Source: Amycolatopsis sp. DSM 110486
GTDB lineage: Bacteria; Actinomycetota; Actinomycetes; Mycobacteriales; Pseudonocardiaceae
Assembly: GCF_019468465.1 (NCBI RefSeq)
Contig: NZ_CP080519.1
Location: forward strand, 5,878,501 to 5,942,500
Length of the DNA stretch: 64,000 nt
Reading direction: 5' to 3'
This document shows, piece by piece, positions 1 through 64,000 of this stretch. Both the position numbers and the translations under genes were made by a program. The stretch's first letter is position 1, and each line of letters begins with the position of its first letter. Below the pieces are notes generated by a model, which saw only the letters and a list, made by a program, of their open reading frames with translations, ran no database searches and was not told where the DNA came from.

Positions 1-778
1 TCACCACGCCCGGAACCCTCCACAGTGGATGGTCGGCCGGCAGCGGCTCGGGGTCCACGACGTCGAGGGCGGCCCGCAACCGGCCGGTGGTCGTTTCGGC
101 GAGCAGCGCGGCGGTGTCGATCGCGGAGCCGCGCCCGACGTTCACGACCAGCGCGCCCTCGGGCAGCAACGCGAGCTCCCTGGCACCCATCAACCCCTTC
201 GTGGCCTCGGTTTCGGGCAGGATCAAGACCACGATGTCGGCCGATGGCAGCAGCTCGGGCAGCTCGGCGATCCCGTGCACGCCTTCACGCGCGCGGCTCG
301 CCACCCGCGTGACCACTGCCTCCGCGGCCAGCAGCTGCCGCTCGATCGCGTGGCCGATGGAGCCGTAGCCCACGAGCAGCACGCGGCTGTCGGCGAGCGA
401 ACGCGTGTGCTCGCGCTCCCACGACCCGGTGGCCTGCTGCGCGAACCACCGCGGCAGGTCCCGCTGAGCCGCGTGGATCAGCGCCAGCGCGTGCTCGGCC
501 ACGCTGAGGTCGTGCAGACCCCGGCCGTTGGCCAGCACGACGCCCTCGGGCACCAGCGGCACAAGCGCCTCGACCCCGGCCGACAGCGCCTGCACCGCGC
601 GCAGCGAAGGCAGCTTCCCGATCAGCTTCGGCGGCTCGCTCCCCGCGTCGTAGGGCAGCACGTAGAACTCCACGCCGGACAGGTCGCCGCCGGGCAGGTT
701 CACGCCGTCGTAGTACGCGGCGGCCAGCCCCTCGGGCAGCTCGATGTCGGTCCAGGGCAGGAGAACTCGCGCGCTCAT
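1..778 (-). CDS. D-isomer 2-hydroxyacid dehydrogenase, C-terminus beyond window
   Basis: Reading from an ATG at 778 towards the left edge gives an open frame with no stop, so about 259 residues are present and the C-terminus is missing. The Rossmann NAD motif is visible as VLLVGYGSIG. Further on are the substrate-binding NVGRGSAID segment and the catalytic-glutamate segment ALDVVDPEPLP, in the usual family order. The catalytic histidine that follows about 20 residues later lies outside the window. The family reduces or oxidises 2-keto/2-hydroxy acids with NAD(P)H in the cytoplasm; the substrate cannot be told. It is followed 24 bases later on the same strand order by a VOC gene start region, so the two may be co-transcribed. 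Confidence 0.85.
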   Translation of the reverse strand, partial: MSARVLLPWTDIELPEGLAAAYYDGVNLPGGDLSGVEFYVLPYDAGSEPPKLIGKLPSLRAVQALSAGVEALVPLVPEGVVLANGRGLHDLSVAEHALALIHAAQRDLPRWFAQQATGSWEREHTRSLADSRVLLVGYGSIGHAIERQLLAAEAVVTRVASRAREGVHGIAELPELLPSADIVVLILPETEATKGLMGARELALLPEGALVVNVGRGSAIDTAALLAETTTGRLRAALDVVDPEPLPADHPLWRVPGVV

Positions 779-802
779 GCCCGCCAACCTAGTGCCGCCG
801 GC

Positions 803-1159
803 TCAGTGCGCGCCCGCCTGTGCCACGCAGAACACGTTGCCCTCCGGATCGGCCAGCACCGTCCACTCGATGCCCGGCTGCGCGTGCCGCTCCTGCTCGC
901 TCGCACCCAGCCCGACCAGGCGTTTCACCTCCGCCTCTCGGTCGGGCGCGGAGAAGTCGATGTGCACGCGGTTCTTGACCGTGCGCGGCTCCGGGACCTG
1001 CTGGAAGGCCAGCGCGGGCCCGTCGCCACCAGGGCGCGCGAGCATCACGAACGGTCCGTAGTCCGCTTCGACCGCGACGCCGAGCGCCTGCGTCCAGAAG
1101 TCCGTGAGGACCCGGGGGTCCGCGCAGTCGATGGTGATCATGCTCAGTTCGAGTCCCAT
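803..1159 (-). CDS. VOC (glyoxalase/bleomycin-resistance fold) family protein
   Basis: A 118-residue protein starting MGLELSMITIDCADP, typical of a single-unit VOC protein in which one beta-alpha-beta-beta-beta module precedes a second. The segments FWTQALG, NRVHIDFSAPD and VLADPEGNVFCV are hallmark VOC strands. In this family metal ligands are often the His and Glu on paired strands, and VHIDFSA carries a candidate His. I chose the internal ATG at 1159 because the longer frame (to 1201) has an atypical N-terminus. It is transcribed towards the hydroxyacid dehydrogenase and divergently from proS. The substrate is unknown; such proteins range from dioxygenases to antibiotic-binding proteins. 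Confidence 0.8.
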   Translation of the reverse strand: MGLELSMITIDCADPRVLTDFWTQALGVAVEADYGPFVMLARPGGDGPALAFQQVPEPRTVKNRVHIDFSAPDREAEVKRLVGLGASEQERHAQPGIEWTVLADPEGNVFCVAQAGAH

Positions 1160-1313
1160 GCCGCCGACGCTAGCCCGGGACACCGACAAAACCCCGACCA
1201 CGCGATAACCGGGTGGAGTGGCCGGACGCCGGTTGACTACCCTGTGTCGGTCGAACCAGGCTCGACGTCTCAGCCCGCTCAGCGTCTCAGTCTCTCAGTG
1301 CAGGGAGTCCGCA

Positions 1314-3062
1314 GTGATCACCAGGATGTCGTCGTTGTTCCTCCGCACCCTGCGCGAGGATCCGGCGGACGCCGAGGTACCCAGCCACCGGCTGCTGGTG
1401 CGCGCCGGCTACGTCCGCCGGGTCGCCCCGGGTGGTTACTCGTGGCTTCCGCTGGGCCTGCGGGTGCTCCGCCGTGTCGAGAACGTCGTGCGTGAAGAGA
1501 TGAACGCGATCGGCGCGCAGGAGATCCAGTTCCCCGCGCTGCTGCCGCGCGAGCCCTACGAGGCCACCGGCCGCTGGACCGAGTACGGCGACAACCTCTT
1601 CCGCCTCAAGGACCGCCGCGGCGCCGACTACCTGCTCGGCCCGACGCACGAGGAGCTGTTCGCGCTCACCGTGAAGGGCGAGTTCAGCTCGTACAAGGAC
1701 TACCCGGTCACGCTGTACCAGATCCAGACGAAGTACCGCGACGAAGCGCGCCCCCGCGCCGGCATCCTGCGCGGCCGCGAGTTCGTGATGAAGGACTCCT
1801 ACTCCTTCGACCTCGACGACGAGGGCCTGGAGCGCTCCTACCAGGCGCACCGCGACGCCTACACCAAGCTCTTCGACCGCCTCGGCCTCGAGTACGTGGT
1901 GGTCGCCGCGACGTCGGGCGCCATGGGCGGTTCGGCGTCGGAGGAGTTCCTCGCCGTCGCCGAGACGGGTGAGGACACGTACGTGCGCAGCACGGAGTCC
2001 GGCTACGCGGCCAACGTCGAGGCCGTGGTCACGCCCGCGCCGGCCGAGCGCCCGATCGAGGGCCTGCCCGCCGCGCAGGTGCACGCCACGCCGAACACGC
2101 CGACCATCGAGTCGCTCGTGGCGTTCTTCAACGCCGCCGGCCTCGGCCGCGAGTTCACCGCGGCCGACACGCTCAAGAACGTGATGCTGAAGATCCGCCA
2201 GCCGGGCGCGAAGGAGTGGGAGCTCATGGGCGTCGGCCTGCCGGGCGACCGCGAGGTCGACATGAAGCGCCTCGAAGCGTCACTCGAGCCCGCCGAGGTC
2301 GAGCTGCTGGAGGAGGCGGACTTCGCGAAGAACCCGTTCCTCGTCAAGGGCTACATCGGCCCGAAGGCACTCAAGGAGAACGGCGTCCGCTACCTCGTCG
2401 ACCCGCGCGTGGTCACCGGCACCGCGTGGCTGACCGGCGCCGACCAGGACGGCCACCACGTGCTCGACCTCGTGGCGGGCCGCGACTTCACGCCCGACGG
2501 CACGATCGAGGCGGCCGAGGTCCGCGAGGGCGACGCGTCGCCCGACGGCCACGGCACCCTCGTCGCCGCGCGCGGTATCGAGATCGGCCACATCTTCCAG
2601 CTGGGCCGCAAGTACACCAACGCGTTCGAGCTCGACGCCCTCGGCCCCGACTCGAAGCCGATCCGCATCACGATGGGCTCCTACGGCGTCGGCGTCTCGC
2701 GTCTGGTCGCCGTGCTCGCCGAGCAGAACCACGACACCTCCGGCCTCGTGTGGCCGCGCGAGGTGTCGCCGTACGACGTGCACGTGGTCGTCGCGGGCAA
2801 GGACGAGACCATCGCGGCGGGTGCGGAGAAGCTCGTCGCCGAGCTCGACGCGGCCGGGGTCGACGTGCTGTTCGACGACCGCAAGGCCACCCCGGGCGTG
2901 AAGTTCGCCGACGCGGAGCTGGTGGGCGTGCCCACGATCCTCGTCGTCGGGCGCGGCCTGGCCAATGGGCTGGTCGAGGTCAAGGACCGCCGCACCGGCG
3001 AGCGCGAGGAGATCCCGGTCGACTCCGTGGTCGGCCACCTGGTCAAGCTCGTCCGCTCCTGA
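1314..3062 (+). CDS. proS: prolyl-tRNA synthetase, bacterial-type
   Basis: A 582-residue class II aminoacyl-tRNA synthetase that charges tRNA-Pro with proline in the cytoplasm. Class II motifs are present: motif 2 in the [20 protein letters not shown] region and motif 3 in [17 protein letters not shown]. The insertion (YbaK-like editing) domain lies between, at about residues 220-400, marked by the [10 protein letters not shown] and [10 protein letters not shown] region, and the C-terminal anticodon-binding domain carries [18 protein letters not shown]. The GTG at 1314 is chosen because GGAG lies about 8 bases upstream and the protein then begins [22 protein letters not shown], as in other actinobacterial ProRS. 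The 3' end is 12 bases from the next gene. Confidence 0.97.
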
Positions 3063-3074
3063 CGGCCCACGCCG

Positions 3075-4139
3075 GTGGGGCTCTTCGGCCGGTCCGGCCG
3101 CGACGGTGCCGACGGTGCCGACGGTGATGGCGGCTACGAGGACAACGCCGCCCTCACCGGCGTCGGCGGGTACGAACCCGCTGACGCGCCTGGCTTCCCG
3201 GCCGCCGGCTACGGCACGGGCTCCCCGGTTTCCGGGAAGTCCGCCGCCGAGCCGGCGGCCGAACCGGGACGCGGTCCGTGGCCGGCGCAAGGCGAGAAAC
3301 CCGGCGGAACTCCTTGGTACGCCGAGGATCCCGCCGCCACCGGGCACGCTCCGCGCGCGGAGCCCCAGCGCATCCGGCCGCCGAGCCGGCCGCCTGCGCG
3401 GTTGAAGGGGCGGCCGTCGCGGGCGCTGTGGATCCTCGTGGCCGTGATCGCCCTCGGTGTGGCCGCGATGAACTTCTTCGGCGCCGCCCGCCACCACTCG
3501 GCGAGCCCGTCGACACCCAGCCAGGGCCCGGTCACCTTCCAGCCCGAGCCGCACCTCGTCGTGCCCGCGGTGGTCGACGGCTGGTCCTCCGTGGCCGCGC
3601 GCGACGGCAGCTTCGCCTACGACGTCCCGCCGAGCTGGACACCGGAACCCGGCGTCGTGCACGGCTGGGACGGCACGGCGACCTCGCCGGGGATCACGCT
3701 CGGCACCACGGCGTCCGTCGGCCGCGGCTACTGCGGCAGCGACAGCCGCCACGGCGGGTCCGGAGTCACGACCGAAGACGGCGGCAACGCCGAAGCCGCC
3801 GCGCGCAAAGCCGTCGGCGACCTGGTCGGCAGTGCCTACGACCCCGGCGCGAAGGTGACGTACGCGCCGGCACAGGACGCGACCGTGCAGCTCGAAGGCT
3901 TAACCCGTCCCGCGCGAGTGGTGCTCGCCGACGTCACCCAGGGCGGCACCGACGCCTGCACTCAGAAGCACGTCACCGTCGCCGCGCTCGCCTTGGCCAC
4001 CGCGACCCAGTCCGTGGTGCTCGTCGTCTACACCGACGACACCACCAGCCGCGCCGACGTCGTCCGCTTGCTTCAGAGCTACCGCGGCGTGCCGGCCGCC
4101 GACCGGACCACGACCACGCCGCCGCCGACCACGCGCTGA
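3075..4139 (+). CDS. single-pass membrane protein with disordered cytoplasmic N-terminus
   Basis: A 354-residue protein. The first ~115 residues are rich in Gly, Pro, Ala and acidic residues and look disordered. One transmembrane helix follows (ALWILVAVIALGVAAMNFFG), then an extracellular domain of about 210 residues with three visible cysteines (YCGSDS and DACTQKH), then a Thr/Pro-rich tail. The exported part contains SFAYDVPPSWTPEPG, a pattern seen in actinobacterial secreted proteins of unknown role. It begins 12 bases after proS, so it may be co-transcribed with it. Its last ~60 bases overlap the 3' end of the convergent broken MprF-like gene. Function is unknown to me. Confidence 0.75.
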   Translation: MGLFGRSGRDGADGADGDGGYEDNAALTGVGGYEPADAPGFPAAGYGTGSPVSGKSAAEPAAEPGRGPWPAQGEKPGGTPWYAEDPAATGHAPRAEPQRIRPPSRPPARLKGRPSRALWILVAVIALGVAAMNFFGAARHHSASPSTPSQGPVTFQPEPHLVVPAVVDGWSSVAARDGSFAYDVPPSWTPEPGVVHGWDGTATSPGITLGTTASVGRGYCGSDSRHGGSGVTTEDGGNAEAAARKAVGDLVGSAYDPGAKVTYAPAQDATVQLEGLTRPARVVLADVTQGGTDACTQKHVTVAALALATATQSVVLVVYTDDTTSRADVVRLLQSYRGVPAADRTTTTPPPTTR

Positions 4140-6292
4140 CGCCGCAACGCCAGCTTCGCGAAGTCCTTCAGCCCGGCCCCCTGCAGGTACGCGCGCCCGA
4201 GCGCGAGGCCGATGCGCGGCAGGTCGGCCTCGTCGCGGTAGGCCAGGTACAGCGGCTCGCGCCGCGGCTGGAACTTCGCCTTGAACGCGTGCAGCGAGCG
4301 GAACCCGTAGTACGGCTCCATCAACGCGCCCACCGCGTCGAGCACCCGGTCCACCGCACGCGCCGGTGCGGTGTCGCGGCTGCGCACGAGCGGCGCGCCC
4401 GAAAGCGACACGAACCGCGCGCCTTCGTCACGCAACGCCAGGCACGCCGACGCGATCAGGAACTCCATCACCGGCCGGAACCCGTCCGGACGGCGGCGCA
4501 TCACGTCGAGCGTCCACCCGCCCACCGTGCCCGAGCCCGTGTGCACCGGCAGCCACGACGTGAAACCACAGACCGTGCCCGTCGCGTCGATCGCGAGCCC
4601 CACGCGCGTCGCCGGGTCCATCGCCTCGGCGACACCGCCGAGCGTGAACCCCATCTCCGGCAGGCCCTTTGTCGCCGACCCACTCCTCCGACAGCGCGCG
4701 CACCTGCTCCCGGATCGCGGGCGGCTGCTCGGCCAGGCGCACCAGGCGGAACTCGATGCCGTCCTTGCGGGCCTTGTTCAACGCCGAACGCACGTCCTGC
4801 CAGGCTTTTCCGCGGAACTCCAGGTTCTCGAGATCCACCAGCGTGTCCTCCGCGACCTGCACGTGCTGCCAGCCCAGCTCCCGCGTCACGCCGACAGTGG
4901 CGGCCGTCGCAGAGAAAACGCACGGCACGAGCCCGGAGTTCTCGCACATCTCCCGGAACTCCGTGAGCGCGTGTGCCGCCGAGCCGCACGGCGCCACGGG
5001 ATCGCCGAGCGCGATCGCGACCCCCGCGTGGCGCTGGTAAGCGAGGTAGGACGCGCCGTCGGAGGCGACGAAGTACGCGTTCTGCGGCCACGTCGTCATC
5101 CACGAGATCGTGCTGCCTCCGTTGCGCCCCAGCAGAAGCCGGGCAAGGCTGCCGTCCGGACCACCGCGCAGCAGCTTGCGGCGCCGCCGGCGTGAGGGCA
5201 CGCGGAACGCCCCGCTCGCCGCGATTCAGCAGCACCAGCTCGACCGTCCACAGGAGATTGTCCACGAAGAACAGCGAAAGCCCGTGGCTGTCGTACTCGG
5301 TGCGCACCAGCTTCGCCACGGCCAGGACCCCGCTCACCAGGAGCACCTGCGACACCGCGAACACGCACAACCCCACGGCCCAGCGCCACGCGACGCGCGA
5401 GCCGCGGCGCAGGCCGTTGAGCATCGGCACCACGAGCACACCCATGATGAGAATCTCTCGCGCCGACAGGGAAACCGCGTCCGACGGGCCGAACGGGCCG
5501 TCTCCAGGGACGAGCCACATGACCACTTCGGCCACGGTGAGCAGCAGCAGTCCCGCGCACGCCAGCAGCCGCCACTCGCGCACGCTCGGCCGCACCGGTT
5601 CGGTGAGCCGCGCCGTGCCCGCGAGCCGATGGCCGAGCGGCAACGCCAGCACCAGTGCGAAGAAATGCACGAGATCAGCGAGCGTGCCGACGTACACGAT
5701 CGCCACGCCCGCGTACACGCACAACCCGGCGCGCAGCCGCAGCCGCCACGGCGCGCGCAGCGTCGCGCTGGCCACGGCGATGGCCACGAGCGTGCCGCCG
5801 GAGAAGCCGACGTCGAGTGTGGTCGCGATGTGCGCGGCCCACCATCCAGCCGGAATGGCGGCACAGCACGAGGAACTGGATCGCCGCCGTGGCCGCGGCC
5901 AGCTGCCCGCCGACGGTCACCAGGATCGTGCGGCGCGTGCCGAGCTGCCACTCCGCGAACCCTGTCAGCAGCGCGAAAGTGCCGGCCATCGGCAGGTAGA
6001 ACAGCGGCCGCGGCGCGAAGAACGGGCCGGTCGCCAGCGTCCACCAGCGGCCGTGTTCCAGCGAGGGCAGGCCGTAGGCGTAGTAGGCGAACGACGGCTG
6101 GTGCTCGGCGGCTTGCCAGAGCGTGCGGCTCGCGACCCCGGCCACGAGGATCGCGAGCACGACGGTGGTGGTGAACGGCAGGCGGCGCCAGAGCACGGCG
6201 AACCGCTCGCGTTTCGGCCTTCCGGCCGCCCGCCCGCGTCCCCCCGTGCCGGCACCGCCGGCGGTCCCCGCCGCCGGCGATGCGGTCGTCAT
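4079..6292 (-). pseudogene. DUF2156/MprF-like lysylphosphatidylglycerol synthase-type protein, broken by three frameshifts
   Basis: Four consecutive minus-strand frames together make one protein. The N-terminal part (ATG at 6292) has several membrane helices (for example TTTVVLAILVAGVASRTLW and LVALVLALPLGHRL-type segments). The C-terminal DUF2156 domain (NAYFVASDGASYLAYQRH, VRSALNKARKDGIEFRL, MRRRPDGFRPVMEFLIA) is the GNAT-like aminoacyl transferase of MprF/LysX proteins, which add amino acids to phosphatidylglycerol. The frame changes near 5850, near 5190 (in CTCACGCCGGCGGCGCC on the minus strand) and near 4668, where AAAGGGCCTG has one base too many to continue GDKGLPEMGF. Each is a one-base shift at a G/C run. 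It is either a decaying gene or an assembly with homopolymer errors; the reading is otherwise well conserved. Confidence 0.8.
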
Positions 6293-6348
6293 GATCCGAG
6301 TCTTGCGCCTGGACCTAAAGCCGACATCCTTCGTGGGAGCGACTTGTC

Positions 6349-6358
6349 CCCCTAGGGG
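6349..6358. promoter_or_regulatory. CCCCTAGGGG palindrome
   Basis: A perfect 10-bp palindrome, CCCCTAGGGG, lies about 57 bases upstream of the start of the MprF-like gene on the minus strand. It is a plausible regulator site, but no -10/-35 pair stands out next to it. A GC palindrome of this size can occur by chance in such DNA. Confidence 0.25.
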
Positions 6359-6435
6359 AGTGCCACCCCGGAGGGAGAAAACCCTGACCCGAAGGCGGAT
6401 GCGGGCTCAGGGAACAGCACTCGACCAGGGGCGAA

Positions 6436-6481
6436 CCCCGCACGGCGGCCTCGGCGCGGACGCCGAAACCGCCGTGCGGGG
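6436..6481 (-). terminator. 13-bp stem hairpin after the HAD gene
   Basis: CCCCGCACGGCGG at 6436-6448 pairs perfectly with CCGCCGTGCGGGG at 6469-6481 around a 20-nt loop. It lies just past the stop codon of the HAD gene (6502, minus strand). There is no strong T run, as is common for high-GC actinobacterial terminators. Confidence 0.6.
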
Positions 6482-6501
6482 CGAAAACAGGGGTGAACCG
6501 C

Positions 6502-7200
6502 TCAGCCGAGCACGGCCTTGCGCACCGAGTCGAGGTCGGCGAGATCGGGCAGCACGGTGTGGGCACCCGAGGCCGCGAGCTCTTCGGCGCTGTAGTGCCC
6601 GGTGGCGACGGCTACCGCGACGGCACCGTTGTCGAGGGCGGCCTTCACGTCGTTCGGGGTATCGCCGATCACCACGACGTCGCCGGGCGCGAACGCCGTG
6701 CCGTGCTTGGCGGCCGCAGCGGCCACGGCGTGGGGGACGAGGTCGGGCCGGTGCGCCGAGAGCGAGCCGTACCCGCCGATCTCCAGTTCCAGGTGCTCGT
6801 CGAGGCCGAACGCGGCGAGCTTGTGCACCGAGATCTCCGGCAGGTTGCCGGTGACGAGCGTCTGCACGGCGCCGTGGCCGGCCATCGCGGCCAGTGCCGC
6901 CGCCGCGCCGTCGAGCGCCCGGCCGGCTTCGTGCAGCGTGCCGCGGGCCTCGTCGGCCACGGCGATCAGCTCGCTCCACAGGCGCTGGATGTTCTCCTCG
7001 GTCGCCTCGATGCCGTGCGTGGTGAGGATGTCGGCGGTGATCGCGCGCTCGGTGCGCCCGCCGTAGTCGGGGTGGGTGCGCAGCTCGGTGCCCATGGCCG
7101 TGAGAGCCGTGGCGTACCAGCTGCTGCCGACCCCCGTGAGGTCCACGAGCGTGTGGTCGATGTCCCAGAGCACCAGCCGGTGCGCGTGCGTCGTCGTCAC
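6502..7200 (-). CDS. HAD-superfamily hydrolase (phosphoglycolate phosphatase-like)
   Basis: A 232-residue haloacid dehalogenase-type phosphatase. Motif I is LWDIDHTLVDL (nucleophile and acid/base Asp), motif II is TLVTGNLPE (Thr), and motif IV is VVIGDTPNDVKAA (Mg-binding Asp pair). A helical cap lies between motifs I and II, at about residues 20-100. This arrangement is that of the phosphoglycolate-phosphatase-like subgroup acting on small phosphate esters in the cytoplasm; the exact substrate is not visible. GTG at 7200 begins VTTTHAHRLVLWDID. It is divergent from the membrane-protein gene at 7306, with the intervening DNA holding a clear promoter. Confidence 0.88.
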   Translation of the reverse strand: MTTTHAHRLVLWDIDHTLVDLTGVGSSWYATALTAMGTELRTHPDYGGRTERAITADILTTHGIEATEENIQRLWSELIAVADEARGTLHEAGRALDGAAAALAAMAGHGAVQTLVTGNLPEISVHKLAAFGLDEHLELEIGGYGSLSAHRPDLVPHAVAAAAAKHGTAFAPGDVVVIGDTPNDVKAALDNGAVAVAVATGHYSAEELAASGAHTVLPDLADLDSVRKAVLG

Positions 7201-7236
7201 GGCCGTGAGGGTACCGGCGGAAGTATTCAACGTCTG

Positions 7237-7265
7237 TTGACTTTCCGGGGGACGCGACCTACTTT
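7237..7265 (+). promoter_or_regulatory. sigma70-type promoter with overlapping inverted repeats
   Basis: TTGACT at 7237-7242 and TACTTT at 7260-7265 are separated by exactly 17 bases, 41 bases before the ATG at 7306. The -35 box is embedded in TCAAC-GTCT-GTTGA. A second imperfect palindrome, TTCAACATGTGAA, lies downstream of the -10 box, and both share the half-site ATTCAAC. This looks like a repressor-controlled promoter, with a TetR or MarR type protein as the likely binder. The regulator gene is not adjacent. Confidence 0.6.
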
Positions 7266-7305
7266 GATCGTAATTCAACATGTGAAGAATAACTGGGAGG
7301 CCGTC

Positions 7306-8313
7306 ATGTCGGCTGCTACTCGGCGCCCCGCGGGCGCGTTCGCCCTGGTCGCGGTGCTGGTGGGTGCGCTCGCCGCCGTGGTGCTGGGGTTTCTGACCTT
7401 CGGGGCGCAGGCCTCCGTCGCGCCCGATCACGTTCCTGTCGCCGTTTCGGCGCCGCCGCCGCTGCAGGGGCTGGCGCACCAGGTCGCCTCCCACGGCGGC
7501 ACGCAGCTCGACTGGCGCGTCGCCGACCCGGCCGAGGCCCGGAACCTGTTGGCGGACAAGGAGGTCTACGGGGTCCTGGAGCTTCGTCCTGGCCCCGCCG
7601 CCACCGTCGTGCTCTCCGGTGCGGTGAACCCGGCGGGCACGCAGGTGGCGCAGCAGGTCCTCGCGGGCGCCGCTCAGGCGCTGCCCGGCGAGCCGCGGCT
7701 CGAGATGCTGCACCCGGCGAGCGCCGCGGGCCGGATCGTGCCGCTGGCCGCCAGCGCGCTCGCCTGGCTGGGCTCGCTCGTCGCCGGTGCCGTGCTGGTG
7801 CGGCTCAGCGCCGGCCGTCGCGTGAGCGTTCCGGTCCGCCTGGCGCAGGTGCTGGGCAGCGGCGTGCTGGTGACGGGTGTGCTGGTGGGCTTCGCCGCGC
7901 TGTGGGACTCCACGCTGCCGCTGACCTGGGACGTGCTCGGCTTCCTGTTCCTCACGGTCACCGCGTTCGCCGCGCTGCAGGCCGGTCTGCTGCGGCTGCT
8001 CGGCCTGCGCGCGCTCGCCATCCTGGCGCCGCTGTACCTCGTGGCGCCCGCGGTGGCCGGGCAGGTGCCCGAACTGCTCAACCCGGCCTACCGCGCGCTG
8101 CTGTGGTCGTGGACGCCGTTCCGCTTCTCGACCGAAGGCCTGCGCAGCCTCCTGCAGGGCGCGCCGGCCGCTCCGGACGTGACGACGGGCGTCTGGGTCC
8201 TGACCGGGCTACTCGTGGTCGGCCTGGCGCTGGCCCTATGGCCGGCCCGGTCGCGACGTGAGCCGCCCCAGCCACAGCCCACGGAACGGCCCGTCGAGGT
8301 CGCAGCCGGCTGA
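7306..8313 (+). CDS. multi-pass membrane protein, ABC-2/YhgE-like
   Basis: A 335-residue protein with an N-terminal membrane helix (AGAFALVAVLVGALAAVVLGFL), an extracytoplasmic domain of about 120 residues, and then five or six helices. This layout of one helix, an outside domain and a C-terminal membrane bundle is that of YhgE/Pip and ABC-2 type permeases. No ATPase is adjacent. The ATG at 7306 is supported by GGGAGG seven bases upstream. It is transcribed from the promoter at 7237-7265. The role is unclear; export of small compounds or envelope stress is suggested only by the family fold. Confidence 0.75.
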   Translation: MSAATRRPAGAFALVAVLVGALAAVVLGFLTFGAQASVAPDHVPVAVSAPPPLQGLAHQVASHGGTQLDWRVADPAEARNLLADKEVYGVLELRPGPAATVVLSGAVNPAGTQVAQQVLAGAAQALPGEPRLEMLHPASAAGRIVPLAASALAWLGSLVAGAVLVRLSAGRRVSVPVRLAQVLGSGVLVTGVLVGFAALWDSTLPLTWDVLGFLFLTVTAFAALQAGLLRLLGLRALAILAPLYLVAPAVAGQVPELLNPAYRALLWSWTPFRFSTEGLRSLLQGAPAAPDVTTGVWVLTGLLVVGLALALWPARSRREPPQPQPTERPVEVAAG

Positions 8314-8358
8314 GATCGGCGCCACCCACCCAACTCACCCTGCCGAGCCGACCCACCA

Positions 8359-8451
8359 GCGAGATCGCGCCGGCTTCCGGATGGGGCGGTGCGATCGGCC
8401 CCCGGCCGATCCGACCGCCCCATCCGGAAGCCGGCTCAAAGGCGATCTCGC
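8359..8451. terminator. 93-bp near-perfect palindrome between convergent genes
   Basis: The inner arms at 8369-8400 and 8404-8435 are 32 nt each with only two mismatches and a 3-nt loop. An outer pair, GCGAGATCGC (8359-8368) and GCGATCTCGC (8442-8451), extends the structure after a small bulge. It lies between the 3' ends of the convergent genes ending at 8313 and 8498, so a bidirectional terminator is the simplest reading. The length and fidelity exceed an ordinary terminator. Confidence 0.65.
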
Positions 8452-8463
8452 ACGCCCCGGCGA

Positions 8464-8499
8464 AGCCGGGGCCAAAGACACAGCCGGGGCCAAAGACTC
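8464..8499. repeat. two 18-bp direct repeats
   Basis: Two adjacent copies of AGCCGGGGCCAAAGACWC lie at 8464-8481 and 8482-8499, differing at one position. The second copy includes the stop codon of the YjbQ gene on the minus strand, so the duplication just touches the coding end. Confidence 0.7.
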
Positions 8500-8908
8500 A
8501 GCCACACAAGAAGCTGAAGCGGACCTTGCGCACCGGGTTGTCGACGTTGGTGTCGACGAGGCAGACCGACTGCCAGGTGCCCAGCGCGAGCACCCCGCCC
8601 AGCACCGGAACCGTCGCGTACGGCGGCACCAGCGCCGGTAGCACGTGGTCACGGCCGTGGCCCGGGCTGCCGTGGCGGTGCCGCCAGCGCGCGTCGCGGG
8701 GAAGGATGTCCTCCAGCGCGGCGAGCAGGTCGTCGTCGCTGCCGGCGCCGGTCTCGAGGATCGCGAGACCGGCCGTGGCGTGCGGGACCCAGACGTGCAG
8801 CAGGCCGTCGGTGGCGTCGGCGTCGCGCAGGAACTTCTCGGCCTCGTGGGTCAGGTCGTGCACGACGGCGGTGTTTCCGGTGTGCACCTCGAGTTCGGTG
8901 GAGTACAT
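8498..8908 (-). CDS. YjbQ/UPF0047 family protein (secondary thiamine-phosphate synthase type)
   Basis: A 136-residue protein whose segments HVWVPHATAGLAILETGAGSDDDLL (quoted around the conserved HATAG), GHGRDHVLPAL and LGTWQSVCLVD match the YjbQ/UPF0047 family. Members form trimers with a conserved His/Asp cluster and some have weak thiamine-phosphate synthase activity; the physiological role is unsettled. The ATG at 8908 gives the usual family length. The gene lies 20 bases downstream of the response regulator on the same strand, so it may be the last gene of that transcript. Confidence 0.88.
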   Translation of the reverse strand: MYSTELEVHTGNTAVVHDLTHEAEKFLRDADATDGLLHVWVPHATAGLAILETGAGSDDDLLAALEDILPRDARWRHRHGSPGHGRDHVLPALVPPYATVPVLGGVLALGTWQSVCLVDTNVDNPVRKVRFSFLCG

Positions 8909-8928
8909 GGTGATGAGCGTAGGTGCGT

Positions 8929-9573
8929 TCACAGGCCGAGGTAGCGGAGCACCGCCAGCACCCGGCGGTTGTGGCCTTCCGACGGCGGCAGGCCGAGCTT
9001 GGCGAAGATGCTCGTCACGTACTTCTCCACCGAACCCGCCGACAGGAACAAATCGCCGGCGATGGCGGAGTTGGACCGGCCCTGCGCCATCAGGTCGAGC
9101 ACCTCGCGTTCGCGGGCGGTCAGTTCTGCCAGCGGCCCCGACCGGCCGGTGGCGGCGAAGAGCTGGCGCACGACTTCGGGGTCCAGCACCGTCTCGCCGG
9201 CCGCGACCCGGCGCAGCGCGTCGAGGAAGTCGGACACCTCGGCGACGCGGTCCTTCAGCAAGTAGCCGACCGCGCCGGCCTGGTCGGCGAGCAGCTGCTT
9301 CGCGTACTTCGTCTCCACGTACTGCGAGAACAGCAGGATCGCGCACCCGGCCAGCTCCTCGCGCAGCTCGATCGCCGCGCGCAGGCCCTCGTCGGTGTGC
9401 GAAGGCGGCATGCGGATGTCGACCACGGACACGTCGGGCCGGTGCGCGCGCACGGCCGCCCGCAGCTCCTCGGCGTCCTTCACCGCCGCGACGACGTCGT
9501 GGCCCCGCAGCCCCAGCAGCTCAACCAGGCCCTGGCGCAGGATGGTCGAGTCCTCGGCGATCACGATCCGCAT
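8929..9573 (-). CDS. NarL/LuxR-family response regulator
   Basis: A 214-residue response regulator. The N-terminal receiver (residues 1-120) has the acidic pair in IAEDST, the phospho-acceptor Asp in VVDIRMPP and the Lys in YLLKDRV. The C-terminal LuxR-type HTH (about 145-210) contains LTAREREVLDLMAQGRSN and the recognition helix region GSVEKYVTSIFAKLGL. It lies 21 bases downstream of the sensor kinase gene, which is its evident partner. The target genes are not known; the palindrome at 10925-10938 upstream of the kinase is a candidate autoregulatory site. Confidence 0.93.
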   Translation of the reverse strand: MRIVIAEDSTILRQGLVELLGLRGHDVVAAVKDAEELRAAVRAHRPDVSVVDIRMPPSHTDEGLRAAIELREELAGCAILLFSQYVETKYAKQLLADQAGAVGYLLKDRVAEVSDFLDALRRVAAGETVLDPEVVRQLFAATGRSGPLAELTAREREVLDLMAQGRSNSAIAGDLFLSAGSVEKYVTSIFAKLGLPPSEGHNRRVLAVLRYLGL

Positions 9574-9594
9574 GCGTCCCCCCTCGTCGCCAGC

Positions 9595-10866
9595 CTAGCG
9601 AGGCAGCGGGACCTCGGCCGTGACCACGGTCGGGCCGCCGGGCGGGCTCGCCACGGTCAGCTCGCCGTCCACCGGCCGCAGCCGCTCCGCGACCCCGGCC
9701 AGCCCGCCGCCGGGTACCACTGCCGCGCCGCCGGGGCCGGGATCGGTGACGGTCAGCCGCAGCACGGCGTCGTGCTCGTCGATCCGGACGGTGCAAGGCT
9801 TTCCGGAGTGCTTCGCCACGTTCGTCATCAGCTCCGCAGCGGCGAAGTACACCACGGCCTCCAGCGACGGCGGCGGCCGGTGGCCCAGCCGCACGGACAC
9901 CGTCGCCGCCATCCCGGCAGAAGTGGCCACAGTGGACAGTGCGACGTCGAGACCCTTGTCCAGCGCCGCCGGGTGGATGCCACGCGCGAGGTCGCGCAGC
10001 TCGACCAGCGCCTGCTTGGCGTTGCCGTGCGCGGCTGCGACGAGCGTGCGTACCTGGTCGAGGTCGACGGTATCCGTGGCCAGCTCTTCCTTCGCCAGCC
10101 CCAGTTTCATCGCCATCGCGACGAGCTGCGCCTGGGCCCCGTCGTGCAGGTCGCGTTCGATGCGCCGCAACCGCTGCGCCGCGTCTTCGAGCGCCGTCGC
10201 CCGCGTCTCCTCCAGGAACCGCAGGCGCTGCAGCAACCCGGGCCCGGACAGCAGCAGCCGCCCGAGCTGCCGGTCGAGGACCGCCAGCGCGTGCACGACC
10301 CACGGCACGGCGGCCAGCGCGATCACGCCGCCGACCGCCCACAGCACCGTGCCCGGCCACGTGCGGCTGACGATGTTGTAGACCGGCAGCACGTCGCGCG
10401 TGAAGAACCACAACACCGGGTAGCTCGCCCCCGCGACGCCGAACACCAGGAGCGACCCGGCCACGGCGAACCCGGCGAACGAGATCGGGACCCGCAGCAC
10501 GAGATACGCGCCGGCGCGCCACGCGTGCCGGTCGCCGAGCCGCGCGACCAGCCAGTGCCACAACCCGGGCCGCAGCGCCACCGGCGCCGGCGCGCGCAGC
10601 GGCGCGTCGAGCAACACGCCCGCCAGCCGCCGGTGCAGGCCCCCGAGCAGCCGCATCCCCCGCACGACCCCCGCGAGCACCAGCAGCCCCAGCCCGAGCG
10701 GGCTCAACGCGACACCGATCGCGAGCCCGACGAGCACGACGACGAGCGCGACCGGAGACAGCACCCCGGCCACCACCAGCCACACCGTTTCCGCCCGCGT
10801 CTGCCGCAGCGGCCCCGGCCACCACCCGCGCCGCGGCGCGCGTGCGTCCGCGGCCCGAGAAGTCAT
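9595..10866 (-). CDS. sensor histidine kinase (HisKA_3 type, membrane)
   Basis: A 423-residue kinase. The N-terminal half has about four membrane helices (VWLVVAGVLSPVALVVVLVG, SFAGFAVAGSLLVFGVAGA, TVLWAVGGVIALAAVPWVV) consistent with the actinobacterial sensor domain that precedes NarL-type kinases. The phospho-accepting His is in RIERDLHDGAQAQLVAMAMK (HisKA_3), and the ATPase shows AELMTNVAKHSG (N box) and TDPGPGGA (G1). I take ATG 10866 rather than 10887 because the shorter form begins directly before the basic juxtamembrane region. It autophosphorylates and passes phosphate to the regulator encoded downstream. The signal is unknown. Confidence 0.92.
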   Translation of the reverse strand: MTSRAADARAPRRGWWPGPLRQTRAETVWLVVAGVLSPVALVVVLVGLAIGVALSPLGLGLLVLAGVVRGMRLLGGLHRRLAGVLLDAPLRAPAPVALRPGLWHWLVARLGDRHAWRAGAYLVLRVPISFAGFAVAGSLLVFGVAGASYPVLWFFTRDVLPVYNIVSRTWPGTVLWAVGGVIALAAVPWVVHALAVLDRQLGRLLLSGPGLLQRLRFLEETRATALEDAAQRLRRIERDLHDGAQAQLVAMAMKLGLAKEELATDTVDLDQVRTLVAAAHGNAKQALVELRDLARGIHPAALDKGLDVALSTVATSAGMAATVSVRLGHRPPPSLEAVVYFAAAELMTNVAKHSGKPCTVRIDEHDAVLRLTVTDPGPGGAAVVPGGGLAGVAERLRPVDGELTVASPPGGPTVVTAEVPLPR

Positions 10867-10924
10867 GCCCCGAAGTCTGCCCGCCACACGGCCGGCCGAC
10901 CACCGGGTTCGCCCTGGACCGGGT

Positions 10925-10938
10925 GGGGGATTTCCCCC
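10925..10938. promoter_or_regulatory. GGGGGA-TT-TCCCCC palindrome upstream of kinase gene
   Basis: A 14-bp perfect inverted repeat 59 bases upstream of the kinase start on the minus strand. Its position suits autoregulation by the paired NarL-type regulator, whose family often binds short GC-rich palindromes. This is an inference from position only. Confidence 0.35.
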
Positions 10939-10953
10939 GCCCGGCCCGGGGCG

Positions 10954-11220
10954 TCAGTCTTCTTGGGGGCGCTGCTCGTCCTCGCGAGCGCTGTACTCAG
11001 GAGCGCTGTGCTCACGGGCACCGTGCTCACGGAGGCTGTCCTCCCGAGCGCGCTGCGACGCTTCGCGCATCTCGATCACGTCGGTCAGCCAGCTGCCGGT
11101 TTCGCGCGCGATGTCGCGCACGGCGCCGGTGATGATCGTCGCGATCGCCCCGATGTGGGTGGCCGCGGATTCCGTGAGCTCCTGCACCGTGTCCTTGCCG
11201 CTTTCGAACTGACCCACCAT
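10954..11220 (-). CDS. small protein of unknown function, 88 aa
   Basis: The protein has a conserved-looking helical N-terminal 50 residues (VQELTESAATHIGAIATIITGAVRDIARETG is described here by its key parts TESAATHIG and ITGAVRDIARE). A charged, low-complexity tail follows, with three repeats of the form REHxAxE. No transmembrane helix is certain, though IGAIATIITGAV is amphipathic. It sits between the two-component system and the desaturase, all on the minus strand. I do not recognise a family. Confidence 0.6.
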   Translation of the reverse strand: MVGQFESGKDTVQELTESAATHIGAIATIITGAVRDIARETGSWLTDVIEMREASQRAREDSLREHGAREHSAPEYSAREDEQRPQED

Positions 11221-11230
11221 GTGCGGTTCC

Positions 11231-12346
11231 TCAGGCTGCTCGGAGTTGCCGGTCGGGGTCCACCGTAACCTCCGGGCCGCCCGGAGGCGTTCCGGGAAGC
11301 GCCAGCTTCACGATCTTCTTGGCCACCGACCACAGCTGTTTGCGCAGCGGCCCGGTGTTGTAGGGCAGGCCGTAGCGCTCGCAGATCTCGCGCACCTCGG
11401 CCGCGATCTGGGGGTAGCGCCGCGCCGGGATGTCCGGGAACAGGTGGTGCTCGATCTGGTGCGAAAGGTTCCCCGAAAGGATGTGGAACAGGGGGCCGCC
11501 GGTGATGTTGGCCGACCCCAGGATCTGGCGCAGGTACCACTGGCCGCGCGACTCGTCGTCGGTCTCTTCCTGGGTGAAGCTCTCCACGTCGGCGGGGAAG
11601 TGGCCGCAGAAGATGATCGCGAACGCCCACAGGTTCCGCACGAGGTTCGCGCTCGCGTTGCCCACCAGCGTCAGCGGCGCCAGCGGTCCGGTCAGCAACG
11701 GGAAGAGCACGTAGTCCTTGCCGATCTGACGCCCGGCCTTGCGCACGATCTTGCGCAGCACCGGCACGTTCTCGGCCCACGTGCGCTCGCCCTTGAAAAC
11801 TCGCTCGATTTCGAGGTCGTGCAGCATCACGCCCCACTGGAACAGCAGGGCCAGCAGCGTCGCGTACACGGGGTTGCCGAGGTAGTACGGGTGCCATTTC
11901 TGCGCCGCGTCCATCCGCAGGATGCCGTAACCGATGTCACGGTCCTTGTCGAGGATGTTCGTGAACGTGTGGTGCAGGTAGTTGTGGGAATGCCGCCAGT
12001 TCTCGGCGGGCGCGACGTTGTCCCACTCGAAGCGCTGCGAGCTCAGCTCCGGGATGCGCGTCCAGTCGTACTGGCCGTGCATCACGTTGTGGCCGATCTC
12101 CATGTTGTCGAGGATCTTGGCCAGCGACAGCGCCGCGACGCCGGCGACCCAGGCGGGCGGCAGGAACCCGGCGAACAGCAGCCCCCGCCCGGCGACCTCC
12201 AGCCCGCGCTGGGTCCTGATGATCGTGCGGATGTACTCGACGTCGGCCTCGCCGAGGTCGTCGACGACGCGCCGGCGCAGCGCGTCGAGCTCGCGGCCGA
12301 ACTCCTCGATCTGTTCTGGCGTGAGGCGGTCCTGAAGTCCTGTCAT
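11231..12346 (-). CDS. membrane fatty acid desaturase (DesA3-like)
   Basis: A 371-residue acyl-lipid/acyl-CoA desaturase with the three histidine boxes that hold the di-iron centre: HNVMHGQYD, HSHNYLHHT and HQIEHHLFPDIP. Hydrophobic segments lie before and between the boxes (LFAGFLPPAWVAGVAALSLA and others). The ATG at 12346 follows AGGAGG. It introduces a double bond into saturated acyl chains at the membrane using electrons from a ferredoxin-type reductase, which the next upstream gene (12429-13523) encodes. The pair resembles mycobacterial DesA3 and Rv3230c. Both are probably repressed by the divergent TetR protein through the operator at 13539-13560. Confidence 0.93.
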   Translation of the reverse strand: MTGLQDRLTPEQIEEFGRELDALRRRVVDDLGEADVEYIRTIIRTQRGLEVAGRGLLFAGFLPPAWVAGVAALSLAKILDNMEIGHNVMHGQYDWTRIPELSSQRFEWDNVAPAENWRHSHNYLHHTFTNILDKDRDIGYGILRMDAAQKWHPYYLGNPVYATLLALLFQWGVMLHDLEIERVFKGERTWAENVPVLRKIVRKAGRQIGKDYVLFPLLTGPLAPLTLVGNASANLVRNLWAFAIIFCGHFPADVESFTQEETDDESRGQWYLRQILGSANITGGPLFHILSGNLSHQIEHHLFPDIPARRYPQIAAEVREICERYGLPYNTGPLRKQLWSVAKKIVKLALPGTPPGGPEVTVDPDRQLRAA

Positions 12347-12428
12347 GGCGTACCTCCTGTGTCTTGCGGGGCACCCGCACCCGGTCGGCGTCGCGATCGG
12401 GCGGGGCACGATGTGCTCACGACGCCTC

Positions 12429-13523
12429 TCAGGCGTTGATCTCGACGTCCCCGACCGGGACGCTGATGCAGAGCTGGATCTCTTCGTCCTCTTCGCCGGA
12501 GACCTCGCCGGTGCGGGCGTTGCGCACGCGCCCGGCGGTCTTCACCTGGGTGCAGGAGAAGCAGATGCCCATGCGGCACCCGTGCTCCGGCGACAGGCCC
12601 GCGTCCTCGGCCTGCTCCAGCAGCGGCTTGCCCGAGTTGGCGCATTCGCGGCCGCTGCGGGCGAAGCGCACGGTGCCCTCGGCGGTCTGGTTGGTCTCAG
12701 CGTCGAACGTCAGCGGCGGCGCCGTGAACTCTTCGGTGTGCAGTCGTTCACCGAGTCCTTCGGCCTCGAACAGTTCGCGGGCCGAGTCCATGAGCGGTTT
12801 CGGACCGCAGAGGAAGGTCTCGGCGTCGCGGAACCACGGCGCGGCGTGGGCGAGGTGCTGCTTCGAGAAGAACCCGCGCAGGTCGCCGCCCCGGCCGTGG
12901 GTGTGCGCGTGGACCACCCGGAACCCGGGGTGGCGCTCGGCGAGCCCGGCCAGCTCGGTGCGGTAGAGCACGTCGTCCGCGGTGTTGGAGTAGTGCAGGA
13001 ACGCGACCTCGCCGCGGTGCCCCTCGGCGACGAGCCGGCGTGCCATCGCGAGGACCGGCGTGATGCCGCTGCCGCCGCTGACCAGCACGATCCGCTCAGG
13101 TCGCGGCGAGGGCAGGGTGAACTCGCCGTCCGCGGCGGACAGCCCGAAGACCGTGCCGACGCGGGTGCTGGCGTACAGGTGGCGCGACACCAGGCCCTGC
13201 GGGTCGGCCTTCACGGTGAACTCGAGGTCGCCGCCACCCGGCCCGCAGGGCGAGTAGCAACGGGTGCGCCGGACGCCGTCGATCTCCACGGTCAGGCGCA
13301 CGTACTGCCCGGCCTCGAAGCCCCGCCACGCGCGGCTCGGCCGCACGGTGAACGTGACCGTGTCCGGGGTCTGGCGCCGGACCGCGACGACGCGGCCGCG
13401 GATCTCGCGGCGGACCAGCATCGGGTCGAGCAGTTCCAGGTAGCGGTCGGCGCCGTGTGGGGTGAGCAGGGCCTCGGCGAGCGAGGCGAGCCCGCGCAGG
13501 CGCTGCGGGAGCAGTGCGGTCAT
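12429..13523 (-). CDS. ferredoxin-NADP reductase fused to 2Fe-2S ferredoxin (desaturase electron donor)
   Basis: A 364-residue protein. The FAD-binding domain shows the RxYS-type motif in TRCYSPCGPG, the NAD(P) domain has LVSGGSGITPVLAMA and the terminal FLCGPKPLMDS, and the C-terminal plant-type 2Fe-2S domain has four cysteines (CANSG... then CRMGICFSC and later LC). This order matches the oxidoreductase partner of stearoyl-CoA desaturases. The start at 13523 has AGGG upstream and avoids the operator. The gene precedes the desaturase on the same strand with 82 bases between them, so they form an operon delivering electrons from NADPH to the desaturase. Confidence 0.92.
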   Translation of the reverse strand: MTALLPQRLRGLASLAEALLTPHGADRYLELLDPMLVRREIRGRVVAVRRQTPDTVTFTVRPSRAWRGFEAGQYVRLTVEIDGVRRTRCYSPCGPGGGDLEFTVKADPQGLVSRHLYASTRVGTVFGLSAADGEFTLPSPRPERIVLVSGGSGITPVLAMARRLVAEGHRGEVAFLHYSNTADDVLYRTELAGLAERHPGFRVVHAHTHGRGGDLRGFFSKQHLAHAAPWFRDAETFLCGPKPLMDSARELFEAEGLGERLHTEEFTAPPLTFDAETNQTAEGTVRFARSGRECANSGKPLLEQAEDAGLSPEHGCRMGICFSCTQVKTAGRVRNARTGEVSGEEDEEIQLCISVPVGDVEINA

Positions 13524-13538
13524 CACGCCCTCCGGATT

Positions 13539-13560
13539 TGAGTGCACATCTGTACACTCA
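13539..13560. promoter_or_regulatory. TetR-type operator
   Basis: TGAGTGCACA at 13539-13548 and TGTACACTCA at 13551-13560 form a 22-bp inverted repeat with one mismatch per arm pair and a 2-nt centre. It lies 16 bases before the reductase start and 56 before the TetR gene start, so one dimer or dimer pair could control both. Site size and symmetry fit TetR-family repressors of lipid genes. Confidence 0.75.
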
Positions 13561-13615
13561 CTAGTGTGGGGGCACGGCCCGGGTGGCTGTCAACGCGGGA
13601 GCGAGGTGATGTGAC

Positions 13616-14305
13616 GTGGACCATGCCGAAGGCGTCAGTACGCTGCCGGGGGTGTCCGCTGGGTCGGAATTCGAGGTGCCGGCGTCGGTGAGCCGGCAGG
13701 AGCGCAAGCAGCGCACCCGCCAGGCGCTGCTCGACGCGGCACTGGAACTGCTGGCCGACCGCGGGTTCGGCAGCCTGTCGCTGCGCGAGGTCACCAAGCG
13801 CGCGGGCATCGTGCCCACCGCGTTCTACCGGCACTTCACCTCGATGGACGAGCTCGGCGTCGCCCTGGTCGAGGAGACCACGCGCACGCTGCGCGGCATG
13901 ATCCGCTCCGCGCGCGCCGAGCCCGTGAGCCACCGCGGCATGATCGACGCGTCCGTGCGCACGCTGTTCGAACACGTGCGAGCGCACGAGGACCATTTCC
14001 GCTTCGTCACGCGCGAGCGCTACGCCGGCACCGGCACGGTCGCGCGCGCCATCGGCGTGGAGCTGCGGCTGTTCTCCAGCGACCTGGCCATCGACCTCGC
14101 CCGCTTCGACCACCTCCGCGAGTGGCCCACCGAAGACCTCCACGCGCTGGCCGACCTCATCGTCACGGCCATGCTCGCCACGGTCGTCGACCTGCTCGAC
14201 GTCCGCCACGGCGACCGCGAAGCCGATGAACGCACGTTGGAACTGGCCCGCAAGCGCCTGCGGATGATCCTCGTGGGCGTGCCCCACTGGCGCCCGTCCG
14301 CCTAG
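13616..14305 (+). CDS. TetR-family transcriptional regulator of the desaturase operon
   Basis: A 229-residue regulator. The TetR_N helix-turn-helix occupies residues ~28-75 (RQERKQRTRQALLDAALELL, then SLREVTKRAGIVPTAFYRHF). A C-terminal all-helical ligand-binding domain follows, with the HEDHFRFV and ELARKRLRMIL helices. It is divergent from the desaturase/reductase operon and the shared intergenic region holds a good palindrome. Acyl-CoA or free fatty acid is the likely ligand by analogy with other desaturase-linked TetR proteins, which is inference. The GTG at 13616 is the first start after the operator. Confidence 0.9.
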   Translation: MDHAEGVSTLPGVSAGSEFEVPASVSRQERKQRTRQALLDAALELLADRGFGSLSLREVTKRAGIVPTAFYRHFTSMDELGVALVEETTRTLRGMIRSARAEPVSHRGMIDASVRTLFEHVRAHEDHFRFVTRERYAGTGTVARAIGVELRLFSSDLAIDLARFDHLREWPTEDLHALADLIVTAMLATVVDLLDVRHGDREADERTLELARKRLRMILVGVPHWRPSA

Positions 14306-14398
14306 CCGCGGGCCGGCGCCCGAGAGCTACGATTTCGTTGACCAGCCTGTTCTTCGGGGACGCCGGATCTTCGGCGGGCGAGGTCGTGGAGGAGCGCT

Positions 14399-15127
14399 GT
14401 GGACACCGGGTCGGACGTGCGTGCGGAGTTCAGCGACCCGGCCGGGAACCTGGCGTTCGACGAGGCGCTGCTGCGGGAAGGCCCGGCCGCGCCGGTGCTG
14501 TGGCTGTGGCGCAACCCGGTGAGCGTGGTCGTCGGCCGCGGTCAGAAGGTGGCGCGCGAGGTGCGCGTGGCCGAGTGTGAGCGCGACGGCGTGCCGGTGC
14601 TGCGCCGGGCCAGCGGTGGTGGGACGGTGTTCCACGATCCGGGCAACCTCAACGTCACGCTCGTGCTGCCCGGCCCGGCCGACCGGCCGCTGGAGATGCT
14701 CGGGCTGGTGATGTCGGCCGCCGTCGAGAAGCTCGGCCTGCCGCCGCGCCTCGGTGGGCGCGGCCTGTTCATCGGCGACGCGAAGCTGTGCGGGTTCGCG
14801 GTGTTCCGCACCAAGAACGGGCTGCTGGCCCACTCGACACTGTTGATCGACACCGACGCCGCGCGCGTCGGTGCCTACCTCACCGGGCCGCCGCCGGACC
14901 CGAAGCCGCTCGACTCGCACCGCAGCAAGGTCGCCTCGCTGGCCGACCACGGCGTGCACCCGCCGGAAGGCGAGGTGGAGTCCGTGGTGCGTGCCGCGTC
15001 CGCGGGGCTGCTCGGCCCGCTCGTGCCGCGGCCGCCGACGGACGCGGAGCTCGAGCGGCAGCGTGTGCTGCTGGACACGCGCTACCACTACGACGGCTGG
15101 CACACCGACGGCAAACAGCGCCGGTGA
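14399..15127 (+). CDS. lipoate-protein ligase A family protein
   Basis: A 242-residue protein of the LplA/BPL fold. The lipoyl-AMP binding loop RRASGGGTVFHDPGNLNVT and the catalytic-lysine region FIGDAKLCGFA are present. The GTG at 14399 has GGAGGAG seven bases upstream. In the family this enzyme attaches lipoate (or an analogue) to lysine of carrier domains such as the E2 subunits of pyruvate dehydrogenase. At 242 residues it lacks the extra C-terminal domain of E. coli LplA (about 338 residues). It might therefore need a separate partner or act as a transferase. Confidence 0.88.
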   Translation: MDTGSDVRAEFSDPAGNLAFDEALLREGPAAPVLWLWRNPVSVVVGRGQKVAREVRVAECERDGVPVLRRASGGGTVFHDPGNLNVTLVLPGPADRPLEMLGLVMSAAVEKLGLPPRLGGRGLFIGDAKLCGFAVFRTKNGLLAHSTLLIDTDAARVGAYLTGPPPDPKPLDSHRSKVASLADHGVHPPEGEVESVVRAASAGLLGPLVPRPPTDAELERQRVLLDTRYHYDGWHTDGKQRR

Positions 15128-15130
15128 GCG

Positions 15131-15592
15131 CTACTCGCCGGCGGAGAACGTGACGGCGGGGATCTTCTTCACCGGGCGTCGGACGTCCTTGGCCGGCTTC
15201 GGCTCAGTGGTCTTCACCACGGCTTTCGGTTCCGCGGCAGGGTTTTTCACCGGCTGCTTGGCCCGCGTGGTCTTCGGCGCCGGTTCGGCCTGCTCGACCG
15301 GGCGGGCCGTCGTCTTCGCCGCTGCCGCGATGCGCTTGGCGGGCTTGGCCTTCGCCGGAACTTCCTGTGGTTCCACGGCTTTCGCCCCCGCCACCAGGCG
15401 CGGCCGCTGCTTGCGGCCACCCGTGCGACGGCCGTTCGTCACGTAGGGGTCGAAAATTTCGCGCAGTGCCGCGGCGTTGCGGACGGAGAGGTCGATCTCG
15501 TAGTCGAGTCCGTCGAGGCCGAAGCCCACCGTCTCGGCGGCGGGTTCGCCGGTGAGGTCGTCCAACACGTGGACGGCGGTGTTCTTGGCCAT
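15131..15592 (-). CDS. Lsr2 N-terminal-domain protein with lysine/alanine/proline-rich tail
   Basis: A 153-residue protein. Residues 1-60 (MAKNTAVHVLDDLTGEPAAE, then FGLDGLDYEIDLSVRNAAALREIFDPYV) match the Lsr2 dimerisation/oligomerisation domain. Normal Lsr2 then has a linker and a C-terminal AT-hook-like DNA-binding domain with an RGR motif. Here the rest is a basic, disordered tail of K/A/P/T (for example PAKAKPAKRIAAAAK and KPAKDVRRPVKK), more like a histone H1 tail. The ATG at 15592 has GGAGG upstream. It is convergent with the lipoate ligase, 3 bases away. It probably oligomerises and binds DNA non-specifically, or modulates a genuine Lsr2. Confidence 0.85.
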   Translation of the reverse strand: MAKNTAVHVLDDLTGEPAAETVGFGLDGLDYEIDLSVRNAAALREIFDPYVTNGRRTGGRKQRPRLVAGAKAVEPQEVPAKAKPAKRIAAAAKTTARPVEQAEPAPKTTRAKQPVKNPAAEPKAVVKTTEPKPAKDVRRPVKKIPAVTFSAGE

Positions 15593-15729
15593 GCGAAAGC
15601 CTCCGTGCTCGATCGTGGTCGTGCGTGCAATCGGCACGGCGACGACCCGGTGTCGCCGATTTCTTGCAGCTCGCGGAAGACAATAACGGCTGGCTTGCGT
15701 GAAGCCGCGCAGTGGTGTGCGCTGAACCC

Positions 15730-17139
15730 ATGTCAGGACAGACTTTCGACGTCGTGGTGATCGGGGCCGGCCCGGTCGGTGAAGTCGCCGCGGAACGCGC
15801 CGCCATGGGCGGGTTCAAGGTGGCGCTCATCGAGCACGAGTTGTTCGGCGGTGAGTGCTCGTACTGGGCGTGCGTCCCCAGCAAGGCGTTGCTGCGCCCG
15901 GGGAACCTGCTCGCCGCGGCCAAACGCATGCCGGGGGTGGTGGTCGGCGACGCGCTCGACCCCGCGCAGGTGCTCGCCCGCCGGGACTCGTTCATCGGCC
16001 GCGGCGACCCGCAAGGTCAGGACCACGGCCAGGTGGACTGGGCGCGAGGGGTGGGCGTCGAGCCGATCCGCGGCCACGGGCGGATTTCCGGTGAACGGGA
16101 GGTGACGCTGTCCGACGGGCAGGTGCTCACCGCGCGCCACGGCGTGATCGTCTGCACCGGCAGCGTGGCGCGTTACCCGCCGATCCCCGGCCTCGACACG
16201 ATCAAGCCCTGGGGCTCGCGCGACGCGACGGCGTCGTCGGCCGTGCCCGCGCGGCTCGGCGTGCTGGGCGGTGGCGTCGTCGGCGTGGAGATGGCGCAGG
16301 CTTGGGCGCGCCTGGGCGCGCAGGTGCACCTGATCATCACGGGCAAGCGCCCGCTGCCGCGGCTACCGGAGTTCGCGGGCGACCTGGTGCTCGCGGGCCT
16401 GCGCGCCGACGGCGTGATCGTGCACACCGGCTCGGGCATCGACGAGGTGTCCGCTGTGGACGGCGGCGGCGCGTCGCTCAAGCTCACCGGCGGCGAAGAC
16501 CTGGTGGTCGACGAGCTGCTGGTGGCCACCGGCCGCGTACCGGCGACCGGCAACGTCGGGCTCGACGTCCTCGGCCTGCCCACGGAGGGCCCGCTCGAGG
16601 TCGACGAGAGCGGCCGCGTGTCCGCCGTGGACGGTGGCTGGCTCTACGCCGCGGGCGACGTGACCGGGCGCGCGCTGCTGACCCACCAGGGCAAGTACGG
16701 CGCCCGCGTGGCCGGTGACAGCATCGCCGCGCGCGGCCGCGGTGAGGACATCTCCACCGCGCCGTGGAGCCGCTACAGCGCGACCGCCGACCACCACGCA
16801 GTGCCGCAGGTCATCTTCACCGACCCGGAGGTGGCGTCCGTCGGTCTCACCGAGGCCCGCGAGGGCTCGGCCGACCGCGTCGTCGACATCGACATCGCGG
16901 TCGCCGGCTCGGCGCTGTTCGCCGACGGCTACACCGGCAAGGCCCGTATGGTCGTCGACACCGACCGCGGCGTGGTCCTGGGCGTCACCTTCGCCGGCCA
17001 GGACGTCGCCGAAATGCTGCACTCCGCCACGATCGCCGTCGTGGGCGAAGTCCCCCTCGACCGCCTGTGGCACGCGGTCCCCTCGTTCCCCACGATCAGC
17101 GAGGTCTGGCTGCGGCTGCTGGAGGCTTACGGCCTGTAG
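15730..17139 (+). CDS. FAD-dependent pyridine nucleotide-disulfide oxidoreductase (LpdA-like)
   Basis: A 469-residue flavoprotein of the dihydrolipoamide dehydrogenase superfamily. It has an FAD motif (VVVIGAGPVGEVAAERAA), the redox disulfide GGECSYWACVPSK (CxxxxC), an NAD motif (LGVLGGGVVGVEMAQAWA) and the second FAD motif (LYAAGDVTG). In the C-terminal interface domain the usual HPTxSE catalytic His-Glu dyad reads FPTISE, so the His is replaced by Phe. It therefore resembles the group that includes mycobacterial Rv3303c, which are not true pyruvate dehydrogenase E3 subunits. The likely role is quinone or disulfide reduction. A strong terminator follows at 17158. Confidence 0.9.
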   Translation: MSGQTFDVVVIGAGPVGEVAAERAAMGGFKVALIEHELFGGECSYWACVPSKALLRPGNLLAAAKRMPGVVVGDALDPAQVLARRDSFIGRGDPQGQDHGQVDWARGVGVEPIRGHGRISGEREVTLSDGQVLTARHGVIVCTGSVARYPPIPGLDTIKPWGSRDATASSAVPARLGVLGGGVVGVEMAQAWARLGAQVHLIITGKRPLPRLPEFAGDLVLAGLRADGVIVHTGSGIDEVSAVDGGGASLKLTGGEDLVVDELLVATGRVPATGNVGLDVLGLPTEGPLEVDESGRVSAVDGGWLYAAGDVTGRALLTHQGKYGARVAGDSIAARGRGEDISTAPWSRYSATADHHAVPQVIFTDPEVASVGLTEAREGSADRVVDIDIAVAGSALFADGYTGKARMVVDTDRGVVLGVTFAGQDVAEMLHSATIAVVGEVPLDRLWHAVPSFPTISEVWLRLLEAYGL

Positions 17140-17157
17140 GCAGGGCTCTGGAAGGTG

Positions 17158-17192
17158 GCGGGTCCCCGGCTGTTGCCGGGGACCCGCTGTTT
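17158..17192 (+). terminator. 13-bp stem terminator with T run
   Basis: GCGGGTCCCCGGC at 17158-17170 pairs perfectly with GCCGGGGACCCGC at 17175-17187, with a TGTT loop, followed by TGTTTTT. It follows the flavoprotein gene by 18 bases and lies before the 3' end of the convergent large gene, so it may serve both. Confidence 0.9.
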
Positions 17193-17202
17193 TTCAAGGC
17201 GG

Positions 17203-19518
17203 TCAGGCGGGCATGGCGAGTGCGAGGGCGCGCTGGGCCGCGCGGGTGAGGCCGGGGTCGTCCGGAGTGGACGGACCGGACTGCCACACGACCTGCACCA
17301 GCCGCACGCCGGTGCCGTCGAGTTTGCTGGCGTAGGCGGCGCTGTCGAACTGCGGGGGCGGGGCCGGCCACTTGCCGGTCTCGGTGGCGACGTCGAGGAT
17401 GCCGCCGCCGCCCGGGGTGTCGGCGACCTGCTTGAAGTGCGTGGCCTGGGCGGCGTCGGGGAACTGGACCACGGCCATGGTCACCGCGGCGGCGCGCCCA
17501 TCGACCAGGGCGGTGTAGCTGGCGCGGCTGACGGCGGAGCAGCTCGTCTGCTGCAGACTGGCCTGCACGTCGCCGAACGCGTGCGACGCGCAGCGCTGGT
17601 CCGAACTGCTCGCCCGCGGCTCGAACGACAGGCTCGGCGACGCGCTGCCGGCCGGCGCACTGCTCACGGCCGCGGGCGGCGGCACCGGCCGCGCGCTCGA
17701 GCTCGGTGCGGGAGCGGCCTCGCCGCCCCCACCGCTGCCGGTCGCCGCCACGACGATCGCCGTGACCAACAGGATCGCCAGCAACCCGATCGCGGCCACC
17801 GGCACCCACCGCACGGTCCGCGACTGCTCCTTCTCCCGCGGCGGCGCACCGCCACCCGCGGGAACCTCCACCGACCCGGAGGCCGACGGCGCCGACGACA
17901 CAGTCCTCGGCGGGCTCGCCGCGTTCGTCGCGGTCGCTGCGGCACCCTGCCGGGCCGCCGGTGCCGGCGGTGTGCCACCCGGTCCGGCGCCGACCACGGC
18001 GGGCTTGCCACCCGCGACGGCGTTGGTGCCGGCCACGGCGGGCTTGCCGCCGGCAGCGACGGGAGGCTGTCCAGCCGGAGCCTTGCCACCAGCGGAGACA
18101 GAAGACCTGCCTCCAGCCGGAGCGACAGGCGGGTTTCCACCGAGAGGGACGGGCGGCTTGCCGCCGGGCGCACCAGTCGGCCTGCCGTTGCCATTCCCCG
18201 GCGGGACCGGCCTCGGCGCAGGCACCGCTCGCTGCCCGGCCGGCCGCTGCCCGCTCTGCTTCGGCCCATCCTGCCTCGGCGACGTCATCTTCTCCGTCAC
18301 CGCCGACTCCAGCGAACCGCCCCGGCCACCGCCCGAAGTGGACGGACCGTTCGGCACCGCACCGGGGAAGCTCGGCGGGGCAGTCGACTCGGTCGGCCCG
18401 TCGGCGAGGGGAATCGCCTGCTCAGGCGCGGTGGCCGACTCCGCGGTGGCCGGCGAAGCAGCCGTACCGGGGAAGGTCGGTGCGGCGGTGGACTCCGTCG
18501 GGGCGTCGGCGAGGTGGATCGCCGCGTCCTGGTCGGTGCCGATGGTTTCCTCGGTGGCCGGGGGAACGGCCGCCGAGGAAGACTCCGTGGGGAAAGGCGA
18601 AGCGGCCGAAGTGGACGAACCCGGTGCCGCCGTCGACTCGGTGGGTGCGGTGGCGAGGTGACCCGCCTGTTCCGGAACCGCGGCCGGGGAAGTGACCGAA
18701 GTGGACGCACCCGGGAAAGCCGGCGCCTCGGCCGGGACGCCGGCCAGGGACGGCGCGGCGACGTGCGGCACCGGCCGGGTGGTCGGGATGACCGGCGGTG
18801 GCGGCGGCACCGACGTGATGCGCGTGCGCTGCGCGGGCTTCGACACACCGGAAGCAGAAACAGGAGCGGCAGCCGGAACAGGAGCAGGCACAGGAACCGG
18901 CGGATCATCCGTGTACCGGACGAACCCCTCACCCAGCAGCACCTCGTCCGACATCCCTGGCGCATCCGGCGCCAGCGCGGTGATCAACGCCCGCGCCTGG
19001 TCCACCGACCGCGGACTCCGCGCCGTGGCCAGCGACACCGTCGCGGCCAGCATCGTCGTCGGCGTCGGGTGCAGCACGCGTACCGGCCCGGAGAGGTCCG
19101 CGGGTGGCTGATCGACCGTCTCGACATACGGACCGACCGCCACGATCGTGCCCACCGGGCCGGAACCCGGCGCCAGCTCGGCGATGCGGCGTTCGCACTC
19201 GGCCGAGAGGTCCAGGGCTTCCGTGGCGGGGTTGACGGCGTCGTCACCGTGGACCAGCGGCCAGCCGTCGGCCTTCCACGGGCCGCCGAGCGGCGCTTCG
19301 AGGCGCAGCGCCGGGTCGGGGAGGTCGACGCCGATCACGATGAGCACGCCCTTCGGCAGCACCACCACGGCTTCGACGGCGCGCTCGCCGCCGGCCGGGC
19401 GGGCGCCGATCAGGGCCACGCCACCGATCACGGTGCTGCCGCGGCCGAGGGAGGCCAGCGCTGCCCGCACATCGTCGGCGACGCGCGACGGCTGCTGCCC
19501 GAGGCGGACCAGTCGCAC
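17203..19518 (-). CDS. large single-pass membrane protein with long disordered linker
   Basis: A 771-residue protein in three parts. Residues ~1-200 are a folded N-terminal domain (VRLVRLGQQPSRVADDVRAA, GGVALIGARPAGGERAVEAVVV) resembling a nuclease-related/NERD-like cytosolic domain only loosely. About 340 residues of Pro/Ala/Thr/Ser-rich disorder follow, with repeats such as ADAPTESTAAP and PAAGGKP. Then comes one membrane helix (WVPVAAIGLLAILLVTAIVVAA) and an exported C-terminal domain of ~130 residues with two cysteines (DQRCASH, QTSCSAV). The GTG at 19518 has AGGAGG six bases upstream. Function is unknown; topology suggests a link between cytoplasm and envelope. Confidence 0.75.
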   Translation of the reverse strand: MRLVRLGQQPSRVADDVRAALASLGRGSTVIGGVALIGARPAGGERAVEAVVVLPKGVLIVIGVDLPDPALRLEAPLGGPWKADGWPLVHGDDAVNPATEALDLSAECERRIAELAPGSGPVGTIVAVGPYVETVDQPPADLSGPVRVLHPTPTTMLAATVSLATARSPRSVDQARALITALAPDAPGMSDEVLLGEGFVRYTDDPPVPVPAPVPAAAPVSASGVSKPAQRTRITSVPPPPPVIPTTRPVPHVAAPSLAGVPAEAPAFPGASTSVTSPAAVPEQAGHLATAPTESTAAPGSSTSAASPFPTESSSAAVPPATEETIGTDQDAAIHLADAPTESTAAPTFPGTAASPATAESATAPEQAIPLADGPTESTAPPSFPGAVPNGPSTSGGGRGGSLESAVTEKMTSPRQDGPKQSGQRPAGQRAVPAPRPVPPGNGNGRPTGAPGGKPPVPLGGNPPVAPAGGRSSVSAGGKAPAGQPPVAAGGKPAVAGTNAVAGGKPAVVGAGPGGTPPAPAARQGAAATATNAASPPRTVSSAPSASGSVEVPAGGGAPPREKEQSRTVRWVPVAAIGLLAILLVTAIVVAATGSGGGGEAAPAPSSSARPVPPPAAVSSAPAGSASPSLSFEPRASSSDQRCASHAFGDVQASLQQTSCSAVSRASYTALVDGRAAAVTMAVVQFPDAAQATHFKQVADTPGGGGILDVATETGKWPAPPPQFDSAAYASKLDGTGVRLVQVVWQSGPSTPDDPGLTRAAQRALALAMPA

Positions 19519-19797
19519 CGAAACCCTCCTCACCTCGTCCGTTTCGCGGCCCACGCTAGCGTGCCTGCCCCGCAGATCCCTGCTACACGCGGACGCGTCG
19601 GCGAGCCTCCCTCCTCAAGGGGGATTCCGGTGCGACTTGTGGTGTTCGTGTGGCCAAACGGCACGGTTGGGGTGCAGAATGTGCTACACAGATCGGGAAG
19701 TGGCACATCGGGGAGGGGCACGGAAGCCCACAAGCCGAAGCGAAGCTCGAGAGGTCGTAGGGGAAGACGTCCCTCGTCGAGCAAGCGGAGGTCAGCA

Positions 19798-20301
19798 GTG
19801 AGCACCCGTGGCAACACCCGAGGTGTGGTGTACGTCCACTCGTCGCCGTCTGCGGTGTGTCCGCACGTCGAGTGGGCAATTTCGGGCACCCTCGGGGCCC
19901 GAGTCGAGCTGAAGTGGACGGCGCAGCCCGCCAGTCCCGGGCAGCTGCGTGCCGAGTGCGGCTGGCGCGCGCCTTCCGGTACCGCGGGCAAACTGGCCTC
20001 GGCGCTCAAGGCGTGGCCGATGCTGCGCTTCGAGGTCACCGAGGAACCCAGCGCCGGCGTCGACGGCGAACGGTTCTGTTTCGCGCCCGGACTGGGCCTG
20101 TGGCACGGCCGTACCAGCGCCAACGGCGACATCGTGGTGGGCGAGGACCAGCTGCGTTCCCTCGTGAGCATGACTCGTGGCGGTGAGTCGCTCGCGCACA
20201 AGCTGGACGAGCTGCTCGCGGCGAGCTGGGACGAGGCACTCGAGCCCTACCGCCACGCAGGCGACGGCGCTCCCGTCACGTGGCTGCACCAGGTCGGGTG
20301 A
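19798..20301 (+). CDS. DUF3145 family protein
   Basis: A 167-residue protein matching actinobacterial DUF3145, recognisable by GVVYVHSSPSAVCPHVEWAI, ELKWTAQPASPGQLRAE, LRFEVTEEPS and DIVVGEDQLR. The family is widespread in actinobacteria, cytoplasmic, and has no established function. GTG at 19798 has GGAGG about 8 bases upstream. The 279-base region shared with the divergent large gene contains an imperfect inverted repeat (TGTGCTAC at 19680-19687, GTGGCACA at 19700-19707) that could be regulatory. Confidence 0.88.
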   Translation: MSTRGNTRGVVYVHSSPSAVCPHVEWAISGTLGARVELKWTAQPASPGQLRAECGWRAPSGTAGKLASALKAWPMLRFEVTEEPSAGVDGERFCFAPGLGLWHGRTSANGDIVVGEDQLRSLVSMTRGGESLAHKLDELLAASWDEALEPYRHAGDGAPVTWLHQVG

Positions 20302-20332
20302 CACCCGCGGGCGGGTGGGTACCCTCTCGGGG

Positions 20333-20926
20333 GTGACCGCCCGTCCGCCCGCACCCGCCCGCCAGCGGTGGCTGGTACCCGTCATCGTCGTGGTGTTGTC
20401 GATCACCGTCGGCGGTGGCCTGCTCGCGCGCGAGCTGTACCGCCGCCCGGTCGTCGACACCGCCGACCCCATCGCCCTCACGACGCCGACGTCGGTGGAC
20501 AAGGACGACCTACCCGGTCCCGGTGACGTCAAGGTCACCGAGGACGCCGCCCGGCACCCGAACGGCAAGGCCGTGCAAGCCGTGCTGCAGGACTACTTCG
20601 ACGGCATCAACAACCACGACTACGACCAATGGGCACGCTCGGTCAGCAAAGCCCGGATCTTGGACAACCCCCGCACGATGTGGACGAGCGACTACAAGTC
20701 CACGAAGGACGGCAGCATCCTGCTGTACCGCATCGAACCCGGAGCAGGCTCGTCGCTGCGGGTGCTCGTGGGCTTCACCAGCACGCAGTCGTCCAACGAG
20801 GCACCGGAAGCGCTCAAGGAGGGCTGCATCCACTGGCGCCTGGTGCTGCCGATGATCCTCGAAGGCGGCGGGTACAAGATCGACACCGTCACCCCCGGGA
20901 CCTTGCCCGAACAGGAGAAGTGCTGA
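20333..20926 (+). CDS. membrane-anchored exported protein, 197 aa, unknown function
   Basis: A short basic N-terminus is followed by one hydrophobic helix (WLVPVIVVVLSITVGGGLLA) and an exported domain of about 160 residues. The domain contains AVQAVLQDYFDGINNHDYDQWA, a pattern of NTF2/SnoaL-like or Mce-associated accessory proteins, in which a helix with YF.AIN..DY precedes a curved sheet. Two cysteines are present (EGCIHW and the terminal EKC). The GTG at 20333 is 32 bases after DUF3145 and is the start that gives a clean signal-anchor. Its function is not known; an envelope scaffold is plausible. Confidence 0.75.
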   Translation: MTARPPAPARQRWLVPVIVVVLSITVGGGLLARELYRRPVVDTADPIALTTPTSVDKDDLPGPGDVKVTEDAARHPNGKAVQAVLQDYFDGINNHDYDQWARSVSKARILDNPRTMWTSDYKSTKDGSILLYRIEPGAGSSLRVLVGFTSTQSSNEAPEALKEGCIHWRLVLPMILEGGGYKIDTVTPGTLPEQEKC

Positions 20927-20942
20927 CTCTGCCCGGCCCGGA

Positions 20943-20989
20943 CAACGAATCAGGGCCCCTCCCGCGACGGGAGGGGCCCTGATTCGTTG
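20943..20989. terminator. 21-bp perfect-stem bidirectional terminator
   Basis: Arms at 20943-20963 and 20969-20989 are perfectly complementary over 21 bp with a GCGAC loop (core AGGGCCCCTCCC/GGGAGGGGCCCT). It lies between the convergent ends of the 20333 gene and fabF and carries short T/A runs on both sides. Confidence 0.92.
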
Positions 20990-21001
20990 CGGTGGAACCG
21001 A

Positions 21002-22252
21002 TCAGGCGGCCGGCGTGAACAGCAGGGCGGTGTTGTGGCCGCCGAAGCCGAACGAGTTGCTGAGCGCCGCGGTGAGCTCGACCTTGCGGTTCTCGCCCGA
21101 CACGATGTCGAGCTGCACCTTCGGGTCGAGGTCGGTGAGGTTCAGCGTGGCGGGCACCACGCCTTCGTAGAGCGCGAGGATCGTGGCGATGCCCTCGACC
21201 GCGCCGGCACCGCCGACGAGGTGGCCGAGCGCGCCCTTCGGAGCGGTGACCACGGCGTGGTCGCCCACGGCCTTGAGGATCGCCGCCGCCTCGCCGATGT
21301 CACCGACCACAGTGGACGTCGCGTGCGCGTTGACGTGACCGATGTCCGCCGGGGACAGGCCGGCCATGCTCATGGCCGCCCGCATCGCCGCGATCTGCCC
21401 GATGCCTTCCGGGTGGTTGCCCGTGATGTGGTAGGCGTCGGACGTGATGCCGTAGCCGGCGAGCTTCGCGTAGATCCGCGCGCCGCGCTCCCTGGCGAGG
21501 TCGGCCCGCTCCAGCACGACCACCCCGGCGCCTTCGCCGAGCACGAAGCCGTCGCGGCTGGAGTCGAACGGCCGGGACGCGGCCGCCGGGTCGTCGTTGC
21601 GGGTCGACACCGTGCGCGCCTGGGCGAAGCCCGCGAGGGTGATCGGGTGGATGCACGCCTCGGTCCCGCCGGCGACCACGACGTCGGCCCTGCCGGACCG
21701 GATCATCTCGTAGCCGGTGGCGATGCCCTCGGCGCCGGAGGCGCACGCCGAAGCGGGGGAGTGGACCCCCGCCCGCGCCTTGAGGTCGATGCTCACGTGC
21801 GCCGCCGGCCCGTTGGGCATCAGCATCGGCACGGTGAGCGGCGACACCTTGCGGAGCCCCTGCTGGTGCAACAGGTCGTTCTGGCTCAGCAGCGTCATCG
21901 GGCCACCGACACCGGTGCCGATCGACACGCCGAGGCGTTCCGGCTCGACGTCGGTGTGCTCGTCGGTCTGCTCGGCGAACCCAGCGTCGGCCCAGGCCTG
22001 GCGGGCGGCGATGATCGCCACCTGCTCGCACCGGTCCAGCCGGCGGGCCTGGACCCGCGGCAGGACCTCGGACGGATCGACGGCCAGCGTCGCCCCGATC
22101 TTCACGGGCAGGCCGAGTTCTTCGACCCAGTCCGCGGTCAGCGGGCGGATGCCGCTGCGGCCGGACAGCAGGCCGTCCCAGGTGGACGCGACGTCCCCGC
22201 CGAGGGGCGTGGTCGCCCCCATACCGGTGATCACGACGTCGATGTTGCTCAT
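21002..22252 (-). CDS. fabF: 3-oxoacyl-ACP synthase II (KasA/FabF type)
   Basis: A 416-residue beta-ketoacyl-ACP synthase that elongates acyl-ACP with malonyl-ACP. The catalytic Cys is in HSPASACASGAEGI, and the two His residues are in VNAHATSTVVGDIGE and in ALSNSFGFGGHNTALLF. It is the last gene of fabD-fabH-acpP-fabF, 64 bases after acpP. Length matches the family. In actinobacteria with a FASI system such KAS enzymes extend long precursors; here, next to fabH and without a visible FASI gene, it is likely the main condensing enzyme. Confidence 0.97.
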   Translation of the reverse strand: MSNIDVVITGMGATTPLGGDVASTWDGLLSGRSGIRPLTADWVEELGLPVKIGATLAVDPSEVLPRVQARRLDRCEQVAIIAARQAWADAGFAEQTDEHTDVEPERLGVSIGTGVGGPMTLLSQNDLLHQQGLRKVSPLTVPMLMPNGPAAHVSIDLKARAGVHSPASACASGAEGIATGYEMIRSGRADVVVAGGTEACIHPITLAGFAQARTVSTRNDDPAAASRPFDSSRDGFVLGEGAGVVVLERADLARERGARIYAKLAGYGITSDAYHITGNHPEGIGQIAAMRAAMSMAGLSPADIGHVNAHATSTVVGDIGEAAAILKAVGDHAVVTAPKGALGHLVGGAGAVEGIATILALYEGVVPATLNLTDLDPKVQLDIVSGENRKVELTAALSNSFGFGGHNTALLFTPAA

Positions 22253-22316
22253 GGGAGTCTCCCCAAGGTCTCGGCTCCGGACCGGGGAGCATCCCCGGCC
22301 CGGGTACGAAGAGGAC

Positions 22317-22562
22317 TTACTTCGAGTTGGCGGACACGTAGTTCATCGCGTCGCCGACGGTCTTCAGGTTGGCGAGCTCGTCGTCCGGGATCTTGACGCC
22401 GAACTTGTCCTCGGCCTGCACGGCGATCTCGACCATCGACAGCGAGTCGATGTCCAGGTCGTCCACGAACGACTTCTCGGCGGTGACGTCGTCCTGAGCC
22501 ACACCGGCCACCTCTTCGACGATCTCGGCGAGGCCGGCGAGGATCTCAGCGTTGTCAGCCAT
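22317..22562 (-). CDS. acpP: acyl carrier protein
   Basis: An 81-residue acidic protein carrying the phosphopantetheine site DIDSLSMVEI (serine of DSL). Helix I (EILAGLAEIVEEVAG) and helix III/IV segments are typical. It carries acyl chains between the FAS II enzymes as a thioester on the 4'-phosphopantetheine arm. Spacing is 71 bases from fabH and 64 from fabF, consistent with one transcript under FasR control. The ATG at 22562 has a purine-rich Shine-Dalgarno region about 7 bases upstream. Confidence 0.97.
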   Translation of the reverse strand: MADNAEILAGLAEIVEEVAGVAQDDVTAEKSFVDDLDIDSLSMVEIAVQAEDKFGVKIPDDELANLKTVGDAMNYVSANSK

Positions 22563-22633
22563 TGGAGTTGTTCCCTTCTCGGTTCTTCTACAGGTCCACC
22601 TCGCGGACACGGCGTCCGCGAGGGAAGTATCCA

Positions 22634-23617
22634 TCAGGGGCAGACGAAGGCCTGTCCGGCATACGAGAGCCCGGCGCCGAAACCGATCGCCAGCACGATG
22701 TCGCCCGGCTTCGCGGTGCCTGCCTTGCGCATGTGGTCCAGCGCCAACGGGACCGACGCCGACGAAGTGTTGCCGGAGTACTTGATGTCGTCGGCCACGA
22801 TCATGTCCTCCCGCGCGCCCGCGGCGCGCAGCTTCTTCGCGATCGACTCGACGATGCGCAGGTTGGCCTGGTGCGGGATCAGCACGTCCACATCGGACGG
22901 TTGCAGGCCCGCGGCCTCGAGCGCCCGCAGGGCGATCGGCGCGATCTGCGTGGTCGCCCAGCGGAAGACCGACTGGCCCTCCTGGTAGATCCACTTCTCG
23001 TCGCGCATGTAGATCAGGTCCACGAGGTCGCCCGCGCTGCCCCACACGACCGGGCCGATGCCCGGCTCGTCGGAGCCGCCGACCACCGCGGCGCCCGCGC
23101 CGTCGGCGAAGATGATCGCGTTGGCGCGGTCGGTCGGGTCCACCACGTCGGTGAGCTTCTCGGCGCCGATCACGAGCACCTTCTTCGCGGAGCCGGCGCG
23201 GATCAGGTCCGAGGCCACGCCGAGGCCGTAGCAGAAGCCGGCGCACGCGGCGTTGAGGTCGAAGGCGCCGGGGCTCGGGATGCCGAGCCGGGCGGCGACC
23301 TGGCCGGCCGCGTTCGGAATGGGCGAGGGCATCGTGCAGTTCGGCAGGATGACCGTGTCCACTTCGGACGGATCGACGCCCGCGTCTTCCAGTGCGGCGG
23401 TGCCGGCGGCGACGGCGAAGTCGACGAGCAGCTCGTCCTTGTTCCCGAAGCGACGCTCGATGATGCCCACGCGCTCGCGGATCCATTTGTCGTTGGTGTC
23501 CATGAGCTCCGAGAGGTCGTCGTTGGTCACGACCCTCTCCGGCTGGTGGCTGCCGACGCCGAGGATGCGGGTGCTGGCAGGGCCCGTGCTCTGGCGCAGG
23601 CTGGGACGGTCGGTCAC
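22634..23617 (-). CDS. fabH: 3-oxoacyl-ACP synthase III
   Basis: A 327-residue KAS III. It has the active-site Cys in DLNAACAGFCYGL, the His in VLIPHQANLRIVESIAKKL and the Asn in YSGNTSSASVPLALD. It condenses an acyl-CoA primer with malonyl-ACP to start fatty acid synthesis, and so sets branched versus straight chain composition. The GTG start overlaps the fabD stop (GTGA), which indicates translational coupling. The order fabD-fabH-acpP-fabF is that of Streptomyces rather than the mycobacterial fabD-acpM-kasA. Confidence 0.97.
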   Translation of the reverse strand: MTDRPSLRQSTGPASTRILGVGSHQPERVVTNDDLSELMDTNDKWIRERVGIIERRFGNKDELLVDFAVAAGTAALEDAGVDPSEVDTVILPNCTMPSPIPNAAGQVAARLGIPSPGAFDLNAACAGFCYGLGVASDLIRAGSAKKVLVIGAEKLTDVVDPTDRANAIIFADGAGAAVVGGSDEPGIGPVVWGSAGDLVDLIYMRDEKWIYQEGQSVFRWATTQIAPIALRALEAAGLQPSDVDVLIPHQANLRIVESIAKKLRAAGAREDMIVADDIKYSGNTSSASVPLALDHMRKAGTAKPGDIVLAIGFGAGLSYAGQAFVCP

Positions 23618-24537
23618 AGGGCGTCCTCCTCGCGCAGCTTCGCCAGCTCGGCCGGCGTCTTCAGCGCGGTGGTTGTGGTGACGACACCCTTGAGCTGCCG
23701 CTTGACCAGGCCGGTCAGCGTGCCCGCGGGCGCCAGTTCGACAGTGCTGCTCACGCCGAGCGACACGAGGCCGTCCATCGTGAGGTCCCAGCGCACGGGC
23801 CGGGTGACCTGCGCGAGGAGCCGCTCCAGGTACTCGGTGCCGCTGGTGACCACGGTGCCGTCGGCGTTCGACAGCAGCGGGCGCGTGGGGTCGGCCGGGG
23901 TGAGGCCGGCGGCGTGCTCGCGAAGGGCGTCTTCCGCCGGCGCCATGTACGGCGTGTGGAAGGCTCCCGCGACCTTGAGCGCACGGATCTTCGTGCCCTC
24001 CAGGGGTTCGGCGACGATCCGCTCGATGGCGTCGGCCGCGCCCGAGGCGACGATCTGGCCGGCGCCGTTGCGGTTGGCCGCGGCCAGCCCGCGCTCTTCG
24101 AGCCACGCGACGACCTGCTCGGGGTCACCGAGCATCACGGCCGCCATCGACGTCGGCTCCAGCGCGCAGGCCTTGGCCATCTCGGCGCCGCGCACCGCGG
24201 CCAGCGCCACGGCGTCGGCCGGGGTCAGCACCCCGGCGATCGCGGCGGCGGCGAGCTCGCCCACGGAGTGGCCGGCCACCGGCGCGTCGTCGGCCACCGG
24301 CGCCACCTGCTGCAGGCGCTCGAACGAGAGCAGCGAGAGCGCGACGATCAGCGGTTGCGCGACCGCGGTGTCCTGGATCTCCTCGGCGTCGCCTTCCGTG
24401 CCGAGGCGGACGAGGTCGAGCCCGGCGCGGGCGGACCACTCCTCGACGCGCGCGCGGGCGCCGTCGGTCTCGAGCCACGGGGAGAGCATGCCGGGGGCCT
24501 GTGAGCCCTGGCCGGGTGAGAGGACTGCTGCTGTCAC
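23614..24537 (-). CDS. fabD: malonyl-CoA:ACP acyltransferase
   Basis: A 307-residue acyltransferase. The nucleophile motif is GHSVGELAAAAIAG, the oxyanion glutamine lies near the N-terminus in LSPGQGSQAPGM, and the catalytic His is in AGAFHTPYMAPA. It loads malonate from CoA to ACP. It is the first gene of the FAS II operon, starting at GTG 24537, and is preceded by a 220-base leader that contains the operator at 24606-24622. Confidence 0.97.
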   Translation of the reverse strand: MTAAVLSPGQGSQAPGMLSPWLETDGARARVEEWSARAGLDLVRLGTEGDAEEIQDTAVAQPLIVALSLLSFERLQQVAPVADDAPVAGHSVGELAAAAIAGVLTPADAVALAAVRGAEMAKACALEPTSMAAVMLGDPEQVVAWLEERGLAAANRNGAGQIVASGAADAIERIVAEPLEGTKIRALKVAGAFHTPYMAPAEDALREHAAGLTPADPTRPLLSNADGTVVTSGTEYLERLLAQVTRPVRWDLTMDGLVSLGVSSTVELAPAGTLTGLVKRQLKGVVTTTTALKTPAELAKLREEDAL

Positions 24538-24605
24538 GCCGTCTATGACACCACGCTGGGTCGCGTCCCTCGGATGCGGCCGGTCACCAAGTCCACGGGG
24601 CGTTA

Positions 24606-24622
24606 TTGGAGGAAACCTCCAA
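24606..24622. promoter_or_regulatory. 17-bp palindrome upstream of fabD, candidate FasR operator
   Basis: TTGGAGGAAACCTCCAA is a perfect inverted repeat (7-bp arms, AAA centre), 69 bases before the fabD start. On the minus strand a weak promoter (TTGAAT, 17 bases, TTAAGG) lies upstream, so a protein bound here would sit near or downstream of the start of transcription. FasR-type activators are encoded immediately upstream of fabD in actinobacteria, which makes it the prime candidate binder; this is inference. Confidence 0.6.
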
Positions 24623-24757
24623 AGACCCGGGATAGAACCTTGCCCTTAACCCAGATGCCTTGTGGGATTCAACCATCGCTTGCCGTGAAGTCTGTCACGG
24701 GACCGGTGCCGCGCGCGGGCACGTCACGCCGAGTCGTCATCCGGGCCGCCGCAAGAG

Positions 24758-25969
24758 TCACCAGAGGCCGCGGGCGCGGGCCAGCCTGCCGACGGTGAGC
24801 GCGGCCCGGAGCACGAACGCGTCGCGCGGCTCGGTGGGGTTGCGGCCGGTGAGCTCGGCCGCTTTGCGCAGCCGGTACCGCACGGTGTTGGGGTGCACGA
24901 ACAACGTCTGCGCGCAGCGTTCGAGCACGCCACCGCTCTCGAGGTAGGTCTCCACGGTGCGCTGCAGCGCGGTGCCCGCCTCCTCCAGCGGCCGCGCCAC
25001 GAGATCCACCAGCAGGCGCTCGGCCTCGGGATCACCCGACAGCGCGCGCTCGGGCAGCAGGTCGTCGGAGCGGACGGGCCGTGGCGCGCCCGGCCAGCCC
25101 ACCACCGCGCGCAGGCCCGAAAGCGCTTCGGCCGCGCTGTGGTGCGCCTCGGCGAGCGACGGCACGGTCGGGCCGGCGACCACGGGACCGTCGGCGAACA
25201 CCGCGGACATCCGCGAAAGCGTTTCGCGTTCCTTCACGCCGCCTTCGGTCGGGCCGCCGATCACGATCACCAGCCGTGAGCCCTGCACCGACAGCAGCAC
25301 GGGCCGGCCGACGCGCGCGGCGCGGCTGCGGACCTCGAACACCACCGTCGGCGGGTCCTCCGAAGGCGGGTTGCCCACGATCACGGTCGCGGCCGACGCG
25401 GGGTCCCAGCCGAGCGCGGCCGCGCGTGAGAGCACCGCCTCCTCGGCGTCGCCGCGCACGATTCCGTCGACGACCAGCGCTTCCAGCCGCGCGTCCCACG
25501 CGCCGCGCGCCTCGGCCGCCGCCGCGTAGGAGTTGGCCGCGGCGAACGCGATCTCCCTGCCGTAGCGCAGGATTCCCTCGATCAGGGCCGCGCGTTCGGC
25601 CTCGTTCGCGGCGAACTCCGGCAGCTGTTCCTCGAACTGCTCGATCGCGAGCCGCACCATGCTCACGGCCTGGCGCAGGCTGATGTAGCGCGACAGCTCG
25701 GCGGGCGCGTCGCGGAACGCCTCGGTGGTGAGCTTGAGCGCTTCCTTCGAGTCGCGCAGCCAGTCGACGAACCCCGCCGCGCCCGCCTGCGTGATCAGCA
25801 GCACGCTGGCGCGCTGGTCGGCGGGCAGCCGCCCGAACCACACCAGCCGTCGTTCCATCACAGCGACGCTCGCGCTCGCGAGCCGTCCTGAGGCGTGGTC
25901 GAGCGAGCGCAGCGTCTTCGCTGACAGCCCGTGGTGCTTGGGGACCCGGCGCCCCGTCGTCTCTGCCAT
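24758..25969 (-). CDS. fasR: PucR-type regulator of fatty acid synthesis
   Basis: A 403-residue regulator with a C-terminal PucR-type HTH (VETYLESGGVLERCAQTLFVHPNTVRYRLRKAAELTG is the key segment, cited here by FVHPNTVRYRL). Central GGDEF-like/CdaR and N-terminal RsbRD-like helical regions precede it. Its place directly upstream of fabD, on the same strand, is that of FasR of Streptomyces and mycobacteria, which activates the FAS II operon in response to long-chain acyl-CoA. The start at 25969 (ATG) is 160 bases from the divergent ABC transporter gene. fasR and aceE are neighbours in mycobacteria but are separated here. Confidence 0.93.
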   Translation of the reverse strand: MAETTGRRVPKHHGLSAKTLRSLDHASGRLASASVAVMERRLVWFGRLPADQRASVLLITQAGAAGFVDWLRDSKEALKLTTEAFRDAPAELSRYISLRQAVSMVRLAIEQFEEQLPEFAANEAERAALIEGILRYGREIAFAAANSYAAAAEARGAWDARLEALVVDGIVRGDAEEAVLSRAAALGWDPASAATVIVGNPPSEDPPTVVFEVRSRAARVGRPVLLSVQGSRLVIVIGGPTEGGVKERETLSRMSAVFADGPVVAGPTVPSLAEAHHSAAEALSGLRAVVGWPGAPRPVRSDDLLPERALSGDPEAERLLVDLVARPLEEAGTALQRTVETYLESGGVLERCAQTLFVHPNTVRYRLRKAAELTGRNPTEPRDAFVLRAALTVGRLARARGLW

Positions 25970-26084
25970 TCGTTTCGATCCTCCGCTGGAATCCTAGTTG
26001 GACATTCGATCGGCAACTTTCGGTGGCGGACACGCAACCGGGGGCGCTAGGCACCGTCCGGCGGGAACTCTACGATCCGTAACC

Positions 26085-26100
26085 GGTGATGTACGTCACC
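26085..26100. promoter_or_regulatory. GGTGATGTACGTCACC imperfect palindrome before ABC genes
   Basis: A 16-bp inverted repeat with one mismatch pair, 30 bases upstream of the ABC ATPase start and just downstream of a possible -10 (TACGAT at 26071). It could be an operator for the exporter genes; no regulator for it is identified. Confidence 0.35.
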
Positions 26101-26129
26101 GAAATCCGACAACAAGGGGGAAAGGGCCG

Positions 26130-27053
26130 ATGCCAGAGCCCGGACTGGAGATCGATGCGATCTCCAAACGCTACGGCACTGTCGTGGCACTGGAGAAGAT
26201 GACTTTCGACGTGCGGCCGGGCGAGCTGTTCGGCTTCGTCGGCAGCAACGGCGCGGGCAAGACCACCACGATGCGCATCGCGCTCGGGGTGCTCAGCGCG
26301 GACGCGGGCGAAGTCCGCTTCGCGGGTTCGCCCATCACTCACGAAACCCGGCGGCACATCGGGTACATGCCGGAAGAGCGTGGTTTGTATCCGAAGATGA
26401 AGGTGGGCGAGCAGCTGACGTACCTCGCGCGGCTGCACGGCATGTCGGCGGCCGACGCGAAGGCGTCGACCGAGCGCTGGACCGAACGGCTCGGCGTGGC
26501 TTCGCGCCGCGGCGACGAGGTGGAGAAGCTCAGCCTCGGCAACCAGCAGCGCGTGCAACTCGCGGCCGCGCTGGTGCACGAACCGCGCATCCTCGTGCTG
26601 GACGAACCGTTCTCGGGCCTGGACCCGGTCGCGGTCGACGTGATGAGCAAGGTGCTCAAGGAGAAGGCGGCCGACGGCGTGCCCGTCGTGTTCTCCAGCC
26701 ACCAGCTGGATCTGGTGGAGCGCCTCTGCGACCGCATCGGGATCGTCCGGAGTGGACGGATGGAGGCGATGGGCACCGTCTCGCAGCTGCGGGCCGGCGG
26801 CGCCGTGCGGCTGCTCGTCGACGCGCCGCAGGCGGCCGACGGCTGGGCCGCGAACCTGCCCGGCGTAACGGTGCTGGGCCGCGACGGTTCGGTGACCGAG
26901 CTCGAGCTCGTCGACGGTGCCGACGACCAGGTCGTGCTGCGCGCGGCGCTGGCGACCGGGCCGGTGCGCGAGTTCGCGCGGAAGCTCCCGTCGCTGACCG
27001 ATCTGTTCCGTTCCGTCGTCACCGAGCACCACCACGAGGAGGTTGCGGCATGA
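26130..27053 (+). CDS. ABC transporter ATP-binding protein (NatA/CcmA type)
   Basis: A 307-residue ATPase. Walker A is GSNGAGKTTTM, the signature is LSLGNQQRVQLAAAL (LSxGxxQR, slightly off the usual LSGGQ), Walker B is ILVLDEPFSGLDP, and the H-loop is SSHQLD. A C-terminal domain of about 80 residues follows. It powers the permease encoded next, whose ATG overlaps this stop codon (ATGA). The pair resembles NatAB/YhaQP-type exporters of Na+ or of small peptides and drugs; the substrate is unknown. The ATG at 26130 has AAGGGGGAAAGGG upstream. Confidence 0.93.
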   Translation: MPEPGLEIDAISKRYGTVVALEKMTFDVRPGELFGFVGSNGAGKTTTMRIALGVLSADAGEVRFAGSPITHETRRHIGYMPEERGLYPKMKVGEQLTYLARLHGMSAADAKASTERWTERLGVASRRGDEVEKLSLGNQQRVQLAAALVHEPRILVLDEPFSGLDPVAVDVMSKVLKEKAADGVPVVFSSHQLDLVERLCDRIGIVRSGRMEAMGTVSQLRAGGAVRLLVDAPQAADGWAANLPGVTVLGRDGSVTELELVDGADDQVVLRAALATGPVREFARKLPSLTDLFRSVVTEHHHEEVAA

Positions 27054-28264
27054 GCACGCCCGACGTCCGCATGAGCCCGCTGTCCGGGGTCGGCCTGGTC
27101 GCCTCGCGCGAGATCAGCACGCGGCTGAAGTCCAAGGCCTACCGGATCAGCACGCTCGTGCTGCTCATCCTCATCGTCGCCGGGGTCGTGGTGCTGAAGC
27201 TCGTGGGCGGCAGCAGCGGTCCCGACGAGACCGTCGGCTACGTGCCGGCCGCGGCACCGCTGTCGGCGCCGCTGACGGCGATCGGGAAGTCGGTGGGGCA
27301 GGACATCGCCACGCAGCGCGTCGCCGACGAGCAGGCCGGCCTCGCGAAGCTGAAGGACGGCTCGATCGACGCGTTGCTGGTCCAGGGCGCGGACCGGGTG
27401 CACGTGCAGGTCGAGAAGGACCTCGACGGCAACCTCAAGAACGTGCTCACCGTGCTCGCGGGCCGCGTCGCGCAGAACTCGGAGATCATCGCGCAGCACG
27501 GTGATCCGGCGAAGGTGGACGCCGCCGTCGCGAGCGCGAGCATCGACGAGCTGCCGCCGCTGGAGAAACCGTACGACTACGACAGCCAGCAGCTCGTGCT
27601 CGGCATCATCGCGGGCATCCTCATCTACATGTCACTCCTGCTCAACGGCCAGACCGTGGCGCAGGGTGTGGTCGAGGAGAAGACGTCGCGCGTGGTCGAG
27701 CTGCTGCTGTCCACCATCAAGCCGTGGCAGCTGATGGCGGGCAAGGTGCTCGGCATCGGCACGGTCGGGTTGATCCAGATGCTCGCGATCGGGGTCGTCG
27801 GCATTGCCGCGGGCCTGGGGACGGGGGTGCTCACCATCTCGGTGTCCGCGGCCATCGGCACCGTCGTCTGGCTGGTGGTGTGGTACCTGCTCGGGTTCTT
27901 CATGTATTCGATCGTGTTCGCGGCGCTCGGCGCGCTCGTGTCGCGGCAGGAGGACGTGAGCGGCGCCGTGTCGCCGGCGCTGATGCTGGTGATCGTCGGG
28001 TACGTGGTGGGCATCTCCGTGCTGCCCTCGGACCCGTCGAACGAATTCGCCGAGGTGCTTTCGGTGATCCCGGTGTTCGCGCCGACGCTGATGCCGATGC
28101 GGCTCGCCATGGGCGGGGTGCCCGTGTGGGAAGCCGTGGTGTCGGTGGGACTCGTGGTGCTGCTGATTCCGCTTTTGATCTGGCTGGCCGCGCGGATCTA
28201 CCGCAACGCCGTGATGCGCACCGGTGCGAAGGTCAAACTGCGCGACGCGCTGCGCGCGGCCTGA
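27050..28264 (+). CDS. ABC-2 type permease (NatB/YhaP-like)
   Basis: A 404-residue membrane protein with one N-terminal helix (ISTLVLLILIVAGVVVLKLVG), an extracytoplasmic domain of ~150 residues, then about six C-terminal helices including LVLGIIAGILIYMSLLL and VWYLLGFFMYSIVFAALGALVS. The cytoplasmic EEKTSRVVELLLSTIKPWQLMAGKVLG stretch (key residues EEK.SR..E.LLS) is diagnostic for ABC-2 permeases of this group. Its start overlaps the ATPase stop by 4 bases. The two make an exporter. Transcription likely ends at the hairpin at 28431. Confidence 0.93.
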   Translation: MSTPDVRMSPLSGVGLVASREISTRLKSKAYRISTLVLLILIVAGVVVLKLVGGSSGPDETVGYVPAAAPLSAPLTAIGKSVGQDIATQRVADEQAGLAKLKDGSIDALLVQGADRVHVQVEKDLDGNLKNVLTVLAGRVAQNSEIIAQHGDPAKVDAAVASASIDELPPLEKPYDYDSQQLVLGIIAGILIYMSLLLNGQTVAQGVVEEKTSRVVELLLSTIKPWQLMAGKVLGIGTVGLIQMLAIGVVGIAAGLGTGVLTISVSAAIGTVVWLVVWYLLGFFMYSIVFAALGALVSRQEDVSGAVSPALMLVIVGYVVGISVLPSDPSNEFAEVLSVIPVFAPTLMPMRLAMGGVPVWEAVVSVGLVVLLIPLLIWLAARIYRNAVMRTGAKVKLRDALRAA

Positions 28265-28283
28265 GTGTCCGTTCGGTGAACGT

Positions 28284-28387
28284 GCGTCGTCGCCCTGTGA
28301 AACCCGAAGGCCGCTGAAACCTCGAAGGGTGCTGAAAGCCCTGAAGGGTCCGGCGAAACCTGAAGCGTATTCGCAGGGCGACGACGC
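28284..28387. repeat. 14-bp inverted repeat enclosing degenerate TGAAAC-GAAGG repeats
   Basis: GCGTCGTCGCCCTG at 28284-28297 and its exact complement CAGGGCGACGACGC at 28374-28387 enclose 76 bases made of about four degenerate units of the form TGAAACCCGAAGGC (18-22 nt each). It begins 20 bases after the ABC permease stop. The rest of the 375-base gene-free stretch to 28639 holds the hairpin at 28431-28476 and the unidentified promoter of the next gene. Confidence 0.8.
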
Positions 28388-28430
28388 GAACACCCGCTGA
28401 ATACGCCCGGTGGTAATACCCGCAAATGCT

Positions 28431-28476
28431 CGAGGCCGCCCGGCGCTTGCGGTTTACGCTGCGCCGGACGGCCTCG
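28431..28476. terminator. 16-bp stem hairpin with one mismatch
   Basis: CGAGGCCGCCCGGCGC at 28431-28446 and GCGCCGGACGGCCTCG at 28461-28476 pair over 16 positions with a single C/A mismatch. It is the likely terminator of the ABC exporter genes, although it lies 167 bases after the permease stop and has no T run. Confidence 0.55.
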
Positions 28477-28639
28477 TCTCCCCGGTCCCCACCGGTAGTA
28501 CAAGTATGGCCGCGATTGATCTTCTCGCGCCAGTCGTCTCACTCGATCGTGGTGCAACGCACTCCCGCTGGCTGGGTACCTGATCATCGACCCGCTGCAA
28601 CAGCCCGCAGCCGGGAATCCATGACGAAGGGAGCCCAGC

Positions 28640-29512
28640 GTGGGTGAGCAACTCAAGGACGGACTCGGACAGGCCTGGAATCTGGTGGCCACGTTCGTCC
28701 CGAAACTCGTCGGGTTTCTGATCATCCTGCTGATCGGCTGGCTGATCGCGAAAGCGGTGTCCAAAGCACTGTCACTGGTGCTCGGAAAACTCGGATTCTC
28801 CCGGCTCGTCGAGAAGACGGGCCTGACCGGAATGATGAAGCAGGCGAATGTCGACGCCACCGGCATCCTCGTGAAACTGGTCTACTACTTCATTCTGCTG
28901 ATCGCGCTCCAGCTGGCGTTCGGCGTGTTCGGTGAGTCGAATCCGGTCAGCCAGCTGCTCAACGACATCATCGCGTTCCTGCCGCGGATCGTGGTGGCGC
29001 TGGTGCTGATCGTGGTGGCCGCCGCCATCGCGAAGGTCGTGCGCGACGTCGTGAACTCGGCGATGTCCACGCGGCCGGCGGGCCGGCTGCTCGGCACCGT
29101 CGCCTACTGGCTGATCATGGCGTTCGGCATCATCGCCGCGCTGGGCCAGGTCAACATCGCCACCGCCATCACGGGCCCGGTGCTCATCACGGTGCTGGCG
29201 ACTATCGGCGGCGTGATCGTGGTCGGCTTCGGCGGCGGCCTCATCAAGCCCGCCCAGGACCGCTGGGGTGGCTGGCTCGCCAACCTGCAGGGCCAGCTGA
29301 GCCCGGGCGACGGAGGTGGTCAGCGGCAGGTCGGTGGCCGGCTGCAGGCCCAGACCACTCAGCCGCAGGCCCAGACCACCCAGACCCAGGCCCAGACCAC
29401 GCAGGCCCAGACCACGCAGACCCGCACCCAGCCCGTTCAGCCGGGAAACGGCCACCCGGCCGCGAACGACACCCCGACCCCGCCGGTCGGGTTCAACCGC
29501 GTCGATCGCTGA
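28640..29512 (+). CDS. CmpX-like small-conductance mechanosensitive channel-related membrane protein
   Basis: A 290-residue protein with five hydrophobic segments (LVGFLIILLIGWLIAKAVS, YYFILLIALQLAFGVF, RIVVALVLIVVAAAIAKVV, YWLIMAFGIIAALGQV, VLITVLATIGGVIVVGFGGG). The LVRDVV and SRLVEKTGL segments are typical of the conserved TM-helix repeat of CmpX proteins. The C-terminal 80 residues are a Q/T/A-rich tail with seven QAQTTQ-type repeats. GTG 28640 has GGGAG 6 bases upstream. It is probably involved in osmotic or envelope stress; no MscS pore motif (Ala/Gly-rich TM3) is evident. Confidence 0.82.
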   Translation: MGEQLKDGLGQAWNLVATFVPKLVGFLIILLIGWLIAKAVSKALSLVLGKLGFSRLVEKTGLTGMMKQANVDATGILVKLVYYFILLIALQLAFGVFGESNPVSQLLNDIIAFLPRIVVALVLIVVAAAIAKVVRDVVNSAMSTRPAGRLLGTVAYWLIMAFGIIAALGQVNIATAITGPVLITVLATIGGVIVVGFGGGLIKPAQDRWGGWLANLQGQLSPGDGGGQRQVGGRLQAQTTQPQAQTTQTQAQTTQAQTTQTRTQPVQPGNGHPAANDTPTPPVGFNRVDR

Positions 29513-29531
29513 TCCCGGCGCGGTTCGGACT

Positions 29532-29560
29532 GGCCCGGTGCATCGGGAGGGCACCGGGCC
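29532..29560 (+). terminator. 10-bp perfect hairpin after the CmpX-like gene
   Basis: GGCCCGGTGC at 29532-29541 pairs with GCACCGGGCC at 29551-29560 around a 9-nt loop, 19 bases past the stop codon. Confidence 0.7.
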
Positions 29561-29592
29561 TGTCCGCGTGCTGGGACGGTGTCGCCCGCCTC

Positions 29593-29626
29593 ACACCTCG
29601 GGGAATCCCGCGCCCGCCCGAGGTGT
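29593..29626 (+). promoter_or_regulatory. leader hairpin upstream of pnuC
   Basis: ACACCTCGGG at 29593-29602 pairs perfectly with CCCGAGGTGT at 29617-29626, about 40 bases before the pnuC start. It could be a second terminator, or a leader structure controlling pnuC. It does not match any riboswitch consensus I know for NAD precursors. Confidence 0.4.
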
Positions 29627-29665
29627 TGCGGCGAGAGTTACATGGGGACGAGAAGGGGTGCGGAC

Positions 29666-30304
29666 GTGGACTTCCTGCTGCAGCACGGTGTCACGGTGTT
29701 CGGCCAGTGGATCTCGATCGCGGAGCTCGCGGGGCAGGTGCTCGCGCTCGCGGTCGTGTTCCTCGCCGACCGGCGGACGCTGTGGACCTGGCCCGTGCAG
29801 GTCGGCGCGACGATCCTGCTGTTCTCTGTCTACGTTTCCGCACACCTGGGCGGCCTGGCCAGCCGGCAGATCGCCATCCTCGCGATCTCGCTCTACGGCT
29901 GGTGGGCATGGCGGCGCCGCACCGACCCAGTCAACGGGGTGGTCGTGCGCACCGCGCGGGCGACCGAGCGGTGGGCGATGCTCGGCGCGTTCGTGGTCGG
30001 CACGGTGGCGATGGCGTTGGTGCTGCAGGCGCTGAACGCGTCGTGGGCGCCGTGGCCGGACGCCGCGATCTTCATCGGCACGCTCGTCGCCTTCGGTGCG
30101 CAGGGCGCGGGGCTGGTCGAGTTCTGGGGTGTGTGGCTGGTGGTCGACGCGATCGGCGTGCCGTTGCAGATCTCCTCCGGCCTGTACTTCTCCGCCGCGA
30201 TCTACCTCGTCTTCGCGGTGCTGGTCGTGCACGGCTGGTGGAACTGGAACCGCTCGGCCAAGCGCGTGGCCGCGCACCGGGCGGTCACGGCAGCATCCAG
30301 CTGA
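29666..30304 (+). CDS. pnuC: nicotinamide riboside transporter PnuC
   Basis: A 212-residue membrane protein with about seven helices. The PnuC signature is visible as SLYGWWAWRRR (the W..W motif) and in FWGVWLVVDAIGVPLQI. PnuC proteins take up nicotinamide riboside by facilitated diffusion for NAD synthesis. I prefer GTG 29666 because AAGGGG lies 7 bases upstream and it begins VDFLLQHG; an ATG at 29642 is in frame but has no good site. Its 3' end overlaps the convergent lctP gene by 20 bases. Confidence 0.92.
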   Translation: MDFLLQHGVTVFGQWISIAELAGQVLALAVVFLADRRTLWTWPVQVGATILLFSVYVSAHLGGLASRQIAILAISLYGWWAWRRRTDPVNGVVVRTARATERWAMLGAFVVGTVAMALVLQALNASWAPWPDAAIFIGTLVAFGAQGAGLVEFWGVWLVVDAIGVPLQISSGLYFSAAIYLVFAVLVVHGWWNWNRSAKRVAAHRAVTAASS

Positions 30305-31898
30305 GCACCGGGGTGCTCTGCCCGAACACGATCAGGCACATGACCAGCAGCAGTCCCACGCTCCACGGCAGCACCTTGCGCAGCAGCTTGCCCTCTTCGC
30401 CCGGCAGGTTGGCCGCGACGCACGCGATGGTCAGGTTCTGCGGCGAGATCATCTTGCCCAGCACGCCGCCGGAGCTGTTCGCCGCGGCCAGCAGGTCCGC
30501 GCGCAGGCCCGTCTGGTGCGCGGCCGTGACCTGCAGGGCGCCGAACAACGCGTTGGCTGAGGTGTCCGAACCCGAGACGGCGACGCCGAACCAGCCGAGC
30601 ACGGGGGAGAGGAACGCGAGCCCGGCGCCGGCGGCGGCGATGAACGTGCCGATCGTGGTCGTCTGGCCGGACAGGTTCATCACGTAGGCCAGCGCGAGTA
30701 CCCCGGTCACGGTGACGATCGCGAACCGCAGCTCCTTCACCGTCGCCAGCCACTCCCGTCCGGCCGTGCTCGCGGCGACCTTGAGCACCACGAGCGTGAG
30801 CAGCCCCGCGATGAGCACGAGCGTGCCGCCGGTGTTGAGGAACGGCAGCGAGAACGTGTTGCCGGACACGGCTTTGCCGTCCGGGCCGTGCACGTCGAGG
30901 CCGGGCCAGTGGAACTTCCACGTGGCCGCGTCGAGGAGCTTCTTGATCGGCGGCACCTGCGCGAGCGAGAAGATCACGATGATCAACGCGTAGGGCAGGT
31001 AGGCGCGCACGACCTCGCCGCGCTCGTCCGGCCGGTCGAGCGTCGCGGTGCGGGAGCCGGTGAGCACCTGCGCGCGGACCTCGGCGGGCACCGCGCGGCG
31101 CGTCATCGGCAGCGCTACGAGCGCGGCGGCGCCGGCCAGGGCCGCACCGATGTCGGCCAGCTGCGGCGAAACGAAGTTGGACGCGAGGAACTGCACCACG
31201 CCGAACGCGACGCCGCAGACCAGCGCCGGCACCCACGTCTCCCGCAGGCCGCGTTTCCCGTCGACGATGATCACCAGCAGCAGCGGCACGAACAGCGCCA
31301 GCAACGGCGTCTGCCGCCCGACGATCGACGACACCTGCTCCAGCGGAAGCCCCGTCACCTGCGCGAGCGTGACCACGGGCGTGCCCATCGCGCCGAACGC
31401 GACCGGCGCGGTGTTCGCGACGAGCGCCACCACGGCGGCCTTGCCCGGCCCGAACCCGACCGCCACGAGCATCACCGCGCTGATCGCCACGGGCGCGCCG
31501 AAGCCGGCCAGCGCCTCCATCAACGCGCCGAAGCAGAAGGCGATGATCAGCGCCTGCAGCCGCGGGTCGTCGGAGATCCGCCCGAACGAGCGGCGCAGCA
31601 CGTCGAAATGACCCGTGTGCACGGTGATCCGGTAGATCCACAGCGCGTTGACCACGATCCACAGGATCGGGAACAGCCCGAACGCCGCCCCTTGCAGCGC
31701 GCCGGAAATCGCTTGTCCCACAGGCATCCCGTACACGGCGATGCCGACGACGAGCGCCACGACAAGCCCGATCAGCGCGGCGTGGTGGGCCTTGGTCCGG
31801 ACCACCCCCAGTAGCACCAGCACCACGGCCAGCGGCACCACCGCGACGAGCGCGGAAAGCCCGAGACCACCGAGCGGAGCCAGGTCTTGCACGAACAC
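30285..31898 (-). CDS. lctP: L-lactate permease
   Basis: A 537-residue permease of the LctP family with 12-14 helices. Diagnostic segments are FPILWIVVNALWIYRITV, GFGAPVAISAVMLVAVG, and the C-terminal LLAAANSSGGVLGKMISPQNL. It imports lactate or glycolate with a proton. The GTG at 31898 is 220 bases downstream of lldD on the same strand, so the two make a lactate use operon. The spacer contains competing hairpins (32013-32092). The 3' end overlaps pnuC. Confidence 0.95.
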   Translation of the reverse strand: MFVQDLAPLGGLGLSALVAVVPLAVVLVLLGVVRTKAHHAALIGLVVALVVGIAVYGMPVGQAISGALQGAAFGLFPILWIVVNALWIYRITVHTGHFDVLRRSFGRISDDPRLQALIIAFCFGALMEALAGFGAPVAISAVMLVAVGFGPGKAAVVALVANTAPVAFGAMGTPVVTLAQVTGLPLEQVSSIVGRQTPLLALFVPLLLVIIVDGKRGLRETWVPALVCGVAFGVVQFLASNFVSPQLADIGAALAGAAALVALPMTRRAVPAEVRAQVLTGSRTATLDRPDERGEVVRAYLPYALIIVIFSLAQVPPIKKLLDAATWKFHWPGLDVHGPDGKAVSGNTFSLPFLNTGGTLVLIAGLLTLVVLKVAASTAGREWLATVKELRFAIVTVTGVLALAYVMNLSGQTTTIGTFIAAAGAGLAFLSPVLGWFGVAVSGSDTSANALFGALQVTAAHQTGLRADLLAAANSSGGVLGKMISPQNLTIACVAANLPGEEGKLLRKVLPWSVGLLLVMCLIVFGQSTPVLSWMLP

Positions 31899-32012
31899 GC
31901 CGACCTCCCGGGGGGACCGCCGTTTCCGGATTGCGGAAACAGCCTTTCACGAGGTGGCAGAGATACTCGTCACAGACCCACCGGTACGTCAACCCGGTGT
32001 CGCACGTCTGGA

Positions 32013-32092
32013 CCAATGCCCCAACGCGGCATTGGGTGTGTTGGGCGCACCGAATGTGGCGTTCGGTGCAACGCGCACCAAGAACGCCACAT
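32013..32092 (-). promoter_or_regulatory. cluster of inverted repeats between lldD and lctP
   Basis: Three inverted repeats lie here: CCAATGCC (32013-32020) with GGCATTGG (32028-32035); GCACCGAA (32047-32054) with TTCGGTGC (32062-32069); and ATGTGGCGTTC (32054-32064) with GAACGCCACAT (32082-32092). The last two share bases and cannot form together, as in attenuators. The long one follows lldD by 27 bases and may simply be a terminator or mRNA-stabilising hairpin. Confidence 0.5.
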
Positions 32093-32118
32093 CGGGGCGA
32101 TTCAGGCTCGGCGGAAGG

Positions 32119-33330
32119 TCAGCGCAGGGTCACGTGCGAAGGTCGCAGGTCCTCGACGCGGCGCACGCCCAGCAGCTGCATGGTCCGGATCATCTCCGTG
32201 CGCAGGATGTCGACGCAGCGCTGCACACCGCGCTCGCCGCCCGCCATCAGGCCGTAGAGGAACGCCCGGCCGACGAGCACGAAGTCGGCGCCGCGCGCGA
32301 TCGCGGCCACGATGTCGCCGCCGGAGAGGATGCCGGTGTCGACCCAGACCTCGGCGGTGCCCTGGATCTCGTCGAGCACCGCGGGCAGCAGCTCCAGCGG
32401 CGTCGGCGCGCGGTCGAGCTGGCGGCCGCCGTGGTTGGACAGGACCACGCCGTCGGCGCCGTGTTTCACCACGTCGCGCGCGTCGGCCACGTTCTGCACG
32501 CCCTTGACCACGAGCTTCCCGGGCCAGGTGCGGCGCACCCAGTCGAGGTCGTCGAAGTCGAGCGTGGGGTCGAAGAGCTGGGCCAGCAGCTCGGCCACGG
32601 TGCCGTCGAAGTGGCTCAGCGACGCGAAGTTCAGCGGCTCGGTGGTGAGCAGGTTGAACCACCACGCCGGGTGCATCGCGCCGTCGGCGAAAGTCTTGAG
32701 CGTGAGCGCCGGCGGGATGGTGAGGCCGTTGCGCACATCGCGCATGCGCGCGCCGGCCACTGGGGTGTCGACGGTGAGCAGGAGCGTGTCGTAGCCGTTC
32801 TCCCACGCGCGATTCATCAGATCTTCGCCCGCGCCGTGGTCGCGCCACACGTAGAGCTGGAACCACTTGCGCGCGTCGGGCGCCGCCGCGGCGAGGTCCT
32901 CGATGGAGGTGGTCGCCATGGTGGACAGGCCCATCGGGATGCCGTTGCGCTGCGCCACGCGGCCCACGGCACGCTCGCCCTCGTGCTGCATCATGCGCGT
33001 GAACCCAGTGGGCGCGAAGCCGAACGGCAGCGCCGAGGTCTTGCCGAGCACCGTCCGCGTGGTGTCCACATCGGACACGCCGCGCAGCACGTTGGGGTGG
33101 AACTCCACGCGCCGGTAGGCCTGGCGGGCGCGCAGCAGGCTGTCTTCGAGCTCGGCCGCCCCGTCGGTGTAGTCGAACGCGGCGCGCGGTGTGCGCTTGC
33201 GCCCGATCATCCGCAGGTCGGCGATCGTGTGCGCGCCGGCCAAGCGCCGCTCGGTCGGGTTGAGCACGATCGGCTTCGGCCGCAGGATCTGCTTCAGTTC
33301 ACTCGGCCGCGGCAGACGACGCTGGGTCAC
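32119..33330 (-). CDS. lldD: FMN-dependent alpha-hydroxy acid dehydrogenase (L-lactate dehydrogenase type)
   Basis: A 403-residue FMN enzyme of the LldD/glycolate oxidase family. The catalytic His and binding Arg are in LSNHGGRQLD, the FMN lysine is in KLVVKGVQNVAD, and the phosphate-binding region is VLVGRAFLYGLMAGGERGV. It oxidises L-lactate to pyruvate at the membrane face or in the cytoplasm. It is first in an operon with the lactate permease. GTG 33330 is supported by GGAAGGG-type sequence upstream. No lactate regulator (LldR) is visible next to it. Confidence 0.95.
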   Translation of the reverse strand: MTQRRLPRPSELKQILRPKPIVLNPTERRLAGAHTIADLRMIGRKRTPRAAFDYTDGAAELEDSLLRARQAYRRVEFHPNVLRGVSDVDTTRTVLGKTSALPFGFAPTGFTRMMQHEGERAVGRVAQRNGIPMGLSTMATTSIEDLAAAAPDARKWFQLYVWRDHGAGEDLMNRAWENGYDTLLLTVDTPVAGARMRDVRNGLTIPPALTLKTFADGAMHPAWWFNLLTTEPLNFASLSHFDGTVAELLAQLFDPTLDFDDLDWVRRTWPGKLVVKGVQNVADARDVVKHGADGVVLSNHGGRQLDRAPTPLELLPAVLDEIQGTAEVWVDTGILSGGDIVAAIARGADFVLVGRAFLYGLMAGGERGVQRCVDILRTEMIRTMQLLGVRRVEDLRPSHVTLR

Positions 33331-33434
33331 GCGCGATCACCCTTCCTCAGGCGCTCGGTCATTTCAGGGACGAGAGCTCTCGGACGCTGAGATACATCCG
33401 ATGTCTACCCTAGTGGGCTGGGGTCTCGAAACAA

Positions 33435-33472
33435 CAAGACCCTCCGGGCCATTGTGCGCCCGGAGGGTCTTG
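33435..33472. terminator. 15-bp perfect-stem terminator after aceE
   Basis: CAAGACCCTCCGGGC at 33435-33449 pairs with GCCCGGAGGGTCTTG at 33458-33472 around an 8-nt loop, 14 bases past the aceE stop on the minus strand. Confidence 0.9.
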
Positions 33473-33485
33473 CTGCGACCACTGC

Positions 33486-36281
33486 TTACGCGTTGCCCGA
33501 GTCCGACGTCTGCGGGCCGGCGGCCGAGACGTCGTCGAGGCGGTAGCGGCGCACCGCTTCGGTCACCTTGTCCTGCGCCACCTCGCCGCGCTTGGCGAGC
33601 GCAGTGAGGGCGCCGACCACGATCGACTGCGCGTCCACGAGGAACTTGCGCCGGGCGGCCGGGCGGGTGTCGGAGAAGCCGAACCCGTCGGTGCCGAGCG
33701 TGAGCATGTCGGTGGGCACCCACGGGCGGATCAGGTCCGGCACCGCGCGCATCCAGTCCGACACCGCCACGACCGGCCCGTTGACGCCCGACAGCGCCTG
33801 CGTCACGTACGGCACGCGGGGGCTGTCGGCCGGGTGGAGCAGGTTGTCGTGGTCGATTTCCACGGCCTCGCGGCGCAGCTCGGTCCACGACGTGGCCGAC
33901 CACACCGCCGCGCGCACGCCCCACTCCTCGGCCAGCAGCTGCTGGGCCTTGAGTGCGTCGGGCATCGTGACGCCGGAGACGAGGATGTGCGCCTCCGGGC
34001 CGTCGCCCGCCGGGGCGTCGGCGTACTTGTAGAGACCCTTGAGCAGGCCGTCGACGTCGAGGTTCTCCGGCTCGGCGGGCTGCTGGTAGGGCTCGTTGTA
34101 GATCGTCAGGTAGTAGAAGACGTTCTCGCCGTTGCCGTGCGGCCCGGTCTCGCCGTACATGCGCCGCAGACCGTCGCGGACGATGTGGGCGATCTCGAAC
34201 GAGTAAGCCGGGTCGTAGGCCACGACCGCCGGGTTGGTCGCCGACAGCAGCAGCGAGTGCCCGTCGGCGTGCTGCAGGCCCTCACCGGTCAGCGTGGTGC
34301 GGCCCGCCGTGGCGCCGAGCACGAAGCCGCGCGCCATCTGGTCCGCCGCCGCGTACAGGCCGTCGCCGGTCCGCTGGAACCCGAACATCGAGTAGAAGAT
34401 GTAGATCGGGATCATCGGTTCGCCGTGCGTGGCGTACGAGGTGCCGACGGCCGTGAACGACGCGGTGGAACCCGCCTCGTTGATGCCCTCGTGCAGCAGC
34501 TGGCCCTTCTCGGACTCCTTGTAGGCCAGCATCAGGCTCGCGTCGACCGACGTGTACGTCTGGCCGTGCGGGTTGTAGATCTTGGCAGTCGGGAACATCG
34601 AGTCGAGACCGAACGTGCGGGCCTCGTCCGGGATGATCGGGACGACGCGCTTGCCGATCTCCGAGTCCTTCGCGAGCTCGCGCACGAGCCGGACGAACGC
34701 CATCGTGGTGGCGACCTCCTGCTTGCCCGAGCCCTTCCGGATGCCCTCGTAGACCTTGTCGCCCGGCAGCACGAGCGCCTTGGCGTGCTTCGGCCGGCGC
34801 TCGGGCAGGTAGCCGCCCAGTGCCTTGCGGCGGCCGATCATGTACTCGATCTCGGGCGAGTCGGGGCCCGGGTGGAAGTACGGCGGCAGCTTCGGGTCGC
34901 GCTCGAGCTCGGCGTCGCTGATCGGGATGCGCTGGGCGTCGCGGAACAGCTTGAGGTCGTCGAGCGTGAGCTTCTTCATCTGGTGCGTGGCGTTGCGGCC
35001 CTCGAACGCCGGGCCGAGGCCGTAGCCCTTGATGGTGTGGGCGAGGATCACCGTCGGCTGGCCGTGGTGCTCCATGGCCGCCTTGTACGCGGCGTACACC
35101 TTGCGGTAGTCGTGGCCACCGCGCTTGAGGTTCCAGATGTCGCCGTCGGAGAGGTCCTTGACCAGGTCCTTCGTCCGCGGGTCGCGGCCGAAGAAGTGCT
35201 CGCGCACGTACGCGCCGTCATTCGCCTTGTACGTCTGGTAGTCGCCGTCCGGCGTCACGTTCATCAGGTTGACGAGGGCGCCGTCGCGGTCGGCGTGCAG
35301 CAGCGAGTCCCACTCGCGGCCCCAGATGACCTTGATCACGTTCCAGCCCGCGCCGCGGAAGTACGACTCGAGCTCCTGGATGATCTTGCCGTTGCCGCGC
35401 ACCGGGCCGTCGAGCCGCTGCAGGTTGCAGTTGATCACGAAGGTCAGGTTGTCGAGGCTCTCGCCGGCGGCCACGTGGATGAGGCCGCGCGATTCCGGCT
35501 CGTCCATCTCGCCGTCGCCGAGGAACGCCCAGACGTGCTGGTCGTTGGTGTCCTTGATGCCGCGGTCGCGCAGGTAGCGGTTGAATCGCGCCTGGTAGAT
35601 GGCGTTCATCGGGCCGAGGCCCATCGACACCGTGGGGTTCTCCCAGAAGTCCGGCATCAGCCGCGGGTGCGGGTACGACGGCAGGCCGCCACCCTCACCG
35701 GCGTGGCTGTACTCCTGGCGGAAGCCGTCGAGCTGCGACGAGGACAGGCGGCCCTCGAGGAACGCCCGCGCGTACATGCCCGGGGAGGCGTGGCCCTGGA
35801 AGAAGACCTGGTCACCGCCGCCGGAGTGGTCCTTGCCGCGGAAGAAGTGGTTGAAGCCCACCTCGTACAGCGCCGCGGACGAGGCGTAGGTCGAGATGTG
35901 CCCGCCGACGCCGACGCCCGGCCGCTGCGCGCGGTGCACCATGATCGCGGCGTTCCAGCGGATGTAACGGCGGTAGCGGCGCTCGATCTCCTCGTCGCCG
36001 GGGAACCACGGCTCGTTCTCCGTGGGAATGGTGTTCACGTAGTCCGTGGACGTGAGCGCGGGTACGCCGACGTTGCGCTCGCGGGCGCGCTCCAGGATGC
36101 GCAGCATCAGGTAACGCGCGCGCTGCTGACCACCCCTGGCCAGCGCCTCGTCGAAGGAGTCCAGCCACTCGGCGGTCTCCTCCGGGTCGATGTCGGGCAG
36201 GTGCGCCGCGAGTCCGTCACGGATGACGCGTACGCGTGCCGGGGTCTCCTTGCCGGAGGCGCCGTCGTTCTGCGGGGCCAA
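33486..36281 (-). CDS. aceE: pyruvate dehydrogenase E1 component, homodimeric type
   Basis: A 931-residue thiamine-diphosphate enzyme of the AceE type (family usually about 900-930). The ThDP-binding [17 protein letters not shown], the [14 protein letters not shown] metal segment and the transketolase-like C-terminal domain ([28 protein letters not shown]) are present. It decarboxylates pyruvate and acetylates E2 lipoyl groups, providing acetyl-CoA. I set the start at TTG 36281 ([20 protein letters not shown]), with AAGGAG five bases upstream; the longer frame lacks a site. It is divergent from DUF3052/ahpE as in mycobacteria. The E2 and E3 subunits are not in the window. Confidence 0.96.
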
Positions 36282-36712
36282 GGGGTCTCCTTGTAACTGG
36301 TTGTAGCCGTTGTAGCTGCTGGGCGGGAGTGCACGCCGATTCCCATCGTCGTCCCCGGCCCGGCTCCCGTCACCTTTACTGTCCGGTAACAAGGGTCGCC
36401 CCGAGTGTGCCACTCCCCGCGTGCGGTGTATCGCGCGCGCGTTTTCTTCTCCCCAACACTAGAGGAGAGGTTTCCGGGGGTTGCCGGAGCGGTCGTGCGA
36501 CACTGCCCACAGACACCTGTCCCGGGGTCACCGAAGACCCCGGGGGGCCTCCACGCTGCGACACGACTTGTCAAAGATCCGGTGTGGACGGTTGCGCGCA
36601 GCGCCGCGCCAGTGTTCGCTATCGACAACCGTGTACCCGAGTGTGGTGGCCGGCGCGGCTTCGCCCGTGTGTCCGACCACCGCGCTCCGTCGTAGTTGGA
36701 GGAGTGGAAGCA
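36282..36712. other. gene-free divergent control region between aceE and DUF3052
   Basis: The region holds no convincing gene. Visible elements are two direct copies of GTTGTAGC near 36301-36317 in the aceE leader, and a 9-bp hairpin (CCCGGGGTC 36521-36529, GACCCCGGG 36536-36544). It should contain the promoters of aceE (minus) and DUF3052/ahpE (plus), but I see no clear -35/-10 pair. Confidence 0.5.
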
Positions 36713-37147
36713 GTGGTCGCCGCGGGAGACGCAGGCACTGCCGGCGTCGCCGAGAGCCTTGGCATCAAGCCGGACATGGTGGTCCAGGAGATCGGCTGGG
36801 ACGAGGACGTCGACGAAGACGTTCGCGCGGCGATCGAGGAGGCGATCGGCGCCGAACTCCTCGACGAGGACGCCGACGAAGTCATCGACGTCGTGCTGCT
36901 CTGGTGGCGCGAAGACGACGGCGACCTGGGCGACGCCCTGGTCGACGCCCGGGGTCCGCTGGACGAGAACGGCGTGATCTGGGTCCTGACGCCCAAAACG
37001 GGTCAGCCCGGGCACGTCGAGCCCAGTGAGATCGCCGAAGCCGTGCCCCAGGTCGGTCTGTCACAGACCGCCAACATCAGCGTGGGAGCCGACTGGCTCG
37101 GGACCCGCCTGGTGTCGCCGAAATCCTCGAAGGCGAAACAGCGGTGA
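36713..37147 (+). CDS. DUF3052 family protein
   Basis: A 144-residue acidic protein of the actinobacterial DUF3052 family, marked by ESLGIKPDMVVQEIGWDEDVD, EVIDVVLLWWREDDGDLGDAL and VIWVLTPKTGQPGHVEPSEI. It occurs next to aceE and ahpE in mycobacteria as well. Biochemical function is not established. GTG 36713 gives VVAAGDAGTAGVAESLG and has GGAGGA 10 bases upstream; another GTG at 36704 is possible. It probably shares a transcript with ahpE, 75 bases downstream. Confidence 0.88.
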   Translation: MVAAGDAGTAGVAESLGIKPDMVVQEIGWDEDVDEDVRAAIEEAIGAELLDEDADEVIDVVLLWWREDDGDLGDALVDARGPLDENGVIWVLTPKTGQPGHVEPSEIAEAVPQVGLSQTANISVGADWLGTRLVSPKSSKAKQR

Positions 37148-37222
37148 ACCGGGGCCTGCGCAGCTGACACGATAGGGTTGTCGGCGCAGGTTTCGTGATC
37201 GCTTTCGGAGAGGATTCGCCGC

Positions 37223-37684
37223 ATGGCCGTCGAGGTCGGTACGCCAGCCCCGGACTTCACGCTCAACGACTACAACAAGCAGCCCGTCACGCTGTCGTCG
37301 TTCAAGGGCGACAAGCCGGTGCTGCTGGTCTTCTTCCCGTTCGCGTTCAGCGGGACCTGCACCGGCGAGCTGTGCCAGCTGCGTGACGAGTTCGCCGACT
37401 ACGACACCCAGGGCGTGCAGATCCTGGGCGTCTCCGTCGACGCGGTCTTCTCGCTGAAGGTGTGGGCCGAGCAGCAGAACTACCAGTTCCCGCTGCTCTC
37501 GGACTTCTGGCCGCACGGCGCGGTCGCCCAGGCCTACGGCGTCTTCAACGACAAGGCCGGCATGGCCCTGCGCGGCACGTTCCTCATCGACACCGACGGC
37601 ATCGTCCGCTTCGCCGAGGTCAACCAGCCCGGCGAGGCTCGCGACCAGTCGGCGTGGAAGAAGGCCGTGGCCGAACTGGCCTGA
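37223..37684 (+). CDS. ahpE: peroxiredoxin AhpE (1-Cys type)
   Basis: A 153-residue thiol peroxidase. The peroxidatic Cys is in FPFAFSGTCTGELCQLRDE (PxxxTxxC motif), with a second Cys four residues later. AhpE reduces peroxides and peroxynitrite, using mycothiol/mycoredoxin in actinobacteria. Length and N-terminus (MAVEVGTPAPDFTLND) match the family. It lies directly upstream of the tRNA-Val gene. The order aceE / DUF3052 / ahpE is conserved with mycobacteria. Confidence 0.95.
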   Translation: MAVEVGTPAPDFTLNDYNKQPVTLSSFKGDKPVLLVFFPFAFSGTCTGELCQLRDEFADYDTQGVQILGVSVDAVFSLKVWAEQQNYQFPLLSDFWPHGAVAQAYGVFNDKAGMALRGTFLIDTDGIVRFAEVNQPGEARDQSAWKKAVAELA

Positions 37685-37733
37685 CGTTCTTTTTGTTGAC
37701 GGGCCCGGCTTCTCACCGGCCGGTCCCGTCAGC

Positions 37734-37808
37734 GGGCGCATAGCTCAGCGGAAGAGCACTCGGTTTACACCCGAGCGGTCGCAGGTTCGAACCCTGCTGC
37801 GCCCACCA
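37734..37808 (+). tRNA. tRNA-Val (anticodon UAC), integration target
   Basis: The acceptor stem GGGCGCA pairs with TGCGCCC, the D stem is GCTC/GAGC, the anticodon stem CTCGG/CCGAG holds loop TTTACAC (anticodon TAC), and the T stem GCAGG/CCTGC holds TTCGAAC. CCA is encoded at 37806-37808. The last 43 bases before CA are duplicated at 47794-47836, so the 3' half of the present gene was supplied by the integrated element's attachment site and the gene stays functional. Confidence 0.97.
37764..37806. repeat. attL, 43-bp attachment repeat within tRNA-Val
   Basis: Runs from TTTACACCCGAGCGG in the anticodon loop to GCGCCCAC at the 3' end of the tRNA. It is identical to 47794-47836. Tyrosine integrases of AICEs use such tRNA 3' segments. 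Confidence 0.96.
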
Positions 37809-37813
37809 GGCGA

Positions 37814-37846
37814 AACGGGGCTCCCAAGATTATTGGGAGCCCCGTT
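37814..37846. terminator. 14-bp perfect-stem bidirectional terminator
   Basis: AACGGGGCTCCCAA at 37814-37827 and TTGGGAGCCCCGTT at 37833-37846 with GATTA loop, between the tRNA and the integrase stop. It separates host transcription from the element. Confidence 0.93.
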
Positions 37847-37863
37847 GACATCACCACTTGACA

Positions 37864-39024
37864 TCAGTCGCCGGTGGCGCGGCGGTCCATCCGGTCCGCC
37901 AACCGCTTCTTTGCCGCGTCGAGGACGTGGCCGTAGATGTTCGCCGTCGTCGCGATCGAGGCGTGGCCGAGCTGTTCCATCACCTCCCGAATGGTCGCGC
38001 CGTCGAGCAGGAGCAGCGTCGCTGCGGTGTGACGGAGGTCATGGACCCGGACGTGGTCGAGCTTGGCGTTCGTCAGGATGCGATTGAGCATCGTGTTGAC
38101 GTTGCGCGGCTCCACGACGCGGCCTGAACTCGTGACGAAGATGAGGTCGTCCGGTTGCTCCGGAGCAGGGTTGAGGGGCTCTGAGAGCCGCTCAGCCGTT
38201 TGCTGTCGGTGCTTCGCCAGGGCGGCAAGCGCGACCCGGCCGATGTAGACCTCCCGGCGGGAGCGCTTCGTCTTCACCTTGCCGAACAACAGCCGGCCTC
38301 GGACCCGCTGCACCGTCCGGCGGACCTTCACCAGCCCCGTCTCCATGTCCACGTCCGACCAGGCGAGCCCGAGGGCTTCTCCCTTCCTGAGCCCGGTTGT
38401 GACGAGGATCAGCCAGAGCGCGTGCAACCAGTGAGCCGCGATCGCTCGAATGAACGCGCGGGCGGCCTCTTCGTCCAACGGCTCGATGTCGGTTTCCCCG
38501 CGGCTTGGCGTGGCCACCAGGCGTGCGACGTTCCGCCCGATCAGCTCTTCCCGGCAGGCGTTGCTCAGAGCGCTTCGTAGTACCTCGAAGACGTTCTGTA
38601 CGTACCGGTCGGACAGCTTCTCGCCGAGGACAGTCTTCTCCTTTCGTAACTTCGCGATGAGGGCTCGCACGTCACGCGGCGTCAACGCATTCATCTTCCG
38701 TTTGCCGAGGTGGGGCTTGATGAACCGCCGAATGACGGTCTCGTACCCGGCGTACGTCGATTCGGCGCGCTCGACCTTGACGATGCTCTCCACCCAGTAG
38801 TCCAGGTAGTCGCCGAGTTGCATGGTCGAGCTCATCGACGGCACGCCCTTGCGGTTGTTGTCCAGCAGCTCGACGCGCTTCGCCTTCACCTCGTCGCGGG
38901 TCTTGCCGTAGACGTACTTGCGCTTGGTGCCCCCGTCCGGCGTCAGTACGTATACGGCGGCGTGGAATCGCCCGTCTTTTCGGGCGACGATGGTGCCCAT
39001 GCCGTTCTCTGCTCGCTTCGCCAT
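37864..39024 (-). CDS. int: tyrosine site-specific integrase
   Basis: A 386-residue recombinase. The N-terminal Arm/SAM-like domain (about 1-165) precedes the catalytic domain with Arg in VTTGLRKGEALGLAW, HxxR in VHDLRHTAATLLL, and HxxxxxxxxY in LGHASIATTANIYGHV. It integrates and, with Xis, excises the element at the tRNA-Val site. The ATG at 39024 overlaps the xis stop (TGATG), with AGGAGG within the end of xis, so the two are translationally coupled. It lies next to attL as usual. Confidence 0.96.
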   Translation of the reverse strand: MAKRAENGMGTIVARKDGRFHAAVYVLTPDGGTKRKYVYGKTRDEVKAKRVELLDNNRKGVPSMSSTMQLGDYLDYWVESIVKVERAESTYAGYETVIRRFIKPHLGKRKMNALTPRDVRALIAKLRKEKTVLGEKLSDRYVQNVFEVLRSALSNACREELIGRNVARLVATPSRGETDIEPLDEEAARAFIRAIAAHWLHALWLILVTTGLRKGEALGLAWSDVDMETGLVKVRRTVQRVRGRLLFGKVKTKRSRREVYIGRVALAALAKHRQQTAERLSEPLNPAPEQPDDLIFVTSSGRVVEPRNVNTMLNRILTNAKLDHVRVHDLRHTAATLLLLDGATIREVMEQLGHASIATTANIYGHVLDAAKKRLADRMDRRATGD

Positions 39025-39281
39025 CAAGCGGCCTCCTGGATGAGACTGTTCACGTAGTCCTCGACCGAGGACCGTGGGATTCGGCGGGCTCCGAAGACCT
39101 TCACGGACTTGAGAAGATCAAGCCGAATGAGGTCGTACACGCGAGTGCGGCCGATGTTCAGGAGATGGGCGGCCTCCTCGACTCGCAGCAACAGGCGGTC
39201 GGTGGCTTCGGTGTCGTGCGTCTGCATTGGATGCGGCTCCGGGGTCGCTGGTGCGGGTGGCGGTGTCGCTTGACGGCGCAT
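39024..39281 (-). CDS. xis: excisionase, MerR-like winged helix
   Basis: An 85-residue protein with an excisionase/BldC-type HTH: LLLRVEEAAHLLNIGRTRVYDLIRLDLLKSVKVFGARRIP (key: EEAAHLLNIGRTRVYDLI), preceded by a Pro-rich N-terminus of about 28 residues. It directs excision by bending DNA at att. The start at ATG 39281 has AGGAGGAGG directly upstream. It is coupled to int. Confidence 0.92.
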   Translation of the reverse strand: MRRQATPPPAPATPEPHPMQTHDTEATDRLLLRVEEAAHLLNIGRTRVYDLIRLDLLKSVKVFGARRIPRSSVEDYVNSLIQEAA

Positions 39282-39424
39282 CTCCTCCTCCTTCGAATTC
39301 GGGCGTGCTCGATCGCCGTGCGTCGCCAGCTGGTGAGGCGGGCACTTGGCGTGGTGCGGGGTATGAGTTACGGCGTCGACCGTGTCCGCACGTGCTATCC
39401 AGGGCGGGATTTGGACGGCCGGTG

Positions 39425-39545
39425 GCGAGGGCCTAACTCGCGTAACTTTGTAACTTTTGCCTGGCCAGGGGTCGAATTACGTTCGTAACTCGCTGAGTTA
39501 GTCGTAACTGTCTGGTTGGGCCGTAACCGGGTACGTAACTCCGGG
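39425..39545. repeat. core-and-word module A (word GTAACT)
   Basis: Core TTTTGCCTGGCCAGGG at 39455-39470. It is flanked on both sides by five GTAACT, one GTAACC and related TAACT/GTTA copies within 120 bases. Part of the gene-free 628 bases between xis and the 84-aa gene; see the other modules for the shared core. Confidence 0.75.
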
Positions 39546-39585
39546 ATGGCGGTGCTGCTTGGCCGGTGTTGCAGGGTCGGTGGGC

Positions 39586-39722
39586 GGGTGAGTTGGGAAT
39601 GAGTTGGCGGATGAGTTCGGGTCGGGGCGGATGAGTTGACTCATTCCGAGGATGAGTTCCTCATTTCGGGTCTTGACCAGGGAAAATGAGCTGGAATGAG
39701 CTGAATGAGGCGGATGAGCTGG
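39586..39722. repeat. core-and-word module B (word ATGAGTT)
   Basis: Core in reverse orientation, TTTTCCCTGGTCAAGA on the minus strand (39671-39686). Flanks hold four ATGAGTT, three ATGAGCT, one GTGAGTT and two CTCAT copies. Confidence 0.75.
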
Positions 39723-39909
39723 CCTGGTTGGGGTGCCTGTGGGGGCCGGTTTTCGCCGTGCGCGCGGCGGGCGGGCGGACTCATTCGCCGGTGGGCTGCC
39801 CCCTCCTGCCAGCCTTGGCGAGGTGGCTGGGTCGCAGGTGCTGGCAGGTGGGGGGTGGCTCAGTGAGTGGGCCGTGGCCTGCTCGGCTGGTGGCCCGTTG
39901 CGCGGGGTT

Positions 39910-40164
39910 TCAGCGCCGTCTCTGGCGGGTGTCCACTGAGCCACTGGCGGCGGGTTCGGCCTGGTCGTGCCCAGTGGATCGGGTGGAGTGGGTGGGCAGT
40001 GGGAATCCACCGCGCGCGCCGCGATCCACTGGCGGCCCGATGAGGGAGCCACTGGTGGCGAGGCGTTCGGCGGTGTGGTCGAGCCGGCCGACGATGCCGT
40101 CAATGCGGGCGATGGCCTGGCCGGCCAGCTGGTGCAGCCGGGCGGCGGCCGACGCGTGAGACAT
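39910..40164 (-). CDS. small protein, 84 aa, helical N-terminus
   Basis: The ATG at 40164 is preceded by AGAAGGAGG at good spacing, which supports a real gene. Residues 1-40 (SHASAAARLHQLAGQAIARIDGIVGRLDHTAERL) look like an amphipathic helix pair. The C-terminal half is low-complexity and is encoded by module C, so the repeat has invaded or formed the 3' end of the gene. Function is unknown. Confidence 0.6.
   Translation of the reverse strand: MSHASAAARLHQLAGQAIARIDGIVGRLDHTAERLATSGSLIGPPVDRGARGGFPLPTHSTRSTGHDQAEPAASGSVDTRQRRR
39928..40056. repeat. core-and-word module C (word CCACTG/CAGTGG)
   Basis: Core GGTTCGGCCTGGTCGTGCCC at 39953-39972. Flanks hold four CCACTG and two CAGTGG words. It overlaps the 3' half of the 84-aa gene. 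Confidence 0.65.
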
Positions 40165-40209
40165 GGGCGGAGCCTCCTTCTGAGTTTCGGGCCGTTGTGG
40201 AGTGGCGGC

Positions 40210-40426
40210 GGGGTAGGGAGGGAATCGGGCGAGGTGGTCGACAGGGCCGTTTTCCGGGGTTGTGGAGGGGCGATTCCCTTCGATTCCCTCGCTCCCTCAC
40301 TCCCTTCCGGGGGTGTTTTCGCTGGTCAGGGTTAGGGAATGGGTTAGGGAGGCGTGGAGGGAAAATTCCCTCGCTTGCTGGCGGCTCCCTGGTGATTCCC
40401 TCGCCGTTCCCTCGGGAGGGGACGCG
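40210..40426. repeat. core-and-word module D (word TCCCTC/AGGGA)
   Basis: Core GTGTTTTCGCTGGTCAGGG at 40313-40331. Eight TCCCT and five AGGGA words surround it, with TCCCT mainly to the left and AGGGA immediately to the right. GGGTAGGG at 40211-40218 fits the FtsK KOPS consensus GGGNAGGG. Confidence 0.8.
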
Positions 40427-40482
40427 GCAACACCGTGGCCGTCGGCCTGGTTTCGTGGCCTCCCGGACGGCTGCGGTCGGGT

Positions 40483-40617
40483 CGTTCCCCCGCTCCCCTT
40501 TCTCCCCTCCGGGTGGGTTCGCGCTGGTCGGCTTGGGGGAGCCAGGGAGGGGAGCCAGGAGAAGCGAATGCTTCTCCGCGCGGGCCGGTTCCCCTGCTCG
40601 TTCCCCCGGCCGGTGGC
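40483..40617. repeat. core-and-word module E (word TCCCC/GGGGA)
   Basis: Core GGGTTCGCGCTGGTCGGC at 40515-40532, flanked by five TCCCC and two GGGGA words. A short palindrome GAGAAGC-GAAT-GCTTCTC also lies inside (40558-40575). Together with module D it fills the 456 bases between two small genes. Confidence 0.75.
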
Positions 40618-40620
40618 GGG

Positions 40621-40962
40621 TTACGGCACTGCCGGATCAGGCCAGCCGACCCCCGGATTGCGGGGTGTCGGGTGGTGCGCGGATCCGTAATCCGGGCGGT
40701 GGCCGGCACCCGCCCGGCGGCGTCGGCGCCGGGTGCTGGGGATCGCCTCGCCCCACCCATCGCCCCACTGGTGTCGGGCGGTGCGCGGCGCGGGCGGCGT
40801 GGACAGTTCGGTGTCGATGACGGTCATGGCCCAGCCGAGGACGCGGGCGATGGCGAGGAACGGGAGCCGGGCCAGGTGCAGGCCGGTGAAGACCAGAAGC
40901 AGGCTGGTGAAGCGGACCAGGGCGAGCGTGCCGTAGCGGTCGAGGACGTTGGTGGCGTTCAT
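40621..40962 (-). CDS. small membrane protein, 113 aa (Spd-like by size and position)
   Basis: It starts at ATG 40962 with AGGAGG eight bases upstream. Residues ~10-45 form one or two hydrophobic segments (TLALVRFTSLLLVFTGLHLA, LPFLAIARVLGWAMTVI). The rest is basic and low-complexity. Small hydrophobic Spd proteins are common beside transfer genes of AICEs and Streptomyces plasmids, but I see no sequence proof. Function is unknown. Confidence 0.6.
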   Translation of the reverse strand: MNATNVLDRYGTLALVRFTSLLLVFTGLHLARLPFLAIARVLGWAMTVIDTELSTPPAPRTARHQWGDGWGEAIPSTRRRRRRAGAGHRPDYGSAHHPTPRNPGVGWPDPAVP

Positions 40963-40999
40963 CGCAGGTGGCCTCCTGTCGTCGGTGTGTCCGTTTTGC

Positions 41000-41147
41000 C
41001 GGAGTGAGTTGGGGTGAGTTGCGGGTGAGTTGCGGGTGAGTTCGGCCGGATCGGGGTGAGTTGACGCACTCGCGGGTGAGTTGGGTTTTCAGGGCTCTGA
41101 CCAGCGGAAGTGAGTTGGGGTGAGCCGAGTGAGCGGGGTGAGATGGC
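41000..41147. repeat. core-and-word module F (word GTGAGTT)
   Basis: Core on the minus strand, CTTCCGCTGGTCAGAGCCC (41092-41110). Seven GTGAGTT and three other GTGAG copies flank it, all in one orientation. It forms the left part of the 611-base gene-free region 40963-41573. Confidence 0.8.
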
Positions 41148-41220
41148 CTCTGAGGGGTGCTCACAACCCCGGTTTTCGGGGTTGTCGCACGACCCGGTCC
41201 GAACTCACCCGGTCCGGGTT

Positions 41221-41244
41221 GGCGGGTGGTGCTGGTCCTCTCGG
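41221..41244. repeat. possible core-and-word module G
   Basis: GGTGGTGCTGGTCCTCTC resembles the core and lies beside two CCGGTCCG words (near 41193-41216), like module I. It is the weakest member of the set. Confidence 0.35.
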
Positions 41245-41280
41245 AGGGTGGGCGGGTACGAGCTGAGCGGGTTGGGCGAC

Positions 41281-41575
41281 CTGTGCCAGGCATGCGGGAC
41301 CCGTGCCAACCCGTGCCACCCCTGGCACGGGTTGTGCGGGTGTCCTGACCTGCGGAAACGATCGAATTTCGGCGGACCTGTGCCACGTGCCAGGGGTGGC
41401 ATGGGTGTGGCACGGGTCGGGACCTGTGCCAGGTCCTGTGCCACCTGGCGCGGGTGGCACGGGTCGGGGTTTTCTGGGGTGTTTGCGCTGGTCACGGGTG
41501 GTTTCTGACCTGTGCCACCCCTGGCACGGGTTGGCACGGGTCGCGTGGGCCTGGCACGGGTCGGCCGGCGCGGTC
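41281..41575. repeat. core-and-word module H (word TGGCAC/GTGCCA)
   Basis: Core GTGTTTGCGCTGGTCACGGG at 41479-41498. Fourteen GTGCCA/TGGCAC hexamers surround it, many extended to CCTGGCACGGGT. The last word touches the stop codon of the helicase gene. Confidence 0.8.
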
Positions 41576-42725
41576 ACGGCAGGCTCCAGATGGTGTTCCG
41601 GCCCTCGGTGTGCACCGCGAGCTTGAGCTTGGCGCGGGCGCGTTGGGCGGTCCGCTCGGTGAACCCGGCCGCTTTTGCTGCCTTCTTCACCTCGCCGGAC
41701 GCGGCCTCGCCGCCCTGGCTGGTCAGGAACTCGCTGAGCCATTCGGCGACGGCTTCGGCGTCGGTGCGTTCCTCCCGGGTGGGCGGGGCGTCGTCGAGCA
41801 GGTCGTTGACGTGGGTGTCGGTTTCGCCGGTGACGACCATGCGGCCCCACTGGGCCGGGCCGTCGGCGGTGTCGAGTTCGACCGAGTCCACGACGTAGCG
41901 CAGCGAGGGGACGTCGAGGTCACCGAGGTTGTTCTTGACCTGGGAGATCACGCACGATCCGTCTCCGGCGGCGGTGTCGCGGGCGAACGCGATGACCGCG
42001 CGGGCGACGGCGGAGAACGCGCGGCCGCCCATGATGCGTGAGAGCACGTCGGTGCCGCTGGCCTTGTTGAAGTGGGCCAGGCCGAAGATCGCGCACCCGG
42101 TGTCGTCAGCCAGCTGCTTGAGCGGTTCCAGCCCGGTCCTCAGGTCCCGGTCCTGGTGCGGGTTGATCCGGTCGTCCAGCACGGAGATCAGCGGGTCCAC
42201 GATCAGCAGCGCCACGTCGTGCTCGGTGATCACGGCCGCCATGGCGTCGCAGTCCTTGGGCAGCGACAGCGGCACGGATGCGCCGCCGAGCGCCTCGACC
42301 TCGACCCGGTAGACGCGGTCCAGGTCCGCTCCGGCGACGCGGAGCCGCCCGGCCAGCGTGCGTTCCCAGGAGTCCTCGGTGGCTGCGTAGATGACGCTCT
42401 TCGGGTGCCCGTAGTGAACGCCGGGCAGCTCGCCGAGCGTGACCCGGGCCGCGAGCCACGCGCAGAACAGGGACTTGCCGATGCCTTCACGGCCGGGGCC
42501 GATCGCCAACGCGCCGTGCGGAATCCGGCCGTCCCACAGCCAGTGTGTCGGCTTGAGCGGGATGTCGGCGACTTTGGTCAGCCGGACCTGGCGGGCGGGG
42601 ACCGGCGGGCTGTCGTACGGGTCCTCAACCGGGTCCGGGAACGGTTCGGGGTCCAGTTCGTGAACCCCGGTGGCGGGTCCGTTCACGGGCCACAGGGTGC
42701 GCCCGTTGGTTGCGGGGTGGGTCAC
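41574..42725 (-). CDS. RepA-like AAA ATPase/helicase with C-terminal winged helix
   Basis: A 383-residue protein. Walker A is GPGREGIGKSLF, Walker B is VALLIVDPLISVLDD, and GLAHFNKASGTD, IMGGRAFSAVARAVIAF follow, the order of RSF1010 RepA-type hexameric helicases. A C-terminal winged helix of ~60 residues (SGEVKKAAKAAGFTERTAQRARAKLKL) could bind DNA. It is the probable replication protein of the element. GTG 42725 is chosen because AAGGGAG lies 7 bases upstream and the longer frame N-terminus is low-complexity shadow sequence. No primase or polymerase domain is visible. Confidence 0.88.
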   Translation of the reverse strand: MTHPATNGRTLWPVNGPATGVHELDPEPFPDPVEDPYDSPPVPARQVRLTKVADIPLKPTHWLWDGRIPHGALAIGPGREGIGKSLFCAWLAARVTLGELPGVHYGHPKSVIYAATEDSWERTLAGRLRVAGADLDRVYRVEVEALGGASVPLSLPKDCDAMAAVITEHDVALLIVDPLISVLDDRINPHQDRDLRTGLEPLKQLADDTGCAIFGLAHFNKASGTDVLSRIMGGRAFSAVARAVIAFARDTAAGDGSCVISQVKNNLGDLDVPSLRYVVDSVELDTADGPAQWGRMVVTGETDTHVNDLLDDAPPTREERTDAEAVAEWLSEFLTSQGGEAASGEVKKAAKAAGFTERTAQRARAKLKLAVHTEGRNTIWSLP

Positions 42726-42753
42726 TGGTGAACTCCCTTGCGGCGGTCGTGCC

Positions 42754-42910
42754 GGACTCGGTCCGGTCCGGGCGGACCGTGGGTGTACTCGTGCTGGTCC
42801 CGGGCCTGTTTGACCCGGTCCGGACGGGTCCGGGTCCATCGGACTCAGGCCCCGGTCCGGGGCTGGGGAACCGCTCCCGGACCCGGACCCGGACCGGGAG
42901 CACGGAGCGG
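42754..42910. repeat. core-and-word module I (word GGTCCGG/GACCCGGA)
   Basis: Core GTGTACTCGTGCTGGTCCCGG begins at 42783. Around it lie five GGTCCG words and several CGGACC words. GACCCGGA occurs at 42880-42887 and 42886-42893, and as its complement at 42829-42836. It extends into the 3' end of the 112-aa gene, where it codes for Pro-Gly repeats. Confidence 0.75.
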
Positions 42911-43183
42911 GACCGGGACCGGGACGATGTCGGTCCCGTCGCGGCGGGCCTTGGCGACGGTCTCGGCGAGGGCGGCGCGGCCGTCGGGGTCGGTCGGTTC
43001 GTAGAGGGCGATGGCGAGGAACTCGGCGCGGCCGGTCGTCGGGTCGAGGTCGAACACGGGCACGTAGAAGCGGGTCCCGTCGGTGATGATCAGCGACAGG
43101 TCTTCGCGCAGCCCGCCGCCCGGCAGTGGGGCGGGTGGGGTGTGCCCGGTCCGGCGGTAGGGGTCGCGGGGTGCGGATGCCAT
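42845..43183 (-). CDS. hypothetical protein, 112 aa
   Basis: ATG 43183 has GGAGG upstream. The first ~75 residues look folded (EDLSLIITDGTRFYVPVFDLDPTTGRAEFLAIALYEPTD, key segment FYVPVFDLD), with alternating strands. The C-terminal PGPGPG tail is encoded by repeat module I. It is found in an array of small element genes with the same orientation. No family is recognised. Confidence 0.7.
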   Translation of the reverse strand: MASAPRDPYRRTGHTPPAPLPGGGLREDLSLIITDGTRFYVPVFDLDPTTGRAEFLAIALYEPTDPDGRAALAETVAKARRDGTDIVPVPVPLRAPGPGPGPGAVPQPRTGA

Positions 43184-43282
43184 CGGGTTGCCTCCAACGG
43201 GGCGCGGGGGGGTGAGGGCACAGGGATGCCCGGGACAGGAAGAGGGGAAGTGGTCGGCGACGGCCCGGTGGCCGGCCGGGTG

Positions 43283-43672
43283 CTACAGGGGCGGGCGGTC
43301 GCGGTGGGCCTTGCGGCATAGTTCCTGCGCGGCGACCTGGCAGCGGTACGGGTGGGCATCGGCCGGGAACGCGTCGAGCTCGTTGCCCTCGCGCAGTCGC
43401 TGGGCGGCGCAGGCCAGCTGGCCGCGACCGCAGATCCGGACGCCGCGCACGGCTGCGTCGGCGGCCTCGTTGGTGAGCAGGCCGTAGCGGCCGATCTCCT
43501 CGCCGCTGTGCGCGATGGCGAGGGCGACCTCGTCGACGGTGAGCACCCACGGGGCGGGCGCGTCGGCCGGCCACATTCCCAGCCGCTCCACCGCGGTGCC
43601 GTCCAGTGCGGTGGCGGGTTCGGCGGGGGCGAGGCGGTGGCCGTGGTCGTAGGTGGCGAACCCGGTGGTCAC
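43283..43672 (-). CDS. hypothetical protein, 129 aa
   Basis: The GTG at 43672 overlaps the stop of the preceding gene (GTGA), indicating translational coupling. The protein is helical with three cysteines (RICGRGQLACAAQRL, YRCQVAAQELC). The C-terminal C-x(12-14)-C spacing could bind metal, but the pattern is not diagnostic. Part of the small-gene operon of the element. Unknown function. Confidence 0.7.
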   Translation of the reverse strand: MTTGFATYDHGHRLAPAEPATALDGTAVERLGMWPADAPAPWVLTVDEVALAIAHSGEEIGRYGLLTNEAADAAVRGVRICGRGQLACAAQRLREGNELDAFPADAHPYRCQVAAQELCRKAHRDRPPL

Positions 43673-44106
43673 TGGGTCACCTCGTCGGAGGTGCGCGGGT
43701 GCGGGACCTGCCGCGCCGTGCGGGTACGACGGGCGGCGGCGTGCGCGGCGACCAGCTCGGCCACGATCGGGCGGATCATCTCGGCGCGTTCGGTGTCCCA
43801 GCTGCCCGGCTTGGCCGCGTCCAGCTCGATCCGGGCGGCTTCCATGCCGTCGCCGCCGATCCCGAACAGCATCTCGGCCATGGCGCCCCGGATGTAGGCG
43901 GTGTCCGCGAGCGCGGCGGCGACGTCGTCGCGGCCCTCGCCCTTGGTGGCCGCCCACAGCACCGCGACCAGGTCTTCGACCGAGACCGGCACGACCAGCC
44001 CGAGGTTCATCACCACGCGGGTGTCGTTGTCCTGCCGGTGGGTCGGGATGAACTCCGTCGCCACACCAGCCATCAGCGCGTGTCCCATGTGCGTCGTCGT
44101 CGCCAT
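43669..44106 (-). CDS. hypothetical protein, 145 aa
   Basis: It starts at ATG 44106, 2 bases after the stop of the upstream HTH gene, and is coupled to the next gene. It is predicted helical in the C-terminal half (DVAAALADTAYIRGAMAEMLFGIGGDGMEAARIEL). No motif is recognised. Its position between an HTH protein and other small genes of AICE type suggests a role in element maintenance, which is inference. Confidence 0.75.
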   Translation of the reverse strand: MATTTHMGHALMAGVATEFIPTHRQDNDTRVVMNLGLVVPVSVEDLVAVLWAATKGEGRDDVAAALADTAYIRGAMAEMLFGIGGDGMEAARIELDAAKPGSWDTERAEMIRPIVAELVAAHAAARRTRTARQVPHPRTSDEVTQ

Positions 44107-44108
44107 GA

Positions 44109-44381
44109 TTACGCCACCTCCGCCGCGTCGATGCTGACCTCGGTGTCGTCGGCCGCCGCCGACTCGTCGCCCTTGACGTAGCCCTGGTAGGCCGCTTCGG
44201 CGCAGGTCTCCAGGTAGGTGTTCACGGCGTGGCCGGGGATCCGCAGGGCACCCTTGCCGGTGCCGATCTTGAGGGCGTCCAGCTGGCCGGACTCGATGGC
44301 GCGGTAGATGGTGGCGCGGGAGACGTCGAGCATCTCCGCCAGCTGCTTGACCCGGAAGTACCGGTTACTCTCGACCTGCAT
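44109..44381 (-). CDS. excisionase-type helix-turn-helix DNA-binding protein
   Basis: A 90-residue protein. The HTH is YFRVKQLAEMLDVSRATIYRAIESGQLDALKIGTGKGALRIP (key VKQLAEMLDVSRATIYRAI), the MerR-like HTH_17 fold. ATG 44381 has GGGAG upstream. It differs from Xis at 39024 and heads the small-gene operon, so it is more likely a regulator or replication accessory protein (like pSAM2-type small HTH proteins) than a second excisionase. It is divergent from the GntR gene. Confidence 0.85.
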   Translation of the reverse strand: MQVESNRYFRVKQLAEMLDVSRATIYRAIESGQLDALKIGTGKGALRIPGHAVNTYLETCAEAAYQGYVKGDESAAADDTEVSIDAAEVA

Positions 44382-44494
44382 CGTTGCTCCCAGAGGTTTC
44401 GATGTGGGCCCCGGTTGGTGCTGCAACACCGCCGGGGCCGTTTGCTGTCGTCCAGGATCTCTGTGATCCCTGCGACGAGAGGAACAGTAGGACG

Positions 44495-44529
44495 ACATAG
44501 CCAACATGGGCAATATGAGTGGACTATGT
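44495..44529. promoter_or_regulatory. ACATAG/CTATGT inverted repeat, candidate GntR operator
   Basis: ACATAG at 44495-44500 and CTATGT at 44524-44529 flank two half-site-like copies (CAACATGG, CAATATGA) in the 192-base divergent region between the HTH and GntR genes. GntR repressors such as KorSA of pSAM2 control their own and replication genes through repeats of this sort; assignment here is inference. Confidence 0.45.
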
Positions 44530-44573
44530 TCACCCAGGTGGGTTAGTTGACTTGGTGCCGTAACCTGGCCGAC

Positions 44574-44924
44574 ATGCCAAAACTCGACCCGAACGACGCG
44601 CGCTCGCCCTACCTGCAGGTGTCGGAGTCGCTTCGCTCCCAGATCTTCGCTGGCTCGTTCAAGCCAGGGGAGAAGTTGCCCTCGCATCAGGCCATCGCCG
44701 AGGACTTCGGCGTGTCCGTGGGGACCGTCAAGCGGGCCTTCGCGGAGCTGCAAGAGGAACAGCTCATCGTGACTCGGCAGGGGCAGGGGTCGTTCGTGCG
44801 TGATCCTCTGCCGGCCGTTGCGGACCACGGAACGACTGGCGACCTCGGCCAGGTGTACGAACAGATCGCCACCATTCGCCAGCTGCTCGACTCGGTGGAA
44901 CGTCAACTGCGCGCTCATGGTTAG
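44574..44924 (+). CDS. GntR-family regulator (YtrA/KorSA type)
   Basis: A 116-residue regulator: a wHTH (PYLQVSESLRSQIFAGSFKPGEKLPSHQAIAEDFGVSVGTVKRAFAELQEE, key PGEKLPSHQAIAEDFGVS) and a short C-terminal helix (QIATIRQLLDSVERQLR) for dimerisation. It lacks a large ligand domain. In AICEs such proteins repress replication and transfer. I start at ATG 44574 rather than the TTG at 44547 because the residues upstream do not look like GntR. It is divergent from the small-gene operon; its stop overlaps the stop of the small gene at 44921 by four bases. Confidence 0.9.
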   Translation: MPKLDPNDARSPYLQVSESLRSQIFAGSFKPGEKLPSHQAIAEDFGVSVGTVKRAFAELQEEQLIVTRQGQGSFVRDPLPAVADHGTTGDLGQVYEQIATIRQLLDSVERQLRAHG

Positions 44925-45121
44925 TTCCCCAGGTTCCGGAAGAACGTCACTAGGCCATCGATCGCGCCTCCGGCGGTTCCAGCGGCACCCTTGGCCCAGC
45001 TTGCAGCGTCTGCGGGGTAGTGCACGATCAGCGCCAGGAGTGCGAGCGCAACGCACGCACCGAGAACTTTCCGGAGTGCGCCGCCGCCGGTCTTGAAACC
45101 CGGAATCTGGCTCTTGGCCAT
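44921..45121 (-). CDS. small protein with hydrophobic segment and possible signal peptide, 66 aa
   Basis: The basic N-terminus (MAKSQIPGFKTGGGALRK) is followed by a hydrophobic stretch (VLGACVALALLALIVHY) and then PADA-AS, which fits a signal peptidase I site (Ala at -3 and -1). Cleavage would release ~27 residues, ASWAKGAAGTAGGAIDGLVT and FFRNLGN. Alternatively it is a one-helix membrane protein. It is divergent from the HTH-TPR gene across a palindrome. No family is recognised. Confidence 0.7.
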   Translation of the reverse strand: MAKSQIPGFKTGGGALRKVLGACVALALLALIVHYPADAASWAKGAAGTAGGAIDGLVTFFRNLGN

Positions 45122-45213
45122 CGTGTTCCACCTCCCATGTGCGTTGCTGCGACTTCCGTTGCTGGTGTCGCTGCCTTCGCTTACAACCATCGTCGTCACG
45201 GAGGGTGGAAAGT

Positions 45214-45234
45214 AGTGTCACCGCACGTGACACT
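45214..45234. promoter_or_regulatory. perfect palindrome between small exported gene and HTH-TPR gene
   Basis: AGTGTCAC, a 5-nt centre CGCAC, and GTGACACT form a perfect 8+5+8 inverted repeat. Additional TCACC/GGTGA half-sites follow (45236-45276). It lies 93 bases upstream of the 66-aa gene and 111 upstream of the HTH-TPR gene, suited to control both. Confidence 0.65.
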
Positions 45235-45344
45235 CTGGTGATGTGGGGATACGCCAGCGTCACCAGCGCATCACCGCGTAACACTTGGCGCGGGTGCCAC
45301 ACTGGAAGTGCAGGTCAGTCGGCTGTGAGGGAGAGGGACGCAGG

Positions 45345-46580
45345 ATGAGTGACGACCAACCGTCGTGGGCCAAGCGCATCCGGGCGATGCGGGAGGCGCG
45401 AGGCTGGTCCCAGACGGAGGCAGCGGAGCAGATGCGCCGGCACTCCTCACGGGCGCTGCCTGAGACCGACCATCTGGCGCGGCGCTGGAAGGCATGGGAA
45501 CTGGGGGAGAACAAGCCTGGCCGCGAGTACGCGCCGATCATCGCGGCGACTCTCAACACCGTCACGCAGTCCTTGTTCCCGCCCGAGGAAAAGCCGGAGG
45601 CGGGTCTGGAAATCCTCAATGCCACCGGCATGGACACACTGGAAATCGTGTCCCGGCTTCAGGCATCGGACGTGAACGATGCCACCCTTGAAGCCGTTCG
45701 CATCACAGTTGACAAGCTCTGCTCCGAGTACGCGCGACAGCCGCCCTTCGAGCTGATCGGAGAGGGTCGCCAGTGGCTTCGACGACTAGTCGAAATGCAG
45801 GAGCAACGTCTCAATTTCCGTCAGCGACGCGACACGTTGGAATTGGCCGGCTGGCTGGCGCTCCTGGTCGGTTGCCTCGAATATGACCTCGGCGACCGCC
45901 GCGCGGCCGAGGCGACCCGGCAGGCGGCTCTCAGTCTCGGACGTGAAGTCGGAAGCCCCGGTATTCTCGGGTGGGCTCACGAAATGAGTGCGTGGTTCGC
46001 TTTGACTGCAGGCGATTACCGTGGCGTGGTCGCGGCTGGGCAGGCGGGCGAGGCGGCAGCTGAAAATCACAGCGTATCGGTTCAGCTGATTGCACAGCAG
46101 GCGAAGGCGTACGCACGAATGGGGCGTCGCGAGGAGATGGAAAGCACCCTCGAACGTGGCCGCGTCGCGCTCGACAAGATGGAGTATCCGTCGAACATCG
46201 ACAATCACTTCGTGGTTGATCCGTCCAAGTACGACTTCTACGTCATGGACTGCTACCGGCATGTGGGCGAAGACAGGATGGCGCGTGAGCTCTCGGACGA
46301 GGTGATCAGGGTCAGCTCGGGCTTCAACAACCAGGATCGTTGGCCGATGCGCATCGCGGAAGCTCAGATCACGCTGGGCGTCGTCGCAGCTCGTGAGGGT
46401 GACTTGGATGAGGCCGTGAGCTACGGCCGGAAGGCGATCGGGAGCGGTCGCAAGTCCCTGCCGTCTCTGGCGATGGTGTCGCAGGATCTGGCGGACGTCC
46501 TGCGCGAGCGCTATCCCGGTGAGCGCGAAGCGACGGAGTACCTGGAGCAGCTGCGGGCAATCCAGCGGCCGGCCTCATGA
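45345..46580 (+). CDS. XRE helix-turn-helix regulator with TPR-like domain
   Basis: A 411-residue protein. The N-terminal HTH (WAKRIRAMREARGWSQTEAAEQMRRHS, key RGWSQTEAAEQM) is followed by a long helical-repeat region of about 300 residues with TPR-like units (GDYRGVVAAGQAGEAAAENHS, YARMGRREEMESTLERGRVAL, ARELSDEVIRVSSGF, GDLDEAVSYGRKAIG). This is the architecture of RRNPP peptide-sensing regulators. ATG 45345 has GAGAGGGACGCAGG upstream. Its TGA overlaps the ATG of the next gene, showing coupling. Confidence 0.88.
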   Translation: MSDDQPSWAKRIRAMREARGWSQTEAAEQMRRHSSRALPETDHLARRWKAWELGENKPGREYAPIIAATLNTVTQSLFPPEEKPEAGLEILNATGMDTLEIVSRLQASDVNDATLEAVRITVDKLCSEYARQPPFELIGEGRQWLRRLVEMQEQRLNFRQRRDTLELAGWLALLVGCLEYDLGDRRAAEATRQAALSLGREVGSPGILGWAHEMSAWFALTAGDYRGVVAAGQAGEAAAENHSVSVQLIAQQAKAYARMGRREEMESTLERGRVALDKMEYPSNIDNHFVVDPSKYDFYVMDCYRHVGEDRMARELSDEVIRVSSGFNNQDRWPMRIAEAQITLGVVAAREGDLDEAVSYGRKAIGSGRKSLPSLAMVSQDLADVLRERYPGEREATEYLEQLRAIQRPAS

Positions 46581-47521
46581 GCGACGCTACGGACTGGATA
46601 TCCGCTGTCTCGACCGCCCTCGCGATGGGCTTCGCGGGGACCGCCGCGGTCTATGCGGCCAAATCCTGGGGCTCCGCGAAGAAGCAGGTCCAAGCGGCCG
46701 AGCGGCAAGTGGAAGCTGCGTATGAGCAGGTCAGAATCGCGGAAGCTGCTACGCAAAGGCAAGAGGAGCGTGCGGCAGCTGCCGATGAGCGCGCCGATCG
46801 CGCGGAAAATAGAGAACTGTTACAAGTCCAGGCGGCGGAAGAACGGTTCATTAAAGCCCAGCTAGATGCTCGTGCTCCGTACGTCTATCTTCGAACCCGG
46901 GACGGATACTCCGGCCTGGCTGGCATCACTTATAATGAGGAGGTGCTTAGCCCGGCGCCGCTCATAGCGGCGTTACCTAAGGAGGCCAGTAGATTAGCTT
47001 TCGATCCTGAGGCTCGCCTTCACAATTACGAACCAAAAGACGGGACAGAGATTCCGTCAGCCGAAGACTTCCTATTCGTGGTGACAATAACTGTTGATGC
47101 GGTCAATGTTTCGGATTACCCCGCGCGAATTAATGTGATCGATATTGGGGAGTTCGATGTCCTTGGTGACTTCCGGGGAAACGATATTATCGTTCCTCAG
47201 CGTGGCGCAAAAACAGTCGTACTGAGACGAGTGATCAGCTCTGCGGAGATTCGAGCGTCTGGAACCTCGGCGGGGATCGCGGACTTTAAAGGTTGTGTCG
47301 TGTATATGAAATTCTGGGCCCGTGATTTTAGCTACAGTGTCCGCGATGAGCTTAATCTGGGTGTGGATCTTCGATTCTTTGCGATGGATGGACAGCGTAT
47401 TATCGTTTCGCGTACCCCTGCGTTTCTGATCAACGAAACCGCCGACATGGGCCCTGCCAGGGTCTACGAGCGGATCGAGGCGGCGAAGGAGCAGGCGGAC
47501 GCGAGTTTGGCCAACCCCTGA
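46577..47521 (+). CDS. membrane-anchored coiled-coil protein, low GC, three TTA codons
   Basis: A 314-residue protein: an N-terminal helix (SAVSTALAMGFAGTAAVYAA), a coiled coil at about 35-95 (KKQVQAAERQVEAAYEQVRIAEAATQRQEERAAAADERADRAE, key heptads KKQVQAAERQV), then a beta-rich domain of ~200 residues ending in FFAMDGQRIIVSRTPAFLI. Codon use differs sharply from neighbours, with AGA and AAA codons and TTA at 46820, 46973 and 46994. The ATG overlaps the HTH-TPR stop (ATGA). It is the element's last gene before attR and its most foreign. Cargo function is unknown. Confidence 0.82.
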   Translation: MSDATDWISAVSTALAMGFAGTAAVYAAKSWGSAKKQVQAAERQVEAAYEQVRIAEAATQRQEERAAAADERADRAENRELLQVQAAEERFIKAQLDARAPYVYLRTRDGYSGLAGITYNEEVLSPAPLIAALPKEASRLAFDPEARLHNYEPKDGTEIPSAEDFLFVVTITVDAVNVSDYPARINVIDIGEFDVLGDFRGNDIIVPQRGAKTVVLRRVISSAEIRASGTSAGIADFKGCVVYMKFWARDFSYSVRDELNLGVDLRFFAMDGQRIIVSRTPAFLINETADMGPARVYERIEAAKEQADASLANP

Positions 47522-47793
47522 CCGGCAGTGTGGAGCGGTCCGAACTCACCTCAACCGGTGAGAGTCCCCGTTCCACCGCCGCGGTCGCCGCCAACGCAGG
47601 GGATCGCCGGAGGCGGCCACGTGGCGGAAGGCTGGCCGCACTCGGCGCGCGTTCTCCGTGTTTCAGCCTCTGGGTATGACATCCAGTTCTGACACCAACG
47701 GGTGTGACCCACCGTGGACAGATCTGAACGATGTTGGACGTCAAAACCATGTGAGTGCAGGAAAAACGCACATGCGAGAGGGGAAGCCCTTAA
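47522..47793. other. gene-free right end of the element
   Basis: No supported gene lies here; reading frames are short or low-complexity. Nothing else stands out before attR; arm sites for Int would be expected here. Confidence 0.5.
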
Positions 47794-47836
47794 TTTACAC
47801 CCGAGCGGTCGCAGGTTCGAACCCTGCTGCGCCCAC
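47794..47836. repeat. attR, 43-bp attachment repeat (tRNA-Val 3' remnant)
   Basis: Identical to 37764-37806, lacking the 5' half of the tRNA and followed by GCGG rather than CA. It marks the right border of the element. Confidence 0.96.
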
Positions 47837-47951
47837 GCGGTCCTCTGGGTGGACTGTGTCCGCGGAACGCGCGGACTGGGTCGTCCCACGGTGTCTTTTG
47901 GGGGTGCAACCCCCAAACCCCGCCCGGCGGGCTTCGCCCCCGGGCCCCCAC

Positions 47952-48293
47952 GGTGGTCGTCTTGGGTGGTCTTGCCCCCGGGCCCCCGCGGTGGTCGTCT
48001 TGGGTGGCCTTGCCTCCGGACCCCGCGGTGGTCGTCTTGGGTGGTCTTGCCTCCGGGCCCCGCGGTGGTCGTCTTGGGTGGTCTTGCCTCCGGGCCCCGC
48101 GGTGGTCGTCTTGGGTGGTCTTGCCTCCGGACCCCGCGGTGGTCGTCTTGGGTGGTCTTGCCCCCGGATTCCCGCGGTTGTCGTCTTGGGTGGGTTGTCT
48201 CCGGATTCCCGCGGTGGTCGGCTTGCGTGGGTGGTCTCCCGGGTTCCGGCGGTCGTCGGCTGGGGTGGTCGTGGCGGCGCCGGACGTTCCGGC
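47952..48293. repeat. 37-bp GC-rich tandem repeat array, about nine units
   Basis: Units begin with GGTGGTCGTCTTGGGTGGTC followed by TTGCCTCCGGGCCCCGC. Starts are at 47952, 47990, 48027, 48064, 48101, 48138, 48176, 48213 and 48251 (37-38 bp apart). The central copies at 48027-48137 are nearly identical; the flanks decay. A 37-bp period changes frame at each unit, so it is not a coding repeat. It begins 116 bases after attR in host DNA. The rest of 47837-48458 contains only similar decayed sequence and the start region of the next gene. Confidence 0.9.
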
Positions 48294-48458
48294 GGTGGTC
48301 GTGGGGGGTGCGCCCGGAGCTGCCCCCGGCGGGGGTCGTCTTTGTCTGATCTGTAACGGTTGGTGATCGGTCGGGGACGGGTCGAGACCGGCGCGGCGGA
48401 GTGGCCCTACGCTGGACCGGCGTGATCGGAGGGTCGCCGGTCTGCGGTGGGGGGACGA

Positions 48459-49556
48459 GTGGACGCGCAGCGTGCATATCGGCGGGTCAGCGGGACGTTC
48501 GGATTCTTCGCGCTGCTGTTCAGCACCGCGGTGGGCACGGCGGCCGTCGCTGACGGAGCGCTGAGCCGGTCGAGGGTGGAGTGGACGCCCGCGCTGGTGC
48601 TGGCGGGAATCGCAGTGGTCGGAGCGGTGGTGCTGCGGGCCGGGCGGAAGGTCGCGTCGGCGCGGTACGTCGAAGCCTCCAGGCGGCGGCGCCGGGCGGG
48701 GTTTTCGCCGGCGTTCCCGTTCACGCTGGCCGCCTGGGTGCTCGCCGCGGCGGGATTCGGGGCGGTGGCCGGCACCGCGGTCGTGGCCGGCGAACTCGGG
48801 GACGCCGAATCACATGCGCGCCTGCAGAACCTCGTGGACTTCCCGCGGCCGATTCTCCTGCTGTTCGCCGGGCTCGTGCTCCTGGCGGCCGCCGGGTACT
48901 ACTCGTGGCGTTTTCGGGAACGGCACGAGCTGCTGGCGCTGCAGGCGGCGGGGATCGCGGTCTTGGTCGAGCCTGAGCCGCCGCGGCCGATCCAGACGAC
49001 CCGGCTCTGGCTCGTCGGCACGCTGGTCGACGCCTCGCTGTTCGCCGGCGCGATCGTGCCCCGGCTGCTGTCCGACGGCGACCGCCCCACCTCGGACGAG
49101 CTCCTCAACGGCGGCTTTGGCGTCCTCGCCGGGCCGGCAGTCGTGAGCTTCTCGATCCTGCTGCTCATGATGGTCAACTGGTCGACCCGCCGATCCGCCT
49201 GGCGCGCCCTGTCCCACCCGGCTTCCCTCGGCGCCCTCGCCCTGGTGGCGATCGGCTACGCCCTCGACGCCGGCGCCGGCCTCTCGGTCGTCGGCGCCGT
49301 CATCGGCGTCGCCGGCATCCTCCTCGGGTCGATCACCTGCCTGAACATCATGACCCGTGGCGCCCAGCCGTGGATGGGCCTGCTGTACCTCGCCGGCAAC
49401 TACGTCTACGGCTACCTCACCGCCCCGAACGGCGACTACGTCCTCCCGCAGGGCGTCACCGGCTGGATCATCGCCGTGCTGGCGGCGGCCTACGCGATCC
49501 GCGAGGCGATCAAGCACTACCGGGAGTGGACCGCGGTGGAGCCGCCGCCGTTCTGA
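48459..49556 (+). CDS. multi-pass membrane protein of unknown function, 365 aa
   Basis: About nine hydrophobic segments (FFALLFSTAVGTAAVADGAL, ALVLAGIAVVGAVVLRAG, PILLLFAGLVLLAAAGYYSW, VSFSILLLMMVNW, LSVVGAVIGVAGILLGSITC, GWIIAVLAAAYAIREAIKHY) with short loops. A short cytoplasmic basic loop (ASRRRRRAGF) lies between the second and third segments. GTG 48459 has GGGGGG about 6 bases upstream. No transporter motif is recognised. It is downstream of the tandem repeats and followed by a ~170-base space before a convergent gene. Confidence 0.75.
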   Translation: MDAQRAYRRVSGTFGFFALLFSTAVGTAAVADGALSRSRVEWTPALVLAGIAVVGAVVLRAGRKVASARYVEASRRRRRAGFSPAFPFTLAAWVLAAAGFGAVAGTAVVAGELGDAESHARLQNLVDFPRPILLLFAGLVLLAAAGYYSWRFRERHELLALQAAGIAVLVEPEPPRPIQTTRLWLVGTLVDASLFAGAIVPRLLSDGDRPTSDELLNGGFGVLAGPAVVSFSILLLMMVNWSTRRSAWRALSHPASLGALALVAIGYALDAGAGLSVVGAVIGVAGILLGSITCLNIMTRGAQPWMGLLYLAGNYVYGYLTAPNGDYVLPQGVTGWIIAVLAAAYAIREAIKHYREWTAVEPPPF

Positions 49557-49725
49557 GGCCGGCGGACCGGGGCCGGGCCTGCCCCCTCGACAGGCCCGGC
49601 CGCGTGGTGCGCGTCGCGGGCGAACGTGGAGTAGGAGGCTCGGCGGGCCCCGGTGGATACGTCGGAGACTGCGGCAAACGGGTGATCTTCCGAGACCGAC
49701 GAGGACCCGACGAGGACCGACGCTG

Positions 49726-50277
49726 TCAGGCGGCGGTCCACGCGTGCTCGGTCAGGCTCGGGTGCAGGGGAGCGGCCACGAGCCGGTTGGCGAACGTCGA
49801 AAGCGTGTACGCGCCGATGCCCAGCACCACCTCGAGTGCCTGCCGCGGGGTGTAGCCGGCGGCGAGGAACGCGTCGAGGTCAGCAGCAGGCACATCACCG
49901 GTCGTCGCGAACGTGGTCAAGGCGAACTGGCGCAGCGCCTCCAGCCGAGGCACGGGCAATGGCGCCGACGCGCGCAGCGCGGCGATCAGCGAAGCCGGCG
50001 CGTCGAGCTGCACCAGCTTCGCGGTGTGCATCGCGACGCAGAAGTGGCAGCTGTTGCGCGTGGATACCACCAGGATCAGCGTCTCGCGCTCCAGCAGCGA
50101 CAACGTGGTGGTCTCGAACAGGGCGCTCAGCTTGAGGAACCCGTTCAGCAGCTCCGGCGACGTCGCCAACCGGGCGACGGCGGCCGGCAGTGAGCCGAAC
50201 TGGGCTTCGGTCGCGGCCAGTGCGCGGCGGGCGGCCGGTGGGGCGGTCTCGGCGGTGTGCTCGGGGAAGTGCGGCAC
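49726..50277 (-). CDS. carboxymuconolactone decarboxylase/AhpD-like protein
   Basis: A 183-residue helical protein with the AhpD-type redox motif in STRNSCHFCVAMHTAKL (CxxC followed by His), in the CMD domain. The C-terminal half repeats the fold (LDAFLAAGYTPRQALEVVLGIGAYTLS). AhpD-like proteins reduce peroxiredoxin partners or act as small peroxidases. The GTG at 50277 has AGGAGGG upstream. It is divergent from the MarR regulator and probably controlled by it via repeats at 50301-50346. Confidence 0.88.
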   Translation of the reverse strand: MPHFPEHTAETAPPAARRALAATEAQFGSLPAAVARLATSPELLNGFLKLSALFETTTLSLLERETLILVVSTRNSCHFCVAMHTAKLVQLDAPASLIAALRASAPLPVPRLEALRQFALTTFATTGDVPAADLDAFLAAGYTPRQALEVVLGIGAYTLSTFANRLVAAPLHPSLTEHAWTAA

Positions 50278-50300
50278 GGAACCCTCCTGGGGTAAAGTCG

Positions 50301-50346
50301 TCAACGTGGTTGTCGAATTCCAGAAGGTAAACCTGGTTGTCGAATT
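50301..50346. promoter_or_regulatory. two operator-like copies of TGGTTGTCGAATT
   Basis: Exact 13-bp direct repeats TGGTTGTCGAATT lie at 50307-50319 and 50334-50346. Each sits in an imperfect inverted repeat of the form TCGTCAAC-GTG-GTTGTCGA. They lie between the divergent AhpD-like and MarR starts, with the second ending 11 bases before the MarR start, as expected for an autorepressor site. Confidence 0.65.
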
Positions 50347-50357
50347 TGGCAAGCGGC

Positions 50358-50819
50358 ATGGCTGACGCGCCCGGCTTCGAGCTGCCGTTGCTGCTGTTCT
50401 CGGGCTTCCGCACGCTGATCGACGACCTGCACGCCGAGCTCGCCCGCCAGGGGCACCCCGACGTGCGCCCCGCGTTCGGCTTCGCGATGCAGGCCATCGG
50501 ACCGCGCGGGGCCACCGCGTCGGAGCTGGGCAAGCGGCTCGGCGTCTCGAAGCAGGCCGCGGGCAAGACCGTCGACCGCCTGGAGCAGCTCGGGTACGCC
50601 GAGCGCGCCGACGACCCCGAGGACGCCCGCCGCAAGCTCGTGCGGCTCACCCCGCGCGGCATCGACTCCCTCGCCCGCTCCGCCGCCATCTTCGAAACGC
50701 TGCGCGCGAACTGGGTGGGCGAGCTCGGCGCCGACCGCGTCCGCGCCCTCGAAGCCGACCTGCGCACCATGACCGGCGGCGGCTTCCGGCTCGACGTCGC
50801 GGGCTGGTTCGCCGGGTAG
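50358..50819 (+). CDS. MarR-family regulator
   Basis: A 153-residue winged-helix regulator: GATASELGKRLGVSKQAAGKTVDRLEQLGYAERADDPEDARRKLVRLTPRG holds the recognition helix (key VSKQAAGKTVDRLEQLGY) and the wing (DARRKLVRLT). ATG 50358 is chosen; it lies close to the operator. Divergence from a CMD/AhpD gene suggests it senses oxidants or phenolics. No cysteine is present, so sensing is not by thiol oxidation. Confidence 0.9.
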   Translation: MADAPGFELPLLLFSGFRTLIDDLHAELARQGHPDVRPAFGFAMQAIGPRGATASELGKRLGVSKQAAGKTVDRLEQLGYAERADDPEDARRKLVRLTPRGIDSLARSAAIFETLRANWVGELGADRVRALEADLRTMTGGGFRLDVAGWFAG

Positions 50820-50823
50820 CGCG

Positions 50824-52029
50824 TCAGCCGTTGCGCGACTCCTGGGCCAGCTTCGCCACCTGGCTCGTCAGCAAGTCGATCTCGCCCTCGGTGTTGTAGT
50901 AGTGCACCGACGCGCGGACGAGGTCGGGCAGGTCGCGGGCGGTGAAGTCGTACTGCGCCGAGGTCGCGTGGGTCACGCTCGTGTTGATCTTCGCGGCCGA
51001 AAGCCGCACCTTCACCTGCTCCGCGCCGAGGCCGTCGAGGCTGAACGCGACGAGCCCGCACTTGCGCGCGCCGACGTCGTGCACCCGCACGCCGTCGAGG
51101 TCACCGAGGCGGCCGCGCAGCGTCGCGCCCAGCTCGGCCACGCGGTGCTCGATCGCCGGCAGGCCCCATTCGAGCGCGTAGTCGACGGCCGCGCCGAGCC
51201 CCAGCACGGCCGCGTAGTCGCGTTCCCAGACCTCGAACCGCTTCGCCGTGGGGTCCACCACGAACTCGTCCGGCGACTCCCAGCTGGCCGAGTGGAGGTC
51301 GAGCATCGCCGGCTCGAGCTGCTCGCGCAGCCGCGGGTGCACGTAAAGGAAGCCGGTGCCGCGCGGCCCGCGCAGGTACTTGCGGCCGGTAGCCGACAGT
51401 GCGTCGCACTGCAGCAGCTCCACGTCGAGGTCGAGCTGCCCGGCCGACTGGCACGCGTCGAGCAGGAACGGGATCCCGGCCTCGCGCGCGACCTTGCCGA
51501 TCTCCTCGGCCGGGTTCACCAGGCCGCACTGCGTCGGCACGTGGCTCACGGCGATGAGCTTCACGTCGTCGTCGATCAGGCGGCGCAGGTCGGCCACGTC
51601 GAGCTGGCCGGTCTCGTCGTCGGCGACCACCTCCACGCGCGCCCCGGTGCGGCGCGCCACCTGGAGGTAGGCGATCGCGTTGCTCGCGTACTCGGCGCGG
51701 GAGGTCAGGATCCGGTCGCCCGGGCCGAAGCGCAGCGCGTAGAAGACCGCCTGCCACGAGCGTGTCGCGTTGTCCGTGATCGCGATGTCCTCGGGCGCGG
51801 CGTTGATCAGCCTCGCCACGGACGTGTACACGGCCTCGGTGCGCTCGGCCGCCGCCGCGGCGGCCTCGTAGCCGCCGACCAGCGCTTCGGCTCGCAGGTA
51901 GTCGACCATCGTGTCGGTGACGCGGGCCGGCGGGAGCGCCGAACCGGCGTTGTTGAAGTGGACGACGCCGGTGCAGCCGGGCGTCTCGGCGCGGGCGCGG
52001 GCCACGTCGGCGGGCTGGATGCTGACCAT
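50824..52029 (-). CDS. class V aminotransferase (PLP-dependent, selenocysteine lyase/IscS-like fold)
   Basis: A 401-residue fold-type I PLP enzyme. The PLP lysine is in LSATGRKYLRGPRGTGFLYV, the Asp and Gln are in FLLDACQSAGQLDLDV, and the His stacking residue lies in IAVSHVPTQCGLVNPAEEI. It lacks the conserved C-terminal Cys loop of cysteine desulfurases. The likely reaction is transamination or beta-elimination of an amino acid. It is divergent from the GntR gene at 52075 with a shared operator region. Confidence 0.9.
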   Translation of the reverse strand: MVSIQPADVARARAETPGCTGVVHFNNAGSALPPARVTDTMVDYLRAEALVGGYEAAAAAAERTEAVYTSVARLINAAPEDIAITDNATRSWQAVFYALRFGPGDRILTSRAEYASNAIAYLQVARRTGARVEVVADDETGQLDVADLRRLIDDDVKLIAVSHVPTQCGLVNPAEEIGKVAREAGIPFLLDACQSAGQLDLDVELLQCDALSATGRKYLRGPRGTGFLYVHPRLREQLEPAMLDLHSASWESPDEFVVDPTAKRFEVWERDYAAVLGLGAAVDYALEWGLPAIEHRVAELGATLRGRLGDLDGVRVHDVGARKCGLVAFSLDGLGAEQVKVRLSAAKINTSVTHATSAQYDFTARDLPDLVRASVHYYNTEGEIDLLTSQVAKLAQESRNG

Positions 52030-52038
52030 GTGAACTGA

Positions 52039-52067
52039 ATACAGTAGGGCCAGTCTGTATGCAATAC
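52039..52067. promoter_or_regulatory. overlapping inverted repeats, candidate GntR operator
   Basis: ATACAG (52039-52044) with CTGTAT (52055-52060), and GTAT-GCA-ATAC at 52057-52067, lie in the 45-base gap between divergent starts. GntR/FCD proteins bind sites of this sort. Confidence 0.6.
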
Positions 52068-52074
52068 TGCGCGG

Positions 52075-52692
52075 ATGACCAAGCGACTCCTGCGGGGTGA
52101 GCTCATCGAGGAGATCACCGCGCGCGTGCTCGACGGCCGGCTGGACGCCCGGATCAACGAGGTGCACCTCGCGCGCGAGCTCGGCGTGAGCCGCACGCCG
52201 CTGCGGGAAGCGCTGATCGGGCTCGCCGACCGCGGGCTGCTCGTCGCCGCGCCCGGTCGCGGGTTCCTCGTCGCGCCGCTCGACCCGGAGGAGGCCCGGC
52301 GGCTCTACCCGCTGGTCGCCGAGCTGGAGTCGCTCGCCTTGCGCTGGACCTCGCCGCTGGACCTGACCCTCCTGCCGGACGCGCTCGACGCGATCGCCGA
52401 CGAGATGGCGGCTCGGCCCGCCGGCGCCGATCTGTCCACTGTGGACGATCGCTGGCACGAGCTGTTGCTCTCCCGCTGCGGCAACCCGCACCTGCTGCGC
52501 TTGATCGAGCAGACCAAACCTCTGCTCAAACGCTACGAATCCGTGTACTTCGGCGGCCCCGAGCGGGCCGCCGAGAGTATCGACGAGCACCGGGGGATCG
52601 CCGACGCGCTGCGTTCCGGCGACGGGCCCGGCGCGACGGCGCTGCTCGTGCGCAACTGGGTCAAGGCACTGGCGTACCTCGAACGGAGCTGA
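52075..52692 (+). CDS. GntR-family regulator with FCD domain
   Basis: A 205-residue regulator: wHTH (INEVHLARELGVSRTPLREALIGLADRGLL) and a C-terminal all-helical FCD ligand domain (ELESLALRW, DDRWHELLLSRCGNPHLLRLI, DEHRGIADALRSGD) with candidate metal-binding Asp/His. It likely controls the divergent aminotransferase in response to its substrate or a product. It starts at ATG 52075. Confidence 0.9.
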   Translation: MTKRLLRGELIEEITARVLDGRLDARINEVHLARELGVSRTPLREALIGLADRGLLVAAPGRGFLVAPLDPEEARRLYPLVAELESLALRWTSPLDLTLLPDALDAIADEMAARPAGADLSTVDDRWHELLLSRCGNPHLLRLIEQTKPLLKRYESVYFGGPERAAESIDEHRGIADALRSGDGPGATALLVRNWVKALAYLERS

Positions 52693-52696
52693 ACGT

Positions 52697-53464
52697 ATGA
52701 AGGTCTTCGCGCACCTGTCGGACATCCACCTCGACGGCGGCGAACGCGCCGACGCGCGCGCCGCCGCGGTGCTCGACTACCTGCGCGCCCTCGAGCGCCC
52801 GGTCGAGGCCGTGTTCGTGACGGGCGACCTCGCCGACCACGGCCTGCCCGAGGAGTACCGCCGCGCGACCGAGCTGCTCAAGCACCCCGCGCCCGTGCTT
52901 ACGTGTCCTGGCAACCACGACGTGCGCGAGGCCTTCCGCGAGGTCCTGCTCGGCGAGCCGGCGAGCGTCGCCCCGGTGAATGTCGCCACCGATGTGAACG
53001 GCGTCCTCGTGGCCATGTGCGACTCGACGATTCCCGGCGAGGGCGCGGGTTATCTCGAAGACGCGACGCTCGCGTGGCTCGACGAAGCGCTCACCGCCCA
53101 CGACGGTCCCGCGTTCGTCGCGTTCCACCACCCGCCGGTCGAGGTCGGCATCCCGCTCGTGGACGCCATCCGCCAGACCGGCGAAGACCGCCTCGCCGAG
53201 GTCCTGCGGCGCCACCCGCGGGTGCTCGCGCTGCTCTGCGGCCACGTCCACACCGGCGCCGCCACCACGTTCGCGGGCGTGCCCGTGCGCGTCGCCCCGG
53301 GCGTCGTCTCCGGTGGGCTGCTGCCCGTCGAGCCCGGCGCCGACCGCTCCTGGGCCGAGGGCGGGCCGATCGACCTCGAGCGGCCGCCGTCGCTGCTGCT
53401 GCACGTGCGGCACGACGACGGCCGGCTCACCACCCACCAGCGGGTGGTGCCGTTCAGCGGCTGA
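52697..53464 (+). CDS. calcineurin-like metallophosphoesterase (CpdA type)
   Basis: A 255-residue phosphoesterase with all the metal-binding blocks: SDIHLDGG, GDLADHG, CPGNHDVRE, VAFHHPP and GHVHTGA. The class hydrolyses cyclic nucleotides or other phosphodiesters with two metal ions. It starts 4 bases after the GntR gene stop, so the two may share a transcript. Its 3' end overlaps the convergent CocE-type gene by 11 bases. Confidence 0.92.
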   Translation: MKVFAHLSDIHLDGGERADARAAAVLDYLRALERPVEAVFVTGDLADHGLPEEYRRATELLKHPAPVLTCPGNHDVREAFREVLLGEPASVAPVNVATDVNGVLVAMCDSTIPGEGAGYLEDATLAWLDEALTAHDGPAFVAFHHPPVEVGIPLVDAIRQTGEDRLAEVLRRHPRVLALLCGHVHTGAATTFAGVPVRVAPGVVSGGLLPVEPGADRSWAEGGPIDLERPPSLLLHVRHDDGRLTTHQRVVPFSG

Positions 53465-55079
53465 AGACGGGCAGCGTGACCCGCGACGGGTGCGCCGCGT
53501 CGTGGAAGATCTCGAACCGGTTCGCCTTGCCGTCGACGGCGCTCGCCACCGGTTCGCCCGTGCCGTGGTTACGGGCGAAGCGCGGGAACGCACCGCCCGC
53601 CACCTGCACGCGCAGCCGGTGGCCGCGGCGGAACCGGTAGGCCGTCGGGTCGAGCTGAACCCGCACCGTCACGATCCCGTGGGCGTCCGCCTCGGGCGCG
53701 CCGGGCCGCAGCCGGAGGATGCCGTCGGTGACGTTGCGGGAGCGCCCGTCCTGGTCCACGTCGCAGAGCCGCACGTACACGTCGGCGTGGCCGAGTTCGG
53801 TGCGCACGAACACGGTCGCGCTCGCCTCGCCGATCACGTCGAGGTCGGCGATCAGCGGTTCGCCGGTGAACACGAGCACGTCGTCGCGGGCCTCGACCAC
53901 GTTGTTGTCCTGCTGCTTGTTGGTGCCCGTCAGCAGTGGCCCGCCGACCGCGGGTGTCGGGTCGGCGGGGTCGTAGGTGAACGCGGTGGGCCGGGCTTCG
54001 CCGTCGACCACCTCGCCGAGGCCGCCGATCGGCCGCAGGTGCGAGTCGGTGGCCGTGGACTCGGGCGGCCACGCGTCGAAGTCGAGCCAGGTCGCCGCCT
54101 GCTGCAGGTACAGCCGCACGGGGGAGCGCTGCAGCTGCGCGCGGTCGTCGAGCAGGTGCGCGCGCAGGAACCCGACCTGGTCCTGCACGGAGATCCGCAG
54201 GCTGGCCGGGTCGCCGTGGGCCCACGGCCCGATCGTGATCCGCGGCGCGCGCCCGGCGTCCTGCAGCGTGCGGAAGTCGCGCAGCTGCCCCTGGATGAAC
54301 AGGTCGTACCACCCGGTGACCATGCTGACGGGCACGGTGAGCCCGGCGACCTCCGCGCTGTGGTCGGACATGGCCCAGTAGCCGTCGTCCGGTTCGGCGT
54401 GGGTGGTCACGTCGCGCAGGAACAGCACCTGCTTGCCGATCGCGGCCACATCGGCGGCGTTCAGCGGCAGGTGCGCCATTGCGCGGCGCGTCTTGCGCGT
54501 CTGCACCGGGTTCGGCAGCCCGCCGAACCGCTCCTCCTGCCGGCCGATCATGGCCGACCACGACACCATGTTGTCGGCCGCGAGCACCCCGCCCGGGTAG
54601 AACGTGCTCACGAACTCCGAAGCCGTCACGCCCAGCGCCATCGCCTCGAGCGGCGGGTCGAGGTAGGGCCCGATCGCCCATTGCGTGTGCCCGAGGTAGC
54701 TCAGGCCCGCCGTCGCCAGCCGCCCGTCGCACCACGGCTGCTCGCGCAGCCACTCGGCGGTGGCGATGCCGTCCTCGCGTTCGAGGTGGAACGGGCGGAA
54801 CTCGCCCTCGGAGCCGAACGTGCCGCGCGTGCTCTGCACGACTGTCTGCAGGCCGTGGCGCGCGAAGACGCTGCCGAAGAGCGCGGCGATCGGCCCGCTG
54901 CGCCCGTACGGCGTGCGCACGAGCACGACCGGCCCCGAACGCCGGCCGGCCGGCGTGTACCGGTCGGCCACGAGGTGGACCCCGTCGGGCATGGGTATCC
55001 GCAGGCCCTTGGTGGCGACGGGGGCCGGGCCCTCCGCCTTCGGGAGACCGAGCAGGAGGTCGGCGATGCGCTGCAGCAC
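53454..55079 (-). CDS. CocE/NonD-type X-Pro dipeptidyl-peptidase-like hydrolase
   Basis: A 541-residue alpha/beta hydrolase. The nucleophile motif is AGLSYLGHTQW (GxSYxG), the fold continues to MVTGWYDLFIQGQL (Asp region) and TIGPWAHGDPA (His). The C-terminal X-Pro jelly-roll domain follows (RVQLDPTAYRFRRGHRLRVQV). The family includes cocaine esterase, glutaryl-7-ACA acylase and X-Pro dipeptidases; the substrate cannot be told. No signal peptide is present. Confidence 0.9.
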   Translation of the reverse strand: MLQRIADLLLGLPKAEGPAPVATKGLRIPMPDGVHLVADRYTPAGRRSGPVVLVRTPYGRSGPIAALFGSVFARHGLQTVVQSTRGTFGSEGEFRPFHLEREDGIATAEWLREQPWCDGRLATAGLSYLGHTQWAIGPYLDPPLEAMALGVTASEFVSTFYPGGVLAADNMVSWSAMIGRQEERFGGLPNPVQTRKTRRAMAHLPLNAADVAAIGKQVLFLRDVTTHAEPDDGYWAMSDHSAEVAGLTVPVSMVTGWYDLFIQGQLRDFRTLQDAGRAPRITIGPWAHGDPASLRISVQDQVGFLRAHLLDDRAQLQRSPVRLYLQQAATWLDFDAWPPESTATDSHLRPIGGLGEVVDGEARPTAFTYDPADPTPAVGGPLLTGTNKQQDNNVVEARDDVLVFTGEPLIADLDVIGEASATVFVRTELGHADVYVRLCDVDQDGRSRNVTDGILRLRPGAPEADAHGIVTVRVQLDPTAYRFRRGHRLRVQVAGGAFPRFARNHGTGEPVASAVDGKANRFEIFHDAAHPSRVTLPVFSR

Positions 55080-55139
55080 AGGTTTACCCCTTTCACCAAG
55101 CCGGACGCTTTCGAAGCTACCCGTCTCGCGTGAGCGGGG

Positions 55140-56102
55140 TCACGCAGCGCGCGGGCGGCCCTCGAGTTCCGCGGTCACCCGCAGCGCCGGGTTCGTGAAC
55201 GGTTCGAGCACGCCGGCGTCGACCCCGCACCGCTCCAGCGCCGCCGCGAGCACGGCATGCCGCGCGCGATCGCCGCCGTCGGCGATCTTCAGCGCCACGG
55301 CCGTGCCGTCGGGCAACGCGGCGAGCTGCACGGCCTCGAACCCGTCCTTCGCGAGGAGCCCGGGCACCGCGCGCATCACCGCGGTGACGTCCCGCCGGGT
55401 GCCGCCCACGAGGTCCGGGTGCTGCCGGATCCCTTGGGCCACCAGGCTTTCCGGTGTGCCGGGCGCCGCGGTCGCCAGCCGCGAGGCCGCTCGGGCGAGT
55501 CCCCGCAGCGACATTGCGAACAGCGGCGCACCGCACCCGTCGACGGCCACGCGCGGCACGGTCTGCCCGGTGAGGTCTTCGACGGTCGCGCGGATCGCGA
55601 GCTGCAACGGGTGCCCGGGCTCGAGGTACGTGCGCGGGTCCCAGCCCTGCTCCCGGCAGGTGGCGAGCATGGCCGCGTGCTTGCCGGAGCAGTTGTGCGC
55701 CAGGCGCGCGGGCGGCCGGCCCTCGGCGACCCACGCGTCGCGTTCGACCGGGTCGAACGGGTAGTCGGCCGGGTTGCCGAGGTCCTCGGCGGTCAGGCCA
55801 TGGCCGGCCAGCACGGCGGCCGCGGCGTCGAGGTGCCGGCGCTCGCCCGAGTGACTGGCCGCGGCGATCGCGAACCCCGCAGGCGGCAGCCGCAGGCCCA
55901 GCCGTGCCATCGCCGTGGCCTGGAGCGGCTTCACCGTCGAACGCGGGTACATCGCGACGTCCGGGTCGCCGGCGGAGAAGAGCGTGGACCAGTCCGGCGC
56001 GAGGGCGATCACCGAACCGTGGTGCACGCCTTCGACCATGCCGTCGCGCACGAGGTGGACCAGGGGGACGTGGCGCGGCACGCGCTGTTCGGGAGTGCTC
56101 AC
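55140..56102 (-). CDS. L-asparaginase II family protein
   Basis: A 320-residue protein of the AnsA/asparaginase II (PF06089) family, recognised by LVRDGMVEGVHHGSVIAL, the catalytic-like STVKPLQATAM (S-x-x-K), HNCSGKHAAML and DGCGAPLFAMSLRGLA. It hydrolyses asparagine to aspartate and ammonia. Its GTG start overlaps the stop of the upstream 42-codon ORF (GTGA). It lies downstream of a GntR regulator, apparently in one operon. Confidence 0.9.
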   Translation of the reverse strand: MSTPEQRVPRHVPLVHLVRDGMVEGVHHGSVIALAPDWSTLFSAGDPDVAMYPRSTVKPLQATAMARLGLRLPPAGFAIAAASHSGERRHLDAAAAVLAGHGLTAEDLGNPADYPFDPVERDAWVAEGRPPARLAHNCSGKHAAMLATCREQGWDPRTYLEPGHPLQLAIRATVEDLTGQTVPRVAVDGCGAPLFAMSLRGLARAASRLATAAPGTPESLVAQGIRQHPDLVGGTRRDVTAVMRAVPGLLAKDGFEAVQLAALPDGTAVALKIADGGDRARHAVLAAALERCGVDAGVLEPFTNPALRVTAELEGRPRAA

Positions 56103-56227
56103 CGTTCGGCCTTCTCGAACGCGCTCATGGAGATGTGGTGGGACTTCAGCGCCTTGTTGTAGCCGGCGTCACCGGCGTCGGCGTGCTTCTCCGTTTCGCC
56201 GGACGACGGAAGGGTCTGCGCACTCAC
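56099..56227 (-). pseudogene. 42-codon remnant of an amino acid (asparagine) permease
   Basis: It encodes SAQTLPSSGETEKHADAGDA followed by GYNKALKSHHISMSAFEKAER. The segment HADAGDAGYNKALKS is the cytoplasmic N-terminus of AnsP-like permeases, which continue (R..xMIAIGGAIGTGLF). Here it runs straight into nine unrelated residues and stops. Nearly the whole transporter has been lost without breaking the frame or the GTGA coupling to the asparaginase. The GTG start at 56227 follows the GntR stop at 56233 closely. Confidence 0.7.
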
Positions 56228-56232
56228 GTTTT

Positions 56233-56958
56233 TCAGTCGTTCCTGTTCTGCTTCGCCGTGCGGCCCGGCCGCACGATGGTGGTCAGCGCCTGCTCGACGT
56301 GCGCGAGGTGCGCCGTCATCGCGGCCACGGCCGCCTCTTCGGAGCCCTCGGTGATCGCCGTGACGATCCGCCGGTGCTCCACGTTCGACTCCGCGCGCCG
56401 GTCGCCCAGCTGGTTGAGGAAGGCCGACTGGCGGGCCAGCGCGTCGCGGATCTCCTCGATGACCTTGGCGAACACCGGGTTGCCCGAGGCTTGGGCGATG
56501 GTGATGTGGAACAGCGAGTCGAGTGCCACCCACGCCGTGTTGTCGGTCTCGAGCTCCATCCGCTCGGCGAGGTGGCCGAGCAGGTCGAGGTGGTCGGCGT
56601 CGCGGCGCAGCGCCGCGTAGCCGGCCACGGGGATCTCGACGTGGCGGCGCACCTCGATGAGGTCGCGGGCCGAATAGTCGCCGAAAGTGGGGTTCTCGGC
56701 CGGGCCGGTCGCGGTGACGAACGTGCCCTTGCCGGTGCGGGAGACGGTGAGCCCGAGCGCCTGCAGCCCGCGCAGCGCCTCGCGGATCACCGAGCGGCTG
56801 ACCTCGAACTCCTTGCTCAGCGCGGCTTCGGACGGCAGCTTGTCGCCCACGGCGTACTCGCCGCGTTCGATGGCGCGGCGCAGGTAGGCCAGCACAGCCT
56901 CCATGGCGCTCACGCGACGGGGGCCTTGTCCGGCTGTCTGGCTGTCAGACAGGTTCAT
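56233..56958 (-). CDS. GntR-family regulator with FCD domain, asparagine-operon type
   Basis: A 241-residue regulator: wHTH (YAVGDKLPSEAALSKEFEVSRSVIREALRGLQALGL) and FCD domain (SLFHITIAQASGNPVFAKVIEEI, EHRRIVTAITEGSEEAAVAAMTAHL). It heads the transcript with the permease remnant and asparaginase, so it likely controls them in response to an amino acid. A CTGTCTGACAGCCAGACAG-type repeat is embedded in its first codons and could be an operator. Confidence 0.9.
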   Translation of the reverse strand: MNLSDSQTAGQGPRRVSAMEAVLAYLRRAIERGEYAVGDKLPSEAALSKEFEVSRSVIREALRGLQALGLTVSRTGKGTFVTATGPAENPTFGDYSARDLIEVRRHVEIPVAGYAALRRDADHLDLLGHLAERMELETDNTAWVALDSLFHITIAQASGNPVFAKVIEEIRDALARQSAFLNQLGDRRAESNVEHRRIVTAITEGSEEAAVAAMTAHLAHVEQALTTIVRPGRTAKQNRND

Positions 56959-57278
56959 GGAACGAGATCGTGAAGTTCCGCCGAACCGGTGTCAAGTCAG
57001 GTGGAGGTCTGCCACATCCGGACTGGGGGAATCACCGGAATTCTGTGGGCCGGTTCACTCGCCCCGGTTCTGTCGGTGGGGCGTGCGAGGGTGTCGCCGT
57101 GGCGTCACCCGCGAAGGTTTCGTCGGGCCCCGGGCGGCATGTCGGCGGGCGCGGCGGGCGGGTGAGGAGAGAGGATCCCTACCGAGCCGCACAGCGCGAG
57201 CGCGGACTAGGGTGGAGGACCCCGGGCCGCGCCGCAGCAACAACCGGGAAGCCGTCTGCCTAGGGGAGGTTTTCGCTG

Positions 57279-60200
57279 GTGTCGAACGATTCCTTCGTCC
57301 ACCTGCACGTCCACACCGAGTACTCGATGCTCGACGGTGCGGCGAAGATCGGACCCCTCTTCGCCGAGGCGGCGCGGCTGGGCATGCCCGCGGTGGGCAT
57401 GACCGACCACGGCAACATGTACGGCGGCGACGAGTTCTACCAGACCTCCAAGAAGCACGGCCTGAAGCCGATCATCGGCATCGAGGCCTACATCGCGCCG
57501 GAGAGCCGCTTCCACAAGAAGCCGGTGTTCTGGGGCCAGGCCAGCCAGCGCGGCTCGGACGAGTTCGGTGAGGGCGGCGACGTCTCCGGTGCCGGCGCGT
57601 ACACGCACATGACGATGCTGGCCGAGAACGCCACCGGGCTGCGGAACCTGTTCAAACTCTCGTCGGTCGCCTCGATCCAGGGCTACTACCGCAAACCGCG
57701 CATGGACCGCGAGGTGATCGCGGAGAACCACGAAGGCATCATTGCCACCACCGGCTGCCCGTCGGGCGAGGTGCAGACCCGCCTGCGGCTGGGCCAGCGC
57801 GAGGCCGCGATCCAGGCCGCGTCGGACTACAAGGACATCTTCGGCGCCGACAACTTCTTCCTCGAGCTGATGGACCACGGCCTGCCGATCGAGCGGTCCG
57901 TGCGCGAGGGCCTACTCGAGGTCGGCAAGCTGCTCGACCTCAAGCCGCTCGCGACCAACGACTCGCACTACGTCACCAAGGACCAGGCCGACACGCACTC
58001 GGCGCTGCTGTGCGTGCAGGCGGGCAAGACGCTCAACGACCCGACCCGGTTCAAGTTCGACGGCGACGGCTACTTCCTCAAGTCGGCCGAGGACATGCGG
58101 CAGTACTGGGACAAGGAGGTCCCGGGCGCGGCCGACAGCACGCTCCTGATCGCCGAGCGAGTGCAGTCCTACGAAGAGGTCTACTCGCACAAGGACCGCA
58201 TGCCGGTCTTCGAGGTGCCCGAGGGCCACACCGAGGCGACGTGGCTGCGCCACCAAGTGGCCGAGGGCCTCCGGTGGCGCTTCCCGGCCGGCGTGCCCGA
58301 CGGCTACGAGGAGCGCTGCGACTACGAGCTCGGCGTCATCGAGCAGAAGGGCTTCCCGGCCTACTTCCTCATCGTCGCCGACCTCATCCAGCACGCGCGC
58401 GAGGTCGGCATCCTGGTCGGCCCCGGTCGCGGTTCCGCCGCCGGCGCGCTCGTCGCGTACGCGCTGGGCATCACGAACCTCGACCCGATCCCGCAGAAGC
58501 TGCTGTTCGAACGGTTCCTGAACCCCGAGCGCATGTCGATGCCCGACATCGACATCGACTTCGACGACCGCCGCCGCGGCGAGATGATCCGCTACGCCAC
58601 CGACAAGTACGGCGCCGACCGCGTCGCGCAGGTGATCACGTTCGGCACGATTAAAACCAAGGCCGCGATCAAGGACTCGGCTCGCGTGCACTTCGGCCAG
58701 CCGGGCTACTCGATCGCGGACAAGATCTCCAAGGCGCTGCCGCCGCCGATCATGGCCAAGGACATCCCGCTGTCCGGCATCGTCGACACCAAGCACGAGC
58801 GCTACGCCGAAGCCGCGGAGGTCCGTGCCCTCGTCGAGACCGACGAGGAGTGCAAGACGATCTTCGACACCGCGCGCGGGCTCGAGGGCCTGATCCGAAA
58901 CGCCGGTGTGCACGCCTGCGCGGTGATCATGTCGAGCGAGCCGCTGACCGACGCGATCCCGGTGTGGCAGCGCGACGACGGCTCGATCATCACCGGCTGG
59001 GACTACCCGTCGTGCGAGAACATCGGCCTGCTGAAGATGGACTTCCTGGGCCTGCGCAACCTCACGGTGATCGGCGACGCGCTGGCCAACATCAAGACCA
59101 ACCGCGGCGAGGAGATCGACCTCGACCGCCTCGGCTTCGACGATCCCGAGGCCTACAAGCTCCTGGGCCGCGGTGACACGCTCGGCGTGTTCCAGCTCGA
59201 CGGTGGCGCGATGCGCGACCTGCTGCGCCGCATGCTGCCGACCGGATTCGAGGACATCGTCGCGGTTCTCGCGCTGTACCGCCCCGGCCCGATGGGCATG
59301 AACGCGCACAACGACTACGCCGACCGCAAGAACAACCGGCAGAAGGTCACGCCGATCCACCCGGAGCTGGAGGACCCGCTGCGGGAGATCCTGTCCGAGA
59401 CCTACGGCCTGATCGTGTACCAAGAGCAGATCATGCAGATCGCGCAGAAGGTCGCGGGCTACACGATGGGCCGAGCGGACACGCTGCGCCGAGCCATGGG
59501 CAAGAAGAAGAAGGAAGTCCTCGAGAAGGAGTACGAGGGCTTCGAAGAGGGCATGAAGGCCAGTCCCCTGCTGCCCGGCGGCTTCTCGCCCGAAGCGGTC
59601 AAGGCGCTGTGGGACACGATCCTCCCGTTCGCCGGCTACGCGTTCAACAAGAGCCACGCGGCCGCGTACGGCCTGATCGCGTACTGGACGGCCTACCTCA
59701 AGGCGAACTACACGCCGGAGTACATGGCCGCGCTGCTCACGTCGGTGGGTGACAACAAGGACAAGTCGGCCATCTACCTGTCGGAGTGCCGCCGGCTCGG
59801 CATCAAGGTGCTGCCGCCGGACGTCAACGAGTCGGCCCTGCGGTTCGCGGCCGTCGGGACCGACATCCGCTTCGGGCTGGGTGCCGTGCGCAACGTCGGC
59901 GCCAACGTGGTGGAGTCGGTCATCAAGACGCGCGAGGAGAAGGGCAAGTACTCCTCGTTCACCGATTTCCTCGACAAGTCGGAGCTGGTGGCCTGCAACA
60001 AGCGGGTCATGGAGTCGCTGATCAAGGCCGGCGGGTTCGACACGATGGGCCACACTCGCCTGTCGATGATCCAGGTGCACGAGGACGCGGTGGAAGCCGT
60101 CGTCCCGCTCAAGCGCCAGGAGGCCATGGGCCAGTTCGACCTGTTCGGCTCCTTCGGCGGGGACGACGACTCGGCCGAGGCCACGCCGTCCTCGTCGCCG

Positions 60201-60866
60201 CTCGCGCACCTGAAGTTCGGCGAGGAGGAGTACCCGCGCAAGCAGCTGCTCGCCTACGAACGGGAGATGCTGGGCCTCTACGTGTCCGCCCACCCGCTCG
60301 ACGGTGCCGAGCGCATCCTGCGCAAGCACGCGCCCAAGCCGATCGCCGGCCTGCTCGCCGATCCGCCGAGGGAGGGCGAGGTCGTGATCTCGGGCCTGCT
60401 CACCTCGCTGGAGCGGCGCGTGAACAAAAAGGGCGAGCCCTGGGCGATCTGCACGGTCGAGGACATGGACGCCGCCATCGAGGTGCTGTTCTTCGCGAAG
60501 GCGTACTCGATGTTCGGCGCGGACCTGGTCGAGGACAACGCGGTGCTGGTCAAGGGCCGGGTCAACTGGCGCGAGGACAAGATGTCGGTGTTCGGTGGCG
60601 GGCTCGTGCCGCTGGACCTGTCCGAGATCGGCAACGGCGACGAGGAACCACCACTGATGCTGCTGGCCGCCGCCGAGAAGATCGACCAGTCGGTGGTGAG
60701 CGAGCTCAAGTCGACGCTGCTGGCGCACAAGGGCGAGACCCCGGTGCACCTGAAGCTCGTCGGCAAGAACCAGACCGTGTTCGCGCTTTACGATTACCCG
60801 GTGAAGGTCAGTTCGATGCTCATCGGTGAGCTCAAGGGCATCCCCGGGATCACCGCCAACACCTGA
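57279..60866 (+). CDS. dnaE: DNA polymerase III alpha subunit
   Basis: A 1195-residue replicative polymerase. It has the PHP domain ([26 protein letters not shown]), palm with three catalytic Asp ([22 protein letters not shown]), fingers ([38 protein letters not shown]), the beta-clamp binding region ([10 protein letters not shown]) and the OB fold ([23 protein letters not shown]). GTG 57279 has GGGGAGG upstream. Length is usual for actinobacterial DnaE1. The downstream MFS ATG overlaps its stop. Confidence 0.98.
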
Positions 60867-62341
60867 TGACGGAGTACGTGCCGGACCCGCGCCGGTGGCG
60901 GGCACTCGCCGTCACGCTGGCGGCCGGGCTCATGACGCTGCTCGACGTCAGCATCGTCAACACGGCACTGCCGGCGATGCAGCGCGGCCTGAACACCGGC
61001 AGCGGCACGGTCCAGTGGGTCGTGTCGGGTTACGCGCTCACGTTCGGCCTGGTCCTGGTCACGGGCGGCCGGCTCGGCGACGCGCTGGGCCGGCGCCGGA
61101 TGTTCCTCATCGCGCTGGCGGCGTTCGTGGCCACGAGTGTGCTGGCCGGCGCGGCGACCGGCCCCACCATGCTGGTGATCGCGCGGCTCGCCCAGGGCTG
61201 CGCGGCCGGCCTGCTGACGCCGCAGAACAGCGGCCTGATCCAGGACCTGTTCCGCGGCGCCGAGCGCGGCCGTGCGTTCGGCATCTTCGGCGCCGTCGTG
61301 GGGATCTCCACGGCTGTGGGGCCGGTGCTGGGCGGCGTGATCCTCGCGGTGTTCGGCGACCCCGGCGGCTGGCGGTGGGTGTTCTTCGTGAACGTGCCGG
61401 TGGGCGCCGTCGCGTTCGTGCTGGCGATGCGGCTCCTGCCGAAGACCGAACGCAGGCCGATGCGAGTGCGCTCGGAGATCGACTTCGTCGGCATCGCGCT
61501 GCTCGCGATCACCGTGCTCGGGGTGCTGCTGCCACTCGTGGAATCGGAGCAGGGCGGTCTCGCGAAGCTGTGGTGGCTCTTCCCCGTGGCGGTGGTGTTC
61601 GGCATCGGTTTCGTGCGGTGGGAACGCCGGGTGGTCGCGCGCGAACGGTCGCCGCTGCTGGACGTCCGGCTGTTCACGGGCACGCCGGGCTACTCGGCCG
61701 GCGCCGCGGTGGGTGCGCTGTACTTCTGCGGGTTCGCCGGGATCTGGCTCGTTTTCGCGTTGTTCTTCCAACAGGGGCTGGGGTACACGCCGCTGCAGTC
61801 GGGGCTTTCGGTCACGCCGTTCGCGATCGGTTCGGCCGTTTCGGCGGCGGTCGCGGGCAGGCTCGTGCCGCGGTTCGGCCGCCGGTTGTCCGTCACGGGA
61901 CTGAGCCTGGTGGCGTTCGCGCTGCTCTTGGTGGCGCTGGTGGTGGAGCTCGTGCCGCCGTCCGCGGCCGGGTTCGCGGTGGCGCTGCCGTTGCTGATCG
62001 GCGGCATCGGCGGCGGCATGGTGCTGGCGCCGAACACCACGCTGACGCTGGAGTGCGTGCCCACGTCGATGGCGGGCGTCGCCGGTGGCGCCCTGCAGAC
62101 CGGGCAGCGCATCGGCACGGCGATCGGCACGGCTGTGCTGGCGTCGGTCTTCCAGTCGGTGGTGGTGGGCTCGAACCGGGACTACTCGCTGGCCCTCACC
62201 ACGGCGATGTGCTGCTCGGCCGGGCTCACGTGCGTCGCGCTCGTGCTGGCTGTACTGGAGCTGCGGGCGCGTCGCAACAGGGCTGCGCGTGACGAGGACC
62301 GTGCCGCTGCGGAAGCGGCTGCCGGCGTTCACCGACAGTGA
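60866..62341 (+). CDS. MFS drug exporter, 14-helix DHA2 type
   Basis: A 491-residue transporter with 14 hydrophobic segments. Motif A is GRLGDALGRRRMF and motif C-like VVGISTAVGPVLGGVI, with the QacA/EmrB-style LMTLLDVSIVNTALPAMQ. It probably exports drugs or lipophilic metabolites by proton antiport. ATG 60866 overlaps the dnaE stop (TGATG), so translation is probably coupled, which is unusual for a polymerase gene. Confidence 0.93.
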   Translation: MTEYVPDPRRWRALAVTLAAGLMTLLDVSIVNTALPAMQRGLNTGSGTVQWVVSGYALTFGLVLVTGGRLGDALGRRRMFLIALAAFVATSVLAGAATGPTMLVIARLAQGCAAGLLTPQNSGLIQDLFRGAERGRAFGIFGAVVGISTAVGPVLGGVILAVFGDPGGWRWVFFVNVPVGAVAFVLAMRLLPKTERRPMRVRSEIDFVGIALLAITVLGVLLPLVESEQGGLAKLWWLFPVAVVFGIGFVRWERRVVARERSPLLDVRLFTGTPGYSAGAAVGALYFCGFAGIWLVFALFFQQGLGYTPLQSGLSVTPFAIGSAVSAAVAGRLVPRFGRRLSVTGLSLVAFALLLVALVVELVPPSAAGFAVALPLLIGGIGGGMVLAPNTTLTLECVPTSMAGVAGGALQTGQRIGTAIGTAVLASVFQSVVVGSNRDYSLALTTAMCCSAGLTCVALVLAVLELRARRNRAARDEDRAAAEAAAGVHRQ

Positions 62342-62826
62342 GCAGATCACGCTCACTCAGCACTACAGGTGAATTACTTTCAGCGAATCCGCGATGCTCC
62401 ATCCGAGTGACACGCTACGTTTGACACTGGTGCTACTCAGAGCAACCGGGTAGACCTTATGGAGCCTTCAGCACGACACTTTGGCTACCTACAGTGGCAT
62501 TTCGATCGATCGACCGGGGATGGGTCGATCGGGCGAGCGGCTGAGAGTTCCGGAGTTCCATGGAATGGACACTCTTGGTCACCTCCCAGGCAACGGATCG
62601 TCGGCGTCCGCGGGGGACCGTACGGCGACCGCCGGGAGCATTGCCCCCGAGGTGGCGAGGGAGTGCGGCGAAGGCGTTCGGGCGGGTCCGGAAGAGGGGG
62701 AACCGGGCCCGCCCTTTCTCACCTCGGATTTTCTCCCCTTTCACCCTCTGTTGGGGGTCGTACTCGCCTGAGCGCTTTGGCCGTGTTGGGATGGCGGCGT
62801 TCGTCGGGTGAGTGCGGGGAGCGTCG
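62342..62826. other. gene-free region upstream of the LtrA-like gene
   Basis: 485 bases with no supported gene. There is a TTGACA at 62422-62427, with no well placed -10, and a 9-bp hairpin (CGATCGACC 62507-62515, GGTCGATCG 62523-62531). The LtrA promoter may be here. Confidence 0.4.
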
Positions 62827-64000
62827 ATGTCCCAAGGGATTTTTCCGGTCCAGCGGTTCCGGGTGTGGTACCGGCCGATGCGGTCGCGCGACAGCGGTGA
62901 GAACCACCGCGTGTCCACCCCGCTGGAATTGCTGTTCGACCTGTGTTTCGTCGTCGCGGTGGGCGCCGCGAGCGCCGACCTGCACCACGAGCTGGTCGAA
63001 GGGCACATCGGCCACGGTGTGCTGAGCTACGCGATGGTGTTCTTCGCGATCTGGTGGGGCTGGCTGAACTTCAGCTGGTTCGCCTCCGCGTTCGACACCG
63101 ACGACGTGCCCTACCGGCTGGCCACCCTCGTGCAGATCGCCGGCGGCCTCACCGTCGCGGCCGGCGTGGACCGCGCGTTCAACGGCGACTTCCGCGTGGT
63201 GATGGTCGGCTACGTACTGATGCGCCTCGCGATGGTGACCCAGTGGCTGCGCGCCGCGAAATCGGATCCCGAACGCCGCACGACGGCGCTCTGGTACGCG
63301 GGCGGGATCACCGTCGTGCAGGTGTTGTGGGTCGCCGACGCGTTGATCGGCTTCCCTCAGACCACGGCGGCGATCGTGTTCGCGGTGCTGGTGGTCTGCG
63401 AGCTCGCGGTGCCGAGCATCGCGGAGTCGCGGGGAGGTACTTCGTGGCACCCGCACCACATCGCCGAGCGCTACGGGCTCTTCACTCTGATCGTGCTCGG
63501 CGAGGTGGTGCTGAGCGCCACCACCGCCGTGAAGGAGGGCGTGTCCGAGGGCGAGCACGTCGGCACGCTAATCGGGCTCGCCGCGGCGGGGCTCGTGCTG
63601 GTGTTTTCGATGTGGTGGCTGTACTTCGACCAGCCGGGGCACCTGCGGCTCGTGCGTCACCCGTCGCTGCTGAGCACGTCGAGCTGGGGGTACGGGCACT
63701 ACCTGATCTTCGCTTCCGCCGCGGCGGTCGGGACGGGCCTCGAGCTGGCGGTGGACTACGACACGCACCACAGCGCGATCAGCGGTCTCGCCACGGCGCT
63801 CGCGGTGACGGTGCCGGTCGCGGTGTTCCTGCTGAGCGTGTGGCTGCTGCACATCGGGCCGACGAACGAGTGCCGGGAGATCGCGATCGGATACCCGGTC
63901 ACCGCGGTGCTCGTGCTGGCGGCTTCGTTCGGGCCGGCGCCCATTCACGTCGCGGCGGTGCTGGCGGCTGCGTTGGTGGCGCTGACGGTGTTCGCGACCC
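62827..64000 (+). CDS. low temperature requirement protein A (LtrA)-like, C-terminus beyond window
   Basis: 391 residues are present before the window ends with no stop. The LtrA signature is visible: VSTPLELLFDLCFVVAVGAAS, then HHIAERYGLFTLIVLGEVVLS, with 9-10 hydrophobic helices including MVFFAIWWGWLNFSWFAS. LtrA proteins are integral membrane proteins with a proposed role in cold growth, but biochemical function is unknown. ATG 62827 has GGGGAG upstream. Confidence 0.9.
   Translation, partial: MSQGIFPVQRFRVWYRPMRSRDSGENHRVSTPLELLFDLCFVVAVGAASADLHHELVEGHIGHGVLSYAMVFFAIWWGWLNFSWFASAFDTDDVPYRLATLVQIAGGLTVAAGVDRAFNGDFRVVMVGYVLMRLAMVTQWLRAAKSDPERRTTALWYAGGITVVQVLWVADALIGFPQTTAAIVFAVLVVCELAVPSIAESRGGTSWHPHHIAERYGLFTLIVLGEVVLSATTAVKEGVSEGEHVGTLIGLAAAGLVLVFSMWWLYFDQPGHLRLVRHPSLLSTSSWGYGHYLIFASAAAVGTGLELAVDYDTHHSAISGLATALAVTVPVAVFLLSVWLLHIGPTNECREIAIGYPVTAVLVLAASFGPAPIHVAAVLAAALVALTVFAT

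Follow-up and report, generated by a model that had tools for sequence, protein, structure and literature searches.

AICEs of the pSAM2 type carry a tRNA site, an integrase, an excisionase, a GntR regulator, a replication-type gene and TraB. In plasmid pSVH1, the 8-bp clt motif of which we take to be GACCCGGA, four copies of this word and one reverse copy are found together with a core, TTTGCGCAGGTCAGAG (score 24.6), inside the first 160 bases or so after the traB stop codon. According to the excerpts of PMC3583192, which cite Vogelmann 2011 on this point, repeated 8-bp motifs are recognized by TraB with helix 3 of a C-terminal wHTH; the clt of pWTY27 overlaps the 3′-end of traA and contains iterated TGACACC words footprinted by TraA; and RepA binds the iteron of the same plasmid, where a long inverted repeat holds GTGGGAAC/TTCCCAC words.

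The locus considered here lies within a 64,000-nucleotide stretch of Amycolatopsis sp. DSM 110486 (the window), which contains a 10.07 kb element integrated at tRNA-Val (37764–47837). The left attachment site is the 3′-half of the tRNA-Val gene (attL, 37764–37807, + strand; called by ARAGORN), which is repeated exactly at 47794 as a direct repeat of the tRNA 3′-end (attR, 47794–47837, + strand). Rfam returned four matches between 37500 and 45500, with only the tRNA at gathering score. The element is AICE-like in its tRNA site, tyrosine integrase (37864–39027, − strand; PF00589, E 7.6e-28), excisionase-like HTH protein (39024–39281, − strand; PF12728, E 3.8e-11), GntR-family regulator (44547–44924, + strand; PF00392, E 1.4e-18) and replication-type gene, an AAA_25 RepA/DnaB-like helicase (41574–42728, − strand; PF13481, E 1.1e-25), the C-terminal end of which appears HTH-like by eye. 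The integrase, excisionase and tRNA-borne att site of an AICE are thus present, but no TraB/FtsK gene was found by HMM and whole-genome protein searches. The TraB HMM had no match in the window or in L021, a sister element of the same genome, and matched in one of 37 related loci and in none of the other 36, while it detected 11/11 contigs outside its building set and the TraB of pSVH1 at 1.1e-76. Searches of the whole genome with two TraB proteins likewise gave no TraB gene inside the window or inside L021. In each of the eight modules of the element a different word recurs 6–14 times around a common core. We consider it probable, judging from sequence, that they represent a bank of clt-like sites for several helper TraB pumps together with an origin-type site of the element's own.

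The core is centered on CTGRYCAG, its best form being TTTTCGCWGGTCAGRG. The GTAACT module (39425–39550) has six words and the core TTTTGCCTGGCCAGGG at 39455 on the + strand (position-matrix score 11.2). In the ATGAGTT/ACTCAT module (39580–39730; core at 39671, − strand, 18.3) ten ATGAG words are laid out as RFF|RRF. The CCACTG/CAGTGG module (39920–40060), with six words and a weak core at 39955 (+ strand, 7.0), overlaps an ORF (39910–40164). Thirteen TCCCT words in the layout RFF|RRFFF surround the core TTTTCGCTGGTCAGGG of the TTCCCT/AGGGAA module (40210–40430; 40316, + strand, 25.2), and seven words the core at 40518 (+ strand, 15.6) of the TCCCC module (40480–40620), which is followed by a small ORF of 113 aa (40621–40962, − strand) without family match. 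The GTGAGTT/AACTCAC module (41000–41140) again has seven words (core at 41095, − strand, 19.3). The candidate origin-type module, GTGCCA/TGGCAC (41264–41576), has 14 words and two cores (41343, − strand, 22.7; 41482, + strand, 23.3) and lies directly 3′ of the helicase gene, that is, as an array beside a replication protein gene, the position characteristic of iteron origins. Upstream of the helicase gene, the GGTCCGG module (42740–42930) has eight words and a weak core at 42788 (+ strand, 9.3); it also holds GACCCGGA (42880 and 42886), the word found 3′ of pSVH1 traB, which has seven further copies in the window outside this module, on either strand, and TCCGGGTC (42829). The clusters of iterated 6–8-bp words that characterize clt are thus present, and some modules run into the 3′-ends of genes, as a sequence-only reading of the window had reported.

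The word counts of that reading proved right, as did its claim that every module has a word of its own. With module limits and words set by hand after its list, copies in the module and in the rest of the 64 kb are 6/3 for GTAACT, 10/53 for ATGAG, 6/29 for CCACTG, 13/41 for TCCCT, 7/105 for TCCCC, 7/4 for GTGAGTT, 14/20 for GTGCCA and 8/24 for GGTCCGG, where 0.01–0.23 in-module copies would be expected at the outside rate. Six of the eight cores it listed match; those placed at 39953 and 42783 are loose (7.0 and 9.3), and the core at 41343 (22.7) had been missed. The refuting case it named, similar core hits in shuffled sequence, does not hold: TTTTCGCTGGTCAGGG with up to three mismatches has six matches in the window, all between 39455 and 41497, while 100 dinucleotide shuffles average 0.28 matches and never give more than two.

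The orientation of words within modules is non-random. The order R-F|core|R-F is found in 17/34 modules, where the null gives 2.4 on average and at most 10 in 20000, and, with one module per word, in 10/23 (null 1.6, at most 8). Such an order makes nested pairing possible, and the modules might accordingly be viewed as RNA or single-strand DNA hairpins in which self-complementarity alone matters and the words drift. This is very improbable, since random flipping of the words does not consistently worsen the folding energy (z −2.2 to +5.5 for the eight modules) and the words beside TraB genes follow the C-terminal part of the protein. Hairpin priming sites had also been considered and were dropped once arrays beside TraB loci were found; the SpdA/sps palindromes of pIJ101, as portrayed in the excerpts of PMC4170104, are of a different design. 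Repeated short words might also be simple local repetition or a miniature transposon, in either case functionless, a notion made scarcely credible by a core conserved across families, the non-random layout and the fixed place after motor genes.

Nor is the core found only here, the other refuting case of the same reading: the exact core is present in 81/394 genomes, with no instance of the backward-read pattern among the matches listed. The core recurs with different enriched words on plasmids, on phage-like contigs and within integrative elements. At element loci at least five copies of one word lie within 100 bases of 36/142 matrix cores, versus 1/51 in reversed sequence; of the 19 cores used to train the matrix, about half came from the same element loci that it then scored. 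Phage contigs and chromosomes have the core without any words as well, and it is therefore not specific to transfer. Matches in PKS genes of the same genome (L002, L007 and L008) correspond by eye to a coding FAGQG motif and were set aside. A carD motif was noted at 11/11 loci.

Arrays similar to the modules follow AAA_25 helicase genes; after those of Micromonosporaceae a second core, approximately CGTTCCGGAAGCTG (Core2), was also observed. All modules could, in principle, be replication origins or iterons, with the core as common origin part and the words binding different initiators. In eight Frankiaceae loci the core sits next to dnaA, dnaN or both, surrounded by DnaA boxes. Word and core arrays occur in pCG2 and, on phage-like contigs, next to or within Prim-Pol/AAA_25 or AAA_25 genes (L138, L145, L143) and next to genes for DnaB-like helicases (L448, L454); in the excerpted text of PMC3583192, RepA of pWTY27 binds an iteron of this kind. 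We regard this as improbable for the whole set, since in pSVH1 the array follows traB on its 3′-side, the bank words resemble TraB-adjacent words, arrays after AAA_25 genes by eye have mostly GGCTCA, CGGCCA or GCGCCA, and an element of 10 kb is unlikely to use eight initiators.

The bank of clt-like sites, by comparison, is in keeping with what is found 3′ of TraB/FtsK-type genes, of which PF01580 was detected in five of seven FtsK-like proteins tested (three of these five at or above the Pfam cut-off). In the host genus at least five copies of one word are present from the end of TraB homology onward in 22/25 loci, versus 1/113 in-gene windows; in Micromonosporaceae arrays of five or more words lie around and 3′ of the stop codon in 22/29 loci, versus 0/87 in-gene windows. 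GC-rich background 6-mers were removed before these counts, as in the word matching and module density below. The stop-codon rule for the gene end was kept for Micromonosporaceae; in the host genus it missed 11/25 loci, where the reading frame runs through the module, and the end of homology was used instead. The 25 host-genus loci are drawn from 30, leaving out L478 (3′-sequence equal to that of L461) and the fragments L484 and L487, all with arrays, and L468 and L485, which have no array in the stretch examined; the 29 Micromonosporaceae loci are drawn from 30, L516 ending with its contig. A matrix core scoring at least 11 lies within 480 bases at the TraB gene end in 22/30 host-genus loci. 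Counting against the bank, the core center is found in 14/29 Micromonosporaceae arrays versus 27/205 in-gene windows. The Amycolatopsis genome itself has a TraB gene (L464) followed by a TTCCCT array, identical in word to the window module, and a second (L481) followed by TTCCCC words, in which the TCCCC of the window is contained; weighing the other way, the array of L464 has a weak core (9.3) and a third TraB-like gene (L521) has no word module.

The identity of the C-terminal 85 residues of TraB, given ATPase identity, tracks word similarity in both groups (r 0.33 for 25 proteins and 0.45 for 23; 0/2000 shuffles in each); the word labels of both groups were set by hand, and the 23 come from the 29 Micromonosporaceae loci. 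The same test on AAA_25 helicases is not significant (r 0.08, p 0.13; 28 proteins, three of 31 having been dropped by length, word labels again set by hand), which leaves a single swap as evidence that the helicase C-terminus reads the word. Alignment of the window element with L021 gives 84% and 89% on the two flanks of 542 unaligned bases (41227–41768) that comprise the helicase gene end and the GTGCCA module; in L021 their place is taken by an unrelated helicase C-terminus and a GCGCAAG module. Helicase C-terminus and adjacent module have been swapped together. The words are best explained as predicted binding sites for the C-terminal part of a DNA motor.

Exchange of this kind would also suit a reading of the extra modules as relics of recombination with TraB-bearing elements, their pump genes lost and the modules kept by chance with no present use. 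Modules are exchanged together with neighboring sequence and copied as units, the two GCGCAAG modules of L021 being 93% identical over 166 bases, and decayed elements are known from Streptomyces (PMC9513070, in excerpt). We find this unlikely: between the two elements of the genome the bank-rich block is 88.7% identical (1701 columns) versus 84.2% for the gene block (3045), the order of words is maintained, and banks recur in Micromonosporaceae and Pseudonocardiaceae with words matched to the group.

The match is as follows. In TraB-less Micromonosporaceae elements 13/20 distinct bank words, fixed before the TraB loci of that family were retrieved, match TraB words of their own family, versus 4/20 for host-genus TraB words (random genomic 6-mers, 8.8%). 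Among Pseudonocardiaceae bank words 10/22 match host-genus TraB words (null 9.9%) and 4/22 those of Micromonosporaceae. Not all matched words are independent, because some are variants of one module type. Bank words thus tend toward the TraB words of their own bacterial group. Three of the five clustered words of the window match TraB words at five of six letters; under this rule AATGAG matches one host-genus TraB word and CTCACC matches CTCCCC only, and no host-genus TraB word is matched by CAGTGG or AACTCA. By eye, GTGAGTT resembles CTCACT (L479, L483), CCACTG the word of L460 and GTAACT that of L477. Dense modules number 1.94 per 10 kb in 38 TraB-less loci (all 36 related ones, the window and L021) versus 0.65 in 20 TraB loci picked by hand from locus listings (Mann-Whitney p 0.0035), a strict count which finds no dense module in 7/20 TraB loci and therefore undercounts. 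Half of the TraB-less loci have two or more dense modules; since 10/38 have none and 9/38 a single one, the bank is not general.

We propose that each module would serve a ring-shaped DNA motor as docking array, the gene of the motor normally being its neighbor. The words would be oriented binding sites for the motor's C-terminal part, and the core the fixed middle part of the docking site. With a TraB/FtsK-type translocase gene as neighbor, the array would be the clt, which in cis marks a circle of DNA for double-stranded transfer driven by TraB; with a gene for an AAA_25 or DnaB-like helicase as neighbor, it would be an origin-type site. The window element possesses a helicase with its own GTGCCA array and no detectable TraB, and would have six or seven clt-like modules of differing specificities (TTCCCT, TCCCC, GTGAGTT, ATGAGTT, GTAACT, CCACTG and perhaps GGTCCGG). 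That some words of a TraB-less element match arrays beside the pump genes of others suggests travel on several borrowed pumps; it would excise, replicate and enter recipients via any TraB from a co-resident actinomycete integrative element. Binding, replication, transfer and a benefit of the bank are what we infer from design, positions, partial word match, TraB covariation, the helicase C-terminal swap and the lack of a detectable TraB. Whether TraB-less AAA_25/integrase/bank elements form a class of satellites of double-stranded TraB conjugation is an evenly balanced question; they would have one array per helper specificity, words tuned to the pumps of the family, and a core shared with chromosomes, phages and plasmids and read by a putative common factor. 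If true, this would explain the spread of TraB-less elements in actinobacteria. The core and word rule would provide a computable candidate clt for AICEs and predict which element could borrow which pump, and the 48 TraB proteins of the two groups are a natural data set for the code linking C-terminal DNA-reading domain and word.

The sequence-only reading knew of no described repeat class with this design. By their sequence likeness to the region 3′ of pSVH1 traB and to the clt and iteron of pWTY27, as published in the excerpts of PMC3583192, the modules are not a new one. Titles and abstract openings of the papers listed in literature searches yielded no description of clt banks with several specificities. 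The pSVH1 clt shares with the window modules iterated words, there directly 3′ of traB, and the same core, TTTGCGCAGGTCAGAG; the excerpted account of pSVH1-type clt names neither the common core nor the order of the words. The window modules differ in having no adjoining traB/FtsK-like 3′-end, although relatives of the same design do have one. Plasmid pWTY27 is fully conjugative, and its likeness to the modules concerns published words and positions in the excerpts. Integrative mobilizable elements and satellites would likewise depend on the transfer machine of another element. Classical IMEs, as characterized in the excerpts of PMC9513070, hijack a type IV secretion system, whereas the sites of the window element would be directed at double-strand TraB pumps, and at more than one type of them simultaneously. 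The pSVH1 clt has a single specificity beside its own traB; what is unusual here is a TraB-less element with many specificities at once.

The integrative element lies between two copies of the tRNA-Val 3′ end (window positions 37764-37807 and 47794-47837) and encodes an integrase, an excisionase-like protein, an AAA_25 helicase (RepA/DnaB-like), a GntR regulator and small genes of no assigned function. Its eight modules, each an array of one short word around a shared core, occupy the helicase-to-excisionase interval, with one upstream of the helicase gene. Every module contains 6-14 copies of its own word, where 0.01-0.23 are expected at the rate of the remaining window, and the abundance of the core far exceeds chance; both bear out the sequence-only reading of a shared core with a different repeated word per module. 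Most of the eight cores which that reading listed stand, those at 39955 and 42788 are weak, and a further core at 41343 had been missed. A separate repeat of GACCACC/CAAGAC units just beyond attR (47941-48240) is unrelated to the modules.

Cores were located by matrix and termed word-bearing if at least five copies of one word lay within 100 bases. This combination of core profile and flanking word counts, proposed at the outset as a check, separates the element loci (36 of 142 core matches word-bearing) from their reversed sequence (1/51). With words scored as reverse (R) or forward (F), the order R-F both before and after the core is found in 17 of 34 modules, where random flips give a mean of 2.4 and a maximum of 10 in 20000; keeping one module per word leaves 10/23 (1.6 expected, maximum 8). 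Folding was rejected as the cause of this order, the energies of eight modules ranging from 2.2 SD better to 5.5 SD worse than those of word-flipped versions.

Scanning for the core together with TCCCT words returned, besides unrelated matches, high-GC contigs in which the array lies directly 3′ of an FtsK/TraB-like gene. TraB genes were found in 19 of the 60 genomes searched, all 19 in the host genus. Counted from the end of homology, one word reaches at least five copies in 22/25 host-genus TraB loci versus 1/113 in-gene control windows, and for 22 loci out of the full set of 30 the 480 bases at the gene end include a core scoring at least 11. The window's own genome has TTCCCT and TTCCCC arrays at two TraB genes (L464, L481); no word array follows its third TraB-like gene (L521, G000:C1:8257909-8259405). 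Identity over the last 85 TraB residues, allowing for ATPase identity, tracks word similarity (r 0.33, n=25; r 0.45, n=23), with 0 of 2000 shuffles as high in both protein sets. The same test on the AAA_25 helicases was not significant (r 0.08, p 0.13).

HMM analysis revealed no TraB gene in the window, in the sister element of the same genome (L021) or in the sequence examined for 36 of the 37 related loci. The HMM finds 11/11 contigs outside its training set and recovers the TraB of pSVH1 at 1.1e-76; two whole-genome searches placed TraB genes only outside the window and the sister element. Dense modules average 1.94 per 10 kb in 38 TraB-less loci versus 0.65 in 20 TraB loci (p 0.0035). Since 19 of the 38 TraB-less loci have at least two dense modules and 16 at least three, the bank, a row of modules with different words, marks a subgroup.

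If bank words are TraB docking words, the TraB genes of the Micromonosporaceae should carry those of that family's TraB-less elements. These words, which include CTAGGA, CGCTAG, CTGCTA, GCTACC, GGTAAC and CGCGAC, were listed before the TraB loci of the family were fetched. Such loci were found in 32 of 81 genomes, and their 3′ arrays of at least five copies consist of CGCTAG, GCTAGC, CTAGCA, CTGCTA, GCTACC, CGCTAC, CGTTAC and GCGACC; CTAGGA occurs there in four copies. Counting 5 of 6 letters or better as a match, the 20 distinct bank words include 13 with a match among the TraB words of their own family and 4 with one among those of the host genus, against 8.8% for random genomic 6-mers. Pseudonocardiaceae banks, the window and sister elements included, match host-genus words in 10 of 22 cases (null 9.9%) and the Micromonosporaceae set in 4/22; these counts are not fully independent, because one module type can contribute several variant words. 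Under the 5-of-6 rule, host-genus TraB words match three of the five clustered words in the window, one of the three (CTCACC) only loosely; CAGTGG and AACTCA have no host-genus match.

The simplest account of the bank is that TraB-less elements retain putative sites at which several foreign pumps could dock. The chief alternative treats them as relics, but comparison of the window and sister elements speaks against this: the block holding most of the bank is no less conserved there than the gene block. Alignments of 84% and 89% flank a 542-base gap containing the helicase gene end and the adjoining module, both of which differ between the two elements: a natural swap, which qualifies the non-significant helicase result. 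Within the aligned blocks the modules retain their words; the block stops at 39565, so L021 does not share the GTAACT module next to the excisionase gene. L021 also has two copies of one module in opposite orientation (6931-7096 and 12500-12664; 93% identical over 166 bases), a module duplicated as a unit.

The helicase scan yielded 37 named loci, which belong to Pseudonocardiaceae, Micromonosporaceae, Streptomyces and other groups; we infer the first two labels for the compared families. An uncontrolled count over the 240 bases at the helicase-match end gave one 6-mer at least five times in 25/37 loci, the words differing, and several relatives have long rows of additional modules toward the integrase side. 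Scanning for ACTCAC words returned two contigs with DnaB-like helicase genes, plus unrelated matches. Corynebacterium glutamicum plasmid pCG2 (L225, 2330-2700) has a CATACA array with core TTTGTGCTGGTTAAAG after a Prim-Pol/AAA_25 replication gene. On a phage-like contig (L113, 8689-9813), a GAGTAC array and core lie within a reading frame that matches HTH_36 weakly, an arrangement resembling an origin inside its initiator gene.

Confinement of the core to the window, which would have refuted the sequence-only reading, does not hold: 81 genomes out of 394 in the class contain exact TTTTCGCWGGTCAGRG, and the backward-read pattern is absent among the matches listed for the same genomes. Some own-genome matches, read by eye, fall inside polyketide synthase genes. 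Viral contigs contain at least 120 stretches with the core versus 22 for the backward pattern. Viral cores mostly lack words, as only 10 of 81 matches in 80 loci have a nearby word repeated at least five times; an AAA_25 gene lies within 1.5 kb of five of these ten (two in one contig) versus 1/71 others. The core adjoins DnaA boxes at a fixed place in eight loci (L276, L277, L280-L284, L286; L276 and L311 are the same genome), assigned to Frankiaceae because member G555 matches Parafrankia colletiae at 100% over 3807 bases. Signatures of dnaA and dnaN flank the core in five of these loci, and in the other three the stretch examined contains one of the two genes; one full locus was inspected. 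Here the core is part of the chromosomal origin. In 11/11 loci of another family (f33, L298-L308; probably Streptomyces) a near-identical conserved noncoding stretch surrounds the core and a carD-like gene lies downstream. That the core occurs both at oriC and close to carD favours its recognition by a common host factor. Elsewhere it forms an inverted pair, CTCTGACCTGCG ... CGCAGGTCAGAG, lacking word arrays (L140, L168, L269), or adjoins what by eye are tRNA-gene-like sequences (L272, L273, L289, L290, L295), perhaps the ends of integrated elements.

On pWTY27 the published clt, the cis docking site of TraB transfer, overlaps the end of traA, and its iterated words are footprinted by TraA (PMC3583192). 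In pSVH1 the traB stop codon is followed by four copies of the word GACCCGGA, a reverse copy and the core TTTGCGCAGGTCAGAG. The TraB-clt system of this plasmid has already been studied by others, and its words and core 3′ of traB are of the same design as the modules.
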